Shown: positions 1 to 64,000 of the stretch, piece by piece
Numbering within the stretch: the first letter of the stretch is position 1
How the letters are laid out: the number at the start of each line of letters is the position of its first letter
NCBI GenBank assembly: GCA_027449025.1
Contig: DAIDMK010000015.1
Location: forward strand, 1-64,000
Origin: Lutibacter sp.
Lineage (GTDB): Bacteria > Bacteroidota > Bacteroidia > Flavobacteriales > Flavobacteriaceae
Length of the DNA stretch: 64,000 nt
Direction of reading: 5' to 3'
Notes under the pieces: generated by a model
Database searches by the model: none
The model's input: the letters and a program-made list of their open reading frames with translations, nothing else
What the model was told of the DNA's origin: nothing
Program-made: the position numbers and the translations under genes

Positions 1-1256
1 TTACTGTTAACAGCTATTGAAGTAGCATTATTTACCGGAACTACAGAAAGCACTGTTGGTGCAGTTGTATCAACAACTGGGGCAAGCGTTGTAAAACTCC
101 ATACTTTTGAAGCAGTAAGTGCATTTCCAGCAACATCTTTAGCGCCTGTGGTAATTGTTGCCGTATAAACCAATCCGGCATCAAGATCGCTGATTGGGTT
201 AAAAGTAGCTGTAGTGCCTGAATAAGATACTGACCCTGTTATATTTGTTGCTCCTTGTTTTAGGGTGAAAGTGACTGTTGAAAGGGTTGATGCATCCATC
301 GCTTCACTGAAAGTTGCAGTAATATTACTGTTAACAGCTATTGAAGTAGCATTATTTACCGGAACTACAGAAAGCACTGTTGGTGCAGTTGTATCAACAA
401 CAACGCCATCTCCACCTGTAGTAAAACTCCACACATAGGTATTCGTTGAATGATTGTCATCATCGTCATCGTTATCATCGTTATCATTATCATTATCATC
501 ATCATTATCATTATCATCATCGTCGCCTTCTTCATAATAATGATCATCATTATCATCTTCATCATCACCATTACTGTTATCTATTATAATCGTTCCTGTG
601 AATAAAGTATTGGCTTCTAAATTACTTGTTGGAATAAATGTAGCAGTTTTATCGGAATAGGTTAATGAACCCTCAACAATTGTTGTTCCATTATTTAAGG
701 AAAATGTTACCAATTCTGCCATATTTGAATTTATTTCCCTGCTGAATTTAATGGTGGGATGAACGTCAAACGCTACGTCAGTCTCATTATTCAGGGGGGT
801 TACCGAAACAACTGAAAACGCTTTCTCATGGTGGTGATCATCAGTTCTAAATGTCCAAGAATGTTCCTTTTCGTTATCATTGGAGGAGCCATCCTTTAAA
901 TTGGTTTTTATCGTTGCAGTAAACTGGGTATTAGGCGTCAGATAAGCATCTGGTCTAAAAACAGCAGTGGTTCCTGAAAAGGTTACCTTTCCAGAAATTG
1001 TTGTTGTCCCTTGTTTCAAGGTTAAGATAGATGCCGCTACTTCTGACGGATTAGCAGAACTTTTAAAATTCACGATTATCAGAGGATTAACAGCCACAGT
1101 TTCTGCAAGATCTGCAGGAAATGTTTCTTTAAGACCTGCTTCTTCAAGATTTACATCTAACTGATTTGTTGTGATGCCCTCATCACTCGAACAACTAGTC
1201 ACTAAAACAACAAATGCTACCGCAAGAGTTGCCGATAAATTTTTTAATAATTTCAT
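1..1256 (-). CDS. Ig-like repeat lipoprotein with Asp/Asn-rich tract (partial, runs off left edge)
   Basis: The reading frame is open from the ATG at 1256 to base 1 (418 codons and no stop), so the C-terminus lies outside the window. The N-terminus is a lipoprotein signal peptide with lipobox LVTSC, followed by SSDEG; acidic residues just after the lipid Cys fit a surface-exported Bacteroidota lipoprotein. Then come bacterial Ig-like (Big_5/SbsA type) domains at roughly residues 40-130, 139-275 and 285-395, and the start of a fourth. Recurring signatures are SVVPVNNATSIAVNS, TATITTGAKD and WSFTT. Domain 2 carries about 40 Asp/Asn residues (about 228-268), encoded by runs of GAT and AAT, in a loop where domain 3 has only a short segment. 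Bases 1-77 and 325-401 are identical. It probably binds a ligand or cations at the surface, which is inference. It lies downstream of the TonB receptor and has its own GTAGGG/TGTTATA motif at 1411-1439. Confidence 0.88.
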   Translation of the reverse strand, partial: MKLLKNLSATLAVAFVVLVTSCSSDEGITTNQLDVNLEEAGLKETFPADLAETVAVNPLIIVNFKSSANPSEVAASILTLKQGTTTISGKVTFSGTTAVFRPDAYLTPNTQFTATIKTNLKDGSSNDNEKEHSWTFRTDDHHHEKAFSVVSVTPLNNETDVAFDVHPTIKFSREINSNMAELVTFSLNNGTTIVEGSLTYSDKTATFIPTSNLEANTLFTGTIIIDNSNGDDEDDNDDHYYEEGDDDDNDNDDDNDNDNDDNDDDDDNHSTNTYVWSFTTGGDGVVVDTTAPTVLSVVPVNNATSIAVNSNITATFSEAMDASTLSTVTFTLKQGATNITGSVSYSGTTATFNPISDLDAGLVYTATITTGAKDVAGNALTASKVWSFTTLAPVVDTTAPTVLSVVPVNNATSIAVNS

Positions 1257-1410
1257 TTTTTAAATTTTTTAATTAAATAATTCTTGTTAAAAAAATCAAT
1301 CCTCTTCATCAGATGGATAATATGAATAAGTATAATATCTTTTCAACCTTGAAATCTATCTTATAGTAGTTTATATTCCATTTGTGTGTAAAAAGTTACC
1401 ATACATATTT

Positions 1411-1439
1411 TATAACAGGCAACAGAGAGAAAACCCTAC
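1411..1439 (-). promoter_or_regulatory. putative ECF sigma promoter, copy 1
   Basis: Read on the minus strand, GTAGGG (1439-1434) is followed by exactly 16 bases and then TGTTATA (1417-1411). The same two boxes with the same spacing occur at 5207-5179 and 5790-5818. The Ig-like lipoprotein starts at 1256, giving a leader of about 145 nt. Assignment to the sigma factor encoded at 5215-5730 is inference from position and repetition. Confidence 0.7.
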
Positions 1440-1530
1440 CATTAAATCAAAAGGTTTAAATAAAAAATTTAATTTGTATCACAATAGGCTATTTTTGTTA
1501 ATAATAATGCCCTATTAATAATATTAATTT

Positions 1531-4086
1531 TTAAAAAGAAACTCTGAAAGTGAAATTGGGAGTTGTGGCTAAAGCAACACTATTAATGGTGTTTATGGTA
1601 CCTTCAGGAGTTATTTTGTAGTAAGTATTTAAAATATTTTTAGTATTTAAAATGTTTAAAATAGAAACACCTGCCATTGCAGCAACTTTTTTGTTAAGCT
1701 TAAATTTATAGGTTGATGAAAAATCAACCCTATAGTAATTTGGTAAATTATCGCTATTTGGGGAGTTGTAATTTATATAAGAATTAATGCCGTCAACAGT
1801 AATTGGATTGGCTTCTTGAGGTGTAGTATATGGTTTTCCATTTCGCCATAAAAGTCCGATAGCAAAATTAAATTTTTTATAAGTGTAGGTGTTTCCAAAC
1901 GAAATGCTATGTCTAATATCCAAATTATTCGGAAATTCACTAGGTGTTAACTCTGGAAAATTATAGGTGTTGTGATTATAGGTATAACCTAACCAAGTAC
2001 TAAAATCATCGGTTTTTCTATTAATTAAAAATTCAATTCCTTTTACGGAATAGCTTCCAGAAGTTTTTATATACTGATTTTGATTTTGAAATCCTTGATT
2101 TGCAGTTGTAATACCATCTACATATTTGTAAAATCCCTCTATGTCAATAAAAACATGTTGTTTGTGGAAATTAAATCCAGCAGAGGCTTGTTGGCTTTTT
2201 ATGATAGGTGTGGTTGTATTGTCGGCTAAAACCCAACGCCTTTTTTCAACCCCTAAAAAATCTTCTTGTAAATCTATAATTTGAGTGGCATTCTGACTTT
2301 TAAATTCACCAGCAATTTTAAACGAAAAATGTTTATTTAGCTTATGCAATGCCAGTATTCTGGGTTCAATAATAAATGTGTTAAAAGTTTCAATATAATT
2401 CAATCGCAACCCAGCATTCAAAAATGTTTTTTTGTTACCTGAAGTGTAATTAACCTCACTAAAAAGCGAATGATTTCTTAGTACCTTTTTAATAATCCTA
2501 CTGTATTCCGGAATATTTACAACCTCAGCATTTGTAATTCCCAATTCATAAAATTGATAACCATTTAACAGTTGTATTTTTTTTGAAATGGAATAATAGG
2601 TGTTTAATTTTAAGCCTGTTTCTAAAACTTCATTGCGCTGTTGTAAAAGCTGCTCTGTAAAAAGTGATTGATTTGAAGAATTTAGGTTGTATTTTGTATA
2701 ATAAGCATTAAAAACCGTTTTAAATTTTGAGTTCCAATTGTCGGTTAATTGAATTCCAAAACCTTTATTTTTTTGTTCTAAACTACTTTTTTTGTATTCC
2801 TCGTCAGTATCCATTTCTATATCGATTGCTTCTTCATAATCAAGTTCATTTTCAACATCTAAAAGGCTAAATCGCAATTGGTGTTTCTCATTAATATCAT
2901 ATAATAATTTAATGCTATAATCATAAAAATAAAAGTTTGAACCAGACTCAACTACCTCGTTATCTGTAGTTGAATAAGTAGAAACTTTAGAATTTTGAAA
3001 CGCACGATTATAATATTGTTCGAAGGTTAATGAGTTCCACAAATCAGTAAAAGAACGTCTTCCAGATACTTGAATTGCTAGTTTTTTTGAAATTGGTATT
3101 TGCCCATAAGCATCGGCACTCAGTAAATTAATACCGACTCCGCCAAATGGTTTTTCTTTTATTTCATTAATTGATTCAATAGAAATAGTTCCCGAAACAC
3201 CATCATTATATTGGGAATCGGTGCCATTTTTAATTACGGTGACATTTTCTGTCAAATACGGATTAAACGCAGAAATTAAGCCAAAAAAATGCCCTGAATG
3301 ATACATTTTTATACCGTCCCAAAGCAATAAGTTTTGGTCGTTTGTTCCCCCTCTAATATTAATGTCTGAAATAGTTTCATCAACACTACTTATACCTGGT
3401 AATGCTTGTATTTGATGTAAAACATCAGGTTCAACCAGTCCGGGTAAAATACCAAATTCTTGTGGGGAAATCACAAATGAGTTGTCGGTTTTTATGGTAA
3501 TTCCCGATGTTAAATAATTTTGCAAAATAATTTCGTTAAGTTCTTCAAATTTTTCAGTTAATGTGATTGTTAAACATTTATTAGTTAAAAACTCGGTAGA
3601 ATTTAAATACAGGGTCGGATAACCGATATGACTAATTTGAATTGTCTGGTTTTTATTAATTTTTGGGATACTAAAATAACCCACACTATTTGAGGTAGTT
3701 TGTATGTTTGTTTTTAAGACTGAAATATGAGCTCCTTTAAGTTGCAGCTTGGAATTAAAATCAACTAAATAGCCACAAATAATTTCAATATTTGTTTGAT
3801 TGCTAATTAAAATATTTGTTGAAGTTAAAAATGTAAATGCCAAGCCAGTCTTTTCTTTTAAATATTCAATGGTTTCTGGAAGTGTTGTTTTTTTTGAAGG
3901 TGGTATAATTTTAATAGTTTCAATTACTTTGTTGGCATAGGTAAAGGTAACTTCATATTCTTTTTCGGTTTCAACTAAAATTTCGGAAAGCAATTTATTT
4001 TCCTTGGTTAAATTTTGTGAAAAACTAAAAATTGAATAAAGAAGACAAGTAAAAATTAATAAAGACTTTAGTTTGTTAATTTTCAT
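1531..4086 (-). CDS. TonB-dependent receptor with STN signalling domain
   Basis: This is an 851-residue outer-membrane receptor. Signal peptide at 1-24 (ends FSFSQ); secretin/TonB short N-terminal (STN) domain at about 32-96; carboxypeptidase-D regulatory-like domain at about 103-175; plug at about 205-310 with DVLHQIQALPGIS and the conserved INIRGG; then a long beta-barrel ending in an aromatic residue (FRVSF). An STN domain marks receptors that pass an occupancy signal to a FecR-type anti-sigma factor, matching the FecR and ECF sigma genes immediately upstream. There is no SusD-like partner; the next gene downstream is the Ig-like lipoprotein. The substrate cannot be read from sequence; siderophore, metal chelate or peptide are all possible. 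The start codon lies in the arm of a hairpin (4084-4120). Probably transcribed with fecR. Confidence 0.93.
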   Translation of the reverse strand: MKINKLKSLLIFTCLLYSIFSFSQNLTKENKLLSEILVETEKEYEVTFTYANKVIETIKIIPPSKKTTLPETIEYLKEKTGLAFTFLTSTNILISNQTNIEIICGYLVDFNSKLQLKGAHISVLKTNIQTTSNSVGYFSIPKINKNQTIQISHIGYPTLYLNSTEFLTNKCLTITLTEKFEELNEIILQNYLTSGITIKTDNSFVISPQEFGILPGLVEPDVLHQIQALPGISSVDETISDINIRGGTNDQNLLLWDGIKMYHSGHFFGLISAFNPYLTENVTVIKNGTDSQYNDGVSGTISIESINEIKEKPFGGVGINLLSADAYGQIPISKKLAIQVSGRRSFTDLWNSLTFEQYYNRAFQNSKVSTYSTTDNEVVESGSNFYFYDYSIKLLYDINEKHQLRFSLLDVENELDYEEAIDIEMDTDEEYKKSSLEQKNKGFGIQLTDNWNSKFKTVFNAYYTKYNLNSSNQSLFTEQLLQQRNEVLETGLKLNTYYSISKKIQLLNGYQFYELGITNAEVVNIPEYSRIIKKVLRNHSLFSEVNYTSGNKKTFLNAGLRLNYIETFNTFIIEPRILALHKLNKHFSFKIAGEFKSQNATQIIDLQEDFLGVEKRRWVLADNTTTPIIKSQQASAGFNFHKQHVFIDIEGFYKYVDGITTANQGFQNQNQYIKTSGSYSVKGIEFLINRKTDDFSTWLGYTYNHNTYNFPELTPSEFPNNLDIRHSISFGNTYTYKKFNFAIGLLWRNGKPYTTPQEANPITVDGINSYINYNSPNSDNLPNYYRVDFSSTYKFKLNKKVAAMAGVSILNILNTKNILNTYYKITPEGTINTINSVALATTPNFTFRVSF

Positions 4087-4180
4087 CTGTTTAAATATTA
4101 TTTTTTAGCGGTAACAGATGCGGTTCGCCATTAATTATTCCTTTGTTTGTCAAAATTTGTCATGCTCGTTTTATTTATCA
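4084..4180. repeat. dispersed intergenic element, copy A (hairpin overlapping the receptor start codon)
   Basis: CATCTGTT (4084-4091) and AACAGATG (4113-4120) are an 8-bp inverted repeat. The reverse complement of bases 4084-4086 is the ATG of the TonB receptor. The hairpin and downstream blocks (attaat, cctttg, caaaatttg, atgct, ttttattt) recur in the same order at 51374-51515. In that copy the second arm is AACAGGTG, which still pairs in RNA through a G-U wobble. Confidence 0.6.
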
Positions 4181-4237
4181 TTTTCTATTGTTTTTTTGTC
4201 AAATGGAATGCCTAGCATCTTTCTTTTTTCTGTTAGA

Positions 4238-5155
4238 TTATTTTGTTGTAGGCGTTTCATCTAGTTTTAAATGCACTTTCTTATTGCTGATAATTTCGTA
4301 TTTTAGGTTTAAGGGAATGCTGATTGCCTGCAAAGCCAGTTCTAAATTTGAATGAATAAAACTCCCCGTAAACAAATTATTTTCATACTTAATATCATAT
4401 TCAATGGAAATATTATATTGTCTTTCCAATTCTTTTACAACATATTTATAGGGCATACTTTTAAATGAGCTGCTATTTTGAAGCCAAGCCGGCATTATTT
4501 CATTTGAGTTGTATGACAATTGAGAAACTTCATTGAGTATTTTATAGGAACTTCCGGCAGGAACCTTAACTGTTTCGTATTTAGAAGTTACACTTACTAA
4601 GCCTTCATAACAATTCACTTCAAAATATTGGTCTCTTTCAATAACGTTAAATTTGGTACCCAGAACCTGAACGGAACCCAAATTTGAATTTACCGTAAAT
4701 TTAGCCCCCTTTTTTACACTAAAATAAGCTTCGCCTTTTAAATTTAAGGTTCTGTTTTTTTTCCAATTTTTGGCATTAAAAGTAATTTTTGAATCAGCAT
4801 TTAAATGCACTTCAGATTGGTCCGGTAATTCAAAAGTGAGTTTCTCAGCTAAATTTGTTGTGTAGCTTGTATCTTTTGTTGAAATAAAATAATACGAAGT
4901 AATTAGCAAGGCAAATACGGCTGCAATTCTGTAAAAATATTTGGTAAAATCCAGCTTCTTTACAGTGGTTTTGACATGCGTTTTCTTTATCCTTTCTAAA
5001 GTTTCCTGAGCATTGTAACTTGGTGCTTCAAGTTGGTTTGTGGCTGAAATTATTTTTTTATACACACGTATTTCTTCCTCACTAACATGTTCCTTAAGTG
5101 TTTCTTCGGTTATTTCGCCATTAAGCCATTTTGCCAAAAAATAGTTTTTTTCCAT
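4238..5155 (-). CDS. FecR-family anti-sigma factor
   Basis: This 305-residue inner-membrane regulator has a cytoplasmic N-terminal segment (1-70) that would hold the sigma factor and one transmembrane helix at about 74-92 (FYRIAAVFALLITSYYF). A periplasmic FecR domain at about 96-190 contains LPDQSEVHLNADS and VQVLGTKFNV. A C-terminal DUF4974-like domain at about 232-300 usually contacts the receptor STN domain. It lies between the ECF sigma gene and the TonB receptor, the canonical order for cell-surface signalling. A GTAGGG-N16-TGTTATA motif at 5207-5179, just after the sigma stop codon, would let fecR and the receptor be transcribed separately from sigma, with a leader of under 20 nt. Confidence 0.95.
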   Translation of the reverse strand: MEKNYFLAKWLNGEITEETLKEHVSEEEIRVYKKIISATNQLEAPSYNAQETLERIKKTHVKTTVKKLDFTKYFYRIAAVFALLITSYYFISTKDTSYTTNLAEKLTFELPDQSEVHLNADSKITFNAKNWKKNRTLNLKGEAYFSVKKGAKFTVNSNLGSVQVLGTKFNVIERDQYFEVNCYEGLVSVTSKYETVKVPAGSSYKILNEVSQLSYNSNEIMPAWLQNSSSFKSMPYKYVVKELERQYNISIEYDIKYENNLFTGSFIHSNLELALQAISIPLNLKYEIISNKKVHLKLDETPTTK

Positions 5156-5178
5156 CTGTAAAATTCATATAACAGTTA

Positions 5179-5207
5179 TATAACAACTAAATAAAGGTTT
5201 TCCCTAC
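5179..5207 (-). promoter_or_regulatory. putative ECF sigma promoter, copy 2
   Basis: On the minus strand, GTAGGG (5207-5202), 16 bases, then TGTTATA (5185-5179). It begins 8 bases after the stop codon of the sigma gene and ends 24 bases before the fecR ATG. A second TGTTATA lies 11 bases further downstream (5174-5168). Confidence 0.72.
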
Positions 5208-5214
5208 TTTATTA

Positions 5215-5730
5215 TCAAATATTTTCAATTTCTTTTCTTAAACTTAACAAAGCGAGGTGTATTCTCTTCTCAACCGCTTTCACCGAAATTTCTAAAATTT
5301 CAGCAATTTCTTTGTATTTTTTACCATCAATTCTATTCATTAAAAAAGCTGTTCGTTGTGTTTCTGTTAAGTTTGAAAGTGCTTTTTGTAATTTTTTGTC
5401 AAACTCTTTTTCTTCCATTAAAAACTCCGGCGTTTCATGGGTGTATTTCTTTTGTGGGATGTTTTTAAAATTTAATGCCACCTTGCTTTTAGCATATTCA
5501 TTTAAAAATAAATTATTAGCAATGGTAAATAAAAAAGATTTTGCTTTTCCCGGAATTACTTTTTTGCAATTATCCCAAAATTTTAAAAAAGCATCTTGAA
5601 CAATATCATTTGCCAATTCTGTATCACCACATTTGTAGTACATATAATTGCGCAATAATACTGAATTATCTAAAAAAAAATCACTAAATTTTTTTTCATT
5701 ACAATACTCTTCATCAATATTATGATTCAT
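5215..5730 (-). CDS. ECF RNA polymerase sigma factor (FecI-like)
   Basis: This 171-residue sigma-70 family factor contains only regions 2 and 4, as ECF factors do. Region 2 at about 29-58 carries the DIVQDAFLKFWDN core-binding and -10 recognition helices. Region 4 at about 117-168 (LTETQRTAFLMNRIDGKKYKEIAE) is a helix-turn-helix for the -35 box. It heads the sigma / FecR / TonB-receptor cassette, so it is expected to be held by the FecR protein at 4238-5155 and released on receptor signalling. Its likely target promoters are the three GTAGGG-N16-TGTTATA sites around it. No such site faces the sigma gene itself, so direct autoregulation is not apparent. It is divergent from the Asp-rich lipoprotein at 5936. 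Confidence 0.95.
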   Translation of the reverse strand: MNHNIDEEYCNEKKFSDFFLDNSVLLRNYMYYKCGDTELANDIVQDAFLKFWDNCKKVIPGKAKSFLFTIANNLFLNEYAKSKVALNFKNIPQKKYTHETPEFLMEEKEFDKKLQKALSNLTETQRTAFLMNRIDGKKYKEIAEILEISVKAVEKRIHLALLSLRKEIENI

Positions 5731-5789
5731 AAATTTTATGAAAATTTCAGATTAATTTTGTCTATAAATATAATTATTTTAAAAAATAA

Positions 5790-5818
5790 GTAGGGTTTTT
5801 TCAAAATAAACTGTTATA
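5790..5818 (+). promoter_or_regulatory. putative ECF sigma promoter, copy 3
   Basis: GTAGGG (5790-5795), 16 bases, then TGTTATA (5812-5818), facing the Asp-rich lipoprotein gene at 5936. Transcription starting just after this site would give a leader of about 110 nt containing the inverted repeat at 5839-5904. Confidence 0.72.
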
Positions 5819-5838
5819 TGCATGATTGTGTAAATATT

Positions 5839-5904
5839 CCAAGAGGTTTCTAATATTATTAAAAACTAAAGAGTTTAATGACAATAAACCCCAAAACCTC
5901 TTGG
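5839..5904 (+). promoter_or_regulatory. structured leader: 11-bp inverted repeat with inner hairpin
   Basis: CCAAGAGGTTT (5839-5849) is exactly complementary to AAACCTCTTGG (5894-5904). Inside the 44-base loop is a second short stem, GTTTA (5873-5877) with TAAAC (5885-5889). The structure lies in the predicted leader of the lipoprotein gene at 5936. It could be an attenuator, an mRNA-stability element or a protein-binding site; the sequence does not decide. Confidence 0.5.
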
Positions 5905-5935
5905 TTATTTATAATTAATTTTAAATTTGTAACTT

Positions 5936-6991
5936 ATGAAGCATTTCTACAATTTATTTTTTCTAAGTTTATTTTTTGTGACGCTTAATTCTTGTCAGGA
6001 TGAAATATCACAAATTATAGAACCCGCCCAAGGTGAAACTTTAAAAGTAAACGCTAATGTAACCAATTTAGTGCAGCGCACAGTTACAAAAGATGGTTCA
6101 AAAGATAACATTATAGACAATTCAAGTTGTTTGGAAGTTCAACTTCCAATAATAGTAAGTGTAAACGGATTAGAAATTAACGTAAATTCAGATGATGATT
6201 TTGAAATAATAGAGGCTAATTTTGATGAATTTGATGACGATTCAGATTCCTTAGAAATATTTTTCCCTATTGAAATCATTTTAAGTGATTATTCCAAAAT
6301 AACCGTCAATACTCAAGATGAACTGGAAGCTTTAATTGAGAATTGTGGAGATGAAAACGAAGTGGATGACGATATTGAATGTTTAGATTTTATATATCCA
6401 ATAAGCTTGTCAATGTATAATTCGGAAAATCAATTAACTAAAACTGTGAGTGTTGAAAATGATGAGCAGTTTTACAAATTGATTGACGATATAGCTGATG
6501 ATGATATAGTGGTTATTAATTTTCCAATTTCAGTAATCCTTTATGATGGTACAGAAAGGAACATTGAAAATATGGAGATGTTAGAAAATGAAATCGAACG
6601 GGTTAAGGATATGTGCGATGAAGATGACGACAATGATTACGATGACGATGACTGTGTCGATTGTTCTCAAGAGCAATTAACCCAATTGTTAAAAACATGT
6701 TCTTGGACAGTTGATAAACTTGAAATTAATGATGTTGAGCAAACAGAGCAATATGAAAATTATACATTATTCTTTTTGGGTGAAGGAATTTTGAAAGCGA
6801 TTAACAATGGAAATGAAATCTTTGGAACTTGGAAAGTTGATTCATCTGATACCGAGATTTTATTAAAAATAAATTTTGAAACTTTAACCGATTTTTCTTT
6901 TGATTGGAAGCTTTATGAAATAAACGATGACAATGAGATTGATTTACGTTTTGAAGACAATAGATTTAAACTTGAAAAACATTGTGATTAA
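5936..6991 (+). CDS. Asp-rich repeat lipoprotein with C-terminal lipocalin-like domain
   Basis: The 351-residue product starts with a lipoprotein signal (lipobox TLNSC, Cys20) followed by QDE. Residues 65-228 contain four related units of about 40 residues, at 65-97, 106-138, 148-185 and 192-228. Each has a beta-like core (LPIIVSV, FPIEIIL, YPISLSM, FPISVIL), then a polar turn, then an acidic helix; most end near a Cys and are joined by Asp runs. A tract at 228-240 is almost all Asp. The C-terminal part (about 254-351: SWTVDKLEI, GTWKV, WKLYEIN) resembles the small lipocalin-like domains common in Bacteroidota. I do not recognise a named family for the repeats. Divergent from the ECF sigma gene and preceded by its presumed promoter. 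A role as surface ligand or cation binder for the receptor is inference. Confidence 0.85.
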   Translation: MKHFYNLFFLSLFFVTLNSCQDEISQIIEPAQGETLKVNANVTNLVQRTVTKDGSKDNIIDNSSCLEVQLPIIVSVNGLEINVNSDDDFEIIEANFDEFDDDSDSLEIFFPIEIILSDYSKITVNTQDELEALIENCGDENEVDDDIECLDFIYPISLSMYNSENQLTKTVSVENDEQFYKLIDDIADDDIVVINFPISVILYDGTERNIENMEMLENEIERVKDMCDEDDDNDYDDDDCVDCSQEQLTQLLKTCSWTVDKLEINDVEQTEQYENYTLFFLGEGILKAINNGNEIFGTWKVDSSDTEILLKINFETLTDFSFDWKLYEINDDNEIDLRFEDNRFKLEKHCD

Positions 6992-7285
6992 ATAAAGGGG
7001 TAGGCTACTGCGAAATTTCAAATAACATAGAAATTAACTTGGTTTTTAAACGTATCTAATATCATTTTTAAGTATCCCACATAATTTTTGTATTAAACAC
7101 AAAGGATTTTTACATCGGTTCTTAAAACCAAATCATGACGCCAATTGGTGTTAAAATTAGTGCGTAATAGTTAAAAAAAAATCATTTTCGTTTTTTTATA
7201 CTGCTTATAATATTTGATTAAATTATGTGTTTTTTTTAGATGTAATGTTCACAGAATCTAATTTTTTTATACTTCAATCATAAAA

Positions 7286-7612
7286 TTAATGTGAAACTAC
7301 TTTTAGTCCCACGATTGAAAAAATTAAAGTAGTTATAAAAAATAACCGCCAAAATGTGGCAGGTTCCTTAAATATAAAAATTCCAACGAGTACCGTGCCT
7401 ACAGCACCAATTCCTGTCCAAACAGCATAAGCCGTTCCGATGGGCAATTGTTGGGTCACCTTTATAAGAAGCAACATACTTATTGATAAACAAATCAAAA
7501 ATCCGATGTACCAATAAGTGGTTACAGTACCTGTTGATTCTCTAGCTTTTCCTAAACAAGCAGCAAAGGCTACTTCAAATAGTCCTGCTACAATTAATAA
7601 AATCCAATTCAT
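7286..7612 (-). CDS. sugE: small multidrug resistance (SMR) transporter, SugE/Gdx type
   Basis: The 108-residue protein has four hydrophobic helices, the usual SMR length. The essential helix-1 glutamate is present at residue 13 (GLFEVAFA). The signature LPIGTAYAVWTGIGAVG and the ending IVGLKVVSH match the SugE/Gdx branch, whose characterised members export guanidinium as antiparallel dimers, rather than the broad-specificity EmrE branch. It stands alone, with no second SMR subunit next to it. I looked for a guanidine riboswitch in the 365 bases upstream and saw none. Assignment to SMR is firm; the substrate follows from subfamily resemblance. Confidence 0.9.
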   Translation of the reverse strand: MNWILLIVAGLFEVAFAACLGKARESTGTVTTYWYIGFLICLSISMLLLIKVTQQLPIGTAYAVWTGIGAVGTVLVGIFIFKEPATFWRLFFITTLIFSIVGLKVVSH

Positions 7613-7977
7613 TTAAATATTACTTTCTAGTTATTTATTATTCAATTGTTGATTGATTGGTTTGTTTCAGCAAAACTGACAAAGGTTTAGGATGGGATAA
7701 AGTTAGTGGTTTTTAAAACAAGTTATTTGTTAAATTTAATAATTTGTATCTTTTGGTTTGGTTAAATTATAAGAATAGATTGGTTTTTTTAGTGTGTTGG
7801 CTAAATCAAAATCTGCTTCAATTAAGCAAATGAGCCATTCTCACAATTTTATTTTACCGTTAAAAACGGATTGGTATTTTATCGTTAAATTTATTTAGCC
7901 CATGGTATAAACTACGGACTTTATTGTTAGGAAATAACAACTTTGTGAAAGCGAAATTTATAATTGCTTCGCAAGAA
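7613..7977. other. intergenic stretch without recognised gene
   Basis: This AT-rich spacer of 365 bases lies between the SMR gene and the end of the efflux operon, both on the minus strand. It holds no plausible reading frame, clear terminator or consensus promoter. The only feature near the efflux-operon end is a weak 5-bp stem (GCGAA/TTCGC at about 7950-7972). Confidence 0.5.
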
Positions 7978-9279
7978 TTAAAACATCAAATTTCCGGCAA
8001 ATTCCTTTAAACTGATTTCAGATAGTTTTGCCCTGAATTTCGCATTGCTGTATCGTACAATCGCATTGATATAATTGAGTTGCGCCGTACGGAATTCTAT
8101 AGTTGGAATAGTCCCTATCCTGAACTTTTCCATAGTGATATCAAGGTTTTCCTTTGCAATGGCCTCATTGCTTTTCTCAAGTTCAATTAAGCTGATATTT
8201 GTTAAATAGGTCTGATACGCAGTCCCCAATTGTGATGTTAAAGTCTGCTTCTGCTGCTCAATTAACACATTTGTATTTTCAAGTTCGATCTTGGCTATTT
8301 TTTCCTGTTGATTTTGTGTAAAGCCATCAAAAAGATTCAGTCTTGCGCTAAATCCGTAGTTCCATCCCCGTGAGTTGGTACTGCTTGTATAACCCAAACT
8401 GGATTCTGATTCACTAAAAACGTAACCTGTACTGGCTGTTATGGTTGGGTAGCGCCCTGCCCTAACTTGTTTCAGTTGTAAACGGGCAATATTATTGTTG
8501 ATGATTTGTGCCTGCAACAGCGGATTTTGCTTTTGAGCCAGGGATTCGAGTTCAGGTAAAAAAAGTTGCGCTTCTATGGTTATTTCATTTAGCACCATAA
8601 AATCGATTTTGGTATCGCGCGCAAGAATTTCGTTCAATCTAATCTTAGAATTCACGAACAATTCCTTTTGGCGCAGGATGGTGGTCATATCAGTATTTAA
8701 ATCAACTTTTGCATTCAAGACTTCAAGTTTGGAGGCTTTACCAATTGTAAACCGATTATTGGCAAGTTTTAATCTTTGTTCTGAAATAACAAGGGTACTG
8801 TCCAATGCCGCAAGTTGCTGCTGCTGCTGCACCAAATCATAATAACCAATCATCACATCGCTTACCTTGCTAATAATAGCTTGTTTTAATTGCGCATCGC
8901 CCAGTTTTTCCTGTTCTTTCAATTGGTCATAACGCGCAAACATTTTGAAACCATCAAATAAGGTCCAATCCATCACAACGCCATAATTAAGGCTACTGTT
9001 TTTTGCATTATCAAGGTCAATTGAACTTCCGTCTGCACGGGTTTGTGAACTGTTCTGGGTACTGTTATTGTTGTTTAAGGTTGCGCCTAATGTAGGAAGC
9101 ATACCTGCATTCCCCATGCTCACTCCGGTTTGATCAATTTTTAACTCGTTGGATGCAATCCGTATTTGGTAATTGTTTTCAAGGGCAATTTTCACTGCGG
9201 CTTCAACCGTCAGCAATTCCTGTGATTGGGCTGCTGAAGCGAAGAAAAAAACCACAAAAAACTTTAGTATCTTATTCAT
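7978..9279 (-). CDS. TolC-family outer-membrane efflux protein
   Basis: The 433-residue product is the outer-membrane channel of the tripartite RND pump. The start at 9279 (MNKILKFF...) is preferred over an in-frame ATG at 9303. It gives a standard signal peptide ending AAQSQ and lies one base after the stop of the RND gene, as expected for translational coupling. The rest shows the two-fold repeated, coiled-coil-rich pattern of the family, with paired segments NYGVVMDWTLFDGF (first half) and NYGFSARLNLFDGF (second half) at equivalent positions. It is the last gene of the membrane-fusion / RND / channel operon, which carries visibly more G+C than the flanking genes. Confidence 0.94.
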   Translation of the reverse strand: MNKILKFFVVFFFASAAQSQELLTVEAAVKIALENNYQIRIASNELKIDQTGVSMGNAGMLPTLGATLNNNNSTQNSSQTRADGSSIDLDNAKNSSLNYGVVMDWTLFDGFKMFARYDQLKEQEKLGDAQLKQAIISKVSDVMIGYYDLVQQQQQLAALDSTLVISEQRLKLANNRFTIGKASKLEVLNAKVDLNTDMTTILRQKELFVNSKIRLNEILARDTKIDFMVLNEITIEAQLFLPELESLAQKQNPLLQAQIINNNIARLQLKQVRAGRYPTITASTGYVFSESESSLGYTSSTNSRGWNYGFSARLNLFDGFTQNQQEKIAKIELENTNVLIEQQKQTLTSQLGTAYQTYLTNISLIELEKSNEAIAKENLDITMEKFRIGTIPTIEFRTAQLNYINAIVRYSNAKFRAKLSEISLKEFAGNLMF

Positions 9280-9280
9280 T

Positions 9281-12200
9281 TTATTGATTTTCAGGTTTGT
9301 CAAATTCCGGACGGTGTTTCTTGTTCTTCGACCACATCAGGTACATCGCAGGAATTATAAATAAGGTTAAAATAAGGGAAAACATGGTTCCTCCAATAAT
9401 TACAACTCCCATTCCTATTCGGCTTGTGGAAGCAGCACCAAGTGCGATGGCAATAGGCAGTGCACCCAAGGCAATGGTTAAACTTGTCATAAGAATAGGC
9501 CTTAGCCTGGTTTCAGAAGCTTGAAGGATGGCCTCGCGTTTTGGCATTCCCTGTTCTCTAAGCTGATTGGCAAATTCCACAATCAAAATCCCGTTTTTGG
9601 TTACCAGCCCAATGAGCATAACAGTACCAATCTGACTAAAAATATTCCAGGTCTGCCCAAACAACCAAAGGGAAAATAAAGCTCCCGCTACTGCCATTGG
9701 AACAGTAAGAATGATGATAAACGGATCTATAAAACTTTCAAACTGCGCAGCAAGAATTAAGAAAATAAGCAATAATGCCAACCCAAATGCGAACATTGTA
9801 TTGGAGCTGCTTTCAACAAAATCTCTCGATTCACCACCAAGATCGGTGGTAAAATTCTCGCCTAGCACTTTTTCTTTGATGCGTTCCATAGCATCTATTC
9901 CATCATTTATACTCATTCCCGGTGCAAGGCTGGCAGATACCGTGGCACTCATATACCGGTTATTGTGGTATAATTGGGGCGGACTACTTTGTTCTTCGGT
10001 AGTTACCAAATTGTCTAACTGTATGAGTAATCCCGCCTTGTTTCTAACAAACATAGAAGTAAGATCCATAGGGGCGGAACGGTCCTTTTTATCAAATTGA
10101 CCCATCACTTGGTATTGCTTTCCGTTCATTAAAAAATAACCGAAACGCTGTCCGCTTAAAGATAGCTGCAGGGTTTGCGCCACATCAAGCACAGATACTC
10201 CAAGACTTTGTGCTTTTTCACGGTCTATGGTTACATAAATTTCAGGTTTGTTGAATTTCAGGTTTAAATCGGTATTTGAAAAAGTTGGATCCTTTCCTGC
10301 TTCTTCCATAAATTCAGGAATCTTTTCCTCTAGTTGTTTAAAATTCGGTGCCTGAATAATATACTGAATTGGCATTCCACCGCGACGGCTTACAGAAATA
10401 GTAGGCGATTCTAGCACGTTGGTACGGGCATTTGGATACTTCTTTGTCCATTTCGTCAAATCAACAGCGATTTCCTTTTGCGACCGCTCCCTTTCACTAG
10501 GATTCACAAGGGCAATACGCACATAACCACTGTTCACGGAAGATGAACCAAAACCTGGAGAAGTAATAACAAGGCTCACTTTCTTTTCGGGAATGGAATC
10601 GTTTATCAATTCGGTAATCTCGTTCATAAAGGTATCCATATAATCGTATGATGCACCTTCAGGTCCTGAAACACTTAAGCCGATATAACTTCTGTCGTCA
10701 TAAGGTGCAGTTTCCTTTTTGAGCAAGTTATAAAACACCGCTATAACGATGAGGCAGGCTCCTAAAATTGGGAAACTCAACCATTTTTTATCCATAAATG
10801 CCCGAAGTGATTCTGCATAAGACGAATTCATTCTTACAAAATACTTTTCAGTAAAATTGTAGAATTTTGACCTTTCCTGTTTGCCCGGCCTCATCAAATA
10901 GGCGTTCAACATCGGCGTTAAAGTCAAGGCTACAAAAGCAGATATCAACACTGCCGAAGCCAGTACCACGCCAAATTCACGGAAAAGCCTACCCACAAAT
11001 CCTTCAAGGAAAATTACAGGCAGAAATACCGCTGCAAGGGTTACCGAAATCGAAATTACAGCGAAAAAGATCTCGTTAGAGCCCTTAATGGAGGCTTCAA
11101 TAGGGTTCATCCCCTTTTCAACTTTTTTGAATATATTTTCAGTCACCACAATTCCGTCATCCACCACAAGCCCTGTTGCCAGCACAATTGCAAGAAGCGT
11201 GAGCACATTGATAGAGAAACCAAACAACCACATAATAAAAAAGGTGGCTATAAGCGAAACCGGAATATCAATCAGCGGTCGCAAGGCAATGGACCAGTTT
11301 CTAAAAAACAGGTAAATCACAAGAATTACTAAAATGATGGATATGGCTAGCGTTTCAACAACTTCTGTGATCGCCCTCTTCACAAAAGTGGTATTGTCTA
11401 TAGCGATGTTTAGTTTGAAATCTTTAGGCAAATCTTTTTGCAATTGTGCATACTGCTTGTAAAATGCTTCGGCAATATCAACGTAATTACTTCCTGGCTG
11501 AGGAATAATTGCCAAGGCCACCATTGGCTGACCAGAATCGCTTAATTTGGTTTCCAAGTTTTCGGCTTCCAAAGTGGCTTTTCCGATATCGCTGAGACGA
11601 ATTACCTTCTCCCCGTCTGCCCTGACGATAATATTGTTAAATTCTTCCTCGGAAGAAAGATTTCCGATGGTTTTTACCGCCAATTCTGTATTCGTGCCGG
11701 TTAATTTTCCAGATGGAAGTTCTACATTCTGAGAAGCCAAAGCTGACCGAACATCACTAACCGTAGCGCCATAAGAAGCCAGTTTTAAAGGATCTATCCA
11801 TAATCGCATCGCATATTTACGTTGCCCCCATATACGAACACTGCTTACTCCCGGAATTGTTTGCAAGCGCGGTGCAATCACATTATCAGCATAATCTGAA
11901 AGTTCCAGCACATTCTTAACATCACTTTGTACAGTCATGGAAATAATGGGATCCGAATCGGCATCGGCCTTAGAAACTACCGGTGGGGCATCTATATCTT
12001 GCGGAAGGCTTCGCGCTGCCTGTGACACTTTATCGCGCACATCATTTGCTGCTTCTTCAAGGTTTTTATCCAAATTGAATTCTATGTTAATATTGCTGGA
12101 ACCCTGGTTGCTGGAGGAAGTGATATTTCTTATTCCATCAATGGAATTGATTGCTTTTTCCAAAGGTTCCGTAATCTGCGATTCAATAATATCAGCATTG

Positions 12201-12361
12201 GCGCCAGTATAGTTGGTACGTACGGATATCTGTGCAGGATCAATAGAAGGAAATTCCCTAACGCCAAGATAGGTAAAACCAATAAATCCAAAAAGTACGA
12301 TTGAAATATTCATTACAATGGTAAGTACCGGGCGCTTTATACTTAAAGTTGATAAACTCAT
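9281..12361 (-). CDS. RND efflux pump permease (HAE1/AcrB-like)
   Basis: The 1026-residue length is typical for the hydrophobe/amphiphile efflux family of proton-driven exporters. The N-terminus (LSIKRPVLTIVMNISIVLFG) is the first membrane helix, followed by a large periplasmic domain. The helix-4 proton-relay aspartates are present in GLVVDDGIVVTENI near residue 400. The helix-10 lysine is in LVTKNGILIVEFANQ. A second periplasmic domain begins after about residue 550. It is co-transcribed with the adaptor 5 bases upstream and the TolC-like channel downstream. No regulator gene adjoins, and the substrate cannot be predicted. The G+C-rich base composition differs from neighbouring genes. Confidence 0.96.
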   Translation of the reverse strand: MSLSTLSIKRPVLTIVMNISIVLFGFIGFTYLGVREFPSIDPAQISVRTNYTGANADIIESQITEPLEKAINSIDGIRNITSSSNQGSSNINIEFNLDKNLEEAANDVRDKVSQAARSLPQDIDAPPVVSKADADSDPIISMTVQSDVKNVLELSDYADNVIAPRLQTIPGVSSVRIWGQRKYAMRLWIDPLKLASYGATVSDVRSALASQNVELPSGKLTGTNTELAVKTIGNLSSEEEFNNIIVRADGEKVIRLSDIGKATLEAENLETKLSDSGQPMVALAIIPQPGSNYVDIAEAFYKQYAQLQKDLPKDFKLNIAIDNTTFVKRAITEVVETLAISIILVILVIYLFFRNWSIALRPLIDIPVSLIATFFIMWLFGFSINVLTLLAIVLATGLVVDDGIVVTENIFKKVEKGMNPIEASIKGSNEIFFAVISISVTLAAVFLPVIFLEGFVGRLFREFGVVLASAVLISAFVALTLTPMLNAYLMRPGKQERSKFYNFTEKYFVRMNSSYAESLRAFMDKKWLSFPILGACLIVIAVFYNLLKKETAPYDDRSYIGLSVSGPEGASYDYMDTFMNEITELINDSIPEKKVSLVITSPGFGSSSVNSGYVRIALVNPSERERSQKEIAVDLTKWTKKYPNARTNVLESPTISVSRRGGMPIQYIIQAPNFKQLEEKIPEFMEEAGKDPTFSNTDLNLKFNKPEIYVTIDREKAQSLGVSVLDVAQTLQLSLSGQRFGYFLMNGKQYQVMGQFDKKDRSAPMDLTSMFVRNKAGLLIQLDNLVTTEEQSSPPQLYHNNRYMSATVSASLAPGMSINDGIDAMERIKEKVLGENFTTDLGGESRDFVESSSNTMFAFGLALLLIFLILAAQFESFIDPFIIILTVPMAVAGALFSLWLFGQTWNIFSQIGTVMLIGLVTKNGILIVEFANQLREQGMPKREAILQASETRLRPILMTSLTIALGALPIAIALGAASTSRIGMGVVIIGGTMFSLILTLFIIPAMYLMWSKNKKHRPEFDKPENQ

Positions 12362-12366
12362 TATAA

Positions 12367-13443
12367 TTAAGGATTTGATACTGGTTTAATGAGATTCACT
12401 TTAACAGGCGAGCCATTTTTAAGCATCATGACCCCTGAGGTGAGAATTGTATCGCCAGCCTTTAAGCCTGTTAACACAATAACTGAGTTTGCAGTGCGCG
12501 CTCCAGTTTCTACAATAATTTCTTTAGCTAGTCCGCCTTCGGCAACAAAAATCTTTTTTCCATTCTGAATAGGAATCAGGGATTCGGTTGGAACCAATAG
12601 CGCATCATTTACCATTTCCAGCGGCAGGATTACATTGGCAAAAGTGCCAGGAATTAATTTTCCATCACGGTTATTGGCAATTGCCCGCATTTTTAAGGTA
12701 CGTGTTGCAATATCTACTTCAGGCTCTATGGCGTAGATGGTCGCTGTTTGTACTTCTTTTGAATTTGAGGTGGTGAAAGTAATTATATCCTCAAGTTTTA
12801 TTTGGGATGAATATTTTTCAGGAATAGAAAACGTAATCTTTAAGTGATCTGTATTCACCAAACTCGCAATGGGCGCAGATGGCGTTACATAGGATCCCTG
12901 AGATATATAACGCAATCCAATAGTTCCGGAAAAAGGAGCCCGAACCGTTGCCTTTGCCAATTGTGCGGCAACTAATTGTGATTCTGCACGCGCAAATTGA
13001 AAATCTGCTTCAGAAATATCATATTCTTCCTGACTTATGGCTTCTTTTTCTAAAAGCAGTTTTGCCCTGCGAACATTTTCAGAAGCCAGTTTTTGCGCCG
13101 TCTGCACTTTAGCCAGCTGCGCTCTTAATTCCAAATCGTTGACCTGAAAAAGAATCTGTCCTTTTGAAACTTTGCTTCCTTCCTTAAAATTAATTTTTTC
13201 AACAATCCCAGATATTTCGCTTCGCAACTCCAATTGTTCATTGGCTTCCAATGATCCCGAGAGAGATAGGTTTTCAGAAAATTCTTGAGGTATCAATACC
13301 ATACCGTCCACTGTGATAGCTAATTGGCTTCCACCTTTTTGCTTTCCTTGACTGCTTTCTTTTTTATTGTCAATTATCCTGTAGGTAACCAATGCCAATA
13401 AACCTACCGCAAGGAGGCTATAAATTATATGTTTAAATTTCAT
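12367..13443 (-). CDS. RND efflux membrane-fusion protein (HlyD/AcrA-like)
   Basis: This 358-residue periplasmic adaptor links the RND permease to the TolC channel. The N-terminal membrane anchor is KFKHIIYSLLAVGLLALV. It continues with a lipoyl/barrel-sandwich half (LRSEISGIVEKINFKEGSKV), an alpha-helical hairpin (about 120-180), the second lipoyl half (APFSGTIGLRYISQGSYV) and a beta-barrel. The start at 13443 is chosen over an in-frame ATG at 13503 because a consensus promoter (13517-13486) lies inside that longer version. First gene of the three-gene efflux operon. Confidence 0.95.
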   Translation of the reverse strand: MKFKHIIYSLLAVGLLALVTYRIIDNKKESSQGKQKGGSQLAITVDGMVLIPQEFSENLSLSGSLEANEQLELRSEISGIVEKINFKEGSKVSKGQILFQVNDLELRAQLAKVQTAQKLASENVRRAKLLLEKEAISQEEYDISEADFQFARAESQLVAAQLAKATVRAPFSGTIGLRYISQGSYVTPSAPIASLVNTDHLKITFSIPEKYSSQIKLEDIITFTTSNSKEVQTATIYAIEPEVDIATRTLKMRAIANNRDGKLIPGTFANVILPLEMVNDALLVPTESLIPIQNGKKIFVAEGGLAKEIIVETGARTANSVIVLTGLKAGDTILTSGVMMLKNGSPVKVNLIKPVSNP

Positions 13444-13485
13444 AAATAATGGTGATAAGAAGATTTTTTTTGCCCTTAATTTGAG

Positions 13486-13517
13486 CAAATATAGAACTAA
13501 CAACCATCATCTTCAAA
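13486..13517 (-). promoter_or_regulatory. housekeeping promoter of the RND operon
   Basis: On the minus strand, TTTG (13517-13514), 20 bases, then TATATTTG (13493-13486), matching the Bacteroidota consensus TTTG / TAnnTTTG. It lies about 45 bases upstream of the adaptor start codon. Confidence 0.7.
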
Positions 13518-14034
13518 TTTATTACATCTTAAATTAGTTTGATTTAAAAGGCTGTTCTATAGGAGATTTCTACCATTGATAAATGATTGAACATCAAATT
13601 CATCTATTTGCACTATTTATAATCGATTTAAGTTTTTACATCGACCTTTATTCAACAAATAGTTTTAGAAATAATTAAAGAATTTTAAATAAACAACCCT
13701 AGTCACTATTAAAAAAAGAAGAAAATAATGCACTATATGGGCTGGTTTACAACAAAACAATTGAATCCTTTTTTTACCATCAAATTAAAATAATTTATAA
13801 TATATTCTAGTTAAAATTATTTCTAATCAAATTCAATTATCTAATAGGTTTGCCGAATCCAATTAAGTTCATATTGCCATAAAAGACTGAATAAAACTTT
13901 GTTACACTTTAAAAATGTAAGAATAATGTAAGTTTTTAGGATAATTATGTAACAAATTTCTTAACTTTAATATCGAATTTTGCACTGTAAACAAATTATA
14001 ATAACATATTCAGTAAAATTAAAATCAAAATAAA
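13518..14034. other. intergenic stretch without recognised gene
   Basis: These 517 AT-rich bases separate the divergent efflux operon and the lipoprotein gene at 14035. I see no reading frame with gene-like composition, no RNA gene and no clear -33/-7 pair facing the lipoprotein. The partial match GAATTTTG at 13975-13982 is the nearest. Confidence 0.5.
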
Positions 14035-14697
14035 ATGAAAAAAAGAAATTTATTTTTAGGGTTGGCTATAGCCGCCTTAGCATTCACATCTTGTAAGGAT
14101 GAAAAAGCAGTTGCAGCAGAGAAGTCTGTAGATACTTATGTAGTTTATGTTGATTCAATAGGAAATATTGATGCAACAGAAGTTAAAGCAAACTGGCAAA
14201 CTATTAATGATTCTTACATGATAAGAGTTTCAGAAGCTGAAATGGCTTTAGATAATTTAAAAGAAAGAGAAGCTGCACAAGCAAGAATTGATGCAAGTAA
14301 AGCAAAATTTGAAGCTTTAAAAGCCCAAATTGAAGCAGATATGCAAGCTGAAGCAGCTGCAAATTCAAAACAGGCATTGAGAAATGTGTTGTTTGGAGAA
14401 GGAAAAATTGGTGCTGACATGAATTTTGATTGGGTAAACAAAAACAATATTCTTGCTGTTTATAATCAATTTGTTAGTGCTGCAGATGCCAACAAAGACA
14501 ATTATTCTCGTGAAGACTGGGATGAAGTAAAATTATTATATGAAGCACTTGACAGCAGAAAAAATACTGTTGAGAAGGAAGGACTTACTTCTGCCGATAA
14601 CAGAAAAATTGCCGGTTTAAAATTAAAATTTGCACCGATGTTAACATTCAACAGAATGGGTGCAAAAACTGAAGAAATGCAAAAAGCAAAACAATAA
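14035..14697 (+). CDS. uncharacterised coiled-coil lipoprotein
   Basis: The 220-residue product has a lipoprotein signal peptide (AALAFTSCKDE, Cys20). Residues 70-120 are an Ala/Glu/Lys-rich segment with heptad character (EAEMALDNLKEREAAQARID) typical of a coiled coil. The C-terminal half (WVNKNNILAVYNQFVSAAD, YSREDWDEVKLLYEALDSRK) is helical and resembles small periplasmic lipoproteins found across Bacteroidota, without a function I can name. It forms a single-gene unit closed by a strong terminator at 14721-14752. Its high Lys/Ala/Glu content and tidy expression signals suggest an abundant envelope protein. Confidence 0.75.
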   Translation: MKKRNLFLGLAIAALAFTSCKDEKAVAAEKSVDTYVVYVDSIGNIDATEVKANWQTINDSYMIRVSEAEMALDNLKEREAAQARIDASKAKFEALKAQIEADMQAEAAANSKQALRNVLFGEGKIGADMNFDWVNKNNILAVYNQFVSAADANKDNYSREDWDEVKLLYEALDSRKNTVEKEGLTSADNRKIAGLKLKFAPMLTFNRMGAKTEEMQKAKQ

Positions 14698-14720
14698 AAT
14701 ACTTTTGTTTAGTTAATGTA

Positions 14721-14752
14721 AAAAATGACAGTCAGTAAAGGCTGTCATTTTT
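14721..14752 (+). terminator. rho-independent terminator
   Basis: Arms AAAAATGACAG (14721-14731) and CTGTCATTTTT (14742-14752) form a stem followed by more T, 24 bases after the lipoprotein stop codon. Confidence 0.85.
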
Positions 14753-14802
14753 TTATTGCTTTTTTTGAAAATTTAATCTAAAATATCTATTGCAAATACA
14801 AT

Positions 14803-16359
14803 TTAATCCAATCCGCCCTGCCTATTTCCATCTTTTGGCACCGGCCATTCCATTTGTTCCCCGGTTTTAGAATTGAGTGGCAAAACAATTTTTTCTCTTG
14901 AGGTTTTCTCTTGGTCTTCGCTGGCCAAATAGGTCATAATGGCAATAAGCGCCACATTATTTTTCAACTCATCAAACACAATTTTATCATAGGTGTCTTT
15001 ATTTGTGTGCCAGGTATAATTGAAATAAGACCAATTTAGCGAGATCATCATAAATGCCGGAGCACTTTGTGACACAAAAGATGAATGGTCGGAGCCACCG
15101 CCTGACGGAAATCCTGGGTACGTAGTTTTTATATGTTTTCCAATATTTTCAGGAACTTCACGCAACCAACGACCCAAAAAATCATAGGAATGCAAAAATC
15201 CTTGTCCGTTAAGTCTAGTAACCCTTCCTGTTCCGTTATCTTGATTAAAAACTGCCTGTATATTTTCTATGATAGTCGGATTGTCATGAACAAATGCTCT
15301 TGAGCCATTTAAACCTTGTTCCTCACTTCCCCATAAACCCACAATAATGGTTCTTTTCGGATTGGGATAATACTTTTTCAAGATGCGCGCTACTTCCATC
15401 ATAGTAATGGTTCCTGTACCGTTGTCCGTTGCGCCGCTGCCACCATCCCAAGAATCTAAATGGGCAGAAAGTATGATATATTCTTCGGGTTTCTCTGTTC
15501 CTTCAATACGTGCAATGGTGTTAAAAGTTGGCATAATCCCCAGTTCTTTGGATGTTGCCAAAATTCTTAACTTCGGTTTTTTTCCATTTTCAGCAAGTCG
15601 GTAAACCAAACCATAATCTTCCAATGACACATCCACTGTAGGAATCTTTTTTACACGGGCCCCAAATATTTTGTTTACACCAAAGCCTTTCGACCAATTG
15701 GATTGAACAATCCCAACAGCACCCGCTTTTTCAAGCGCTTCGTCTAACGTTTTGCTATTGTACCCGCTATTTTCTAGATTGTTATTCCAAGCTGTTGTTT
15801 GCGAAGTTCTGTCTGCCTTCATTTTTTCAAAAGATTCAGGAGTTGCAAATTCTTTCCAGTTATCATCAGGTCTTCCAGTTTTTTGTAGCATAGAAACCAA
15901 TACAAATTTTCCTTTTGTTGAAGGTAGCCATTTGGCAAAACTCAATGAATCTTGGATGTTGCTAGGCAGTATAATTGCTTCGGCAGTCAAGCCGTTTTTA
16001 GGAGTTGCGGCACTCCAGGCTAATTGCATTCCTTCTAATGATTTTATGCGAGGTTCAATTAAATCAATATGAGAAATTCCTCGATCCCAACCACGCCAAA
16101 CGCCATATTGCTGATTTGAAGCTGTAATTCCCCAATCCTTAAATTTAACAACCGCCCAATCGTGCGCAGTTTTCATTTTTGAAGAACCTACCAATCTTGG
16201 TCCAATTTCATCTAAAAGTTCATAACCAAGTTGTTCCAATTGGGAATTTTCAAAGGTTTCCCTTAATACATTTTCTATAAATACTTCTTTTTGCTGGGCA
16301 AAAAGCTGGACTGTAATAAAAAAAAGAGCGACAAAAAGAACTATATTTAATTTTTTCAT
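14803..16359 (-). CDS. secreted M28-family zinc aminopeptidase
   Basis: The 518-residue product carries a Sec signal peptide (MKKLNIVLFVALFFITVQLFAQ). The ATG at 16359 is preferred to an upstream TTG at 16374. An N-terminal part and an inserted PA-like domain (about 120-270) precede the catalytic M28 domain. Zinc ligands and catalytic residues are visible: HLDSWDGGSGATDNGTG (His and Asp, near residue 297), the tandem glutamates in WGSEEQGLNGS, the Asp in FNQDNGTGR and the final His in GGGSDHSSF. Such enzymes trim N-terminal residues from peptides in the periplasm or outside the cell. It is a stand-alone gene; a terminator-like hairpin lies upstream at 16508-16532. Confidence 0.93.
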   Translation of the reverse strand: MKKLNIVLFVALFFITVQLFAQQKEVFIENVLRETFENSQLEQLGYELLDEIGPRLVGSSKMKTAHDWAVVKFKDWGITASNQQYGVWRGWDRGISHIDLIEPRIKSLEGMQLAWSAATPKNGLTAEAIILPSNIQDSLSFAKWLPSTKGKFVLVSMLQKTGRPDDNWKEFATPESFEKMKADRTSQTTAWNNNLENSGYNSKTLDEALEKAGAVGIVQSNWSKGFGVNKIFGARVKKIPTVDVSLEDYGLVYRLAENGKKPKLRILATSKELGIMPTFNTIARIEGTEKPEEYIILSAHLDSWDGGSGATDNGTGTITMMEVARILKKYYPNPKRTIIVGLWGSEEQGLNGSRAFVHDNPTIIENIQAVFNQDNGTGRVTRLNGQGFLHSYDFLGRWLREVPENIGKHIKTTYPGFPSGGGSDHSSFVSQSAPAFMMISLNWSYFNYTWHTNKDTYDKIVFDELKNNVALIAIMTYLASEDQEKTSREKIVLPLNSKTGEQMEWPVPKDGNRQGGLD

Positions 16360-16507
16360 GTTGTTAAGTTTCAAAATATTTTTATTTATTATTAATATTT
16401 TATTAGGTTTATGGAATCCACATAATTTTTGAAATTAAAAAAAACTCCCAAATCACCATTCAAATGATTTACTAATTTTACAATAAAAAGTTGATATGGT
16501 CAACAAA

Positions 16508-16532
16508 AAAACCAGACGAATTGTCTGGTTTT
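16508..16532 (-). terminator. terminator for minus-strand transcription
   Basis: Arms AAAACCAGAC (16508-16517) and GTCTGGTTTT (16523-16532) with a 5-base loop; on the minus strand the stem is followed by a T-rich run. It lies in the 456-base gap between the histidine kinase (upstream on this strand) and the M28 gene, about 280 bases after the kinase stop. The rest of that gap holds no recognised gene. Confidence 0.7.
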
Positions 16533-16815
16533 CTTAGTAAATTAATTAGTATGTATAAGTAATTCTGCATTTGATTATTGATTTATACAAATTTCAAATT
16601 GTATAATTAATCATTTGCACTATCAAATATAAAGAATTTTATGTTATAAAAGGCTTTGATTTATATCAATTTGAATAATTTACCAATCCATCCTGCTTAT
16701 TTTGGTTGAATCGACTTTTATTCATGGAATTTAACTATTATTTAAATTCACAAAAAATTAAAAAACCATGATATTTGTTTGGTTTTTAGCTATTATATAT
16801 CCTAATTTTATATGA

Positions 16816-18888
16816 CTAATCTTTCCAAATCGGTAAGGTAAACTTAAATTCACTACCTTCATTAACTACACTTTCTACCCAAATTTTACCGCCGTGACTT
16901 TCCACAAAATCTTTGCATAAAATTAATCCCAAGCCAGAACCTTGTTCATTAGATGTTCCTAAAGTGGAACACACTTCTTTAACACTGAAAATAGCTTCAA
17001 TTTCAGCCTCCGAAATCCCCACTCCATTATCATTTACACTAATTTCAACAGACTCACCTTTAAGGGTTGAATAAATTTGTATTTCACCCTTTGGCTGGGT
17101 AAATTTTATGGCATTCGAAATTAAATTTCTTAGAATTGTATCTAACATATTCCCGTCAGCTTTAACAAAAATTGTTTTATCAACAGTGTTGGAAATAGTG
17201 ATGTCTTTATTGATAGCCTGAATTTCCAAAAATGAAATCACATCTGCTACTTGTTTCGCCAAGTTAATATTTTTCGGATTAAATTTCAACTTCCCCGATT
17301 GGGAACTTGCCCATATAAGCAGGTTATCGAGCAAACTGGAAACTTTTGCAGCTGAGCCCTTAATTACTTTTAAAAATCGTAATCGCTGTTTTTCATCATA
17401 TACTTCATTATTTTCAATCATAAGTTCTGTAAAACCTGATATTGAACTGAAAGGATTTTTTAAATCGTGAGCAATAATGGAGAAAAATTTATCTTTTGTG
17501 CTATTAAGTTGTTCTAATTTCTTGCTTTGTTTGTGAATTTCATCTTTCATTTTATTCACCTCATAATTTTTAAATTCCAATAAACTATATGCCTTTTTCT
17601 TTGATGAGTTTTGTTGAATTAATAAAATTAACAAAAATGCAAAAATGACTACTGCTATAATTAAAAAATTGGTATATTTTTTTTCTCTTTCATAATTTGA
17701 TTGTGCTTCCTCACTTGTTTTAGACAAATCCTCAATTGTGTAATGCGACTTTTCTAATAAATTTAAGGTATTAAATAATTTAATTTTTTTAGCCCTGTCC
17801 ATTTTCAACAAACTATCATTCGCAGCAGTATATTGTTTTAATCTTTCCAATGCCAAAGCATCATTACCTAATCCTTCGTAGGCAATTGATGCCTGTAATA
17901 AATTTTCTAATTTATAGACTAAATTGCCTGTTATTTCGGCTAAAGCATAACTTTCTCTTGCAGCATAAATAGCACTTTGATAATTTCTTTGCCTATTCTG
18001 CACATCAGAAATATTCAAGAGCGCTAAAGACTGCAAATCTTTTTCATCAATATCCTTTCCAATTTTTAAAGTTTTTTGAAGATATTCAAGTGCTTCATTA
18101 TATTGATTTAAATTAATATAGCAATCGCCAATATTGTTATAATTGATGGCTATTCCAAAATGGTCTCCCAATTCTTCTCCAATGGTAATTGATTTTTTAT
18201 AATAATCCAATCCTTCGGAAATTTTTCCATTGTCGGCCAAAGCATTTGCAATATTTGTATAGGATTTTGAAATCCCACGTTTATCGTTTAGGGTCTCATA
18301 AATGAGCAATGCGTCCCTAAAATATTTTTCGGCCAACTCATAATTTTCTTCATTGTAATACAAATTACCGATAGAGGAATAATTAGATGCAATACCATCT
18401 TGGTTAGAAAATTCCTTATTAAGGGTCAAGGATTTTAGATAATATTCAATGGCTCTATCTTCAGCATATAACTTTGAATAATTGCGACCAATATAATTGT
18501 ATATTATGGCCATTTGATTTCTATTATTCAGCTTTTCATAAATCAATAAAGATTTGTTGTAATAATCAATAGCATCTTTGTAGTTTCCTATTTTATCATA
18601 ATAATATCCAACCTCATATAGTACACTGGCAATTTTAGGCTTAACATTTGCCTTTTGTGATAATTTCAAAGCTTTGTTTAAGTTAACAAAAGCAGAATCA
18701 GTATTGCTTTTTAAATATAAATTAGCGATTTTTAAATGAATGGTCACTTTTGAAGTATCAACCAATTCTTGTTGAATTTCCTTTTTCAGTCTAACTATTT
18801 CAGCGTCTTCCTGTCCTAATAAGATTGAGGTAAACCCAAAATATAGTAAAATTATAAAGCTGTTTTTTATTATTTTCTGATGGTGCAC
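16816..18888 (-). CDS. TPR-repeat sensor histidine kinase
   Basis: This 690-residue sensor has an N-terminal signal peptide and a periplasmic array of about seven tetratricopeptide repeats (roughly 60-370; recurring DAIDYYNKSLLIYEKL-type units). A transmembrane helix (FLIIAVVIFAFLLILLI, about 400-418) and a coiled coil lead to the catalytic core: HisKA with HDLKNPFSS (His near 473), N-box NLISNAIKFTQ, and G-boxes DNGVGIS and GSGLGLILCKDFVESHGG. There is no receiver domain and no response regulator next to it, so its partner is unknown. This architecture is common in Bacteroidota and its stimulus is usually unknown. Confidence 0.95.
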   Translation of the reverse strand: MHHQKIIKNSFIILLYFGFTSILLGQEDAEIVRLKKEIQQELVDTSKVTIHLKIANLYLKSNTDSAFVNLNKALKLSQKANVKPKIASVLYEVGYYYDKIGNYKDAIDYYNKSLLIYEKLNNRNQMAIIYNYIGRNYSKLYAEDRAIEYYLKSLTLNKEFSNQDGIASNYSSIGNLYYNEENYELAEKYFRDALLIYETLNDKRGISKSYTNIANALADNGKISEGLDYYKKSITIGEELGDHFGIAINYNNIGDCYINLNQYNEALEYLQKTLKIGKDIDEKDLQSLALLNISDVQNRQRNYQSAIYAARESYALAEITGNLVYKLENLLQASIAYEGLGNDALALERLKQYTAANDSLLKMDRAKKIKLFNTLNLLEKSHYTIEDLSKTSEEAQSNYEREKKYTNFLIIAVVIFAFLLILLIQQNSSKKKAYSLLEFKNYEVNKMKDEIHKQSKKLEQLNSTKDKFFSIIAHDLKNPFSSISGFTELMIENNEVYDEKQRLRFLKVIKGSAAKVSSLLDNLLIWASSQSGKLKFNPKNINLAKQVADVISFLEIQAINKDITISNTVDKTIFVKADGNMLDTILRNLISNAIKFTQPKGEIQIYSTLKGESVEISVNDNGVGISEAEIEAIFSVKEVCSTLGTSNEQGSGLGLILCKDFVESHGGKIWVESVVNEGSEFKFTLPIWKD

Positions 18889-19050
18889 TTTGAAAATATA
18901 TTTAATTTGAAGTTTCTAGCAATTGATTTTTAACAAATTGTAACAAACAAAACTAAACTATTTTTTTCGATAGAAAAAACAGAAATACAATAAAAGGTAA
19001 TAATTATGACATGAAATACAATAAAATTCTATTCAAAAGCATTTTCAGAC

Positions 19051-19485
19051 TTATTTTATTTTTTTAAACATCATATAATGTTCCCCAACATAGGAAATCT
19101 CAAATTTTTCGCCAAAAGTTTGAAATCCTTGCTTTTTGTAAAAGTCAACGGCAGCAATACGCGCATTACACCATAAAAAGTTACTGTTTTTTTCTTTTAA
19201 AATTTGAACGGCTTCTTGCAACATGAGCTTTCCGATACCAAGCCCCTGGTATTCCGTTAAAGTGGCCATCCCTCTTAATTGATATTGATTTCCGCTAAAA
19301 TTTTTATTGTCTGCCTTCATATAACTTGAAACCGCAATGAGTTTGTCATTTTTAAAAGCGCCTAAATGAAAAGTCTCATCATCAAAATCACCATTAAATT
19401 CAAATGGCAATGGTATATTTTTGCGCAATACCTCCAACCTTATTGGAAATGTTTCCTGAGCCGAAATTTCTTTAATTTGTATCAT
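19051..19485 (-). CDS. GNAT-family N-acetyltransferase
   Basis: The 144-residue protein has the GNAT fold length. Motif A for acetyl-CoA is visible as LRGMATLTEYQGLGIGKLMLQEA (Q-x-x-G-x-G), and the C-terminal strand pair as AAVDFYKKQGFQTFGEKFEI. The acceptor substrate is not predictable. It lies on the opposite strand to a second, unrelated GNAT gene that starts 112 bases away. Confidence 0.9.
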   Translation of the reverse strand: MIQIKEISAQETFPIRLEVLRKNIPLPFEFNGDFDDETFHLGAFKNDKLIAVSSYMKADNKNFSGNQYQLRGMATLTEYQGLGIGKLMLQEAVQILKEKNSNFLWCNARIAAVDFYKKQGFQTFGEKFEISYVGEHYMMFKKIK

Positions 19486-19596
19486 TGCTTTGACTATTCT
19501 TTTAATTATTGAATGATCAACATAATTTTAAAAACCATTCTTTTTCTGAATTTATTTTTATACTATTGATATGAATGATGCTAATTTACTATTAAT

Positions 19597-20022
19597 ATGG
19601 AACATCTTGAAATTAAATTAATTGAGAAAAAAAATATTGTTACCATTTTGCCACTGTTAAGGGAATTGAACACAAATACGCCTGAAATTGTGCTAAAAGA
19701 ACGTGTATTGGAAATGACAACTCAGCATTATAAATGTGTTGGTGTGTTTTTAGATGATGAATTGGTTGGCATTTGCGGGCTCTGGTTTTTAACTAGGCAT
19801 TATTGCGGAAAAACGATTGAGCCTGACCATGTGGTGATTAGCGAAAATCACAGAAATAAAGGATTGGGGAAAAAATTATTCAAATGGATTTACAATTACG
19901 CACAAAGTATTGGTTATGAAGCCACTGAATTAAACACCTATATTGAGAATGAAAAATCACATCGGTTTTATGAAAATGAAGGTTATGAAAAAAAAGGGTT
20001 TCACTACATAAAAAAGTTTTAA
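19597..20022 (+). CDS. GNAT-family N-acetyltransferase
   Basis: The 141-residue protein has motif A at VISENHRNKGLGKKLFKWIYNYA (RNKGLGKKL acetyl-CoA loop) and a motif B region ending KSHRFYENEGYEKKGFHY. Sequence resemblance to the neighbouring GNAT at 19051 is limited to the fold motifs. The substrate is unknown. The gene ends 57 bases before the tRNA-Gly gene, and the tRNA promoter lies between them. Confidence 0.9.
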   Translation: MEHLEIKLIEKKNIVTILPLLRELNTNTPEIVLKERVLEMTTQHYKCVGVFLDDELVGICGLWFLTRHYCGKTIEPDHVVISENHRNKGLGKKLFKWIYNYAQSIGYEATELNTYIENEKSHRFYENEGYEKKGFHYIKKF

Positions 20023-20038
20023 AATTCTAAAAAAAACG

Positions 20039-20069
20039 TTTGCAGAAGTCTAAAAGGATTGTATATTTG
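20039..20069 (+). promoter_or_regulatory. promoter of tRNA-Gly
   Basis: TTTG (20039-20042), 19 bases, then TATATTTG (20062-20069): an exact match to the Bacteroidota housekeeping consensus, ending 10 bases before the first base of the tRNA. Confidence 0.85.
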
Positions 20070-20079
20070 CCAAGTATTT

Positions 20080-20152
20080 GCGAGAGTAGCTCAGTTGGTA
20101 GAGCTTCAGCCTTCCAAGCTGACTGTCGCCGGTTCGAGCCCGGTCTCTCGCT
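20080..20152 (+). tRNA. tRNA-Gly (anticodon TCC)
   Basis: This is a 73-base cloverleaf. The acceptor arm GCGAGAG (20080-20086) pairs with CTCTCGC (20145-20151). The D-loop contains AGCTCAGTTGGTAGAGC, the anticodon loop is CTTCCAA (anticodon TCC), and the T-arm is CCGGTTCGAGCCCGG. The CCA end is not encoded (discriminator T). Confidence 0.98.
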
Positions 20153-20153
20153 C

Positions 20154-20187
20154 AAAAAAAAGCCAAACTTTCGTTTGGCTTTTTTTA
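20154..20187. terminator. bidirectional terminator between tRNA-Gly and rhomboid gene
   Basis: An A-run, AGCCAAAC (20161-20168), a 4-base loop and GTTTGGCT (20173-20180), followed by a T-run. It serves the tRNA on the plus strand and overlaps the stop codon of the rhomboid gene on the minus strand. Confidence 0.85.
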
Positions 20188-20829
20188 TAAAAATCTTTTT
20201 CCGAAAAGAAACAAAAGCACAATTGGAATTCCCAATAATATTACAACCATAGAACTTTCCAAAAATACTTCGGGATACACCAACAACATTAATCCGTAAC
20301 CGCCAACAGATCCTCCCAAATGCGCTGCGTGTCCAATATTTCCAACCTTGTTTTTCATTCCGTAAATGGAATAAACCAAATAACCAATTCCAAAAATATA
20401 GCCAGGAATTGGAATTGGCAATAGAAAAAGCATTAGTTTCATATCGGGGTTTAATAAAATTGCAGCATAAATAATGCCTGCAACAGCTCCCGAAGCGCCC
20501 ACTGCGGTATAATACAATTCTTTTTTATGATAACTGAGTGTTAAAATACTTCCCGCAAACAAACTTCCAAAATACAAAATTAGAAATTTTATAGCGCCGA
20601 GGCTAAGGATAATTTGAGGGGCAAAAATATATAAAACATACATATTTAAAATAAGGTGCAAATAATCCACATGCAAAAATGCCGATGAAAACATCCTTAC
20701 CTTCTCTCCTCTCAAGATAGATCCAATCTGGAATTTAAATTTGTCAAAAAATAATTGGTCACTAAATCCTTTAATGGAAAGCATCACATTAGCCGCAATT
20801 ATTATTAAAAGTACCATGTTCATATTCAT
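20185..20829 (-). CDS. rhomboid-family intramembrane serine protease
   Basis: The 214-residue protein has about six membrane helices. Rhomboid landmarks are visible: HVDYLHLILNMYVLYIF (the His/Asn oxyanion helix), the catalytic serine in GASGAVAGI, and the catalytic histidine in HAAHLGG. It would cleave substrates within the inner membrane; targets are unknown. The start at 20829 (MNMNMVLL) is preferred because the longer frame adds a polar, atypical extension. It is transcribed towards the tRNA terminator and shares a divergent intergenic region with the acyltransferase at 20937. Confidence 0.93.
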   Translation of the reverse strand: MNMNMVLLIIIAANVMLSIKGFSDQLFFDKFKFQIGSILRGEKVRMFSSAFLHVDYLHLILNMYVLYIFAPQIILSLGAIKFLILYFGSLFAGSILTLSYHKKELYYTAVGASGAVAGIIYAAILLNPDMKLMLFLLPIPIPGYIFGIGYLVYSIYGMKNKVGNIGHAAHLGGSVGGYGLMLLVYPEVFLESSMVVILLGIPIVLLFLFGKRFL

Positions 20830-20936
20830 CCTGTTTAATTTTAAACAGCGAAAGTATAAAAAATTGCCGAACCCGTTTACTTGTTTATGTACCAATCAAA
20901 ATATATTTAAAAATTAAATACGATATTTGCATCCTT

Positions 20937-21836
20937 ATGATGAATTTTTTTGTTTATATACTTGTTTATCCTTTGATTTGGCTAATCTCTCTATTGCCTT
21001 TTCGTATTTTATACGCCATTTCAGATGGTGTTTATTTGCTGATATATTATGTATTTGGCTACCGAAAAAAAGTAGTTTTAAATAATTTAAAATTGGCTTT
21101 TCCCGAAAAATCAGATGAAGAAAGAATTAAAATTTCGAAAAAATTTTATCATCATTTTGTGGATATTTTTATTGAAATGATAAAATCTTTTACAATTTCA
21201 AAAGAAGAATTAAATAAAAGATATGTTTATAATAATGTAAGCCTACTGAATGAACTTTATAAGGACGGTAAAAGCCTTATTTTGGTATTTGGTCATTATG
21301 CAAATTGGGAATGGATTATTGGCTTGACGCAATTTATTGATTATAAAGGATATGCAGCTTTCACAAAAATTAACAATAAATATTTTAACAGAAAAATTTT
21401 AAATTCAAGACAACGATTTGGCGTACAATTAAAGCCCACCTCAAAAATTATTCAAGAGATTGACAGAAACCATAAAAAAAATATCCAGGCTATTTATGGT
21501 CTTTTGAGCGATCAATCTCCCCAACTTTCAAAAACTTTTTATTGGAATGAGTTTTTAGGAGTAAAAGTTCCAATTCACACAGGTGCTGAAATGTTGGCGA
21601 AAAAATATAATCTAAATATTGCTTTTGTGAATATAGAAAAAGTTAAACGCGGTTTTTACGAAAGCACTTTCAGCCTCATCACAAATAATGCCTCAAAACA
21701 CTCTGATTTTGAATTGACCAACTTTTATCTTGAAAAAACCGAAAATCAGATTCGCAAACAGCCAGAATACTATTTTTGGACACACAGACGTTTCAAACAT
21801 AAAGACAAAGCGCCGAAATTAATGAATAATGAATAA
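20937..21836 (+). CDS. lysophospholipid/lipid A-type acyltransferase (HtrB/LpxL family)
   Basis: The 299-residue protein has an N-terminal membrane anchor (MMNFFVYILVYPLIWLISLLPF). The family catalytic motif HX4E is present as GHYANWEW. Later blocks (GLLSDQSPQLS, FWTHRRFKHK) are characteristic of the late acyltransferases that add secondary fatty acids to lipid A or related lipids at the inner membrane. Many Bacteroidota carry one such gene for lipid A or ornithine-type lipids; the exact acceptor is not determined here. Single gene, no operon partner. Confidence 0.9.
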   Translation: MMNFFVYILVYPLIWLISLLPFRILYAISDGVYLLIYYVFGYRKKVVLNNLKLAFPEKSDEERIKISKKFYHHFVDIFIEMIKSFTISKEELNKRYVYNNVSLLNELYKDGKSLILVFGHYANWEWIIGLTQFIDYKGYAAFTKINNKYFNRKILNSRQRFGVQLKPTSKIIQEIDRNHKKNIQAIYGLLSDQSPQLSKTFYWNEFLGVKVPIHTGAEMLAKKYNLNIAFVNIEKVKRGFYESTFSLITNNASKHSDFELTNFYLEKTENQIRKQPEYYFWTHRRFKHKDKAPKLMNNE

Positions 21837-22048
21837 TTAATGATTAATTGGTTGATTTGGCGAACGGTTTAATCGTTTAAATGTGTAACTGTCTAATTAT
21901 TATTTTTAAATTTAAAATTCATAATCCAAAATTTCAGAATTAACTTATCGCCTTAAATATTCCCTACTTAATGCCAAAGCGTCATGCCAGTCCGTTTGTT
22001 AACTGAATTTAGGTAGTTACGAACTGAAATCTCACATAACCGGTGACA

Positions 22049-22912
22049 TCACTTAGTTAAGTTAAATTTAGCGCCAAAAACATACATATTCTCAAAAAAG
22101 GTGAAATGCTGGGAAGCGGAATCCTTTTTATCATTTGTGGTTCTAATATCACCCATATTTATATAACCTACTTTTATATTGGATTGAATAAAAAAGTATT
22201 TAAAAAATGTAATGTTTAAACCTGCATGGGCTGATATTCCATATCCTGCCAAATGAAATTCATCGTAGCGTTCTTTTCCCAATAATTTTGTATTTGTTTT
22301 TGGATATAACAATCCAGCTCCAACCCCTTCTGTTAAATTAATATCAATGTGCTTTATGGGAAATTTTAACCAATTATCTAAATTATCAAACCTGCTTACT
22401 TCAACATTTATGTAATTTAAACCGTCAGTATGTTCAAAAGTTAAAAAATCTTCAGTTAAAACAATATCATCATTATTATACGTGCCGTCAAATTCGCCTC
22501 CTGTATTAATAGTTCCGTCAATTTTTACAGTTTTATCATTATACATCACATATTTCATATGATCTAAACCAATAGCAACCGTATAATGTTCTTTAAAAAA
22601 GTAACCAATTCTAAAATTGGTTTGAGGTATTGTAATTTCATCAAGTTTAAAATAATAAATACCGAATGGTTTTGGCTTATCATGTGCCGCTACATTATTC
22701 AATTTAAAGTTATAGTTTTCTCCCTTAAAATGAATGTCTGATTTCGAATAATTTGATCTATTCCACCCCCAATAAATAAACATTTTTCCTTTGTTGCTTT
22801 TAACATCTCTGTAATCTGTTAAAGTATTGTCAACTTTTAAATTTTCATCTTCCTGTGAATAAACCACAAAAGTTACTAGCATTAAAAATGCGATTAGTAT
22901 TCTATTATACAT
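22049..22912 (-). CDS. uncharacterised outer-membrane beta-barrel protein
   Basis: The 287-residue product has a signal peptide (MYNRILIAFLMLVTFVVYSQ) and a pattern of alternating amphipathic strands rich in aromatic residues (FRIGYFFKEHYTVAIGLDHMKYVMY, FFIQSNIKVGYINMG), ending KFNLTK. This fits a small outer-membrane barrel. A similar hypothetical protein is common in Flavobacteriaceae, but I cannot name its function. It starts 5 bases after the glmM stop codon, so the two are almost certainly co-transcribed. Confidence 0.75.
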   Translation of the reverse strand: MYNRILIAFLMLVTFVVYSQEDENLKVDNTLTDYRDVKSNKGKMFIYWGWNRSNYSKSDIHFKGENYNFKLNNVAAHDKPKPFGIYYFKLDEITIPQTNFRIGYFFKEHYTVAIGLDHMKYVMYNDKTVKIDGTINTGGEFDGTYNNDDIVLTEDFLTFEHTDGLNYINVEVSRFDNLDNWLKFPIKHIDINLTEGVGAGLLYPKTNTKLLGKERYDEFHLAGYGISAHAGLNITFFKYFFIQSNIKVGYINMGDIRTTNDKKDSASQHFTFFENMYVFGAKFNLTK

Positions 22913-22917
22913 TTCTT

Positions 22918-24300
22918 TTAAATAATTTTTTGAATTTCAGCTATAAACCTATTTGCCAAGTTATCGGCACTTTGTTGTGAAGTACTTTCTGTATAAATCC
23001 TTATGATTGGTTCTGTATTTGATTTTCGAAGATGTACCCATTCAGTCTCAAAATTAATTTTTACGCCATCAATAGTAATTACATCTTCATTTTTATAATT
23101 AGCGGCAATTGTGTTTAAAATGATATCAACATTGATTTGAGGCGTTAACTCAATTTTATTCTTACTCATAAAATAAGCAGGATAACTGTCTCTCAATTGT
23201 TTGCAGGAAACTCCTGAATTTGCCAAATGCGATAAAAATAACGCAATACCCACTAGGGAATCTCTACCATAATGAGATTCAGGATAAATTATGCCGCCAT
23301 TTCCTTCACCGCCAATTACAGCTTTGGTCGCTTTCATTAATTCCACCACATTTACTTCTCCAACTGCGCTTGCCTGATACTTACCACCATGTTTTAAGGT
23401 AATATCACTTAAAGCTCTTGATGATGACAAGTTTGATACGGTATTTCCTTTAGATTTTCCTAACACATAATCTGCACAGGCAACCAAAGTATATTCTTCG
23501 CCAAACATGGACCCATCTTCACAAATAAGTGCGAGTCTGTCCACATCTGGATCAACTACAATTCCTAAATCTGCTTTTTCTTTAACCACCAATGCAGAAA
23601 TATCAGTTAAATGCTCTTTTAAAGGTTCCGGATTGTGCGGAAATTCTCCGTTAGGCTCACAATACAATTCAACACATTGCACCCCTAATTTTTCCAATAA
23701 AGGAGGAATAGCGATGCCGCCGGTTGAATTTACAGCATCAAGCACCACTTTAAAATTGGCTTTTTTAATGGCTTCAACATCTACCAAAGCTAAATTTAAA
23801 ACTTCCCTAATATGTTTGTTAATATAATTTGCTTTCTTTCTATATTTACCCAAATCATCAACTTCTGCAAAAACATAATCATCATTTTCGGCAATTTCCA
23901 AAACTTCCTCTCCATCCAATGCACTTAAAAACTCGCCTTTTTGATTTAATAATTTTAAGGCATTCCATTGTTTTGGATTGTGGCTTGCAGTAATAATAAT
24001 ACCGCCATCAGCAGCATCTAGTATAACAGCCAGCTCAACCGTGGGTGTTGTTGACAATCCAATATCGATTACGTTTATTCCTAATCCAACTAAGGTATTT
24101 CCCACCAAACTGCTCACCATTTTACCCGAAATTCGAGCATCTCGACCCAAAATTACGGTAAGTTCTTTATTTTTAGTGTGATTTTTAAGCCACATTCCAT
24201 AAGCAGCGGCAAATTTTACAGTATCAATTGGGGTTAAATTATTACTTACATTTCCACCTATTGTTCCTCTTATTCCTGAAATTGATTTTATTAATGACAT
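22918..24300 (-). CDS. glmM: phosphoglucosamine mutase
   Basis: This 460-residue alpha-D-phosphohexomutase converts glucosamine-6-phosphate to glucosamine-1-phosphate for peptidoglycan and lipopolysaccharide precursors. The phosphoserine loop is TASHNPKQWNALK, the Mg-binding loop DPDVDRLAL, the sugar-binding loop GGEGNGGIIYP, and the C-terminal phosphate-binding loop RKSNTEPIIRIYTES. The GEGNGG variant is typical of the Bacteroidota/archaeal-type GlmM branch; phosphomannomutase activity is an alternative reading. It has its own promoter (24350-24318) and is separated from rpsA by a terminator. Confidence 0.9.
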   Translation of the reverse strand: MSLIKSISGIRGTIGGNVSNNLTPIDTVKFAAAYGMWLKNHTKNKELTVILGRDARISGKMVSSLVGNTLVGLGINVIDIGLSTTPTVELAVILDAADGGIIITASHNPKQWNALKLLNQKGEFLSALDGEEVLEIAENDDYVFAEVDDLGKYRKKANYINKHIREVLNLALVDVEAIKKANFKVVLDAVNSTGGIAIPPLLEKLGVQCVELYCEPNGEFPHNPEPLKEHLTDISALVVKEKADLGIVVDPDVDRLALICEDGSMFGEEYTLVACADYVLGKSKGNTVSNLSSSRALSDITLKHGGKYQASAVGEVNVVELMKATKAVIGGEGNGGIIYPESHYGRDSLVGIALFLSHLANSGVSCKQLRDSYPAYFMSKNKIELTPQINVDIILNTIAANYKNEDVITIDGVKINFETEWVHLRKSNTEPIIRIYTESTSQQSADNLANRFIAEIQKII

Positions 24301-24317
24301 TTTTTTAACTTTTGCAA

Positions 24318-24350
24318 CAAAGATAATTTTTATAGTTGTAAAAAAACAAA
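24318..24350 (-). promoter_or_regulatory. promoter of glmM
   Basis: On the minus strand, TTTG (24350-24347), 21 bases, then TATCTTTG (24325-24318), 17 bases before the glmM ATG. Confidence 0.7.
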
Positions 24351-24382
24351 AAAGGCCGTATCAAATATGACACAGCCTTTTT
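24349..24382 (-). terminator. terminator of rpsA
   Basis: Arms AAAAAGGCCGT (24349-24359) and ACAGCCTTTTT (24372-24382), with one mismatch, lie 20 bases after the rpsA stop codon; on the minus strand the stem ends in a T-run. Confidence 0.75.
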
Positions 24383-24402
24383 AATATTTAATGAATTTCG
24401 GA

Positions 24403-26421
24403 TTATTTTCCGCCTTCCATTTTTTTCTTCAATGCGGCAAGATCACCACCTAAATCGCCAAGAGTTGTTTTTTCTGCAGTATCAGCACTTTTTTGTTGTG
24501 CTGCTTTTACATTTTTCTCTTCTTGAGCTTTAAAAATTGAAGTATGTGAAGCAACAATACGTCTAAACTCTTTGTTGAATTCAATTATTTTGAATTGTGC
24601 AACCTCTCCTTTAGCCAATTTAGAACCATCTTCTTTTATGATGAAACGACTTGGAACAAAAGCTTCAACACCTTCTGCCAAAGTGACAATTAATCCTTTA
24701 TCGCTTTTATCTTTTACAGTTCCTTCATGGATGGAATCAATTGTGTACAATTCTTCATGAGCATCCCAAGGATTTTCATTGGTTTGTTTGTGACCTAAAT
24801 TTAATTTACGTCCTTCCACATCCAATTCCAATACTTGAACTTCTAATTTATCACCAACAGAAACGAAATCTGAAGGATGTTTAATTTTCTTAGTCCAAGA
24901 AAGGTCAGAAATATAAACCAAACCATCAATTCCCTCTTCCAATTCAACAAAAACACCAAAGTTAGTGTAGTTACGCACCGTACCGGTGTGAACGGAACCT
25001 ACAGGGTATTTTTCTGCAATATTGGTCCAAGGATCTGGATGCAATTGTTTAATTCCTAAAGACATTTTTCTTTCGTCTCTATCTAAAGTCAATACTTGAG
25101 CTTCTACTTCGTCGCCTACAGACACGAAATCCTGAGCAGAACGTAAATGCGTTGACCAAGACATCTCAGACACGTGAATTAATCCTTCTACACCTTTAGA
25201 AACTTCAATAAACGCACCGTAATCAGCAATTACAACTACTTTACCTTTAATGGTATCTCCTACTTTAATGTTTTCATCTAAAGCTTCCCATGGATGTTTG
25301 TTCAATTGTTTTAAACCTAATTGGATTCTTGTTTTTTCATCGTCAAAATCAAGAATTACAACATTTAATGTTTGGTCTAATTCAACCACTTCACTTGGGT
25401 GATTGATTCTTGACCAAGATAAATCTGTAATATGAATTAATCCATCAACACCACCTAAATCAACAAAAACGCCGTATGAAGTAATGTTTTTAACAACACC
25501 TTCCAATACTTGACCTTTTTCTAATTTACCAATAATTTCTTTCTTTTGAACTTCAATATCAGCTTCAATAAGTGCTTTATGCGAAACCACAACGTTTTTA
25601 AATTCATGGTTAATTTTCACCACTTTGAATTCCATTGTTTTTTCAACATATTGATCGTAATCTCTAATTGGTTTTACATCAATTTGAGAACCTGGCAAGA
25701 ATGCTTCAATTCCAAAAACATCTACAATCATACCGCCACGAGTTCTGCATTTAACGAAACCGTTAACCACTTCACCTGTTTCGTGTGCACTATTTACACG
25801 ATCCCAAGCTTTAATAACTCTTGCTTTTTTGTGAGATAATACCAATTGACCGGTATTGTCTTCTCTTTTATCAACCAAAACCTCAACCTTGTCTCCAACG
25901 GCTAAATTTGGGTTGTAACGAAATTCATTCAATGAAATAACGCCTTCAGATTTTGCATTGATGTCAATAATTGCTTCACGGTCTGTTTTTCTTACAACAA
26001 TTCCTTCAATTACTTCGCGTTCACTTACAATTCCCAAGGTAACTTCTAAAGCTGCTTCAAAAGATTTTAGGTTTTCAGCGTCAATGGCTTCAATACCTTC
26101 TTCGTACATGTGCCAGTCAAAATTCGCTAAAAATTCTTCTGGATTTACTTTTGGCGCTTCAACTGTTTCAGGCACCTCTACTTTAGCAACTTTTTCAGCT
26201 TTTGGAGCTTTAACTGCCTCAACTACTGCTTCTTCTGTTGCTTTTTCAGCTTTTGGCGCTTTTGCTGTTTCAGCGACTACTTCAGTAGTTTCTTTTTCAG
26301 CTTTTGGCGCTTCAACTGTTTCCGCAACTTCTTCAGGAGTTTCTGTTTGGGCTTTCGCCGCTGTTTGATTTACTTCAGGAGCATCATTTTGCTCTTCAGT
26401 ATTTTTTGTTTCTTCAGACAT
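24403..26421 (-). CDS. rpsA: 30S ribosomal protein S1
   Basis: The 672-residue protein contains six S1 RNA-binding domains, recognisable by their core strands (for example SYGVFVDLGGVDGLIHITDLSW in the third, DYGAFIEVSKGVEGLIHVSEMSW in the fourth, NFGVFVELEEGIDGLVYISDLSW in the fifth). It precedes them with an unusual N-terminal extension of about 95 residues rich in Ala, Glu, Lys, Pro and Val and built around repeats of KAPKAEK. S1 helps unfold and bind mRNA on the small subunit; in Bacteroidota, which rarely use strong Shine-Dalgarno sites, it is expected to matter for initiation. Its own promoter is at 26579-26548, giving a leader of about 120 nt. Confidence 0.96.
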   Translation of the reverse strand: MSEETKNTEEQNDAPEVNQTAAKAQTETPEEVAETVEAPKAEKETTEVVAETAKAPKAEKATEEAVVEAVKAPKAEKVAKVEVPETVEAPKVNPEEFLANFDWHMYEEGIEAIDAENLKSFEAALEVTLGIVSEREVIEGIVVRKTDREAIIDINAKSEGVISLNEFRYNPNLAVGDKVEVLVDKREDNTGQLVLSHKKARVIKAWDRVNSAHETGEVVNGFVKCRTRGGMIVDVFGIEAFLPGSQIDVKPIRDYDQYVEKTMEFKVVKINHEFKNVVVSHKALIEADIEVQKKEIIGKLEKGQVLEGVVKNITSYGVFVDLGGVDGLIHITDLSWSRINHPSEVVELDQTLNVVILDFDDEKTRIQLGLKQLNKHPWEALDENIKVGDTIKGKVVVIADYGAFIEVSKGVEGLIHVSEMSWSTHLRSAQDFVSVGDEVEAQVLTLDRDERKMSLGIKQLHPDPWTNIAEKYPVGSVHTGTVRNYTNFGVFVELEEGIDGLVYISDLSWTKKIKHPSDFVSVGDKLEVQVLELDVEGRKLNLGHKQTNENPWDAHEELYTIDSIHEGTVKDKSDKGLIVTLAEGVEAFVPSRFIIKEDGSKLAKGEVAQFKIIEFNKEFRRIVASHTSIFKAQEEKNVKAAQQKSADTAEKTTLGDLGGDLAALKKKMEGGK

Positions 26422-26547
26422 ATTTGCTGATGATAATTATTTGTATCTTATTGTTATCCAGATTTTTATACGATAATAACGCAAAGAGTTGGTTTACATT
26501 ATTTTTTTTCTCAGCCCTTTTAAAATCTGCTCTCGTTAAAAGGCGTG

Positions 26548-26579
26548 CAAATTTACTTAATTTATTTTATTATAACAAA
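26548..26579 (-). promoter_or_regulatory. promoter of rpsA
   Basis: On the minus strand, TTTG (26579-26576), 20 bases, then TAAATTTG (26555-26548). The predicted leader of about 120 nt before the ATG at 26421 is long enough to carry autoregulatory structure, though none is obvious by eye. Confidence 0.75.
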
Positions 26580-26627
26580 AAGAAAATGAAGCATTTAAAA
26601 ATAAATTTTGTTAAAAGGTATTTTTGA

Positions 26628-26757
26628 TTTATGATTTTTGATTTACGATTTTTAGATTATTGGATTTTTTATTCGTTTAATTGTGTAATTGTGTAATGCT
26701 TGAACTTTTAACTTTTTAATTGTTAATTGTTAATTGTTAATTGTTAACTATTAATTA
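26628..26757. repeat. low-complexity AT-rich repeats
   Basis: Short-period repeats such as gatttatg / gatttacg and four or more tandem copies of the heptamer TTAATTG (about 26715-26747) fill the space between the LytTR regulator and the rpsA promoter. Related text recurs at 41128-41275. Confidence 0.6.
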
Positions 26758-27513
26758 TTAGTTGTCTATCCAAGTTTTAAAATCTTTAACACGTTCACGA
26801 CTTACAATAATTTCTGAATCCTTGTATGAATTCAAAACCACTTTTAATCGACTGTTTGAGTATGAAATAATATCTTTTATTGCATTTATATTGATAAAAT
26901 GCTGCCTATTTACCCTAAAAAATGTAGTTGACTGCAGCTTGTCTTCCAATTGTTCCAAGGTGTCTTCTATAAGATAAGTTCTGTTGTTATTTGTGAAAAT
27001 ATTTGTCGCTTTGTTTTCGCTATAAAAACATTCTATATCATCAACAGAAATTATTTTTAAATGCGGTCCTATTTTTACTGTAAATCGTGTTTTGTGATTT
27101 TTTTTGATTGGAGCAATCAATTGTTGAATTTGCTCCATATTAAAAAGATTATTCGATTTGTTGGACTGCAAGGCTTTAAACTGATTAATAGCGTTCTCAA
27201 GTTCATCGTTATCAATTGGTTTTAATAAATAATCGATACTGTTTAATTTAAATGCTTTTAAGGCATACTCATCATAGGCAGTTGTAAAAATGATGGCACT
27301 TTTAATGTCAACTTCCTCAAAAATCTCAAAGGACAATCCATCAGAAAGCTGGATGTCAAGAAATAACAAATCGGGATGTTCATTGTTCAAAAACCAATTG
27401 ATGGATTCTTCCACCGAATGTAGCATTGCTATGGGCTCAATTCCAAATTCATTGAGCATTCTGCTCAATCTTCTCGCGGCTGGCTTTTCATCTTCAATAA
27501 TTACTGCTTTCAT
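26758..27513 (-). CDS. LytTR-family response regulator
   Basis: The 251-residue regulator has an N-terminal receiver domain with acidic pocket EDE (7-9), phospho-acceptor Asp53 in LLFLDIQLSDG and the conserved Lys in LLKPID. A C-terminal LytTR DNA-binding domain begins at about residue 145 (TRFTVKIGPHLKIISVDDIECFYSENK) and includes FFRVNRQHFININAI. It is the last gene of the kinase / 2TM / 2TM / regulator group and the expected partner of the LytS-like kinase at 28389-29729. It is separated from the second 2TM gene by 201 bases containing two palindromic repeats. Confidence 0.95.
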   Translation of the reverse strand: MKAVIIEDEKPAARRLSRMLNEFGIEPIAMLHSVEESINWFLNNEHPDLLFLDIQLSDGLSFEIFEEVDIKSAIIFTTAYDEYALKAFKLNSIDYLLKPIDNDELENAINQFKALQSNKSNNLFNMEQIQQLIAPIKKNHKTRFTVKIGPHLKIISVDDIECFYSENKATNIFTNNNRTYLIEDTLEQLEDKLQSTTFFRVNRQHFININAIKDIISYSNSRLKVVLNSYKDSEIIVSRERVKDFKTWIDN

Positions 27514-27640
27514 ATTTTTAGTAACTGGTTTTTGGTGTTTTAAATTATTGGATTGTTAAATTTTTATTTCGTGGAAAACACATCATCAACCCTGCTTCGA
27601 CTCCGTTCAGCATAGGTCTCAATAGGCAAATTGGTATTTT

Positions 27641-27703
27641 AAAACGGACAAGTCACGACTTGTCCCTACTGTTAAAACGGACAAGTCACGACTTGTCCCT
27701 ACT
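27641..27703. repeat. tandem palindromic repeat (GGACAAGTC family), two copies
   Basis: Two copies of a 30-base unit (27641-27670 and 27674-27703) each contain the perfect inverted repeat GGACAAGTC / GACTTGTCC with a 2-base centre. A third, diverged copy lies at 42958-42977. Another dispersed-looking motif (cttcgactccgttcag) precedes them near 27596. Confidence 0.75.
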
Positions 27704-27714
27704 TTAATTTTTTT

Positions 27715-28029
27715 CTACTCCCAAAATTCCCGTTTATCCTTTTCCATAAATTCTTTAATTTTTTGGTCTTCCCAGTTTTTACCTAAAATGATATCCATTC
27801 CAAATACGCCAAATGCGTGAAAAGCAAGTCCGATCCCCCAAAATAAAATGGTGTTATAAGATTGCCAATCCCAAAGCACTTCTGTTCCGCCATCAGAAAA
27901 AACCTTTGCAATTAATAAAAATGCATTTACCAAAAGGTAAACCATTAAATGTACATAAAATCCTTTTATGGCTTTTACCCTTTTTTTAGCGCGTAAATAT
28001 TTTTGTTCTTCTGTATAAACTGTTTTCAT
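27715..28029 (-). CDS. 2TM-domain membrane protein
   Basis: The 104-residue protein consists almost entirely of a 2TM domain: basic N-terminus (YLRAKKRVKAIKGFY), two membrane helices with WGIGLAFHAFGVFG in the second, and the C-terminal signature LGKNWEDQKIKEFMEKD. It is a paralogue of the neighbouring 28049-28336 protein and of the C-terminal part of the kinase at 28389. 2TM proteins often accompany LytS/LytTR pairs in Flavobacteriia, so a role in kinase signalling is likely, but the mechanism is unknown to me. Confidence 0.88.
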   Translation of the reverse strand: MKTVYTEEQKYLRAKKRVKAIKGFYVHLMVYLLVNAFLLIAKVFSDGGTEVLWDWQSYNTILFWGIGLAFHAFGVFGMDIILGKNWEDQKIKEFMEKDKREFWE

Positions 28030-28048
28030 GATGTTGATGTTTTAAAAA

Positions 28049-28336
28049 TTAATTTTTATCCTTATCCATAAATTCTTGAATCCTTCTGTCTTCCCAATTT
28101 TTTCCAAATAATAAATTATGATTGAAAGCACCCAACCCGTGAAATGTGAGTCCAATTCCCCAGCCAATCATGGGAAACCAAAACCATTGAAATTCAGGTG
28201 AAAATTTCAGATTTATGAATATTAAAAATGGAATCACCACTAAGTAGACCATCAAATTCATATAAAATGCTTTAATTTTTTCAACATTCTTTTTTGCCCT
28301 GATATATTTTTGTTCTTCGGTATATGCTGTTTTCAT
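28049..28336 (-). CDS. 2TM-domain membrane protein
   Basis: The 95-residue protein is a single 2TM domain with N-terminus YIRAKKNVEKIKAFY, the central FQWFWFPMIGWGIGLTFHG and the end FGKNWEDRRIQEFMDKDKN. Its central block is nearly identical to that of the kinase C-terminus (FQWFWFPMFGWGIGLIFHG), so this copy and the fused module arose by a fairly recent duplication. It lies 52 bases downstream of the kinase and 19 bases upstream of the third copy. Confidence 0.88.
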   Translation of the reverse strand: MKTAYTEEQKYIRAKKNVEKIKAFYMNLMVYLVVIPFLIFINLKFSPEFQWFWFPMIGWGIGLTFHGLGAFNHNLLFGKNWEDRRIQEFMDKDKN

Positions 28337-28388
28337 TTTTTATTTCTTTTGTAGGTTTGTATTTTACATTATTAGGATTTTAAACTTT

Positions 28389-29729
28389 TTATTCCCAATA
28401 CTGTTTGTCTTCTTTATTCATATATTCCTTGATTTTTCGTTCCTCCCAATCTTTTCCAAGAAACGGATTGTAACTGAAAGCTTTAAAACCGTGAAATATA
28501 AGTCCGATTCCCCAACCAAACATTGGAAACCAAAACCACTGGAATTGCGGCACATATCTTAAATTTACAAAAATTAAAAATGGAATTACAATACAATAGG
28601 ATATTAAGCTTCCATAAAATTCTTTGATGTCATGCACGCGTTCCACGGCTCTTAAATATTTGTTACTTTCTAAAGTTTCTGTTTTCATTGTTTTAGTTTT
28701 TTGAGTCAATAATGGTAATTTCACGATGAAATTCTCAGTGTTTTTCTCAATCAGCACTTTTTTTAAGGTGATTAAATGATAGCGGTCGATTATATTTTTC
28801 AACCCTATCTTGGTTCCATTTTCCGTACTGATTTTCGGATTAAAATTATTGGAAACCACCAAATAGCCGTTTTCCTCTGTAATAATCACTTTTAGCGGAT
28901 TTTCTTCGGAAACCACATTGTGTTTTATGGTGTTCTCCAACAATAATTGTAACGAAAGCGGTAATATTTTATAATCTGAATCACTTGCCTTTTCAGGAAT
29001 TTCAAAGGATACAGCATCTTCAAACCGCATTTTCAGCAATTCCATATAGGTTTTGGCAAAATGCAATTCTTCATCCAACTCAATTAAATCCTTGTTTTTT
29101 TGTTCCAAAACATATCGGTAAACTTTAGAAAGTTTGGTGGTAAACCTTTCAGCAAGTTTTGGATTCTCACCAATTAATGAGGTCAAAACATTTAAACTAT
29201 TGAACAAAAAATGCGGATCAATCTGACTTTTTAACGATTCATACTTGGCCGTTTCTGTTTTAGCAACAATTTGCTGTTCCTTTACCTTTTTTTCTGTTAA
29301 AGCTTTGTAAAAATATATTGTGTGAAAAACCAAGCTTACAATTAAAGTGATTACCAGTCCAAAAGTATAGTACGAGCCTGCATTTTCATCATTTATAAAA
29401 CGTTCAACAGGTTTTCCTAAAATAACGACAAGTGTGATAAATCTTAATATAGCAAGTCCGATCATTGTGATCATAATAGAACCTACAGCACCTGAAATCA
29501 GTCGTTTTTTAGTATTTTCTTTCCAATGAAATTTACTATCCAAAAAATAAAAGAAATAACCATTAAGCGCCGTTAACACAAAAGCGTACATAAAATGAAT
29601 ACTAATAATGGTAAACAATTCATTTAATGGCAAATTAAATCCGCCCTTAAACAGCATGCGTTCCGTTACAAATATTGCCAATGTTAGTATTATGGCTATT
29701 TTCAGAACATACTTTAAATCAAATTTCAT
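28389..29729 (-). CDS. LytS-type sensor histidine kinase fused to a C-terminal 2TM domain
   Basis: The 446-residue protein (ATG at 29729 preferred to an upstream TTG at 29759) begins with four membrane helices. It continues into a His_kinase domain with IDPHFLFNSLNVL (phospho-His) and an ATPase with LLENTIKHN and GLKNIIDRY. After the natural-looking end of the kinase (FIVKLPLLTQ), the frame continues through KTKT into MKTETLESNKYLRAVERV, a complete 2TM domain that begins with what looks like its own start codon. The junction contains an A6 run; one extra A would create a TAA stop just before that ATG. It therefore may be a true fusion, a recent frameshift or a sequencing error. It signals to the LytTR regulator at 26758. 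Confidence 0.9.
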   Translation of the reverse strand: MKFDLKYVLKIAIILTLAIFVTERMLFKGGFNLPLNELFTIISIHFMYAFVLTALNGYFFYFLDSKFHWKENTKKRLISGAVGSIMITMIGLAILRFITLVVILGKPVERFINDENAGSYYTFGLVITLIVSLVFHTIYFYKALTEKKVKEQQIVAKTETAKYESLKSQIDPHFLFNSLNVLTSLIGENPKLAERFTTKLSKVYRYVLEQKNKDLIELDEELHFAKTYMELLKMRFEDAVSFEIPEKASDSDYKILPLSLQLLLENTIKHNVVSEENPLKVIITEENGYLVVSNNFNPKISTENGTKIGLKNIIDRYHLITLKKVLIEKNTENFIVKLPLLTQKTKTMKTETLESNKYLRAVERVHDIKEFYGSLISYCIVIPFLIFVNLRYVPQFQWFWFPMFGWGIGLIFHGFKAFSYNPFLGKDWEERKIKEYMNKEDKQYWE

Positions 29730-29760
29730 TGGAATCTTTTTAGGTATTTGCAACCGCAAT

Positions 29761-30189
29761 TTAAAATTTAATTTCTAAAATGAGGGAATTGCTTTTCACT
29801 TCAAATTTTGCACTTTCAAATTCAGGCGGACCAAAATTCATTTTATTATTTGACAAACCGTAACTTTCTATGGGTATGCCACTTTCATTAAAATCCATAA
29901 GGTTGTTATTATTTTCATCGTGAAAACAAATAATGGCATAATTTCCCTGCGGAACATTTTCAAAAACAACGGTGCTTTTCCTGTTCTCCAAAGAAGTAGA
30001 TTTGGAATAAACAGGTTGTTTCATAAAATTTTCTTCATTATAAAAGGCGAATTTTACAGTGCCATTGTCACTTAAGGCATTTACTGCCGTAACTGTCACT
30101 GAAATTCCTTCTGCTAATTTAGTTGTTGATGTTTGAGCAAAAATCATTGACGATATCAATAATGCGAGTGCTAAAATTACTTGTTGCAT
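29761..30189 (-). CDS. DUF2141 secreted protein
   Basis: The 142-residue product has a signal peptide (MQQVILALALLISSMIFAQ); the start at 30189 is preferred because a longer frame from 30228 adds a polar extension before it. The mature part has the DUF2141 pattern: a beta-sandwich with GTVKFAFYNEENFM, VPQGNYAIICFHDENNNNLMDFNESGIPIE and YGLSNN. The Asp/Asn-rich DENNNNLMDFNE loop resembles a calcium-binding turn. Periplasmic or secreted; function unknown. It lies 31 bases upstream of the kinase gene and is likely the first gene of the signalling operon. Confidence 0.85.
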   Translation of the reverse strand: MQQVILALALLISSMIFAQTSTTKLAEGISVTVTAVNALSDNGTVKFAFYNEENFMKQPVYSKSTSLENRKSTVVFENVPQGNYAIICFHDENNNNLMDFNESGIPIESYGLSNNKMNFGPPEFESAKFEVKSNSLILEIKF

Positions 30190-30439
30190 ACTTTTTAGTT
30201 TTATGGTTACTATTATTTTATAGGTCAAATTTGCCGAGAATTACGGACTTGAAAAACTTTTACTTTCTGAATTGTCGTTTATTTCGGCTGAACTGTAAAA
30301 TAGCCTCCTTAAAAACCTAAAACACTTATTTCATCATTAATAAATAATCAAAACACTTTAAAAAAAGCCTAACATTCGTCATACTATTGTATTAAAAAGT
30401 TTGTACTTTTATAAAACTTTTTATAAAAACCATTGAATT

Positions 30440-32542
30440 ATGAAAATATACGATGATAAACACATTAAAAATATAGCTTTTGTTGGCGCCCATAAAAGTG
30501 GTAAAACAACATTCGCTGAAACCATGCTCTTTGAAGCCGGATTAGTCAGCCGCCGTGGTAGCGTTGAAAACAAAAATACTATTTCCGACTACCACACGAT
30601 TGAACATGAAAGAGAAACTTCCGTTTTTGCAACACCTCTTCATACCGAATGGCGCAACTACAAAATTAACATTATTGACACACCAGGATTGGATGATTAT
30701 ATTGGTGAAATCACCTCTACAATGCATGTAGCTGACTCCGTTGTAATGGTTATAAACGCACAATATGGCGTTGAAGTTGGCACAGAAATTATTTGGGGTT
30801 CCATAAACCGATTTTCGCACCCAACCTTATTTGTAATCAACCAAATTGACCATCCTAGCGCCGATTTTGACGAAAGTTATAAAAGCATTGTTGAATTGGT
30901 GGGTAAAAATGTGGTTAAAATACAATATCCACTTGTAGTTGATGGTGCCCAATGCATTATTGATGTTCTTAAAATGAAAATGTACAAATTTGGGCCACAA
31001 GGCGGAAAACCTGAAAAATTAAAAATTCCAAAAGATCAACTTGAACATGCAACAGCGCTTCAAAATGAATTGATTGAAAAAGCTGCCGAAAACGATGAAA
31101 ATTTGATGGAACTTTATTTTGATAAAGGCACGCTTAATGAAGATGAAATGCGAGAAGGAATTAAAAAGGGAATGCTAAATCATGAATTATTTCCGGTATT
31201 TTGCATTTCAGCTTTAAATGATATGGGAACTGGTCGGTTAATGGGTTTTATTGACAATGTAGCCCCTTCCGCAGCAGATTTAAAACCAGAACAAAGTGTT
31301 GAAGGAAATGATATCGAATGCAAAACCAATGCGCCAACTTCGCTTTTTATATTTAAAACAGTTTACGAACCTAACCTTGGACAAATTAGTTTCTTTAAAG
31401 TAAAATCAGGAGAAATTAAACAAAATGACAAGTTGGAGAATTCCAGAAATAACGAGATTGAAATTTTAAACCAACTCTATATTATGGATGGAAAAAATAG
31501 GGAATTGGTTGAAAAATTAAGTGCCGGTGATATTGGAGCCACCTTAAAATTAAAATTTACCGAGACAAATGATACCTTATGCACAAAAGGCTCTAACATT
31601 ACCATAAAACCTATTGAATATCCTGAAGCAAGAATTACCAAAGCAGTAAGGGCTTTTGATAAAAATGATGATGAAAAACTTAACGAAGCACTTAAAAAAA
31701 TTCGTAGCCAAGATCCAACCGTAAATGTTAAGTATTCTCCGGAATTAAAACAACTCATTCTTTCTAGTCAGGGAGAGTTGCATTTAGCTACAATTGACTG
31801 GATTTTGCAAAACACTTACGGTATAAAAGCAGTTTTTGAACAACCTAAAATAGCTTATAGAGAAACAATCCAGCGTTCTGCAACAACTAGTTATAAACAT
31901 AAAAAACAATCTGGAGGTTCAGGTCAGTTTGGTGAAGTTCATATTAAAATTGAACCTTGGTACGAAGGTATTCCAGAACCTGAAGGATTTAACATCAGAG
32001 GAAAAGAGGAAGTAAATTTGGATTGGGGCGGAAAATTGATATTCTACAATTGTATTGTTGGAGGTGTTATTGATGCACGTTATTTGCCTTCAGTTTTAAA
32101 AGGAATTTTAGAAGTTATGGAAGAAGGACCATTAACCGGTTCATATGCAAGAGATGTTCGCGTGATGCTTTTTGATGGAAGAATGCACGCAGTAGATTCT
32201 AATGACATTTCCTTTAAAATTGCAGGTGCACACGCCTTTAAAGAAGCCTTCTTAAATGCAAAACCTAAATTATTGGAACCTATTAACGAACTTTCCGTTA
32301 AAGTACCAGAAGAATTAATGGGAAATGTTATGACCGATTTACAGTCGCGCAGATCTGTAATTCTTGGAATGGACAGCGAAGGAAAATATCAAACCATAAA
32401 GGCCAAAACACCTTTGGCTGAAATGTACAAATATTCAACAACTTTACGTTCAATAACGCAAGGTCGAGGTAGTTTTAGCACTAAATTTTCAAACTTTGAA
32501 TTGGTGCCAAACAATGTACAGGAAGAGTTGGTGAAAAAATAG
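30440..32542 (+). CDS. EF-G-like translational GTPase (divergent paralogue)
   Basis: The 700-residue protein has all five EF-G domains: a GTPase domain with P-loop GAHKSGKTT (16-24), NQID (134-137) and a G domain insert; domain II (SLFIFKTVYEPNLGQISFFKV); domain III; domain IV (GGSGQFGEVHIKIEPW); and domain V (VKVPEELMGNVMTDLQSRR). The catalytic His of the switch II motif DTPGH is replaced by Leu84 (DTPGLDDY), and NKxD is NQID. It is therefore a member of the EF-G-like group rather than the main elongation factor, and hydrolysis or ribosome role may differ. Monocistronic, closed by a strong terminator. Confidence 0.92.
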   Translation: MKIYDDKHIKNIAFVGAHKSGKTTFAETMLFEAGLVSRRGSVENKNTISDYHTIEHERETSVFATPLHTEWRNYKINIIDTPGLDDYIGEITSTMHVADSVVMVINAQYGVEVGTEIIWGSINRFSHPTLFVINQIDHPSADFDESYKSIVELVGKNVVKIQYPLVVDGAQCIIDVLKMKMYKFGPQGGKPEKLKIPKDQLEHATALQNELIEKAAENDENLMELYFDKGTLNEDEMREGIKKGMLNHELFPVFCISALNDMGTGRLMGFIDNVAPSAADLKPEQSVEGNDIECKTNAPTSLFIFKTVYEPNLGQISFFKVKSGEIKQNDKLENSRNNEIEILNQLYIMDGKNRELVEKLSAGDIGATLKLKFTETNDTLCTKGSNITIKPIEYPEARITKAVRAFDKNDDEKLNEALKKIRSQDPTVNVKYSPELKQLILSSQGELHLATIDWILQNTYGIKAVFEQPKIAYRETIQRSATTSYKHKKQSGGSGQFGEVHIKIEPWYEGIPEPEGFNIRGKEEVNLDWGGKLIFYNCIVGGVIDARYLPSVLKGILEVMEEGPLTGSYARDVRVMLFDGRMHAVDSNDISFKIAGAHAFKEAFLNAKPKLLEPINELSVKVPEELMGNVMTDLQSRRSVILGMDSEGKYQTIKAKTPLAEMYKYSTTLRSITQGRGSFSTKFSNFELVPNNVQEELVKK

Positions 32543-32561
32543 CGCTAATTTTTATAAAAGC

Positions 32562-32600
32562 AAAGACTCGTCTATTCAACTCAAATAGACGAGTCTTTTT
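32562..32600 (+). terminator. strong rho-independent terminator
   Basis: A 15-bp perfect stem, AAAGACTCGTCTATT (32562-32576) with AATAGACGAGTCTTT (32584-32598), followed by T, 19 bases after the EF-G-like gene. Confidence 0.9.
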
Positions 32601-32838
32601 GTTGAGAAAAACCAATTAATATTTATTAATTCAAATTAATTTTTATGATCCTTAAAGTTTTAGATGGTTATTAAACAATAAATTATAAAAAAATCAAATA
32701 TTAATTGATTGCCAATATAATAATTTTTTTCCGCAAAACAAAGTATTATCACTAAATATCAGCAATATAAACATCTTCTATGTAATTAAACTTTAGTTTT
32801 ATTAGGATATATTTAATATTAAATTAAATAGTTCATTA
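32601..32838. other. intergenic stretch without recognised gene
   Basis: AT-rich spacer between the EF-G terminator and the promoter at 32839; no reading frame or RNA gene recognised. Confidence 0.5.
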
Positions 32839-32869
32839 TTTATTCATCGATGATAAATCCGTATCTTTG
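32839..32869 (+). promoter_or_regulatory. promoter of the 32888-35972 operon
   Basis: TTTA (32839-32842, one mismatch to TTTG), 19 bases, then TATCTTTG (32862-32869), about 18 bases before the ATG of the small Cys-containing protein. Confidence 0.65.
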
Positions 32870-32887
32870 TAGCCTAATATTTTTTTT

Positions 32888-33073
32888 ATGAAACTTATAT
32901 TAATTACAATTGGTCTTTTAGCCATTGGTATTGCAGGACTAGCCATCAAAATTTGGGCTAAAAAAGAAGGTAAATTTGCGGGAACTTGCGCTAGCCAAAA
33001 TCCACATTTAAATAAAGAAGGTCAAGCTTGTGGCTATTGTGGCAGATTGCCTGATCAATGTGAAAATAAATAA
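32888..33073 (+). CDS. small membrane protein with four cysteines
   Basis: The 61-residue product has one N-terminal membrane helix (LILITIGLLAIGIAGLAIKIW) and a C-terminal tail with Cys34, Cys48, Cys51 and Cys58 (CASQNPH, ACGYCGRLPDQC). The CGYCG pair suggests a metal site. Similar small proteins occur in Flavobacteriaceae without a function I can name. It has a near-consensus promoter directly upstream and ends 3 bases before the glycosyltransferase, so it leads a four-gene operon. Confidence 0.75.
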   Translation: MKLILITIGLLAIGIAGLAIKIWAKKEGKFAGTCASQNPHLNKEGQACGYCGRLPDQCENK

Positions 33074-33076
33074 AAT

Positions 33077-34186
33077 ATGCTTGAATATCTATTTATTGCT
33101 TTTATAGTAATTTTTTGTATTCAGTTTATTTATTACGTTTTTATCCTTGGCTCTTTTTCCTTTTCCAAAAAGAAATTTTCTGAAACTAATTTCAATCTAC
33201 CAGTTTCTGTAATTATTTGTGCTAAAAATGAGGCAAAAAACTTAACTAATAATTTGCCGCTGTTTTTAAAACAAAATTACCCTAATTTTGAGTTGGTTTT
33301 AATTAATGATTGTTCACATGACCGCACTTTAAAAGTGATGGAACAGTTTAAAAAAGAAGCCTCAATCCCCATAAAAATTGTGGATGTGGTGGCAAATGAA
33401 CAATTTTGGGGAAGTAAAAAATATGCGCTTACCCTAGGTATAAAGGCAGCTACGCATGAACATTTATTGTTTACGGATGCCGACTGCATTCCTATTTCTG
33501 AAAGCTGGATAACAGAAATGATTGGTAATTTCAATACCAAACATCAAATCGTATTGGGATATGGTGCCTACCAAAAAATAAAAAAATCGTGGCTTAACAA
33601 ACTTATTCGTTTTGAAAGCCTGTTAACCGCCCTGCAATATTTTAGTTATGCAAAAATTGGAGTTCCTTATATGGGAGTGGGTCGAAATTTAGCATACACA
33701 AAATCGACTTTCTTCAAAGTTAACGGGTTTATAAATCATATGAAAATTAAATCAGGTGATGACGATTTATTTATTAATGAAGTAGCAACAAAAGAAAATA
33801 CGGCTATTTCTTTCACGCATAACAGTTTTACAGAATCCATTCCAAAAACAAATTTTAAAGATTGGATTTCTCAAAAAAGAAGACATATTTCAACCGCATC
33901 CTTATACAAACCTCTACATAAATTTTTATTAGGGTTGTTTTTCGTTTCCCAATTTCTCTTTTGGATTTTAGCCATCATACTTTTAGGTTTTCTTTATAAT
34001 TGGCAGTTAGTTGCCGTTTTAATTTTTACCCGATTCCTGTTTTTATATTTGGTTGTCGGCTATTCAGCAAAAAAATTAAACGAAAAGGATTTAATTCTAT
34101 TTATTCCTTTTTTTGAAATATTTTTAATTTTGATACAAATGTTTATCTTTATAAAAAATATGATTTCAAAACCCACACATTGGTAA
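33077..34186 (+). CDS. membrane-bound family 2 glycosyltransferase
   Basis: The 369-residue protein has an N-terminal membrane helix and a GT-A catalytic domain with PVSVIICAKNEAKNL, the nucleotide-binding NDCSHDRT, the metal-binding DAD in LLFTDADCIP, an acidic SGDDDLFIN and the acceptor-side QKRRHIST. Two or three C-terminal membrane helices follow (about 285-365). This is the layout of processive or membrane-anchored GT2 enzymes that work on polysaccharide or lipid-linked sugars at the inner membrane; the product is unknown. The stop codon overlaps the start of the sigma factor gene. Confidence 0.9.
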   Translation: MLEYLFIAFIVIFCIQFIYYVFILGSFSFSKKKFSETNFNLPVSVIICAKNEAKNLTNNLPLFLKQNYPNFELVLINDCSHDRTLKVMEQFKKEASIPIKIVDVVANEQFWGSKKYALTLGIKAATHEHLLFTDADCIPISESWITEMIGNFNTKHQIVLGYGAYQKIKKSWLNKLIRFESLLTALQYFSYAKIGVPYMGVGRNLAYTKSTFFKVNGFINHMKIKSGDDDLFINEVATKENTAISFTHNSFTESIPKTNFKDWISQKRRHISTASLYKPLHKFLLGLFFVSQFLFWILAIILLGFLYNWQLVAVLIFTRFLFLYLVVGYSAKKLNEKDLILFIPFFEIFLILIQMFIFIKNMISKPTHW

Positions 34187-34746
34187 AAAGAAACAATGAT
34201 ATTGCCGATTTAATTGAAAAAGCAAGAAAAAAAGACCAAAAAGCCTTTAACACCTTGCTAAACACCTATTGGAGCGACGTTTACCGCTTTCAGTTATTAA
34301 AAACTGAAAACGAAGACGAAGCCGAAGACATTACAATTAAAACCTTTTCAAAAGCATTTGATAAAATTAACTTATACAATGAAAGCTATAATTTTAAAAC
34401 ATGGTTAATTTCAATTTCAAAAAATATTTTTTTAGATCATTTGAGAAAACAACGTACGGAAACCATCTCAATCGATAAAAAGGAATCTGAGGCTTATAAA
34501 ATTTTTGACGAAAGTCCTTCTCCTGAAGATCAATTAATTATCGATCAAAATTTGGCACAATTGCTAAACTATTTGAAATTGCTAAAACCTCATTACCAAG
34601 AAATAATTAATCTTCGCTATTTTAGAGAAATGAGTTATAAAGAAATGGCTGAAGTTTTAAATGAACCTATAGGCAATATCAAAATTAAATTATCACGTGC
34701 CAAAAAATTATTGGCAGAAATCATTAAAAAATCTTCTAAAAGTTGA
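34180..34746 (+). CDS. RNA polymerase sigma factor, ECF-type, without linked anti-sigma
   Basis: The 188-residue sigma-70 protein has region 2 (DEAEDITIKTFSKAFDKINLY, FKTWLISISKNIFLDHLRKQR) and region 4 (LLKPHYQEIINLRYFREMSYKEMAEVLNEPIGNIKIKLSRAKK). There is no ATG near the start; the frame opens with TTG at 34180, overlapping the glycosyltransferase stop (TTGGTAA), so translation is probably coupled. No anti-sigma gene is adjacent. Instead it is followed, again with overlap, by the Nramp-like transporter. Control may be transcriptional. Confidence 0.92.
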   Translation: MVKRNNDIADLIEKARKKDQKAFNTLLNTYWSDVYRFQLLKTENEDEAEDITIKTFSKAFDKINLYNESYNFKTWLISISKNIFLDHLRKQRTETISIDKKESEAYKIFDESPSPEDQLIIDQNLAQLLNYLKLLKPHYQEIINLRYFREMSYKEMAEVLNEPIGNIKIKLSRAKKLLAEIIKKSSKS

Positions 34747-35972
34747 TTTCAAAAAAATTGCATTGGCTTAAAAAATTAGGTCCAGGATTGCTTTTCGCCG
34801 GTGCTGCAATTGGCGTTTCACATTTGGTACAATCTACAAGAGCCGGAGCTGATTTTGGTTTTGGACTAATTTGGGCCTTGGTGTTAATTCATCTCGTAAA
34901 ATATCCATTTTTTCAGTTCGGACCAAGGTATGCTACTGCAACGGGTGAAAGTTTGCTCGATGGCTATAAAAAATTGGGAAAAGGCGTGTTGCTTGCCTAT
35001 TTTATTTTAAATCTGGCTACCATGTTCACCATTCAAGCAGCAGTAACCATTGTAACTGCAGGATTGGCTGCCAATTTATTTGGAATCACCTCAAACCCGG
35101 TGATTTGGAGCATCATTATTACGCTCTTTTGCGTTACAATATTAATTATTGGCCGTTATAATTTGCTCGATAAGTTGATGAAATTAATTGTAATCACCTT
35201 AACACTAAGCACTTTTATTGCCTTAATTGTCGCTGCCATAAATTCGACAAATACTTACAGTTATGTGCAAATTATTCCGAAAGGAACCGTTGAAATCGGA
35301 TTTTTAATTGCGTTTTTAGGTTGGATGCCCGCACCTCTTGATGTTTCTATTTGGCAATCGCTTTGGGCATTGGAAAAACAAAAAGACAAATCTAACGAAT
35401 TCACACCAAAACAAGCCATTTTCGACTTTAACATCGGTTTTTTAAGCACATTGGTAATTGGCATTTTCTTTGTTGCCTTAGGAGCCATTGTGATGTATCA
35501 TTCGGGTGAAACTTTTAGTGCAGGCGCTGTTCAGTTTTCAGAACAACTCATTACACTTTATACCAAAAATTTAGGGCAGGAAATGTATATTTTCATCGCT
35601 GCTGCAGCTTTCACCACAATGTTTAGCACTACCTTAACAACTTTGGATGCATCACCTAGAGCCATGACAAAAGCTTTCGATTTGCTCTCTCAAAAATCGT
35701 ATAAAAATATGTACTGGTTCTGGATTGGTTTTTTATCCGTAGGCACTATTTCAATATTGGTTTTCTTTCAATCAGAAATGGGTTTTTTAATAAAAATCGC
35801 GACTATATTATCATTTTTAACAGCGCCATTTTTTGCCATTATAAATTTTATACTAATCTCTGGCAAACACACCCCTAAGGAATGGCAACCTTCTTTGCAG
35901 CTAAAAATACTGAGCTGGTTTGGCATCCTATTTCTAATCGGTTTCAGTATTTGGTTTCTCTATACCATTTAA
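34743..35972 (+). CDS. Nramp-family transporter lacking the canonical metal-binding residues
   Basis: The 409-residue protein has about eleven membrane helices and clear Nramp framework (LGPGLLFAGAAIG, FTTMFSTTLTTLDASPRAM). In helix 1 the metal-binding motif DPGN is replaced by GVSH (FAGAAIGVSHLVQSTRAGADFG). In helix 6 the MPHN region reads MPAPLD. Both substitutions remove ligands used for Mn/Fe in characterised members, so the substrate may differ. The frame begins with TTG at 34743, overlapping the sigma stop codon (TTGA), a second coupled UUG start in the same operon. Confidence 0.88.
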   Translation: MISKKLHWLKKLGPGLLFAGAAIGVSHLVQSTRAGADFGFGLIWALVLIHLVKYPFFQFGPRYATATGESLLDGYKKLGKGVLLAYFILNLATMFTIQAAVTIVTAGLAANLFGITSNPVIWSIIITLFCVTILIIGRYNLLDKLMKLIVITLTLSTFIALIVAAINSTNTYSYVQIIPKGTVEIGFLIAFLGWMPAPLDVSIWQSLWALEKQKDKSNEFTPKQAIFDFNIGFLSTLVIGIFFVALGAIVMYHSGETFSAGAVQFSEQLITLYTKNLGQEMYIFIAAAAFTTMFSTTLTTLDASPRAMTKAFDLLSQKSYKNMYWFWIGFLSVGTISILVFFQSEMGFLIKIATILSFLTAPFFAIINFILISGKHTPKEWQPSLQLKILSWFGILFLIGFSIWFLYTI

Positions 35973-36170
35973 CCTTTAAAATAACCATAATAGATGTTCC
36001 TTTTTTCCTTTTTTCTTCAAAATAAAAAGAAATCGTAACTGCTGCTATGCTTTATTTTTCATTTTTGAAAAAAGAAAAAAATCATTCATTTCTTTTACGG
36101 CGATTTCAAAAGTTATCTGGTACTATAGTTTATAATTTCTTTGTATTTTTGCAGTCAATTTCCATATAAA

Positions 36171-37043
36171 ATGTCTGAAGAAACTACTTCATTACCCAAT
36201 AAAATTCAAAAACCGGCCTGGTTGCGTGTTAAGCTTCCTGTTGGAAAAAAATATACTGATTTAAGAAATTTAGTCGATAGATATAAACTGAACACCATTT
36301 GTACCAGCGGAAGCTGTCCGAATATGGGCGAATGCTGGACGGAAGGTACTGCTACATTTATGATTTTAGGAAATATCTGCACAAGATCGTGCGGGTTTTG
36401 TGGTGTAAAAACAGGCAGACCAGAAACAGTTGACTGGGAAGAGCCAGAAAAAGTGGCGCGTTCCATTAAATTGATGAAAATTAAACATGCCGTAATCACT
36501 TCGGTTGATAGAGACGATATAAAAGACGGCGGCTCCATTATTTGGGCGGAAACAATTAACGCCATACGAAGAGCAAATTCCGAAACAACTCTTGAAACCT
36601 TAATTCCTGATTTTCAAGGGAACAAAACCAATATCGACCGAATTTTAGCAGTTTCTCCTGAAATTATTTCACACAACCTGGAAACTGTTAGACGATTAAC
36701 CCGAGAAGTACGAATACAGGCAAAATATGGTCGCAGCCTGGAGGTTTTAAAATATATGAAAGACCAAGGCCAACGCAGAACAAAATCGGGCATTATGCTT
36801 GGATTGGGTGAGACAGAAGCTGAGGTGTTGGAAACTATGCAAGATTTGGCCAATGCCAAAGTTGATGTTTTAACCATTGGACAATATTTACAACCAAGCA
36901 AAAAACACTTGCCTGTAATTGAATTTATACAACCTGAACAATTTAATAAGTACAAAGAAATTGGTATGACAATGGGATTTAAATATGTAGAAAGTGGTGC
37001 ATTAGTCAGATCTTCCTATAAAGCCCAACGACATTTGATATAA
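36171..37043 (+). CDS. lipA: lipoyl synthase
   Basis: This 290-residue radical-SAM enzyme inserts two sulfurs into octanoyl-protein to make lipoyl groups for 2-oxoacid dehydrogenases and the glycine cleavage system. The auxiliary cluster motif is CTSGSCPNMGECW, the radical-SAM motif CTRSCGFCGV, and the C-terminal RSSYKAQ carries the Ser that ligates the auxiliary cluster. The start at 36171 (MSEETT) is chosen over a TTG at 36141. A -7-like TATTTTTG (36144-36151) lies in between, though no clear -33 box accompanies it. Confidence 0.97.
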   Translation: MSEETTSLPNKIQKPAWLRVKLPVGKKYTDLRNLVDRYKLNTICTSGSCPNMGECWTEGTATFMILGNICTRSCGFCGVKTGRPETVDWEEPEKVARSIKLMKIKHAVITSVDRDDIKDGGSIIWAETINAIRRANSETTLETLIPDFQGNKTNIDRILAVSPEIISHNLETVRRLTREVRIQAKYGRSLEVLKYMKDQGQRRTKSGIMLGLGETEAEVLETMQDLANAKVDVLTIGQYLQPSKKHLPVIEFIQPEQFNKYKEIGMTMGFKYVESGALVRSSYKAQRHLI

Positions 37044-37276
37044 GCAAAGGGACTTTAAGTGGTGATTTTAAATGGAAGTTAGGGAACCTTCTGGATTTAG
37101 ATTTTCACATCAGTTTCAATGTCAATACTTCTAAACTTCAACAAATCCTAACCCACCCTACTTTAACTATTTATTAACAATGTAATTTAAATAACGGCAT
37201 ATATATTGTCGTTATAATATCATATAATAAAGATTTGTAACCTTTATTAACATTCTTAGTAAGTTTGATTAGTATG

Positions 37277-37302
37277 AAAAAAGTGCCTTTCGGCACTTTT
37301 TT
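37277..37302. terminator. bidirectional terminator
   Basis: AAAAAAGTGCC (37277-37287), a 4-base loop and GGCACTTTTTT (37292-37302). It lies 32 bases beyond the stop of the minus-strand lipoprotein gene and about 230 bases beyond lipA. Confidence 0.85.
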
Positions 37303-37333
37303 CTATTTATCTCAATTCCAGATTCTTAAATAG

Positions 37334-38056
37334 CTATTTAATCACTTTAGCTTCTTCAAGTAAAATATCATAAAAATATCCCTGTCCAAAATCTTTGTCC
37401 AAAACCACAACACCTTTAAAAGTTACAATATCACCAACATTAACTTTTTCAACTGTTGTTATAGTTAATTCACTTTTATTTTCAATTTGGGTTCCATCAA
37501 CAATATGAACCCAATTTCTATCCATAATACCGTTGTTCACTTTCACTACTTTGCCTTTCACAATAACTGATTTTGTTGAAAATGATTTTTTTTCTGAAAA
37601 TAATTCTGCCAAAGAAGTGCCGTTTTTTGGTTTCTCTATTTTTAAGTCATTTTCAACTACAACTGGCGCAGCAGCGTGCGGATTCTCAGCTACGGTTGTG
37701 GCTGCTTCCACGATTTCTGTAGTTCTTATGGTATTTGCAAAAACAATTTCATCAAATGTTTTATTTAATTGTTTGCTTTCAAAATCCTTCATCACCATTC
37801 CGCCATCATAATAGTATGTATCGCCAACTATTACTGGAATACTTGCAACCGCCATCCAATAATTTTGTCCGTTTTCGTCAACATTTAAATAAGTATAATT
37901 ACCGCCATCCACAGCTTCTTTCACAACAATTTTATGAACATCAGTTTTAGGCGCTGCTGCTGTGTTATTTATTTTTGAATAGTTTTCTTTGTTCTTACAA
38001 CCAACCACTAGTAGTAAGCTAAAAAGTATTGTAAAAAATTTCATGTTATTTTTCAT
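37334..38056 (-). CDS. two-module lipoprotein with an OB-fold-like C-terminal domain
   Basis: The 240-residue product has a lipobox (LLLVVGCKNK). Residues about 43-110 (VVKEAVDGGNYTYLNVDENGQNYWMAV, GDTYYYDGGMVMKDFESK) match a small beta domain found in many Bacteroidota periplasmic proteins. After a linker, residues about 150-240 (SVIVKGKVVKVNNGIMDRNWVHIVDG, VGDIVTFKGVVVLDKDFG) look like an OB-fold. The function is unknown. An alternative start at 38044 would shorten it by four residues. Confidence 0.8.
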   Translation of the reverse strand: MKNNMKFFTILFSLLLVVGCKNKENYSKINNTAAAPKTDVHKIVVKEAVDGGNYTYLNVDENGQNYWMAVASIPVIVGDTYYYDGGMVMKDFESKQLNKTFDEIVFANTIRTTEIVEAATTVAENPHAAAPVVVENDLKIEKPKNGTSLAELFSEKKSFSTKSVIVKGKVVKVNNGIMDRNWVHIVDGTQIENKSELTITTVEKVNVGDIVTFKGVVVLDKDFGQGYFYDILLEEAKVIK

Positions 38057-38116
38057 CTTTTTTGATTTTATTTCTGTAAAAGTAACAAATATTGCACAAA
38101 TACCATATGATATTAA

Positions 38117-38782
38117 TCACCATTTTACACAAGGTAAATTGCTGTTTTTTAGATAGTTATTTGTTTTACTAAAATGTTTATTCCCAAACCAATATCCGCG
38201 GTTGGCACTTAATGGCGATGGATGCCCACTGGTTAAGACACAATGCTTTTTGGAATCTATTTTTTTGCCTTTCTTTTTGGCATAATCTCCCCATAATAAA
38301 AAAACAACATGCTCCTTTTTTTCCGAAATAATTGAAATTACGGCATTCGTAAATTGTTCCCATCCTTTATTTTGATGCGATCCAGCGTTTTTCTCTTTTA
38401 CTGTCAATGTCGCATTTAATAAAAGAACGCCTTGTAGAGCCCAACGCGCTAAATTGCCGCTTTCGGGATAAGGAATTGACAAATCGCGCTCGATTTCCTT
38501 GAAAATATTTTTTAACGAGGGCGGATGTTTAATCCCATCATTCACAGAAAAACACAATCCGTGCGCCTGCCCTTCTCCGTGATAAGGATCTTGTCCTATT
38601 ATTACAACTTTTAAATCCTCAAATGAACACAAATTAAACGCTTCAAAAATTTGATCAGAGGCAGGAAAACAAGTACTTACGGTATATTCTTCATTTACAA
38701 ATTTTATAAGCGATTCAAAATAAGGCTTTTCAAATTCTGTTTGCAATAAGGGCTTCCAACTTTCACTAATATTCAAATGCAT
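38117..38782 (-). CDS. ung: uracil-DNA glycosylase
   Basis: The 221-residue family 1 enzyme removes uracil from DNA to start base-excision repair. The catalytic water-activating motif GQDPYHG is at VVIIGQDPYHGEGQAHGLCFSV; LLLNATLTV and the C-terminal leucine-loop motif HPSPLSANRGYWFG are also present. ATG at 38782 is used rather than a TTG three bases upstream. Single gene. Confidence 0.97.
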   Translation of the reverse strand: MHLNISESWKPLLQTEFEKPYFESLIKFVNEEYTVSTCFPASDQIFEAFNLCSFEDLKVVIIGQDPYHGEGQAHGLCFSVNDGIKHPPSLKNIFKEIERDLSIPYPESGNLARWALQGVLLLNATLTVKEKNAGSHQNKGWEQFTNAVISIISEKKEHVVFLLWGDYAKKKGKKIDSKKHCVLTSGHPSPLSANRGYWFGNKHFSKTNNYLKNSNLPCVKW

Positions 38783-38862
38783 CAATTATTTTTTTTAAAT
38801 TCAAAATTAATGAAAATTATAAAAATGATAATATTTCAAAAATTCAACTTTAAACTTTAGAC

Positions 38863-38893
38863 TTTAAACTTACCCCTTTTATAGTTACTTTTG
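38863..38893 (+). promoter_or_regulatory. promoter of mutS2
   Basis: TTTA (38863-38866), 19 bases, then TACTTTTG (38886-38893), 27 bases before the ATG. Confidence 0.65.
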
Positions 38894-38920
38894 TAAAACT
38901 TTTCAAAAGTAAGTTAATTT

Positions 38921-41125
38921 ATGAACAGTATTTCAGAAAAAACATTAACCGATTTAGAGTTTTTTATCATTTTAAAAAAAGTTGGAGACTATTGCATTTC
39001 CGATTTGGGAAAAGGAGCCGCATTGCAAATTAGACCAATTAAATCGAAAGAAATACTGATTCCCGAATTGCTTCAGGTGAACGAATATTTATCATCACTT
39101 GAAAATGATAACCGAATTCCGAGCCATTATTTTGATGATATTCAGAAGGAAATTCACCTGTTAAATATTGAAAATAGCTATCTTGAACCTGCTTCCTTCC
39201 TAAAAATTACGCACAATGCAACGACTGTTTTTGAACTGCTTAAATTTTTCAATAAATTTAAGTCGATGTATCCAACGCTGTTCAAATTTTCAGAAGAAAT
39301 TGAAATCCAAAAAGAATTAATAGAAAATATAAAAGCCATTATTACGCCATTTGGCGAAGTTCAGGACAATGCTTCAGCCTTATTAAAACAATTGAGAGGC
39401 GAAATAAATGCCATTCGCTCTAAAATTGGCGCAAGTTTCAACAAAGCATTAAACCATTGTAACAATGCAGGTTATTTAGATGAAATTAGAGAATCTGTTA
39501 TCGACAATCAGCGAGTTTTGGCAGTGCAGGCAATGCATCGAAAAAAAGTGAAAGGCAGTTTGTTGGGAACTTCAAAAACCGGCAGCATTGTATTTATTGC
39601 ACCTGAAACAACTTTGCAGTTTGCTCGTGAACTTCAAAACTTGACCTATGATGAGCATCAGGAAATTGTAAGAATTTTAAAAGAACTAACCAATTCCACA
39701 AGAATATTTGCACCCGATTTAATTGAATATCAAAAATACCTTATAAAACTCGACCTTATTGGCGCAAAAGCAAAATATGCAAAAATGGTTCACGCCTGTT
39801 TGCCAAAAATTTCTTCTGAAAAAAAGGTTTATTTAAAAGATGCCTATCATCCCATTTTATTTTTGAACAATAAGGACAAAGGTTTAAAAACATTTCCCCA
39901 AACACTGGAATTAAACAGCAATCAGCAGATTATCGTTATTTCTGGTCCAAATGCCGGTGGAAAAAGTATTACTTTAAAAACCATTGGGTTGTTGCAGGTG
40001 ATGTTGCAAAGCGGTTTGTTAATTCCGGTTCATTTTCGCTCAGAAACTTGTTTTTTTGAGAATATATTAACCGATATTGGCGACAACCAATCCATTGAAA
40101 ATCAGTTAAGCACTTATAGTTATCGCTTAAAAAATATGCGCGATTTTCTTCGAAAATGCAATGACCGCACCCTATTTTTAATCGATGAATTTGGAACAGG
40201 AAGTGATCCCGAATTGGGCGGCGCACTAGCCGAAATATTTTTGGAAGAATTTTACGAGAAAAAAGCCTTTGGGATTATTACCACGCATTACGCCAACCTA
40301 AAAGTTTTAGCAAGCGAATTGGAAAATGTGGTAAACGCCAATATGCAATTCGACGAAAAGACGTTGTTGCCTTTGTTTAAGTTGTTTATCGGACAAGCGG
40401 GAAGCTCTTTTACTTTTGAAGTTGCACAAAAAAACGGAATTCCGTTTAGCCTGATTAACAAAGCAAAAAAACGCGTTAAAGTTGAAAAAGTAAGGCTCGA
40501 TAAAACCATTTCTAAACTGCAGCAAGAACGAAACATCTTGCAAAAAACATCGGAAACATTGGAATTAGAGAAATCTAAAGCCATCAAACAATCTGATCAT
40601 TTATCAGAAAAACAACAAAAAATTCAGGAGAAATTAGAAAATTTTCAAGAATTATATGACAGCAATCAAAAAATGCTTGCTTACGGAAGAAAAATAAATG
40701 AGCTGGTCAATAAATATTTTCAAACCAACAATAAAAAAGAACTAACCACAGCTTTTAACAATTGGCTCGCCAATGAAAAAGGAAAATTTTTAAAGAAAAA
40801 TCCCGTAAAACCAGTCACAAAAGTTGAAAAACGAAAAGTAAAGGTTGAAAAACAAAAAGAGGAAGAGAAACTTAAAACAACCGAAAAAGAAGTGATGGTT
40901 GAAGTGGTAAAGGTTCGGGAGATTCAACAAAAAGAAGCTATAATCACCGCAAAACAAAAATCGGATTACGTTTATAAAGTTAAAGACAAGGTGAAAATTC
41001 TAGGTTCAAATTCAACGGGAACCATTGAAAAAATCGAAAAAAATAACGCTTTTATCAACTATGGTTTTTTCACCACCAAAACCACTTTGAACAAACTTGA
41101 ATTGGTTGAATCGGCAAAAAAATAG
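38921..41125 (+). CDS. mutS2: MutS2-family ATPase lacking a recognisable Smr domain
   Basis: The 734-residue protein has the MutS2 layout: N-terminal lever helices, an ATPase with Walker A GPNAGGKSITLKTIG (near 341-355) and Walker B LFLIDEFGTGSDPELGGALAEI, and a long coiled coil (about 500-600). The C-terminus is a Lys/Glu-rich linker followed by a KOW/SH3-like module (VYKVKDKVKILGSNSTGTIEKIEKNNAFINYG). The Smr endonuclease domain that ends many MutS2 proteins (LDLHG motif) is not present. MutS2 proteins act on recombination intermediates or collided ribosomes; without Smr a nuclease role here is doubtful. Confidence 0.92.
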   Translation: MNSISEKTLTDLEFFIILKKVGDYCISDLGKGAALQIRPIKSKEILIPELLQVNEYLSSLENDNRIPSHYFDDIQKEIHLLNIENSYLEPASFLKITHNATTVFELLKFFNKFKSMYPTLFKFSEEIEIQKELIENIKAIITPFGEVQDNASALLKQLRGEINAIRSKIGASFNKALNHCNNAGYLDEIRESVIDNQRVLAVQAMHRKKVKGSLLGTSKTGSIVFIAPETTLQFARELQNLTYDEHQEIVRILKELTNSTRIFAPDLIEYQKYLIKLDLIGAKAKYAKMVHACLPKISSEKKVYLKDAYHPILFLNNKDKGLKTFPQTLELNSNQQIIVISGPNAGGKSITLKTIGLLQVMLQSGLLIPVHFRSETCFFENILTDIGDNQSIENQLSTYSYRLKNMRDFLRKCNDRTLFLIDEFGTGSDPELGGALAEIFLEEFYEKKAFGIITTHYANLKVLASELENVVNANMQFDEKTLLPLFKLFIGQAGSSFTFEVAQKNGIPFSLINKAKKRVKVEKVRLDKTISKLQQERNILQKTSETLELEKSKAIKQSDHLSEKQQKIQEKLENFQELYDSNQKMLAYGRKINELVNKYFQTNNKKELTTAFNNWLANEKGKFLKKNPVKPVTKVEKRKVKVEKQKEEEKLKTTEKEVMVEVVKVREIQQKEAIITAKQKSDYVYKVKDKVKILGSNSTGTIEKIEKNNAFINYGFFTTKTTLNKLELVESAKK

Positions 41126-41127
41126 CC

Positions 41128-41275
41128 AAACGATTTGTGATTTACGATGTACGATTTACGATTCAATAATTCAACAAGTAAACGATTTGTGATTTACGAT
41201 ATTCGATTTACGATTCAATAATTCAACAAGTAAACGATTTGTGATTTACGATTTACGATTTAAATTCAACAGTTA
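41128..41275. repeat. 52-bp tandem repeat, almost three copies
   Basis: Copies begin at 41128, 41180 and 41232 with AAACGATTTGTGATTTACG. Within each copy, acgattt is repeated again and followed by caataattcaacaagt. Located between mutS2 and the minus-strand 41290 gene. Confidence 0.85.
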
Positions 41276-41289
41276 AACGATTAAACAAT

Positions 41290-41520
41290 TTATTCACTTT
41301 CATAACGTTCCATTTCCCTATCATAAAAAGCGGTGGCTTCTTCGATTAAACCTGAAACCATTTCAGCAAGTTCGTTGGCATCATCGCCTTCCAAATCCTC
41401 AAACCATTCAATTTCGTCATCAACCAAATTGATTACAAATCTTGGAAACTCGGTATGCACCACAAAAATAGCATCCAAATAATCGGTATTGTCGCCCAAT
41501 AAAAATTTAGGTAAGTTCAT
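41290..41520 (-). CDS. small acidic conserved protein
   Basis: The 76-residue cytoplasmic protein is strongly acidic (VDDEIEWFEDLEGDDANELAE) and has no signal or membrane segment. It overlaps the end of the MATE gene by 14 bases, so translation is likely coupled. Similar short proteins are seen in other Flavobacteriaceae; no function is known to me. Confidence 0.75.
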   Translation of the reverse strand: MNLPKFLLGDNTDYLDAIFVVHTEFPRFVINLVDDEIEWFEDLEGDDANELAEMVSGLIEEATAFYDREMERYESE

Positions 41521-42874
41521 TTTTTTCTCGTATTAATTTTTTTGACAAATAGTTAAATCTTAAAAACAGCATAATTGCCGAACTTGTTAAAGCGGTCAAT
41601 AAGCCAATCCATATTCCTAAGGTACCCAAATTTTCACGGCTACCAAAATAAAAACTTACCGGAAATCCAATAATCCAATAGGCAATGAAAGTCAATATAG
41701 AAGGAACATTCACATCTTGCAATCCGCGCAAAGCTCCCAAAATAACCGCCTGCATTCCGTCAGATAATTGAAATATTGCAGCAATCACCAACAAACTGGA
41801 TGCGATGCCAATTACTTCCAAATTATCGGTAAACATCCAAGGTAAAATATCTTTTAGAACAATGAATCCAAAAGTAAATATAGACATTATAATCAATATC
41901 AATAAAAAGTTAGAAAATGCAATGCGCCGTAATTCCATATAATTTCCCAAGCCTTTTTGATTGCCCACTCTAATGGTTGCAGCTGCGCCAACTCCTACAG
42001 CAATCATAAATGTTGTTGAAGCCAATTTTATGGCAATTTGGTTTGCTGCTTGCGGAAATGCACCCAAAGTTCCTGCCAATAAAACAGATGCAGTAAACAA
42101 TCCCACTTCAAAAAGCATTTGCAACGCAGTTGGTAAACCCAATTTTGTAATTTTCAAAAATATGCTGCTTTTAAGCTCCCCAAATTTTAATCGGTTCATA
42201 TAAACCGCAAATTTTTTCTTTTTCTTTAAAACCAAGTAAAGGAAAACCACCATCACTACTCTTGAAATAAGCGTTCCTAATGCGGCACCAACCAATTCCA
42301 GCCTCGGAAAAATCCAAAAACCGTAAATCAACGCAAAATTTAAGCCCACGTTTACAATATTGGTAATAATTGTGGCGTACATAGCATATTTTGTTTCAGA
42401 CAAACCGTCGGCAAACTGCTTAAATCCTTGAAAAATCATCAATGGAAGCATAGAAAAAGCCACAATTTCAAAATAAGGAATAGCCAACACCACCACTTCT
42501 TCGGGCTGGTCCAAATGATACAATATTGGCTTTAATAAAAACAACATCCCCACCATCACAATACCCAAAATAGTTGATAAAATTAAGCCATGCTGAAAAA
42601 TTCCCCTGCCCTTTTCCACATCGCCTTCTCCATCCGATTCAGCAATTAACGGCGTAATGGCAAGTGTAAATCCAATACCAATAGAAAGTGCAATAAAAAC
42701 CAAACTATTGCCAAGTGAAGTAGCCGCCAATTCAACTGGTCCTAGGCGCCCAACCATAATATCATCAATCAGCCCAACCAGCAAGTGCCCCAATGAACCC
42801 ATCATAATAGGCGTAGCTAATTTTAGGTTTCTGGAAAACTCCGAGGTGTAGTTTTTAAGTTTCAATTCAGTCAA
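41507..42874 (-). CDS. MATE-family multidrug exporter
   Basis: The 455-residue protein has twelve hydrophobic helices in two similar halves, each beginning with the MATE signature (LATPIMMGSLGHLLVGLIDDIMVGRLG; ITKLGLPTALQMLFEVGLFTASVLLAG). MATE exporters move cationic drugs out in exchange for protons or sodium. The frame opens with a TTG codon at 42874; no ATG lies close enough to replace it without losing the first helix. A DinF-like or NorM-like subtype is not resolved. Confidence 0.93.
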   Translation of the reverse strand: MTELKLKNYTSEFSRNLKLATPIMMGSLGHLLVGLIDDIMVGRLGPVELAATSLGNSLVFIALSIGIGFTLAITPLIAESDGEGDVEKGRGIFQHGLILSTILGIVMVGMLFLLKPILYHLDQPEEVVVLAIPYFEIVAFSMLPLMIFQGFKQFADGLSETKYAMYATIITNIVNVGLNFALIYGFWIFPRLELVGAALGTLISRVVMVVFLYLVLKKKKKFAVYMNRLKFGELKSSIFLKITKLGLPTALQMLFEVGLFTASVLLAGTLGAFPQAANQIAIKLASTTFMIAVGVGAAATIRVGNQKGLGNYMELRRIAFSNFLLILIIMSIFTFGFIVLKDILPWMFTDNLEVIGIASSLLVIAAIFQLSDGMQAVILGALRGLQDVNVPSILTFIAYWIIGFPVSFYFGSRENLGTLGIWIGLLTALTSSAIMLFLRFNYLSKKLIREKNELT

Positions 42875-42957
42875 ATTTCAAGGCGCAAGATAAATAAATT
42901 AATTAGCAATAATATCCCATTTACGATTTTAGAATTTCGAATTTTTTCTGCATTGTA

Positions 42958-42977
42958 CGGACAAGTCGCGACCTGTC
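42958..42977. repeat. palindromic repeat (GGACAAGTC family), single copy
   Basis: GGACAAGTC / GACCTGTCC with a 2-base centre, one mismatch from a perfect palindrome. It is related to the two copies at 27641-27703. Confidence 0.65.
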
Positions 42978-43027
42978 CCTTCCTTAATATTTAACATCTA
43001 ATATTACTTGATAAAAATACATAAAAA

Positions 43028-43120
43028 TTGGGCATTCCCTGTCGGGCCGCGCTTTTCGCTATATCTTTTTTTCCGTTGCACTTCAAAAAAGGATACCACT
43101 GCAATCGCTAATGCACATTG
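43028..43120. repeat. hairpin-rich intergenic element
   Basis: Contains GGGCATTCCC, a central inverted pair TCTTTTTTTCCG / CAAAAAAGGAT (about 43066-43095) and a closing CGCTAATGC. The arrangement (GC-rich start, central hairpin, closing block) resembles dispersed intergenic sequences I associate with Flavobacteriaceae genomes. Only one copy is in this window. Confidence 0.45.
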
Positions 43121-43202
43121 AATTATAAATCACGATTTTTCTCTATCACAACCTATCAATACTTTTAATATTTAATATTTAACTTTTAATATTTACACGA
43201 AC

Positions 43203-43233
43203 TTTAATCTTTCAACTTTTTAACCTAACTTTG
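43203..43233 (+). promoter_or_regulatory. promoter of tpx
   Basis: TTTA (43203-43206), 19 bases, then TAACTTTG (43226-43233), 24 bases before the ATG at 43258. It overlaps the more upstream in-frame start candidate (43231) and so supports the ATG. Confidence 0.7.
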
Positions 43234-43257
43234 ATATCTCAAATTAAAACAAGAATT

Positions 43258-43755
43258 ATGACTAAAATAACCTTAAAAGGAAACCCAATAAATACTATTG
43301 GAAAACTACCGAAAACCGGCAAAAAAGCACCAAAATTCACCTTAATAAAATCTGATTTGTCAAAAGTAAAATTGGCTGATTTTAAAGGTTCGAAACTAAT
43401 TTTAAATATTTTTCCTAGCTTAGATACCGGCACTTGCGCAGCTTCTGTAAGACGATTTAACAAAGAAGCAAGTGAACTTGAAAACACAAAAGTACTTTGT
43501 ATTTCACGCGATTTACCTTTTGCACAAGCGCGTTTTTGTGGTGCTGAAGGCTTGGAAAATGTGATTACATTATCCGATTTTGCCAAAGGGAAATTTGGTA
43601 AAAAATATGGATTGACAATTGCTGATGGACCTCTGGCCAATTTACACTCAAGAGCCGTTGTGATTCTTAATGAAGAAGGCGTTGTAACCTATACTGAACA
43701 AGTTCCTGAAATTATTGATGAGCCAAATTACGAAGCAGCTTTAAAAGCGCTTTAA
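43258..43755 (+). CDS. tpx: thiol peroxidase
   Basis: This 165-residue atypical 2-Cys peroxiredoxin reduces hydrogen and organic peroxides with thioredoxin as electron donor. The peroxidatic Cys is in SLDTGTCAASVRRF and the resolving Cys in ARFCGAEGL; the N-terminus (KITLKGNPINTIGKLPKTG) is typical for Tpx. Start at 43258 rather than the upstream in-frame codon at 43231, which falls inside the promoter. The diacylglycerol kinase gene begins 2 bases after its stop. Confidence 0.97.
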   Translation: MTKITLKGNPINTIGKLPKTGKKAPKFTLIKSDLSKVKLADFKGSKLILNIFPSLDTGTCAASVRRFNKEASELENTKVLCISRDLPFAQARFCGAEGLENVITLSDFAKGKFGKKYGLTIADGPLANLHSRAVVILNEEGVVTYTEQVPEIIDEPNYEAALKAL

Positions 43756-43757
43756 AC

Positions 43758-44129
43758 ATGAATAATGAACGTAATTTTTTTCTAAACCGAGTAAGGTCAA
43801 TTAAATATGCGGCTAAAGGTCTTTGGATTTTAATTACTTCTGAATATAGTATTATCACCCAAGTGATTATTGCATTAATTATGACAATCATTGGGTTTAT
43901 AATGCATCTTTCTGCTACCGAATGGATGTTCCAGATTATGGCAATCGGACTCATTTTGGTAGCAGAATCATTAAATACTGCTATTGAAAAATTAGCGGAT
44001 TTTATTCACCCTGAATATCACAAACAAATTGGCCGCATCAAGGATATTTCAGCAGGGGCTGCATTTTTTGCCGCAATAATTGCCATTATTATTGGTTTAA
44101 TTATTTATGTACCCAAATTTATAATGTAA
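43758..44129 (+). CDS. dgkA: diacylglycerol kinase
   Basis: This 123-residue integral membrane kinase has three helices; family motif ESLNTAIEKLADF is in the second. It phosphorylates diacylglycerol (or undecaprenol in Gram-positives) at the inner membrane, recycling lipid by-products of envelope glycan modification. Co-transcribed with tpx (2-base spacing). Confidence 0.93.
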   Translation: MNNERNFFLNRVRSIKYAAKGLWILITSEYSIITQVIIALIMTIIGFIMHLSATEWMFQIMAIGLILVAESLNTAIEKLADFIHPEYHKQIGRIKDISAGAAFFAAIIAIIIGLIIYVPKFIM

Positions 44130-44131
44130 TT

Positions 44132-44163
44132 TAAACACAGTCACATTAATTTTATACTTTTGT
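44132..44163 (+). promoter_or_regulatory. promoter of ftsK
   Basis: TTTA (44132-44135), 20 bases, then TACTTTTG (44156-44163), 15 bases before the ftsK ATG. Confidence 0.6.
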
Positions 44164-44178
44164 GAGATAATTAATTGA

Positions 44179-46575
44179 ATGGCCAAAACTAATAAAACAA
44201 CCGAAAAAAAACCAAGAAAGCCTCGTTTTCAAGGAATAAAATCATTTTTTGAAAACCGACTCACACAAACAGTTTTAGGACTGTTTTTGATGCTTTTTGC
44301 AATTTTTTTGATAGCCTCTTTCAGTTCCTTTTTGGTAAACGGACAAGAGGATCAAAGTCAACTTTCTAATTTTGCCGACAAAGATGTTTCCGTAAGAAAC
44401 CTATTGGGTAAAATTGGCGCAAGTTTGAGCCAACTATTAGTTGAAAATGGTTTTGGACTTGCCACTTTTTATTTGCCTATACTCTTATTTTTTACCGGTT
44501 TATTAATCTTTTTTAAAGGCGGTTTAAAACGCATCAAAAAATATTGGTTTTGGGGAATATTGGGAATGCTTTGGATCTCGATCACTTTGGCATTTTTAGT
44601 GCCAAAAAAACCCATTCTTGGTGGCGTTGTAGGTTTTGAATTGAATGTTTATCTGCAGCAGTTTTTGGGTAAAACCGGACTCCTTTTATCGCTGTTATTC
44701 TTACTGATTTCCTATTTGGTCATCCGATTTAAACTTACGCCAGAATTGGTTAAAAGCAGTCTGAAAAAAAACATAGATGATATTCAAGTTGAAGTAGATC
44801 CATCAGAAAATGCTGCTCAAATAGCCACAAAAGCGGAAGAAAAAAAAGAAGAAGAATTCAAATCGCCGCTTGAATTGTCGCTCGAAAAATTAACACCAAT
44901 CTCTACAGTTCCAGAAAATTATTTGGATGAAGACGCTAATCTAGATGATGATTCAAATTTTGTTCCAGACCCAAAATCGGATGCAAAGGTTGCAATCGCT
45001 GTTGATAAAATTGTGGAAGAAAACCGTGTGGATGAAAATTTATCCGACCAATTGGTAAAAGATTTCGGAGAGTTTGATCCAACCTTAGAATTGGGAAATT
45101 ACAAGTTCCCAACCTTAAATTTACTGAGAGACTATAATGAAAGCATCTCTGTTGATCAAGAAGAATTGGAAGCCAATAAAAACAGAATTGTAGAAACACT
45201 AAACAATTATAAAATTGGCATCGACCGCATAAAAGCAACTGTTGGTCCAACAGTTACTTTATATGAAATTGTGCCAGAAGCCGGTATCCGAATTTCAAAA
45301 ATTAAAAATTTAGAGGATGATATTGCTTTATCTCTTTCCGCTTTAGGAATTCGTATTATTGCACCAATTCCTGGAAAAGGCACCATTGGAATTGAAGTTC
45401 CCAACAAAAAACCAACAATGGTTTCTATGAAATCGGTGATTTCTTCAACAAAATTCCAAAATTCAGAAATGGAGTTACCTATTGCACTTGGAAAAACAAT
45501 TTCCAACGAAACATTTGTGGTTGACCTAGCCAAAATGCCGCATTTATTAATGGCAGGTGCAACAGGTCAAGGAAAATCAGTTGGTTTAAATGCCGTTTTA
45601 ACTTCTTTATTGTACAAAAAACATCCGGCCGAAGTCAAATTTGTATTGGTCGATCCTAAAAAAGTAGAACTTACCTTATTTAATAAAATTGAGCGACACT
45701 ATCTGGCAAAATTACCAGATACCGATGATGCCATCATTACCGATACCACCAAAGTTATCAATACCCTGAATTCCTTGTGTATTGAAATGGATATGCGCTA
45801 CGATTTATTAAAACTGGCAATGATTCGCAACATCAAAGAGTACAACGCCAAATTTAAATTGCGAAGGCTAAATCCGAACGACGGACATAAATTTTTGCCA
45901 TATATTGTATTAATTATTGATGAGTTTGCCGATTTGATTATGACCGCAGGCAAAGAAATTGAAACACCCATAGCGCGTTTGGCACAATTGGCTCGGGCTG
46001 TTGGGATTCACTTAATTGTGGCCACACAGCGTCCTTCCGTTAACGTAATTACAGGTATCATTAAAGCGAATTTCCCTGCCAGAGCAGCGTTTAGGGTAAC
46101 TTCAAAAATAGATTCAAGAACCATTTTAGACAGCTCGGGAGCGGACCAGTTAATTGGGAAGGGTGATATGCTTTTTGCAGATGGGAATAATTTGATTCGA
46201 TTGCAATGTGCCTTTGTGGATACGCCAGAAGTTGATAAAATAACTGAATTTATTGGATCACAACGCGCCTACGCAAATGCTTACATGTTACCTGAATATA
46301 GTGGGGATGAGATTGGCACAAACCTTGATATAGACATCAGCGAAAGAGACAATTTATTCAGAGATGCTGCATTGGTTATTGTTCATGCACAACAAGGTTC
46401 GGCATCCTTGTTACAACGAAAGCTGAAATTGGGATATAACCGAGCCGGAAGATTAATCGACCAGCTGGAAGCAGCTGGAATTGTTGGTCCGTTTGAAGGA
46501 AGTAAAGCAAGGCAAGTTTTAATCCCCGATGAAATAGCACTAAATAAATTGTTGGATTACGAATCAAATAATTAA
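44179..46575 (+). CDS. ftsK: DNA translocase FtsK
   Basis: This 798-residue translocase moves chromosome-terminus DNA at the division septum. An N-terminal domain of four membrane helices (about 30-190) and a shorter than usual acidic linker (about 195-320) lead to the alpha/beta motor with Walker A GATGQGKSVGLN (near 460) and Walker B LIIDEFADLI. The C-terminal winged-helix gamma domain (ALVIVHAQQGSASLLQRKLKLGYNRAGRLIDQLE) reads polar DNA sequences in known FtsK proteins. Own promoter; followed 32 bases later by lolA. Confidence 0.97.
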   Translation: MAKTNKTTEKKPRKPRFQGIKSFFENRLTQTVLGLFLMLFAIFLIASFSSFLVNGQEDQSQLSNFADKDVSVRNLLGKIGASLSQLLVENGFGLATFYLPILLFFTGLLIFFKGGLKRIKKYWFWGILGMLWISITLAFLVPKKPILGGVVGFELNVYLQQFLGKTGLLLSLLFLLISYLVIRFKLTPELVKSSLKKNIDDIQVEVDPSENAAQIATKAEEKKEEEFKSPLELSLEKLTPISTVPENYLDEDANLDDDSNFVPDPKSDAKVAIAVDKIVEENRVDENLSDQLVKDFGEFDPTLELGNYKFPTLNLLRDYNESISVDQEELEANKNRIVETLNNYKIGIDRIKATVGPTVTLYEIVPEAGIRISKIKNLEDDIALSLSALGIRIIAPIPGKGTIGIEVPNKKPTMVSMKSVISSTKFQNSEMELPIALGKTISNETFVVDLAKMPHLLMAGATGQGKSVGLNAVLTSLLYKKHPAEVKFVLVDPKKVELTLFNKIERHYLAKLPDTDDAIITDTTKVINTLNSLCIEMDMRYDLLKLAMIRNIKEYNAKFKLRRLNPNDGHKFLPYIVLIIDEFADLIMTAGKEIETPIARLAQLARAVGIHLIVATQRPSVNVITGIIKANFPARAAFRVTSKIDSRTILDSSGADQLIGKGDMLFADGNNLIRLQCAFVDTPEVDKITEFIGSQRAYANAYMLPEYSGDEIGTNLDIDISERDNLFRDAALVIVHAQQGSASLLQRKLKLGYNRAGRLIDQLEAAGIVGPFEGSKARQVLIPDEIALNKLLDYESNN

Positions 46576-46607
46576 TCATATAATTGTCATAAGCACAATA
46601 TAAAAAC

Positions 46608-47261
46608 ATGAAAAAAACAGTATTTTTAGCAGTATTTTTACTATTAAGTATCACCTCATTTGGTCAGGAATCAGCCAAAGCAAAAGCGTTGTTAGATGAA
46701 GTTGCCCAAAAGATTGAAGGTTATAAAAATATTTACATTGAATTTAACCATAGTTTGGACAACAGAGAAGCGAATGTTCATCAGGAAAACAGAGGCACTG
46801 TTACTTTAAAAGGCGATTTGTACAACCTAAATTATATGGGAACAGAACAAATCTTTGACGGAAAAAAAATCTATCTGATTATTCACGAAGATGAAGAGGT
46901 TATTATTCAAAATCCATCGAAAAAAAAGGAAGAGGCGCTTACGCCTTCAAAAATGTTTTCATTTTACAAAACTGGATATACCTTTAAAATGGACGCCTTA
47001 AAAACTATAAAAGGCGTTAAAATACAATATGTGAAATTGACGCCAATTGACAGCAATTCTGAGATAAAAAGTGTCTTGGTAGGGATTGATGCCAATACCA
47101 AACATATCTACGACATCATTGAAACAGGTCAAAATGGTACAACTACTACATTAAATATAAGATCTTTCAAAACAAATCAACCCATCTCAGAAAACCTTTT
47201 TATCTTTGACAGAGCAAAATACAAAAATCAAAAAAATTATACCATCTCTGAACCAAAATAA
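46608..47261 (+). CDS. lolA: LolA-like periplasmic lipoprotein carrier
   Basis: The 217-residue protein has a signal peptide (MKKTVFLAVFLLLSITSFGQ) and an incomplete beta-barrel pattern (NIYIEFNHSLDN, RGTVTLKGDLYNLNYMGTEQIFDGKKIYLI) matching the LolA family that carries lipoproteins from the inner to the outer membrane. It sits between ftsK and an LptF/G permease. A specialised substrate is possible, since sequence identity to proteobacterial LolA is clearly low. Confidence 0.85.
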   Translation: MKKTVFLAVFLLLSITSFGQESAKAKALLDEVAQKIEGYKNIYIEFNHSLDNREANVHQENRGTVTLKGDLYNLNYMGTEQIFDGKKIYLIIHEDEEVIIQNPSKKKEEALTPSKMFSFYKTGYTFKMDALKTIKGVKIQYVKLTPIDSNSEIKSVLVGIDANTKHIYDIIETGQNGTTTTLNIRSFKTNQPISENLFIFDRAKYKNQKNYTISEPK

Positions 47262-47266
47262 TAAAG

Positions 47267-48718
47267 TTGAAAATATTTGACAAATACATTTTAAAAAGTT
47301 TCTTACAACCTTTTTTAGCCACTTTTTTTGTGGTTCTTTTTGTTTTGGTCATGCAAGCTTTATGGCTAGCATTCGATGAAATCGCAGGTAAAGGCATCGA
47401 CATTTTTTTCATTTTAAAATTTTTGGGCTATTTAGCACTCATCCTTACACCTACCGCCTTGCCAATTGGTATTTTATTGTCTTCCATAATGGCTCTGGGT
47501 ACTTTAGCCGAAAATTATGAGTTTGCTGCCATCAAATCAGCAGGTATTTCTTTAAAAAGAGTGATTCGTCCACTAGTTATTTTAGTGGTACTATTAAGCG
47601 GGCTTAATTTTGTATTCTTAAACAATATCTATCCTTGGGCAACCTTGAAACAGAAAAATTTGTATTTGAACATGAAGAAAAAAAAACCAGCTTTGGCACT
47701 GGTTCCTGGGGCATTTAATACCGAAATTCCTGGTTTTAGCATAAAATTTGATGAAAAATATGGGGAAGAAAAAAACCTATTAAAAAATGTTCAAATTGCT
47801 GATTTAAATGCCAACAAAGGAAAAATTAAAGTAATTACTGCAGAAAAAGGTACCATTTCCACAGAAGAAGGAAGTAAATATATGACACTTACCCTTGAAA
47901 ATGGAAATTATTATGAAGAGCATCTAAATCGGGTAATGATGCCTCAAGACAGGTCTAGGATGCCAGCTTCTAAAGCTTCATTTAAAACGTACACCATTAA
48001 TATTGACATCTCTTCATTTAGCGATGACAACTCACTTGATGACGAAAAAATAAAAGAACATCACGGGATGTTAAGCATTATTCAATTGGATTCAATCTCT
48101 AAAATAAATAAAATTGAATATGATACTTACACACATAACAGGGCCGAAATTTTTTATAATACCATCTATGCGAAAAAATTATTCAAATACCCCGATTCGG
48201 TCTTAAACAAAAAATTAGCACCAGAAATACTGGATAATTTTAACCAAAGGAATAAAAGTACCATACTCAATGAATCGGTTCAAATACTTAACCGAACTAT
48301 TGACAGAAATAAATATCAAATAAAAGATTTTAAAGACAAGAGAAAGATCCTTAACCTATATGATTTTGAATTTTATTACAGAATCTCCTTCTCTTTGGCC
48401 TGCCTTGTCTTGTTTTTTATTGGCGCGCCTTTAGGTTCAATTATAAGAAAAGGTGGCTTTGGCTTGCCTTTGATTATGGCAATTACTATTTTTGTCATTT
48501 ACTTTTTCATCTCTCAATTGGGAAGAAACTTATCAGAAGAAAGCGCTATTTCGGCAATATTAGGGAGTTGGTTATCAACATTAATATTGCTGCCTTTTGG
48601 ACTTTTGTTAACCAGAAGAGCGACTAAAGGAATGGGTATTTTTAATATAGATGTCCTTTTTAACAAGATTCAAAAGATATTCAACAAATTAATTCATAGA
48701 AAAATCTCAATTAAATAA
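47267..48718 (+). CDS. LptF/LptG (YjgP/YjgQ) family permease
   Basis: The 483-residue protein has three membrane helices at each end and a large periplasmic beta-jellyroll in between. Characteristic segments are KIFDKYILKSFLQPFLATFFVVLFVLVMQALW, ALPIGILLSSIMALGTLAENYE and the C-terminal PLGSIIRKGGFGLPL. With LptB it would form the inner-membrane ABC extractor of lipopolysaccharide. It starts with TTG, 5 bases after lolA, and its stop overlaps the ribB ATG by one base (TAATG). Whether it is LptF or LptG is not clear. Confidence 0.92.
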   Translation: MKIFDKYILKSFLQPFLATFFVVLFVLVMQALWLAFDEIAGKGIDIFFILKFLGYLALILTPTALPIGILLSSIMALGTLAENYEFAAIKSAGISLKRVIRPLVILVVLLSGLNFVFLNNIYPWATLKQKNLYLNMKKKKPALALVPGAFNTEIPGFSIKFDEKYGEEKNLLKNVQIADLNANKGKIKVITAEKGTISTEEGSKYMTLTLENGNYYEEHLNRVMMPQDRSRMPASKASFKTYTINIDISSFSDDNSLDDEKIKEHHGMLSIIQLDSISKINKIEYDTYTHNRAEIFYNTIYAKKLFKYPDSVLNKKLAPEILDNFNQRNKSTILNESVQILNRTIDRNKYQIKDFKDKRKILNLYDFEFYYRISFSLACLVLFFIGAPLGSIIRKGGFGLPLIMAITIFVIYFFISQLGRNLSEESAISAILGSWLSTLILLPFGLLLTRRATKGMGIFNIDVLFNKIQKIFNKLIHRKISIK

Positions 48719-49860
48719 TGAAAACTTCCACAAGTACAATTAAACTTAACACCATACAAGAAGCGATAGAAGACATCAAAAACGGTAAAATGATTATTGT
48801 TGTTGATGACCAGGATAGAGAAAATGAAGGTGATTTTATTGCTGCTGCAGAATGTGTTACCCCAGAGATGATTAATTTTATGGCTAAGCACGGCAGGGGT
48901 TTAATTTGTGCTCCTTTAACTGAAAGTCGTGCAGATGAGCTTGGATTACCGCTTATGGTAAACAAAAATACCGTTCTACACAATACGCAATTCACAGTTT
49001 CAATTGATTTAATTGGAAGCGGATGCTCAACCGGAATTTCTGTTCATGACAGAGCTAAAACAATAAAAGCAATCACCTCAAAAGAAACGAAACCAGAAGA
49101 TTTTGGAAGACCAGGCCATATTTTCCCTTTAAGAGCGAAAGAAGGCGGCGTTTTGCGCAGAACCGGGCATACAGAAGCTTCTATTGATTTAGCACGTTTG
49201 GCTGGATTTCAGCCTGCGGGAATTTTGGTGGAAATTTTAAATGAAGATGGAACAATGGCACGGCTGCCACAATTGATAGAAGTCGCCAAAAAATTTAAAT
49301 TGAAAATTATTTCTATTGAAGAGTTGGTGGCTTATCGCATGAAATATGATTCATTAATCGATAAAATTGAAAATTTCAATTTGCAAACCCGTTTCGGTGA
49401 ATTTCAATTGAGAGCCTACAAACAAACCACAAACAATCAAGTTCATATTGCCTTGACCAAAGGTACCTGGGAACCAGATGAACCAATTTTGGTGCGCGTC
49501 AATTCATCATTAATCAATAATGATATCCTTCGATTGTTAACTGCCAAACCCGACGACAAGTTTTCTAAAATCTTTAAAATGATTAATGACGAAGGAAAAG
49601 GAGCAGCTGTATTTATCAGCCAGGAAAATCAATCCTTTAATCTCATAAATCGGTTGTCTTTATTAAGGGAAGCTCAAAAAAATGTGGAACATAAAGTACC
49701 TCAAATTCAGCCAGATGATAAAGATTTTGGTATCGGTGCCCAAATTTTACACGATTTAGAAATTACCAAACTGCGTGTTTTATCAAATGCGCCAGCAGTT
49801 AAAAAACGTATTGGTATGACCGGTTACGGATTGGAGATTGTTGAGTATGTAAATTATTAA
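48718..49860 (+). CDS. ribB: 3,4-dihydroxy-2-butanone 4-phosphate synthase with degenerate GTP cyclohydrolase II domain
   Basis: The 380-residue protein makes the four-carbon precursor of riboflavin from ribulose 5-phosphate. The N-terminal domain (1-210) keeps the catalytic motifs VDDQDRENEGDFIAAAE, HGRGLICAPL and RTGHTEASIDLARLAG. The C-terminal half (about 215-380) aligns with GTP cyclohydrolase II but has lost the zinc-binding cysteines and the SLRCDC motif (RVNSSLINNDILRLL is at that place), so it should not hydrolyse GTP. It may be structural or regulatory; a separate active RibA is expected elsewhere. Confidence 0.93.
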   Translation: MKTSTSTIKLNTIQEAIEDIKNGKMIIVVDDQDRENEGDFIAAAECVTPEMINFMAKHGRGLICAPLTESRADELGLPLMVNKNTVLHNTQFTVSIDLIGSGCSTGISVHDRAKTIKAITSKETKPEDFGRPGHIFPLRAKEGGVLRRTGHTEASIDLARLAGFQPAGILVEILNEDGTMARLPQLIEVAKKFKLKIISIEELVAYRMKYDSLIDKIENFNLQTRFGEFQLRAYKQTTNNQVHIALTKGTWEPDEPILVRVNSSLINNDILRLLTAKPDDKFSKIFKMINDEGKGAAVFISQENQSFNLINRLSLLREAQKNVEHKVPQIQPDDKDFGIGAQILHDLEITKLRVLSNAPAVKKRIGMTGYGLEIVEYVNY

Positions 49861-49878
49861 ATTTAAACACAAATTGCA

Positions 49879-50589
49879 TTGAAAAAGATAGTTATAGCTT
49901 GTTTATTTAGCCTTTTCATTTTCAGCTGCAATAATCCTAAAAGCCAATTAGAAAAGGAAACTGAGTCTAAAAAAAATGGATTCGTGTTGCGTGGAACATT
50001 GAAATCTTTTTTGTCAGATAAGGTTTATTTGAGTAAAATTAATAATAATGACGTGCAGCCGGTTGATTCGGCTAAAATTGAGAATAATAACTTTGTTTTA
50101 CAAGGAATTGTTGACTATCCAGAACGATTCATGTTATCTTTTGAAAATTCATCTACAGCAATTATTTTCATTATTGAAAACACACATTTCGAAATTTTTA
50201 TAGATCCAGATCAAATAGAAAAACCTGTTATTAAAGGTTCCGAATTAAACACCAAATTGAACGATTACAAATTGGTTTCAAAAAGTATCTTTAAAAAAAT
50301 TGATTATTTATTTCCAAGATTCCAAAAGGCTCGTCTAGAAAATGATGTTAAAAAACTGGATGAAGTTGGAAATGAATTGAAAAAAATTGAAAAAGAATTC
50401 ACCGACTACAGTTTTAATTTTGTAAAATCCAACAGCGATTCTTATGTTTCCGCCATGGTTTTAAGCGACCAATTGAAATCATCAACAGTTGATACTACCA
50501 GAATTAGCAATGCATACAAACTTCTTTCTAAAGAAGTAAAAAAATCACCTGACGCACAACTAATTGCAAGGGCACTCCGTTTACGTTAA
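49879..50589 (+). CDS. DUF4369-type lipoprotein
   Basis: The 236-residue product has a lipobox (LFIFSCNN). A beta-rich domain (about 35-125: FVLRGTLKSFLSDKVYLSKI, AKIENNNFVLQGIVDYPERFML) matches the DUF4369 module that usually precedes a thioredoxin-like domain in Bacteroidota disulfide proteins. Here the C-terminal part is only a helical segment with no CxxC motif, so it is a thioredoxin-less relative. The frame begins with TTG at 49879. Its last 9 bases overlap the end of the convergent peptidase E gene. Confidence 0.82.
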   Translation: MKKIVIACLFSLFIFSCNNPKSQLEKETESKKNGFVLRGTLKSFLSDKVYLSKINNNDVQPVDSAKIENNNFVLQGIVDYPERFMLSFENSSTAIIFIIENTHFEIFIDPDQIEKPVIKGSELNTKLNDYKLVSKSIFKKIDYLFPRFQKARLENDVKKLDEVGNELKKIEKEFTDYSFNFVKSNSDSYVSAMVLSDQLKSSTVDTTRISNAYKLLSKEVKKSPDAQLIARALRLR

Positions 50590-51288
50590 AAAACTTAAAT
50601 CGGTATTTGGTGGCAATTCTAGTGCTGGCTTGTTTTGTTGAAACAAACGTGCATTTAAAGATCCTTTTAAAATTATTTTACCCTTTTTTATATGCAGCCA
50701 ACTTCCTTCCCTAAGTCCTAAAACTGCCGTTTTATTAAGCGTATGGTATTCATTAATACGGGTTTCCCTAGTTTCGCCCATATGCGTTGAAGTTGGGTCC
50801 GGATCTAAATAATGACAATTTAAATTGAAATTCACAAACCCAAACGTGTCAAAACTTGGCGGATAAATAATGGGCATATCGTTGGTGTTTTGCATGGTTA
50901 ATCCGCAAATATTGCTTCCAGCGCTGGTCCCAAAGTAAGGCGTTCCATTTTCAACCACATTTTTAATGGTTGATAGCAACTTCAAATCGTACAATTGCTT
51001 CACCAATAGAAAAGTGTTTCCGCCGCCAATAAAAATACCTTTTGCTTGGTTAACGGCATCCATCGGATTGCTATATTCGTGAATTCCTTTAATACGAATA
51101 TCAATGCTTTCAAAGCCTTTTCTTGCTACCTCGGTATAAGCTTCATGCGTAATTCCGCCGGGACGCGCATAAGGAATAAATAAAATTTCATTTACACCTT
51201 TAAAAAATTCTGCCAACTCGGGTAAAATATATTCTAAATATCCTTTTCCGTGCACTGATGAACTGCTGGCAATCAATAATTTTTTCAT
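50581..51288 (-). CDS. pepE: peptidase E (alpha-aspartyl dipeptidase, S51)
   Basis: The 235-residue cytoplasmic serine peptidase cleaves dipeptides with an N-terminal aspartate. The nucleophile is in YFGTSAGSNICG, the glycine-rich GIFIGGGNTFLLV precedes it, and NCHYLDPDPTSTHMGETRETRI carries conserved active-site histidines. Length and N-terminus (KKLLIASSSSVHGKGYLEYI) match the family. Monocistronic, convergent with the DUF4369 lipoprotein. Confidence 0.93.
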   Translation of the reverse strand: MKKLLIASSSSVHGKGYLEYILPELAEFFKGVNEILFIPYARPGGITHEAYTEVARKGFESIDIRIKGIHEYSNPMDAVNQAKGIFIGGGNTFLLVKQLYDLKLLSTIKNVVENGTPYFGTSAGSNICGLTMQNTNDMPIIYPPSFDTFGFVNFNLNCHYLDPDPTSTHMGETRETRINEYHTLNKTAVLGLREGSWLHIKKGKIILKGSLNARLFQQNKPALELPPNTDLSFLT

Positions 51289-51373
51289 ATGTAACTATTT
51301 ATTATTTTTTATTGGGCATATGTAATGCGCATATTTTCATAGGTGATTGTATTGTGTATGCGTTATGCTCATT

Positions 51374-51515
51374 CATCTGTTTAAATTTTATTTTTTAGCT
51401 ATAACAGGTGCTGCCTGCCTGCTTAGACCTGCCTGCCGATAGACCAGTGAATTAGTCATTAATCCTTCCTTTGAGAGACAAAATTTGCAATGCTTATTTC
51501 ATTTCAACAAAGTTT
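51374..51515. repeat. dispersed intergenic element, copy B
   Basis: Begins CATCTGTTTAAATTTTA and contains CATCTGTT (51374-51381) paired with AACAGGTG (51403-51410), followed by an extra segment with repeated CCTGCCTGC (51411-51455). It then carries the blocks cattaat, cctttg, caaaatttg and atgctta shared with copy A at 4084-4180. Located in the 309-base gap between pepE and the next plus-strand gene. Confidence 0.55.
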
Positions 51516-51597
51516 CACCAAATATACTCATTTTCAATCTTAACAAAAATTTATAATTATCTGTAATTTTTATATGAATTGAAATGCTTTCTTTGTT

Positions 51598-52368
51598 ATG
51601 ATGAAAAGAAAACTAACCTGCTTATTTTTGCTCGTTTTTTTTGCTATGAAGAGCTTTTCACAAGAAAAATGTGCACTCATTTCAGGAAAAATAATTAGCT
51701 CTAACAATTCAGTTAGCAATGTGCATATCGTTAACCTAAACACCAAATTGGGAACCGTAAGTAATGATGACGGTGATTTTGAAATAATGGTTTCATTAAA
51801 TGACACCTTGCTTTTTTCTTCTATTGAATATGAAAGAAAAGAAATCAGCATAACTAGAAACTACATAAAATATAAAAGAATTATGGTTGAATTAATTCCA
51901 TCTGTTAATGAACTGGATGAAGTTTTTATTGAGGGTTTAACAGGAAATTTGAATTATGACATTAATAAAGTGCCATCTGGCGCATCGCCAAATCATACAT
52001 TTTTACTTAAACCTGGAGATTTAAAAAAGTCTTTGCCAGCTGATACTCATGGATTTTTAGAGGCGCCAAATGTAAATCCTTTTAGTATGGGAGGTGGTGT
52101 TTTGGGTTTACCCGACAGACGTTATGAGGCAGAACAAAGGTTAAAACGAGAAATTGCCCGCAAAAAACAATTCCCTTCAAAAATAATAAAACAGTTTGGT
52201 TTGGCTTATTTTACAGATAAGCTACACATTCCCGAAGAAAAAATATATCACTTTTTAGCCTACTGTGAAGACAGGAATATTATTGGGGAATATTATAACA
52301 ACAATTTATTGAAAGTAATTCAAATTTTGCAGGAAGAAAGTAAAAGCTATCATGAAATTAAAGAGTAA
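51598..52368 (+). CDS. secreted carboxypeptidase-regulatory-like domain protein
   Basis: The 256-residue product has a signal peptide (MMKRKLTCLFLLVFFAMKSFSQ) and a carboxypeptidase-D regulatory-like beta-sandwich (ALISGKIISSNNSVSNVHIVNLNTKLGTVSNDDGDFEI, LLFSSIEYERKEISIT, NELDEVFIEG) of the kind that begins many TonB receptors, but no plug or barrel. The C-terminal half is charged and helical. It overlaps by 17 bases the next gene, which encodes a related protein. Function unknown; probably periplasmic. Confidence 0.82.
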   Translation: MMKRKLTCLFLLVFFAMKSFSQEKCALISGKIISSNNSVSNVHIVNLNTKLGTVSNDDGDFEIMVSLNDTLLFSSIEYERKEISITRNYIKYKRIMVELIPSVNELDEVFIEGLTGNLNYDINKVPSGASPNHTFLLKPGDLKKSLPADTHGFLEAPNVNPFSMGGGVLGLPDRRYEAEQRLKREIARKKQFPSKIIKQFGLAYFTDKLHIPEEKIYHFLAYCEDRNIIGEYYNNNLLKVIQILQEESKSYHEIKE

Positions 52369-53125
52369 AAATATTTTTGTAACTATCGTTTTTTTGGTAT
52401 TTGTTTATTCGAATTCATTAGCGCAAAAAAAAGCGGTTATGTTGAATGGCAATGTTCGCGGTGACTCCATCGTTTTACCAGACATTAACATTGTAAATTT
52501 AACCTCAAATTTAGGAACTTCAAGTGATAAAAACGGTAATTATACAATGTATGCATCCATTGGAGATTCTATTCAATTTTCTTCAGTTGCCTACCGGCAA
52601 CGTATTATTAAAATTTCAGACAGTCATATTGAAAGTAAAACCCTTGTAGTTTATCTTGAGCAGGGTATCAATGAGTTAGATGAAGTTGAAATTGGGCAAA
52701 AAATGCGACTAAACTTGGGAAAAGTTTCTTTACCAAAAGGAGCTGTTTTAGATAATGATAACACAACCTTAAAAAATGCACCGAATACCAGAAAATTTAC
52801 AGATCCAACGTACGGTAATTCTGGAGTTAATTTTAGTGAAATTACTAAGTTACTCACCAATAATATATTCCAAAATAGAAAAGAAAGAAAAGAGGAAGAA
52901 ATGCATATTAAAAAACAAAAACAAATTTTTCTTGAAAATGTTTATAATAATGTAGGAATCGATTTTTTTACCGTTCACCTAAATATCAAAGAAGAAGAAA
53001 TTTATTTGTTTTTGTATTATTGTGAAGATAATGGATTAAGCGACTTTTACAATAGTGATGAGTTTTTGCTTAAGGATTTTATTATAAAACAAAGTAAAAA
53101 GTACAACCAACAAAAGAGTAATTAA
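52352..53125 (+). CDS. secreted carboxypeptidase-regulatory-like domain protein (paralogue)
   Basis: The 257-residue protein has the same layout as its upstream neighbour: signal peptide (IFVTIVFLVFVYSNSLAQ), beta-sandwich with DINIVNLTSNLGTSSDKNGNYTMY and NELDEVEIGQ, then a helical C-terminus with HLNIKEEEIYLFLYYCEDNGL, matching LHIPEEKIYHFLAYCEDRNI in the first protein. Overlapping genes and shared architecture indicate a tandem duplication with translational coupling. Function unknown. Confidence 0.82.
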   Translation: MKLKSKNIFVTIVFLVFVYSNSLAQKKAVMLNGNVRGDSIVLPDINIVNLTSNLGTSSDKNGNYTMYASIGDSIQFSSVAYRQRIIKISDSHIESKTLVVYLEQGINELDEVEIGQKMRLNLGKVSLPKGAVLDNDNTTLKNAPNTRKFTDPTYGNSGVNFSEITKLLTNNIFQNRKERKEEEMHIKKQKQIFLENVYNNVGIDFFTVHLNIKEEEIYLFLYYCEDNGLSDFYNSDEFLLKDFIIKQSKKYNQQKSN

Positions 53126-53200
53126 TTTTATATAGACATTCATTGTGGTTCGATAAAAATTCATAAAAAATGATTTATCTCAATCAAAATGGGACTTGAT

Positions 53201-53353
53201 AAACAGTTCGCCCCGCTGGGGCTTGTTTTTGGAAAAATCTATTTTTCTACAAATAGGTCGTCCCTCTGGGACTGAAACAGCTCTGTAGGAGCTAAATGTT
53301 TGTATAAAAATGAAAAATTTCAATTATTTAAGCCCCATCGGGGCGGTCTGTTT
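53201..53353. repeat. 153-bp element bounded by inverted hairpin repeats
   Basis: The ends 53201-53224 and 53330-53353 are inverted copies of each other (21 of 24 positions), and each is itself a hairpin (GCCCC-gct-GGGGC; GCCCC-atc-GGGGC). Between them are two more hairpins: GTCCC/GGGAC (53260-53272) and AGCTC/GAGCT (53279-53293). It is noncoding and much richer in G+C than its surroundings, and it occupies most of the 319-base gap before the 53445 gene. It resembles REP/BIME-type elements. Confidence 0.8.
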
Positions 53354-53444
53354 GTTTTTAAAAATTTAACCAGACAATAATGATAGACATTATACTTACC
53401 TTTGGGATAATTTTTATTTATTAACTACATTATTTACACTCCTC

Positions 53445-53942
53445 ATGCGATTAAAAAATACTATAATAATTTTATTGGTACTTCCCTTGTTTGCGTTTAC
53501 AATGCACAAGTATTATGTGAGTTTATGTGAAATTGAATACCTAAAAGAAAAGCAATCGATCCAAATTACTTTAGGTGTTTTTATTGAGGATATTGAATTT
53601 ACACTCAATAAATCTAGCGGAAAACAATTAAATTTGGCCAGTAAAACTGAAATTGGGAATATAGATGATTATTATAAAAAATACCTTCAGGAACATTTAC
53701 AAATCTCTTTGAATGGCAAAAATCAAGTATTTAAATATATAGGAAAAGAGTATGACGTTGATGTTGTCCGATTTTATTTGGAAATAACTGAAATTAAAGA
53801 ACTTAAATCTATTGAAATTTTCAACAATATATTAACGGAAGACTTTAGTGACCAGAAAAATATTGTAAAAATAAAAGTAAAAGATTTCAATAAAACTTTT
53901 TACTTAAACAAATCGAATTACAAAAGTCTATTAAAATTTTAA
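53445..53942 (+). CDS. DUF6702 family protein
   Basis: The 165-residue product has a hydrophobic N-terminal signal (IIILLVLPLFAFTMHKYYVS) and the DUF6702 pattern: HKYYVSLCEIEYLKEKQSIQITLGVFIEDIE, then YLQEHLQISLNGK and a beta-rich end. In other Flavobacteriaceae such genes often sit directly before an M1-type metallopeptidase, as here (68 bases). Periplasmic; function unknown. Confidence 0.82.
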   Translation: MRLKNTIIILLVLPLFAFTMHKYYVSLCEIEYLKEKQSIQITLGVFIEDIEFTLNKSSGKQLNLASKTEIGNIDDYYKKYLQEHLQISLNGKNQVFKYIGKEYDVDVVRFYLEITEIKELKSIEIFNNILTEDFSDQKNIVKIKVKDFNKTFYLNKSNYKSLLKF

Positions 53943-54010
53943 CGGTAATCACAAAGTATTATTAAAAATTAATTAAATTGTGCCAACCATTTAGATCAAA
54001 ACTTTTTATA

Positions 54011-56278
54011 ATGAAAAAATTATTAGTTACAGCCTTATTAACCATTTTCACCACTACCTTTTTTGCCCAAGGAGTTGAGCAAAAAACAACATCACAAAAA
54101 GCACATTACAACACCAGCAAATTCAAGCAATTGCATGAAGAATTGCCAACACCCAACAATGAGCACAAAGCTTCCGGCGCTGTGGGTCATGAATATACAC
54201 AACAGCAAGTTGATTATAAAATGAATATTGTTTTGGATGAAGATAATGATAAAATATTTGGTGATGAAACCATTACTTATTATAACAATTCCAAAGATAA
54301 TTTAGAATATTTGTGGGTGCAGCTAGATCAAAATATGCGTGCTCCAGATTCTAATACGCCCGAAATTAGCGGTGGCGGACCTGATGTGATGTATTCTCCA
54401 TCCAAGTTTACAAAAACCTTTATGGGAAAACCTTTTCAAGGTGGTTTTAACATTGAGTTTATAAAAGATATCAACGGAAAAGACATAAGCTATCTCATTA
54501 ACAAAACGATGATGCGCATCAATTTACCGAAGCCATTGGCATCAGGTGAAAAATATGTCTTTAAAATAAAATGGTGGTACCTAGTCAACGATTATATCGC
54601 TGATCGTGGTCGATCTGGCTATGAACCTTTCCCTGACGGAAATAATTTATATGTAATTGCCCAATTTTTCCCACGTTTGGCAGTGTACAATAATGTAGAA
54701 GGATGGCAAAACTTGCAATTTTTGGGACGAAGCGAGTTTGCTTTGGAATTTGGAAATTATGACGTTGCCATAACCACGCCAAAGGATCATATTTTAAACG
54801 CAACAGGCTTGCTCCAAAATCCGAAAGATGTTTTTACTTCAGCCCAACTTAAAAGATATGAAGACTCAAAAAACACTTTTGAAAATCCGGTTTTTATTGT
54901 AACGCCTGAAGAAGCTTTAGCCGCTGAAAAAGGCAGATCAAAAGAAACAAAAATCTGGAAATTTTATGCTGAAAACGTAAGGGATTTTGCCTTTGCATCT
55001 TCCAGAAAATTAATATGGGATGCGATGGCTGTAAATCTTAACGGAAAAACAATAATGGCTTATTCATTATATCCAAATGAAGGAAATCCACTTTGGGAAG
55101 AGCATTCAACAAGAGTGGTTGCAAACACATTAAAAGTGTATTCCGACTTCACTTTTGATTATCCTTATCCGCATGCAACTTCAATCAATGCGGAACGTCA
55201 GGGAATGGAATACCCAATGATTTGTTGGAACGGCGGAAGACCAAATAAAGATGGAGAGTATACCGACAGAACCAAAAAAGGAATGATTGGCGTTATCACC
55301 CACGAAGTTGGGCATAATTTCTTTCCAATGATTGTAAATTCAGACGAGCGTATGTGGACTTGGATGGACGAAGGTCTCAATTCATTTTTAGAAATTTATG
55401 CGGAAAATATTTACGACCCAATACTTTTTCCATTAACTGACCATCCGAAAAACATTGTCAGATATATGTCTGGTGACCAAAGCGGCTTAGAGCCAATTAT
55501 GTCGCAAGGCGAGGATTTGACCGACTTTGGGTCAAATGCCTATGGAAAACCTGCAGCTGGCTTATTTATTTTAAGAGAAACCGTTATGGGCCATGAATTA
55601 TTTGACCACGCTTTTAAAACTTATGCCGAAAGATGGAAATTTAAACATCCAACGCCTGCTGATTTTTTCAGAACAATGGAAGATGCTTCAGCGGTAGACT
55701 TAGACTGGTTTTGGAGAGGCTGGTTTTACACAACAGGCGCCAATGATATCGGAATCAAAGACGTGAAAAAATATTATGTGACCGATAAGCCAACGGAACG
55801 TGCCGAGAATATGGCAAAACGTTACGGAATCACCGTTGATAAATTACCTCCGGCCTTGTATTTGGTTTCTGAAGACAGTCCAGAATTTAAAAATGATTTA
55901 AAATCCAAAAAACCGGAAGATTATAATATGTTGAGTGATTATATCAATGAAAATTTTTCTGCTGAAGAAAAATCATCATTAAAAGCACCAAAATATTTCT
56001 ATGAATTGGTTTTTGAAAAACCAGGTGATTTGGTGATGCCTATTATTGTTGAATTTGAATTTGAAGACGGCTCAAAAGAGCGCAAGCAATATCCTGCAGA
56101 AATTTGGCGTAATAATGATGCCGAAGTCACCAAGGTTTTTCCATCAAGCAAAGCCATTATAAAAATTACAGTTGATCCAGATGAACAAACGGCCGATATA
56201 AATTTAAACAACAACAGCTGGCCTAAAAAAACTGAGAATAAATTCGAAAAATTTAAAAAAAATCAAATTAAAGCCTAG
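54011..56278 (+). CDS. secreted M1-family metallopeptidase
   Basis: The 755-residue protein starts with a signal peptide (MKKLLVTALLTIFTTTFFAQ); the ATG at 54011 replaces an upstream TTG frame start at 53978. The M1 zinc site is complete: HEVGHNFFPMIVNSDERMWTWMDEG gives HExxH, 18 residues, then Glu. The substrate motif is QGMEYPMICW in place of GAMEN. After the catalytic region a domain with FRTMEDASAVDLDWFWRGWFYTTGANDIGI follows. It is probably a periplasmic or surface aminopeptidase. A close paralogue follows in tandem. Confidence 0.94.
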   Translation: MKKLLVTALLTIFTTTFFAQGVEQKTTSQKAHYNTSKFKQLHEELPTPNNEHKASGAVGHEYTQQQVDYKMNIVLDEDNDKIFGDETITYYNNSKDNLEYLWVQLDQNMRAPDSNTPEISGGGPDVMYSPSKFTKTFMGKPFQGGFNIEFIKDINGKDISYLINKTMMRINLPKPLASGEKYVFKIKWWYLVNDYIADRGRSGYEPFPDGNNLYVIAQFFPRLAVYNNVEGWQNLQFLGRSEFALEFGNYDVAITTPKDHILNATGLLQNPKDVFTSAQLKRYEDSKNTFENPVFIVTPEEALAAEKGRSKETKIWKFYAENVRDFAFASSRKLIWDAMAVNLNGKTIMAYSLYPNEGNPLWEEHSTRVVANTLKVYSDFTFDYPYPHATSINAERQGMEYPMICWNGGRPNKDGEYTDRTKKGMIGVITHEVGHNFFPMIVNSDERMWTWMDEGLNSFLEIYAENIYDPILFPLTDHPKNIVRYMSGDQSGLEPIMSQGEDLTDFGSNAYGKPAAGLFILRETVMGHELFDHAFKTYAERWKFKHPTPADFFRTMEDASAVDLDWFWRGWFYTTGANDIGIKDVKKYYVTDKPTERAENMAKRYGITVDKLPPALYLVSEDSPEFKNDLKSKKPEDYNMLSDYINENFSAEEKSSLKAPKYFYELVFEKPGDLVMPIIVEFEFEDGSKERKQYPAEIWRNNDAEVTKVFPSSKAIIKITVDPDEQTADINLNNNSWPKKTENKFEKFKKNQIKA

Positions 56279-56283
56279 TAAAA

Positions 56284-56311
56284 GAAGCCACTCAATTGGG
56301 TGGCTTTTTTA
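56284..56311 (+). terminator. terminator between the two M1 peptidase genes
   Basis: AGCCACTC and GGGTGGCT form a stem around AATT, followed by a T-run; 6 bases after the first peptidase stop codon. Confidence 0.8.
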
Positions 56312-56341
56312 ACTAATTATTTATTAAAACTTCTTAATTTC

Positions 56342-58585
56342 ATGAAAAAATTACTTTTTATTTATTTCCTATTGTTGACAGTGATTTCGCCCTTAACTGC
56401 CCAAGAAAAAGCACACTACAACAACAGTAAATTTAAACAATTACACGAAGAGCTTCCTACCCCAAACAATGAACACAAAGCGTCTGGTGCGCCTGGACAT
56501 GAATACACCCAACAACAGGTAGATTATAACATGGATATTGTTTTAGATGAGGACAATAACCGTATTTATGGTGAACAAATTATTACTTATCACAACAATT
56601 CTAAAGATAATTTGGAATATTTATGGTTGCAGTTAGATCAAAATATGCGCGCTGCAGATTCAAAAACCCCAGATATTCAGTCAGAGAATTCAGCACAACT
56701 TTTTACGCCATCACAATTTTCAGAAAAATTCATAAAACCATTTGACGGGGGGTTCAAAATCGAGTATGTAAAAAATATAGACGGCAGTGATGCTTCATAT
56801 TTAATCAATCAAACCATGATGCGTTTAAATTTGGAAAAACCTTTGGCAAGCGGTGAAAAATTTTCATTTAAAATAAAATGGTGGTATAATATTAATAACC
56901 ATATCGAACAAGGCGGAAGATCGGGTTTTGAGCATTTTCCTGCCGATGGAAATAACAGCTATGTAATTGCGCAATTTTTTCCGAGACTATGTGTTTATAA
57001 CAATGTGAGTGGATGGCAAAATAAACAATTTTTTGGCAGAAGTGAATTTGCTTTAGAATTTGGAAATTATGATGTGAGCATTACAACTCCAAAAGATCAT
57101 ATGTTAGGCGCAACAGGTGTGCTTACAAATGAAAATGAAGTGCTTACAAAAACCCAACAAAAAAGATTGGCAGAAGCCAGAAAATCTTTCGACAATCCTG
57201 TTATTATTGTAACGCAAGAAGAAGCTACAAAAATAGAAAAAACAAAATCTAAGGAAACCAAAACCTGGAAATTTTATGCTGAAAATGTGAGAGATTATGC
57301 TTTTGCTACATCCAGGAAATTTATTTGGGATGCAATGGCAGTTGACATTAATGGAAAAACCGTTATGGCCTATTCTTATTACTCAAAAGAAGCAAATCCA
57401 TTATATGGCGATCATTCAACCAGGGCTGTGGCGCAAACCTTGATCACCTATTCAAAACATACAATTGACTATCCTTATCACAAGGCCATTTCGGTTGATG
57501 GACAAATGGGTATGGAATATCCCCAAATTTGTTTCAATCCGGGAAGACCAAATCCTGATGGAACTTATAGCGATCAAACAAAATATAGAATGTTAGGAAC
57601 AACCATACATGAAGTTGGACACAATTTTTTTCCTATGATTATTAATTCTGATGAGCGAGAATGGACTTGGATGGATGAAGGATTAAATTCATTTGTTCAA
57701 ATGCTCGCTCAAATGGAATATGAAGATAATTACCCCTTAAGCAGAGGTTTGCCAAAAAATATTGTTCCATATATGAAAGGTGATCAATCTCAATTATCTC
57801 CAATTATGGCTGAAGGTGAAGATTTGTTCGACTTTTCAAGCAATGCCTATGCGAAGCCGGCGGCTGGATTGTGGATATTGCGACATACCATAATGGGTCC
57901 TGAATTGTTTGACCATGCATTTAAAACCTACGCAAAACGCTGGGCTTTTAAACACCCAACGCCTGCCGATTTCTTTAGAACAATGGAAGATGCATCTGCC
58001 ATGGATTTAGATTGGTTTTGGAGAGGTTGGTTTTATACCACTGGCGCCAATGATATTGGCATAAAAGATGTAAAAAAGTTTTATGTGACCAACAAACCAA
58101 CCGAACGTGCCGAAAATATGGCAAAACGATATGGTATTACCGTAGATCAATTGCCTCCAGCATTGTACTTGGTTTCTGAAGACAGTCCAGAATTTAACAA
58201 TGATTTGAAGTCAAAAAAACCTGAAGATTATAATTTGTTGAGCGATTATATCAATGAAAATTTTTCTTCAGAAGAAAAAGCGACATTGAAAAGTCCCAAA
58301 TATTTTTACGAATTGGTTTTTGAAAAACCGGGAGACTTGGTGATGCCAATTGTTGTTGAGTTTGAATATGAAGATGGTTCAAAAGAACGCAAGCAATATC
58401 CTGCAGAAATTTGGAGAAAGAATGATGCAGAAGTCACAAAAGTCTTTCCGTCGAGCAAAGCAATTACAAAAATCACGATTGATCCCGACGAGCAAACTGC
58501 CGATGTAGATTTAAGCAACAATAGCTGGCCAAAAAACTTGGAAAATAAGTTTGAGAAATTTAGAAAGGAACAAATAAAAAGCTAA
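56342..58585 (+). CDS. secreted M1-family metallopeptidase (tandem paralogue)
   Basis: The 747-residue protein starts at 56342 (MKKLLFIYFLLLTVISPLTAQ). The zinc site HEVGHNFFPMIINSDEREWTWMDEG and the MGMEYPQICF motif are intact, so both paralogues should be active. Compared with its neighbour, the N-terminal 120 and C-terminal 200 residues are nearly the same, while the segment just after the zinc site (VQMLAQMEYEDNYPLSRGL against LEIYAENIYDPILFPLTDH) differs strongly. This suggests altered substrate choice. It is separated from copy 1 by a terminator and closed by another. Confidence 0.94.
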   Translation: MKKLLFIYFLLLTVISPLTAQEKAHYNNSKFKQLHEELPTPNNEHKASGAPGHEYTQQQVDYNMDIVLDEDNNRIYGEQIITYHNNSKDNLEYLWLQLDQNMRAADSKTPDIQSENSAQLFTPSQFSEKFIKPFDGGFKIEYVKNIDGSDASYLINQTMMRLNLEKPLASGEKFSFKIKWWYNINNHIEQGGRSGFEHFPADGNNSYVIAQFFPRLCVYNNVSGWQNKQFFGRSEFALEFGNYDVSITTPKDHMLGATGVLTNENEVLTKTQQKRLAEARKSFDNPVIIVTQEEATKIEKTKSKETKTWKFYAENVRDYAFATSRKFIWDAMAVDINGKTVMAYSYYSKEANPLYGDHSTRAVAQTLITYSKHTIDYPYHKAISVDGQMGMEYPQICFNPGRPNPDGTYSDQTKYRMLGTTIHEVGHNFFPMIINSDEREWTWMDEGLNSFVQMLAQMEYEDNYPLSRGLPKNIVPYMKGDQSQLSPIMAEGEDLFDFSSNAYAKPAAGLWILRHTIMGPELFDHAFKTYAKRWAFKHPTPADFFRTMEDASAMDLDWFWRGWFYTTGANDIGIKDVKKFYVTNKPTERAENMAKRYGITVDQLPPALYLVSEDSPEFNNDLKSKKPEDYNLLSDYINENFSSEEKATLKSPKYFYELVFEKPGDLVMPIVVEFEYEDGSKERKQYPAEIWRKNDAEVTKVFPSSKAITKITIDPDEQTADVDLSNNSWPKNLENKFEKFRKEQIKS

Positions 58586-58602
58586 TTAATTTGCTGCTAA
58601 GT

Positions 58603-58641
58603 AAAAAGGGTCTTGAAATATGAATTTTAAGACCCTTTTTT
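58603..58641. terminator. bidirectional terminator
   Basis: AAAAAGGGTCTT (58603-58614) pairs with AAGACCCTTTTT (58629-58640) between the converging M1 peptidase and GlmU-family genes. Confidence 0.85.
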
Positions 58642-58643
58642 AT

Positions 58644-59819
58644 TTAAAAATTTCTGTATTTTTTGGTGATTTCAAAAATATGTTCGAGAATTCGTTGCTC
58701 TTTTTCATCAAAATCAACTCCCTTCCTTTTCATCGCCAACCTTGCGGTTTCATATACTTTGTTTAATTGGTAGGTTGAAAAACCCGATGCTCCGCCCCAG
58801 CTAAATGAAGGAATAAAATTTCTGGGAAAGTTCCCTCCGAAAATATTTGCACTTACGCCCACAACTGTTCCTGTATTAAACATGGTATTAATGGCACATT
58901 TAGAGTGGTCGCCCATAATTAAACCGCAAAATTGTAATCCAGTTTTGGCGAAATTCTCCGTTTCATAATTCCACAAACGAACTTCACAATAATTATTTTT
59001 CAAATTTGAATTGTTAGAATCAGCCCCAATATTACACCATTCTCCCAATACTGAATTTCCTAAAAAGCCGTCGTGCCCTTTGTTTGAATGGCTAGATAAA
59101 ATAGAATTATTTACTTCTCCTCCAATAGTACAATATTCACCGATAGTGGTCGCTCCATAAATTCTTGTACCCATTTTCACCACTGAATGTTCACCGATAG
59201 CAAAAGGTCCGCGAATTAAACTGCCTTCCATCACTATAACGTCTTTCCCTATATAAATAGGCCCTTTACTTGCATTTAATACAGAAAATAAGATTTCCGC
59301 ACCTTCCTCAATAAAAATATTTTCCTTGTTTACATAATGAACGTCATCAGGAATCGGTTGCGACACCCTTCCTTCAGTAATTAATTCAAAATCTGCTTTT
59401 AAAGCAATTTCATTGAAAGAAAACAAATCCCAAGTATTTTTAATTTGAATCAATTCTGAATCAAATTCTATTTGCTTGTAGTGATCAAAATCAACTGTTT
59501 CTTGCGAGTCAGTCGTAAAAAAAGCAATCACCTCTTCATCTTTAAAAATGGCCTCATTTTCTTTTAATTCCATTATTTTTTCCACTAAGGAAAGTGTTGG
59601 CAAAAACGAAGCATTAATCATAATATTTTGCGCCATTTCAACCATAGGAAATTTTTCTTCTAAATAGTCCTCAGTAAGCGTTGTTGTGGTAGAATCCAAA
59701 TATGTTTCCCATTTTTCACGAATGGTAAGTATCCCTATCCTTAAATCGGCAACGGGTTTTGTGAAGGTTAATGGCAATAATGAATTGCGAACTGTACCAT
59801 CAAATAAAATATAATTCAT
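58644..59819 (-). CDS. GlmU-family sugar nucleotidyltransferase-like protein
   Basis: The 391-residue protein has an N-terminal part reminiscent of nucleotidyltransferases (ILFDGTVRNSLLPLTFTKPVADLRIGILTIREKW) and a C-terminal left-handed beta-helix of hexapeptide repeats (VIVMEGSLIRGPFAIGEHSVVKMGTRIYGATTIGEYCTIGG). This is the Bacteroidota GlmU-related group often annotated as putative sugar nucleotidyl transferase. The typical NTP-binding motif GxGTRM is not seen, so activity is uncertain. It starts after a spacer containing a -7-like TACATTTG (59844-59837). Confidence 0.85.
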   Translation of the reverse strand: MNYILFDGTVRNSLLPLTFTKPVADLRIGILTIREKWETYLDSTTTTLTEDYLEEKFPMVEMAQNIMINASFLPTLSLVEKIMELKENEAIFKDEEVIAFFTTDSQETVDFDHYKQIEFDSELIQIKNTWDLFSFNEIALKADFELITEGRVSQPIPDDVHYVNKENIFIEEGAEILFSVLNASKGPIYIGKDVIVMEGSLIRGPFAIGEHSVVKMGTRIYGATTIGEYCTIGGEVNNSILSSHSNKGHDGFLGNSVLGEWCNIGADSNNSNLKNNYCEVRLWNYETENFAKTGLQFCGLIMGDHSKCAINTMFNTGTVVGVSANIFGGNFPRNFIPSFSWGGASGFSTYQLNKVYETARLAMKRKGVDFDEKEQRILEHIFEITKKYRNF

Positions 59820-59883
59820 TTAATATTTATTTTACGCAAATGTACAGTAAGTTTTTTTTTTCAAACGAAAAAATCATCGTTTT

Positions 59884-60258
59884 TTAAACGATTTTATTTT
59901 TTCTTAGATACGTGTCAATGCTATCTGCGACATCATAGCATGCGCTTACAGAGTTAATTTCTGAACAATAACGAGAATCAATTGCATGATTTTTACAACC
60001 TATCGCATTTAAATCTATGGAAGTGAAATGTTTGTCGATACTTGCGCATTTATGGTACAGCGTTGCTATAGTTTCGTTTGGCTCAAATTCCATCTTGTTT
60101 TTTGTTAAATACCCTTTAAGAAAGTTCTCAATGGCAAACTGAGCATTTTTACAAACTGAATAACTAACAATATCTTCGGCGGGTTTAAATAATTCCTCTT
60201 TTGCCGATTTCAATTTTTTTTCCGCTTCATTAAAAAAAGCTTCTGATCTTGATTTCAT
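59884..60258 (-). CDS. HEPN-domain protein without partner
   Basis: The 124-residue all-helical protein matches the HEPN pattern (FFNEAEKKLKSAKEELFKPAEDIVSYSVCKNAQFAIENFLKGYL, then TLYHKCASID and a closing helix). No nucleotidyltransferase (MNT) gene is next to it, and I do not see the RX4-6H ribonuclease motif of toxin-type HEPN proteins, so it need not be a toxin. It lies between the GlmU-family gene and the nifJ terminator. Confidence 0.8.
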   Translation of the reverse strand: MKSRSEAFFNEAEKKLKSAKEELFKPAEDIVSYSVCKNAQFAIENFLKGYLTKNKMEFEPNETIATLYHKCASIDKHFTSIDLNAIGCKNHAIDSRYCSEINSVSACYDVADSIDTYLRKNKIV

Positions 60259-60362
60259 TTTTTATATTTTTATAATATTACCCAAAAAGAAAACTATGAG
60301 TCCTTCTAAATCCTTCACTTATTGTGAAAAATCAAGCTTTTACAATAAGTACTTAAAGGTAT

Positions 60363-60400
60363 AAAAAAAGTGCCAAGTATTTTATTACTTGGCACTTTTA
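60363..60400 (-). terminator. terminator of nifJ
   Basis: AAAAGTGCCAAGTA (60366-60379) and TACTTGGCACTTTT (60386-60399) form a long perfect stem; on the minus strand it is followed by a T-run, 13 bases after the nifJ stop. Confidence 0.9.
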
Positions 60401-60412
60401 AATTAAATTAAC

Positions 60413-63400
60413 TTATAAATTTCTATAAAGTTCTAATCTTTCCCAGTTAACTTCAACTTGCTCTTGGGCTTTATCCAATAACTCTTTAGCCAATTCAGGA
60501 TTTTCACTCACAACTCTTGTAAAACGAGTTTCTGTGTACATAAATTCACTTATAGGAGCAGAAGGCGTTTTGGAATCCAATTTAAATTTCTTTCCTTTTT
60601 CAGCCAAAGGATTAAATCTAAATAATGGCCAATACCCTGTTTCAACTGCTTTTTCTTGATGAATAGCCCCATCTTTTAAGTTATAACCATGTTCCACACA
60701 ATGAGAATAAGCAATAATTAATGATGGTCCTGGATAAGCTGCAGCTTCTTCAATTGCTTTTAGCGTTTGGTTATCTTTAGCGCCAATGGCTATTTGTGCC
60801 ACATAAACATTTCCATAAGAAACTGCCTGTAAAGCCAAACTTTTCTTAGAGGTCGTTTTTCCTGAAATTGCAAACTTGGCACTTGCACCCATCTGGGTAG
60901 CTTTAGATGCTTGTCCGCCAGTATTCGAATAAACTTCAGTATCCATCACTAAAACATTAACATTTTCTCCTGATGAAAATACGTGATCTAAACCACCATA
61001 TCCAATATCATAAGCCCAACCATCACCACCAAATATCCAAACTGCTTTTTTGCGTAAGTATTCAGAAAGGTTTCTTAGTTTTTTAGCCTCATAAGAATCA
61101 ATGGTATCTAAAATTTCATTTAATTCTTTAATTTGATTTATTTTTTGTTCTTTAAGCGTTTCATTTTCTTCAGCATTATTTAGTATGTTATTTACTAGAG
61201 TACTGCCTATTTTACTTTCCAAAGATTTTAATAAATCAACTGTTATTTCTTGTTTTTTGGTCAATGCCAATTGCATACCCAAACCAAACTCAGCATTATC
61301 TTCAAACAGAGAGTTTGCCCAAGCAGGTCCGCGACCATCCTTATTTGTTTTATAAGGTGTTGTTGGTAAATTACCGCCATAGATAGATGAACAGCCAGTA
61401 GCATTTGCAATTAAGATACTGTCTCCATATAATTGTGTAACTAATTTAATATAAGGTGTTTCGCCACATCCAGGGCAAGCACCAGAGAATTCAAATAACG
61501 GTTCTAAAAACTGTGATCCTTTAACTGTAGAAGTTACCAATTGTTTTCTGTCATAATCTGGTAAATCAATAAAGTGATTCCAATTTGCATTTTCTACTTC
61601 TTGAACTTTTCGCAAATCAGTTAAGTTAATGGCGAAAGTGCCAGGAACTTCCTTGCTTTCAGCTGGACAAACTGCTACACATAAATCGCAACCTGTACAA
61701 TCTAGAGGAGAAACTTGCAATATGTAACTTTCAGTTTCACTGTTAAATGGTCTTCCTTTTGCAGGTACACTTTTTAGTGATTCAGGCGCATTTATCAATA
61801 ACTCATTAGGTACAACTTTAGCCCGAATTGCAGCGTGCGGACAAATAGTAACACATTTATTACACTGAGTACAAAGATCTGCATCATCCCAAACAGGAAC
61901 GAAATCGGCAATACCGCGTTTTTCATATTGTGTTGTTCCTGTTGGAAACGTTCCATCTACAGAAAATGCACTTACTGGCAATGAATCTCCTTTACCTGCC
62001 AATATAGTTCCTAAAATTTCTTTGGTGAAATCATCGGCATTGGCTGTCATCATTGGTGTTAAACCATTATTATTTGTTGTGTGACGAGGATATTCAACTT
62101 TTTGAAGATTTTCTAATGATTTATCAACTGCATTAAAATTCATTTGCACAACAGCATCACCTTTATGTGAATATGATTTTACAATGGCGTCCTTAATTTT
62201 TTTGATAGCTTCGTCTTTAGGAAGCACGCCTGATATGGCGAAGAAACATGTTTGTAAAATCGTATTTGTACGTTTACCAAGATCTGCATCTTGAGCTACT
62301 TTTGTGGCGTCAACTACGTAAAACTCAATATCGTTATCAATAATTCTACGTTGCATTACACTTGGCAGCTCTGACCAAATTTTGTATTTTGAATGAGGTG
62401 TGTTCAATAAAAATGTGCCCCCTTCTTTAATATTTTTTAGAATATCATATTTATAGATAAAATTAAATTGATGACAGGCAATAAAGTTTGCTTTGTTAAT
62501 TAAATAGGTTGAATAAATTGGCTCTGGCCCAAAACGCAAATGAGAAACTGTTTGTGCACCTGCTTTTTTAGAGTCGTACACAAAATATCCCTGTACATAA
62601 TTATCGGTAGTTTCACCAATGATTTTAATAGAGTTTTTATTTGCGCCAACTGTACCATCTGATCCCAATCCATAAAACATACAATTAAAAGTGTCTTTTT
62701 TAGTTTTAAAACTCGGGTCGTATGTTAAACTTGTATTGGTTACGTCATCGTTAATACCAATCGTAAAATGGTTTTTAGGCGAATTTTCATCTAATTCATC
62801 ATAAATTCCTTTAACCATTGCAGGTGTAAACTCTTTTGAAGAAAGTCCGTAACGACCACCAATAATTGTAGGAATGGTTTCACCCATTTCAACAAATGCA
62901 GATACCACATCTAAATATAAAGGTTCCCCAACACTTCCTGGTTCTTTTGTTCTGTCTAAAACCGCAATTTTTTTAGCTGTTTTTGGAATGTTTTCAATAA
63001 AATCATATACAGAGAAAGGGCGGTATAATCGAACGATTAACGCACCAACTTTTTCACCTTTTTCAACCAAAGTATCAATGGTTTCTCGAATTGGTCCATC
63101 ACCTGACCCCATAACTACAATAACTTTTTCTGCTTCTGGATGACCAATATAGTAGAATAAACTATATTTTCTGCCAGTATGTTTATAGAATTCGTCCATT
63201 GTTTTTTGAACAATTCCAGGAACATTTTGGTAATAAGTATTTGCAGCTTCACGTGCTTGAAAGAAAACATCAGGATTTTGTGCAGTTCCTCTAATTACAG
63301 GATTGTCAGGATCTAAAGAATGTTTTGTATGATTCATCACTTCCTCTTCCGGCATCATTGCTTTTATGACATTATCAGGAATTCCATCAATTTTGGAAAT

Positions 63401-63943
63401 TTCATGAGACGTTCTAAATCCATCAAAAATATTTAAAAAAGGAACCCTGCTTCTTAAGGCAGATACCTGTGAAATTAATGCAAAATCGTGTGCTTCTTGA
63501 ACTGATCCTGCAAACAACATAGAAAATCCAGTTGGTCGGGTTGCCATAACATCAGAATGGTCACCAAAAATTGATAATGCATGTGTTGCAATTGTTCTTG
63601 CGGCCACATGGATTACAGCTGGTAACAATTCTCCGGCAATTTTATACATATTAGGTATCATTAACAACAATCCTTGAGATGCGGTAAATGTTGTTGTTAG
63701 AGCGCCTCCCTGAAGTGAGCCATGGACAGCGCCTGCAGCACCGCCTTCACTTTGCATTTCAACAATTCTTGGAATGTTTCCCCAAATATTTGTTTGGCCT
63801 TTTGAACTATACACTTCCGCATGTTCCCCCATTGGAGATGACGGTGTGATTGGGTAAATTGCACAAACCTCGTTCGTTTTGTGGGCAATGATGGCTACAG
63901 CTTCATTCGCATCACAAATTAGTTTTACACTTTCTTGTTTCAT
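60413..63943 (-). CDS. nifJ: pyruvate:ferredoxin (flavodoxin) oxidoreductase
   Basis: This 1176-residue single-chain enzyme oxidatively decarboxylates pyruvate to acetyl-CoA, passing electrons to ferredoxin. The N-terminal pyruvate/TPP domain has IYPITPSSPMGEHAEVY. Two 4Fe-4S clusters are at about 691 (CTQCNKCVTICPHAAI) and 751 (CTGCDLCVAVCPAES). The C-terminal TPP domain begins with ACPGCGETPYIKLV (about 824) and includes GGDGWAYDIGYGGLDHV and DTEVYSNTGGQ. All cluster and cofactor residues are intact. Its presence suggests some anaerobic or microaerobic metabolism, or an alternative route to acetyl-CoA. Single gene with its own terminator. Confidence 0.97.
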   Translation of the reverse strand: MKQESVKLICDANEAVAIIAHKTNEVCAIYPITPSSPMGEHAEVYSSKGQTNIWGNIPRIVEMQSEGGAAGAVHGSLQGGALTTTFTASQGLLLMIPNMYKIAGELLPAVIHVAARTIATHALSIFGDHSDVMATRPTGFSMLFAGSVQEAHDFALISQVSALRSRVPFLNIFDGFRTSHEISKIDGIPDNVIKAMMPEEEVMNHTKHSLDPDNPVIRGTAQNPDVFFQAREAANTYYQNVPGIVQKTMDEFYKHTGRKYSLFYYIGHPEAEKVIVVMGSGDGPIRETIDTLVEKGEKVGALIVRLYRPFSVYDFIENIPKTAKKIAVLDRTKEPGSVGEPLYLDVVSAFVEMGETIPTIIGGRYGLSSKEFTPAMVKGIYDELDENSPKNHFTIGINDDVTNTSLTYDPSFKTKKDTFNCMFYGLGSDGTVGANKNSIKIIGETTDNYVQGYFVYDSKKAGAQTVSHLRFGPEPIYSTYLINKANFIACHQFNFIYKYDILKNIKEGGTFLLNTPHSKYKIWSELPSVMQRRIIDNDIEFYVVDATKVAQDADLGKRTNTILQTCFFAISGVLPKDEAIKKIKDAIVKSYSHKGDAVVQMNFNAVDKSLENLQKVEYPRHTTNNNGLTPMMTANADDFTKEILGTILAGKGDSLPVSAFSVDGTFPTGTTQYEKRGIADFVPVWDDADLCTQCNKCVTICPHAAIRAKVVPNELLINAPESLKSVPAKGRPFNSETESYILQVSPLDCTGCDLCVAVCPAESKEVPGTFAINLTDLRKVQEVENANWNHFIDLPDYDRKQLVTSTVKGSQFLEPLFEFSGACPGCGETPYIKLVTQLYGDSILIANATGCSSIYGGNLPTTPYKTNKDGRGPAWANSLFEDNAEFGLGMQLALTKKQEITVDLLKSLESKIGSTLVNNILNNAEENETLKEQKINQIKELNEILDTIDSYEAKKLRNLSEYLRKKAVWIFGGDGWAYDIGYGGLDHVFSSGENVNVLVMDTEVYSNTGGQASKATQMGASAKFAISGKTTSKKSLALQAVSYGNVYVAQIAIGAKDNQTLKAIEEAAAYPGPSLIIAYSHCVEHGYNLKDGAIHQEKAVETGYWPLFRFNPLAEKGKKFKLDSKTPSAPISEFMYTETRFTRVVSENPELAKELLDKAQEQVEVNWERLELYRNL

Positions 63944-64000
63944 TATACTTTATATTTACGCTGAAAAAATTTACAAAATAACTTTTTTTCGAATTCCTTT

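Follow-up and report, generated by a model that had tools for sequence, protein, structure and literature searches.

Matching GTAGGG-N16-TGTTATA sites as probable ECF sigma factor promoters in a FecI/FecR-type locus of Lutibacter sp.

In Escherichia coli, the FecI/FecR/FecA system responds to ferric citrate by cell-surface signaling (PMC9249621). According to the sections of that account drawn on here, fecI and fecR share one mRNA, transcription of the receptor is sigma-dependent, with the promoter located before fecA, and the sigma factor is not autoregulated. In Bacteroidota, outer-membrane uptake is commonly regulated by FecI-like sigmas, whose promoters are largely unknown. Current promoter prediction relies on autoregulated sigmas (PMC8103513, in part), and FecI-like sigmas do not activate their own genes. 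An early general rule for ECF promoters combined AAC in the -35 element with CGT in the -10 element (PMC8103513), and prediction has been described as a challenge that needs start-site data (PMC3878776). Among Bacteroidota, ECF sigma/anti-sigma pairs are described in B. thetaiotaomicron (PMC3878776), a motif with a CGT box (SM6) in F. psychrophilum (PMC9723704) and ECF regulation by SigP in P. gingivalis (PMC4800418); in 2020 no motif was known for any alternative ECF sigma of B. thetaiotaomicron (PMC7366714, in the part consulted). The sigma described below resembles these in being an ECF sigma of the same phylum or family, some of which are paired with anti-sigmas and TonB-type transporters. 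The consulted portions of the three accounts (PMC3878776, PMC9723704, PMC4800418) contain no GTAGG/TGTT motif, nor was such a motif found in the literature searched, a search outside which the ECF classification of Casas-Pastor 2021 lies.

The locus lies at the start of a contig of Lutibacter sp., in a stretch of 64,000 nt that was analyzed as a whole (the window), and comprises the following features:

3..1256, minus strand: Ig-like (Big_5) lipoprotein gene with an Asp-rich stretch, truncated by the contig end
1411..1439, minus strand: putative ECF promoter site 1, GTAGGG-N16-TGTTATA, directed toward the Ig-like lipoprotein gene
1531..4086, minus strand: TonB-dependent receptor with CarbopepD_reg_2 and Plug domains
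4238..5155, minus strand: FecR-type anti-sigma factor with FecR and FecR_C domains, 305 aa
5179..5207, minus strand: putative ECF promoter site 2, in the sigma-fecR gap and directed toward fecR and the TonB receptor
5215..5730, minus strand: FecI-like ECF sigma factor with sigma70 regions 2 and 4 only, 171 aa
5765..5772, minus strand: TATATTTA, read by eye as a possible housekeeping -7 box of the sigma gene; differs from TAnnTTTG at one position
5790..5818, plus strand: putative ECF promoter site 3, directed away from sigma toward the Asp-rich lipoprotein gene
5936..6991, plus strand: Asp-rich lipoprotein without a Pfam family, the conserved divergent partner of sigma

As in E. coli, an ECF sigma, a FecR anti-sigma and a TonB receptor are neighbors. 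The sigma matches Pfam Sigma70_r2 and Sigma70_r4_2, the two regions that define an ECF sigma, but scores under the cut-off of NCBIfam TIGR02985 (117.4 against 126.4 bits). The adjoining FecR protein matches PF04773 (E 7.1e-19) and PF16344 (E 5.5e-11), as expected of an anti-sigma. Further likenesses, read from sequence only, are the ECF-type site before the receptor unit and the near absence of autoregulation: the motif faces sigma itself in 2 of 257 loci. In contrast to E. coli, an ECF-type site is found between sigma and fecR, which would place the anti-sigma too under induction, and a lipoprotein gene has a divergent site of its own. The two systems also differ in their boxes, and no test here points to iron. 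With classical ECF promoters, as far as the cited part of PMC8103513 describes them, the sites share strict two-box spacing, GT in the -10 element and a -10 base that the specificity loop reads; unlike them, they have a -35 box GTAGG[G/A] without AAC and a -10 box TGT[T/C], which has only GT in common with CGT.

The initial annotation had placed three GTAGGG-N16-TGTTATA sites before genes of one locus and read them as candidate -35/-10 promoters. An exact search returns precisely these three in the window, on the same strands, and none in 100 shuffles; all three face genes of the locus that encodes the ECF sigma, FecR, the TonB receptor and two lipoproteins. The second box ends 154 nt before the ATG of the Ig-like lipoprotein gene at site 1, 23 nt before that of fecR at site 2 and 117 nt before that of the Asp-rich lipoprotein gene at site 3. 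Allowing two mismatches adds no site in the window (shuffles then average 1.08 sites, and 10 of 100 reach three). The window holds eight GTAGGG words, and the other five lack TGTTATA at the N16 distance, as had been noted for those at 27664 and 37156. The further observation that no such site faces the sigma gene also holds. In the whole genome (3,340,972 bases, 136 contigs), leaving the spacer free from 14 to 18 recovers only the same three sites, all with a spacer of 16; the reversed control pattern gives one match, and 0.13 sites are expected at one spacing by an independent-letters estimate. A search of positions 1-9000 against Rfam gives no match at E <= 1. Confinement to the locus in its own genome, conserved spacing and orientation, and letters that follow the sigma tree all support the promoter reading: very probably, RNA polymerase bearing the sigma of 5215-5730 uses all three sites as promoters, with GTAGGG as the -35 and TGTTATA as the -10 element, within a circuit of the FecI/FecR/FecA type.

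Conservation upstream of homologous loci, proposed earlier as a check, bears this out. The main set consists of 130 sigma-homologue loci drawn from 249 genomes of the same family (Flavobacteriaceae). GTAGGG-N16-TGTT adjoins sigma in 77 of them, on both sides in 60; other spacers occur in at most 2 loci and the wrong orientation in 0. The shorter core GTAGG-N17-TGTT stands beside sigma in 127 of the 130 (126 when flanking bases are required) and on its fecR side in 110, with other spacers (10 to 25) in at most 4 loci each and the wrong strand in 0. Of 60 further loci, 58 carry the motif, 43 on both sides; any other spacer is seen in 3 loci at most, and the wrong strand in 2. The idea that the 53 loci without GTAGGG-N16-TGTT (window excluded) use another signal was dropped, as word counts show mostly GTAGGA-N16-TGTT in the same places; under a relaxed rule, set after looking, 7 of 198 loci have no motif at the expected place. 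Thus a two-part signal with small letter changes flanks nearly all relatives examined in Flavobacteriaceae. Usually one site lies between sigma and fecR and the other, divergent, before the conserved lipoprotein gene. These figures cover the sigma-flanking sites, the counterparts of sites 2 and 3. Four homologues from outside the family differ in motif placement (after sigma in L217; 300 nt upstream and facing sigma itself in L218; in neither place in L220 and L221), so the wiring is not universal. Inheritance or duplication of the flanks together with the genes could in principle account for such conservation, the loci being homologous and many apparently syntenic. Nevertheless, spacer letters vary while boxes and spacing stay fixed, the three places in the window have little in common beyond the boxes, and the core flanks sigma on both sides, in opposite orientation, in 100 of the 130 loci, which makes descent alone extremely improbable. 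The 16 bases between the boxes, initially called unrelated, are indeed fixed in length, but across relatives they tend to T and then to A/T-rich bases after GTAGGG.

Two letters of the promoter-like sites vary in an orderly manner. Both the G/A choice at the sixth -35 base and the T/C choice at the fourth -10 base track the sigma tree, with label changes far below shuffled values, and the two sites around one sigma have the same -10 base 4 in 153 of 161 cases (shuffled mean 110, maximum 125). A paralogous sigma in the Lutibacter genome is flanked by that genome's only two GTAGGG-N16-TGTCNTA sites, a difference of one -10 base. The common -35 box and spacing, and mixed letters at -10 base 4 in eight homologue loci (relaxed rule), would fit promoters shared by both sigmas, the two circuits being one. 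This is unlikely: in this genome each kind of site, TGTTATA or TGTCNTA, occurs only in the neighborhood of one sigma, and of 25 pairs from within one genome, 20 have different letters at -10 base 4 and 24 differ at one or both of the variable positions, a descriptive comparison in which most pairs come from two queries of different clades, favoring difference. The same letters argue against operators of an ordinary DNA-binding regulator acting on the locus genes, for which two conserved half-sites at fixed spacing would also be suitable. Operator halves would not be expected to follow the sigma tree and differ between paralogues; moreover, the two halves do not repeat each other in either direct or inverted form, the second usually lies 17-20 nt before the fecR start like a -10 box (median 18 nt, quartiles 17-20, n=219 loci), and no DNA-binding regulator was detected among the other locus genes scanned. 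Operators are accordingly a very improbable reading, and the sites are very probably start signals read by the neighboring surface-sensing sigma.

By its letters, the motif is a local version of the class GTAGG[G/A]-N16-TGT[T/C], which extends across Flavobacteriaceae with a fixed 16-base spacer and with the two variable letters differing between paralogous circuits. The fourth -10 base seems to be the position that the specificity loop reads in solved ECF complexes; the loop containing residue 59 reads the corresponding base in such a complex (PMC6411747, in the part consulted). An acidic residue 59 is present in 25 of 29 TGTC rows vs. 2 of 153 TGTT rows. These 25 sigmas all fall in one tree group, and the two other TGTC groups (four rows) have no acidic residue; with two of three groups lacking it, the residue was rejected as a full explanation of T/C. 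Positions outside the DNA-reading parts associate about as strongly (41 and 9 for T/C, 40 and 38 for G/A), as shared descent would also produce. There is perhaps an even chance that, in Flavobacteriaceae, one scaffold, GTAGG-x-N16-TGT-y, serves a whole lineage of non-autoregulated FecI-like sigmas, paralogous circuits in one cell being separated by single letters (x = G/A; y = T/C, rarely A), with y read by the specificity loop and an acidic loop residue marking the main C-reading lineage. If so, a fixed scaffold and two informative letters would make regulons predictable, and how near-identical circuits stay apart would become directly testable.

In the proposed circuit, sigma would be made by housekeeping transcription and held by FecR until a ligand at the TonB receptor leads to its release. 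Free sigma would then switch on fecR and the receptor, the divergent lipoprotein gene and the Ig-like lipoprotein gene, leaving its own gene aside, and so restore its anti-sigma and receptor while presumptive surface lipoproteins are built. TAnnTTTG faces sigma in 141 of 257 loci vs. 56 for the reversed pattern. An exact TAnnTTTG facing sigma is absent from this window, and the element at 5765..5772, weakly indicated by the clustering in relatives, might be the -7 box of the gene. None of the three sites carries TAnnTTTG as second box, in agreement with the distinction drawn initially between TGTTATA and the housekeeping signal. A profile search finds no STN domain in the receptor; an 85-residue N-terminal stretch weakly resembles FecR_C (E 0.0016, 18.9 bits vs. 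a cut-off of 24.4) and is a candidate signaling domain.

Pfam gives no match for the Asp-rich lipoprotein at E <= 0.001, and in a set of 24 homologues any one family is matched by 4 members at most (best E 1e-4, a single member). A structure model predicts four repeats, each strand-strand-strand-helix, together with a linker rich in Asp and a C-terminal barrel of lipocalin-like form. Foldseek partners of the barrel are lipocalin-like (best E 2.1e-4), so no ligand is proposed.

Many matches before unrelated genes, named at the outset as counter-evidence, are absent from the Lutibacter genome; the exact string does produce them in other genomes, where it is not specific by itself. Among the matches listed there, 2 of 30 lie near sigma or fecR and 19 of 30 fall in a stop-free stretch of at least 150 codons; among the N16 matches listed, 29 of 119 lie within 1.5 kb of a listed sigma gene. 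In G047, a genome of the same genus, no sigma homologue reaches E <= 1e-25, yet the string occurs once. Remote sites were sampled as 20 N16 sites lying apart from listed sigma genes, picked by hand. For eight, no reading frame of 60 aa begins with ATG within the searched stretch, and one (L281) proves to be a sigma locus. Six face, at 25-35 nt, a reading frame that looks secreted or lipoprotein-like by eye, and in one of these, L282, it encodes a homologue of the Asp-rich lipoprotein.

The candidate ECF sigma promoter, GTAGGG as −35 box and TGTTATA as −10 box, recurs at three places within one locus of the window, as the initial annotation had claimed: the full GTAGGG-N16-TGTTATA string is matched three times, and not once in 100 shuffles. 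The features are as follows.

3-1256, minus strand: Big_5 Ig-like lipoprotein gene, cut by the contig end
1439-1411, minus strand: site 1, after the TonB receptor gene
1531-4086, minus strand: TonB receptor gene
4238-5155, minus strand: FecR gene
5207-5179, minus strand: site 2, between the sigma gene and fecR
5215-5730, minus strand: ECF sigma gene
5790-5818, plus strand: site 3, in the divergent region
5936-6991, plus strand: Asp-rich lipoprotein gene

The Ig-like lipoprotein gene is incomplete because the window is the start of its contig; a long Asp/Asn run lies between its Ig-like domains (window 440-560, minus strand). The annotation was also right that no site points toward the sigma gene and that other GTAGGG words lack a partner, the second box being missing at five others in the window. 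The genome-wide search that it proposed, run over 3,340,972 bases in 136 contigs with spacers of 14-18 allowed, returns the same three sites only, while the reversed control pattern matches once. Site 1 is known from the window only. The TGTTATA box is repeated directly after site 2 (window 5168-5185, minus strand), forming the direct repeat TGTTATATAACTGTTATA.

The motif is conserved beside sigma homologues. A search of 249 same-family genomes, own included, finds a match to the sigma protein at E <= 1e-25 in 179, and 130 of the loci listed, window excluded (129 distinct sigma proteins), were scanned in two stretches: positions −60 to +250 relative to the sigma stop and, for the opposite strand, as far as 350 nt upstream. 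GTAGGG-N16-TGTT is present in 77 of these, in 60 on both sides; each other spacer from 10 to 22 gives at most two loci, and the wrong orientation none. For the remaining 53 loci, word counts gave GTAGGA-N16-TGTT at the same places. The common core, GTAGG-N17-TGTT, stands at one spacing in 127 of 130 loci (126 if flanking bases are required; 100 on both sides), as the comparison of orthologous upstream regions suggested by the annotation called for; any other spacing from 10 to 25 occurs in at most four loci, and the wrong orientation in none. By eye, L250, L261 and L264 apparently keep GTAGGG-N16 with a second box reading CGTTATA, GATTATA or GGTTATA. A named-genome scan gave 80 loci. Most carry Flavobacteriaceae titles, either MAGs or genera such as Flavobacterium, Tenacibaculum, Kordia and Winogradskyella; a few have other labels (one Saprospiraceae MAG, one Chlorobiota MAG and two Bacteroidetes MAGs). 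Twenty were already in the first set; the core occurs at the same spacing in 58 of the 60 new loci (43 on both sides), with other spacers in at most three and the wrong strand in two. Many of the loci L065, L066, L068-L070 and L077-L083 lie near ffh/folD- and argS-like genes, judged by eye from reading-frame starts; the window locus instead has as neighbours a small multidrug resistance gene and what look like RND efflux genes.

In a phylum-wide sample of 296 genomes, 30 hold a sigma homologue (E <= 1e-25), 26 of them in the same family, own included. Outside the family, L217 carries GTAGGA-N16-TGTTCTA after the sigma gene, and L220 and L221 have no motif at the expected place. L218 has GTAGGG-N16-TGTTTTA 300 nt upstream, pointing at the sigma gene, with the fecR start immediately after sigma; if its site is real, this would be an autoregulated variant.

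The second box lies a median of 18 nt from the fecR start codon (quartiles 17-20, 219 loci). Of 257 loci, only L218 and L338 (69 nt upstream) have the motif, as GTAGG-N17-TGT, pointing at the sigma gene. In 141 of the 257, a TAnnTTTG housekeeping box lies no more than 150 nt from sigma and points at it, versus 56 for the reversed pattern; its distance to the start of the sigma match clusters around 43-60 nt. In the window this box occurs only with one mismatch. Because the motif rarely faces sigma and TAnnTTTG often does, the sigma gene appears to depend on housekeeping transcription, and we infer that the sigma would in turn transcribe the flanking units.

The sigma has a conserved partner in the divergent lipoprotein: 41 of the 60 new loci have a divergent reading frame 200 aa or longer, 34 of which blastp matches to the lipoprotein of the window. 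A structure model from 24 sequences (mean pLDDT 83.6, pTM 0.59) predicts four repeats of the strand-strand-strand-helix type, a linker rich in Asp and a barrel at the C terminus, the modelled barrel resembling the lipocalin-like Bacteroides proteins 5byp, 4qrl and 4zgf (best E 2.1e-4). Surface exposure is plausible, because the residues that follow the lipidated cysteine (CQDE, CSSDE) are similar to the export signals QKDDE and SDDFE given in the text of PMC5080379. At L080 an extra site precedes another lipoprotein of this kind, and in some relatives extra sites lie elsewhere, before secreted-looking or lipoprotein genes. Remote sites stand 25-27 nt before lipoprotein genes at L013, L283 and L289, in three genomes; two or three of these lipoproteins, which may be DUF4382-like, are similar by eye, with a TDAP stretch in L013 and L283.

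Two positions of the core vary. When 131 sigmas, window included, are classed by base six of the −35 box (G, A, mixed or none), these classes require 13 changes on the sigma tree versus 47.8 in shuffles. With paralogues added there are 198 distinct loci, 191 with a site under a relaxed rule set after looking; under this rule 153 loci have T as the fourth −10 base, 29 have C and one has A, while eight are mixed and seven have none. Both sites of one sigma share this base in 153 of 161 cases (2,000 shuffles: mean 110, maximum 125), and T/C needs three changes on a tree of 182 clean rows, built by a quick method with many weak branches. At L267 both flanking −10 boxes read TGTA, which may be a third letter. 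The second closest sigma of the own genome (contig C65, 49% identity) sits between GTAGGG-N16-TGTCATA and GTAGGG-N16-TGTCTTA; this genome has no further TGTCNTA site. Across 23 genomes with at least two strictly classified loci, 24 of 25 pairs differ in one or both letters (shuffles: mean 17.3; 7 of 5,000 reached the observed value), a test that describes insulation and is no proof of selection for it, because most pairs join loci from two queries of different clades. The paralogous sigma of the nearest relative, L223 (G181:C3:86998-87510), has one TAG stop inside the match.

According to the text of PMC6411747, M. tuberculosis sigma H reads −10 bases G, T and T, the last flipped into a specificity-loop pocket, and that of PMC8103513 describes a loop swap in E. 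coli RpoE that redirected specificity between promoters differing in −10 nucleotides. If the G-T pairs are aligned, the variable base of TGT[T/C] would correspond to the flipped position. The C-class sigmas have an acidic residue 59 (Asp or Glu), in the matching loop, in 25 of 29 cases, the T-class sigmas in 2 of 153. All 25 sit in a single tree group, whose 29 rows also include four mixed rows with Asp; L256/L263/L265 and L257, which make up the other two C groups, carry Met, Ser, Asn and Ser. An acidic residue in one of three C groups is suggestive and would not be independent evidence for letter reading. Many positions outside the loop track T/C too, residue 41 ranking first, then 9, 78 and 14. 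For G/A, residues 150, 158 and 139 are equalled by 40, 38 and 75; 150 and 158 presumably belong to the recognition helix. Shared descent accounts for part of the association. That one Flavobacteriaceae scaffold carries paralogous circuits kept apart by single letters, with the acidic loop residue marking the main C lineage, we consider an even chance, and no better because that residue marks one lineage only.

The annotation's concern that matches might precede many unrelated genes is unfounded for the own genome but justified elsewhere: the exact string alone is a poor predictor in other genomes, with 2 of 30 loci listed near sigma or fecR and 19 of the 30 within a stop-free stretch of at least 150 codons. 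Among 150 string matches listed, spacers of 15, 16 and 17 number 11, 119 and 20; the sigma list, itself incomplete, places a sigma gene within 1.5 kb of 29 of the 119 N16 matches and of none of the 31 others. Spacer 16 is therefore enriched well beyond sigma loci among these matches. A GTAGG/TGTT promoter was not found in the text of PMC9723704, PMC3878776, PMC11501099, PMC7366714 and PMC6411747, nor in that of PMC5613140, PMC9249621, PMC5080379 and PMC8103513 or in the outline of PMC11637429. The parts of the system are of known kinds; within the literature searched, the promoter class, its position between the sigma and anti-sigma genes and the letter code appear new.

Two repeats complete the description. 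The first, a dispersed repeat separating the fecR and TonB receptor genes (window 4088-4262), has 64 matches in the genome, some near the paralogous sigma locus on C65; its unit of about 88 bp often forms tandem arrays with a longer terminal unit. A single unit shows no strong hairpin, and Rfam gives no match. The second, at window 27641-27702 (minus strand), consists of two identical 29-base stretches 33 bases apart, beginning GTAGGGACAAGTCGTGACTTGTCC, and includes an inverted repeat.
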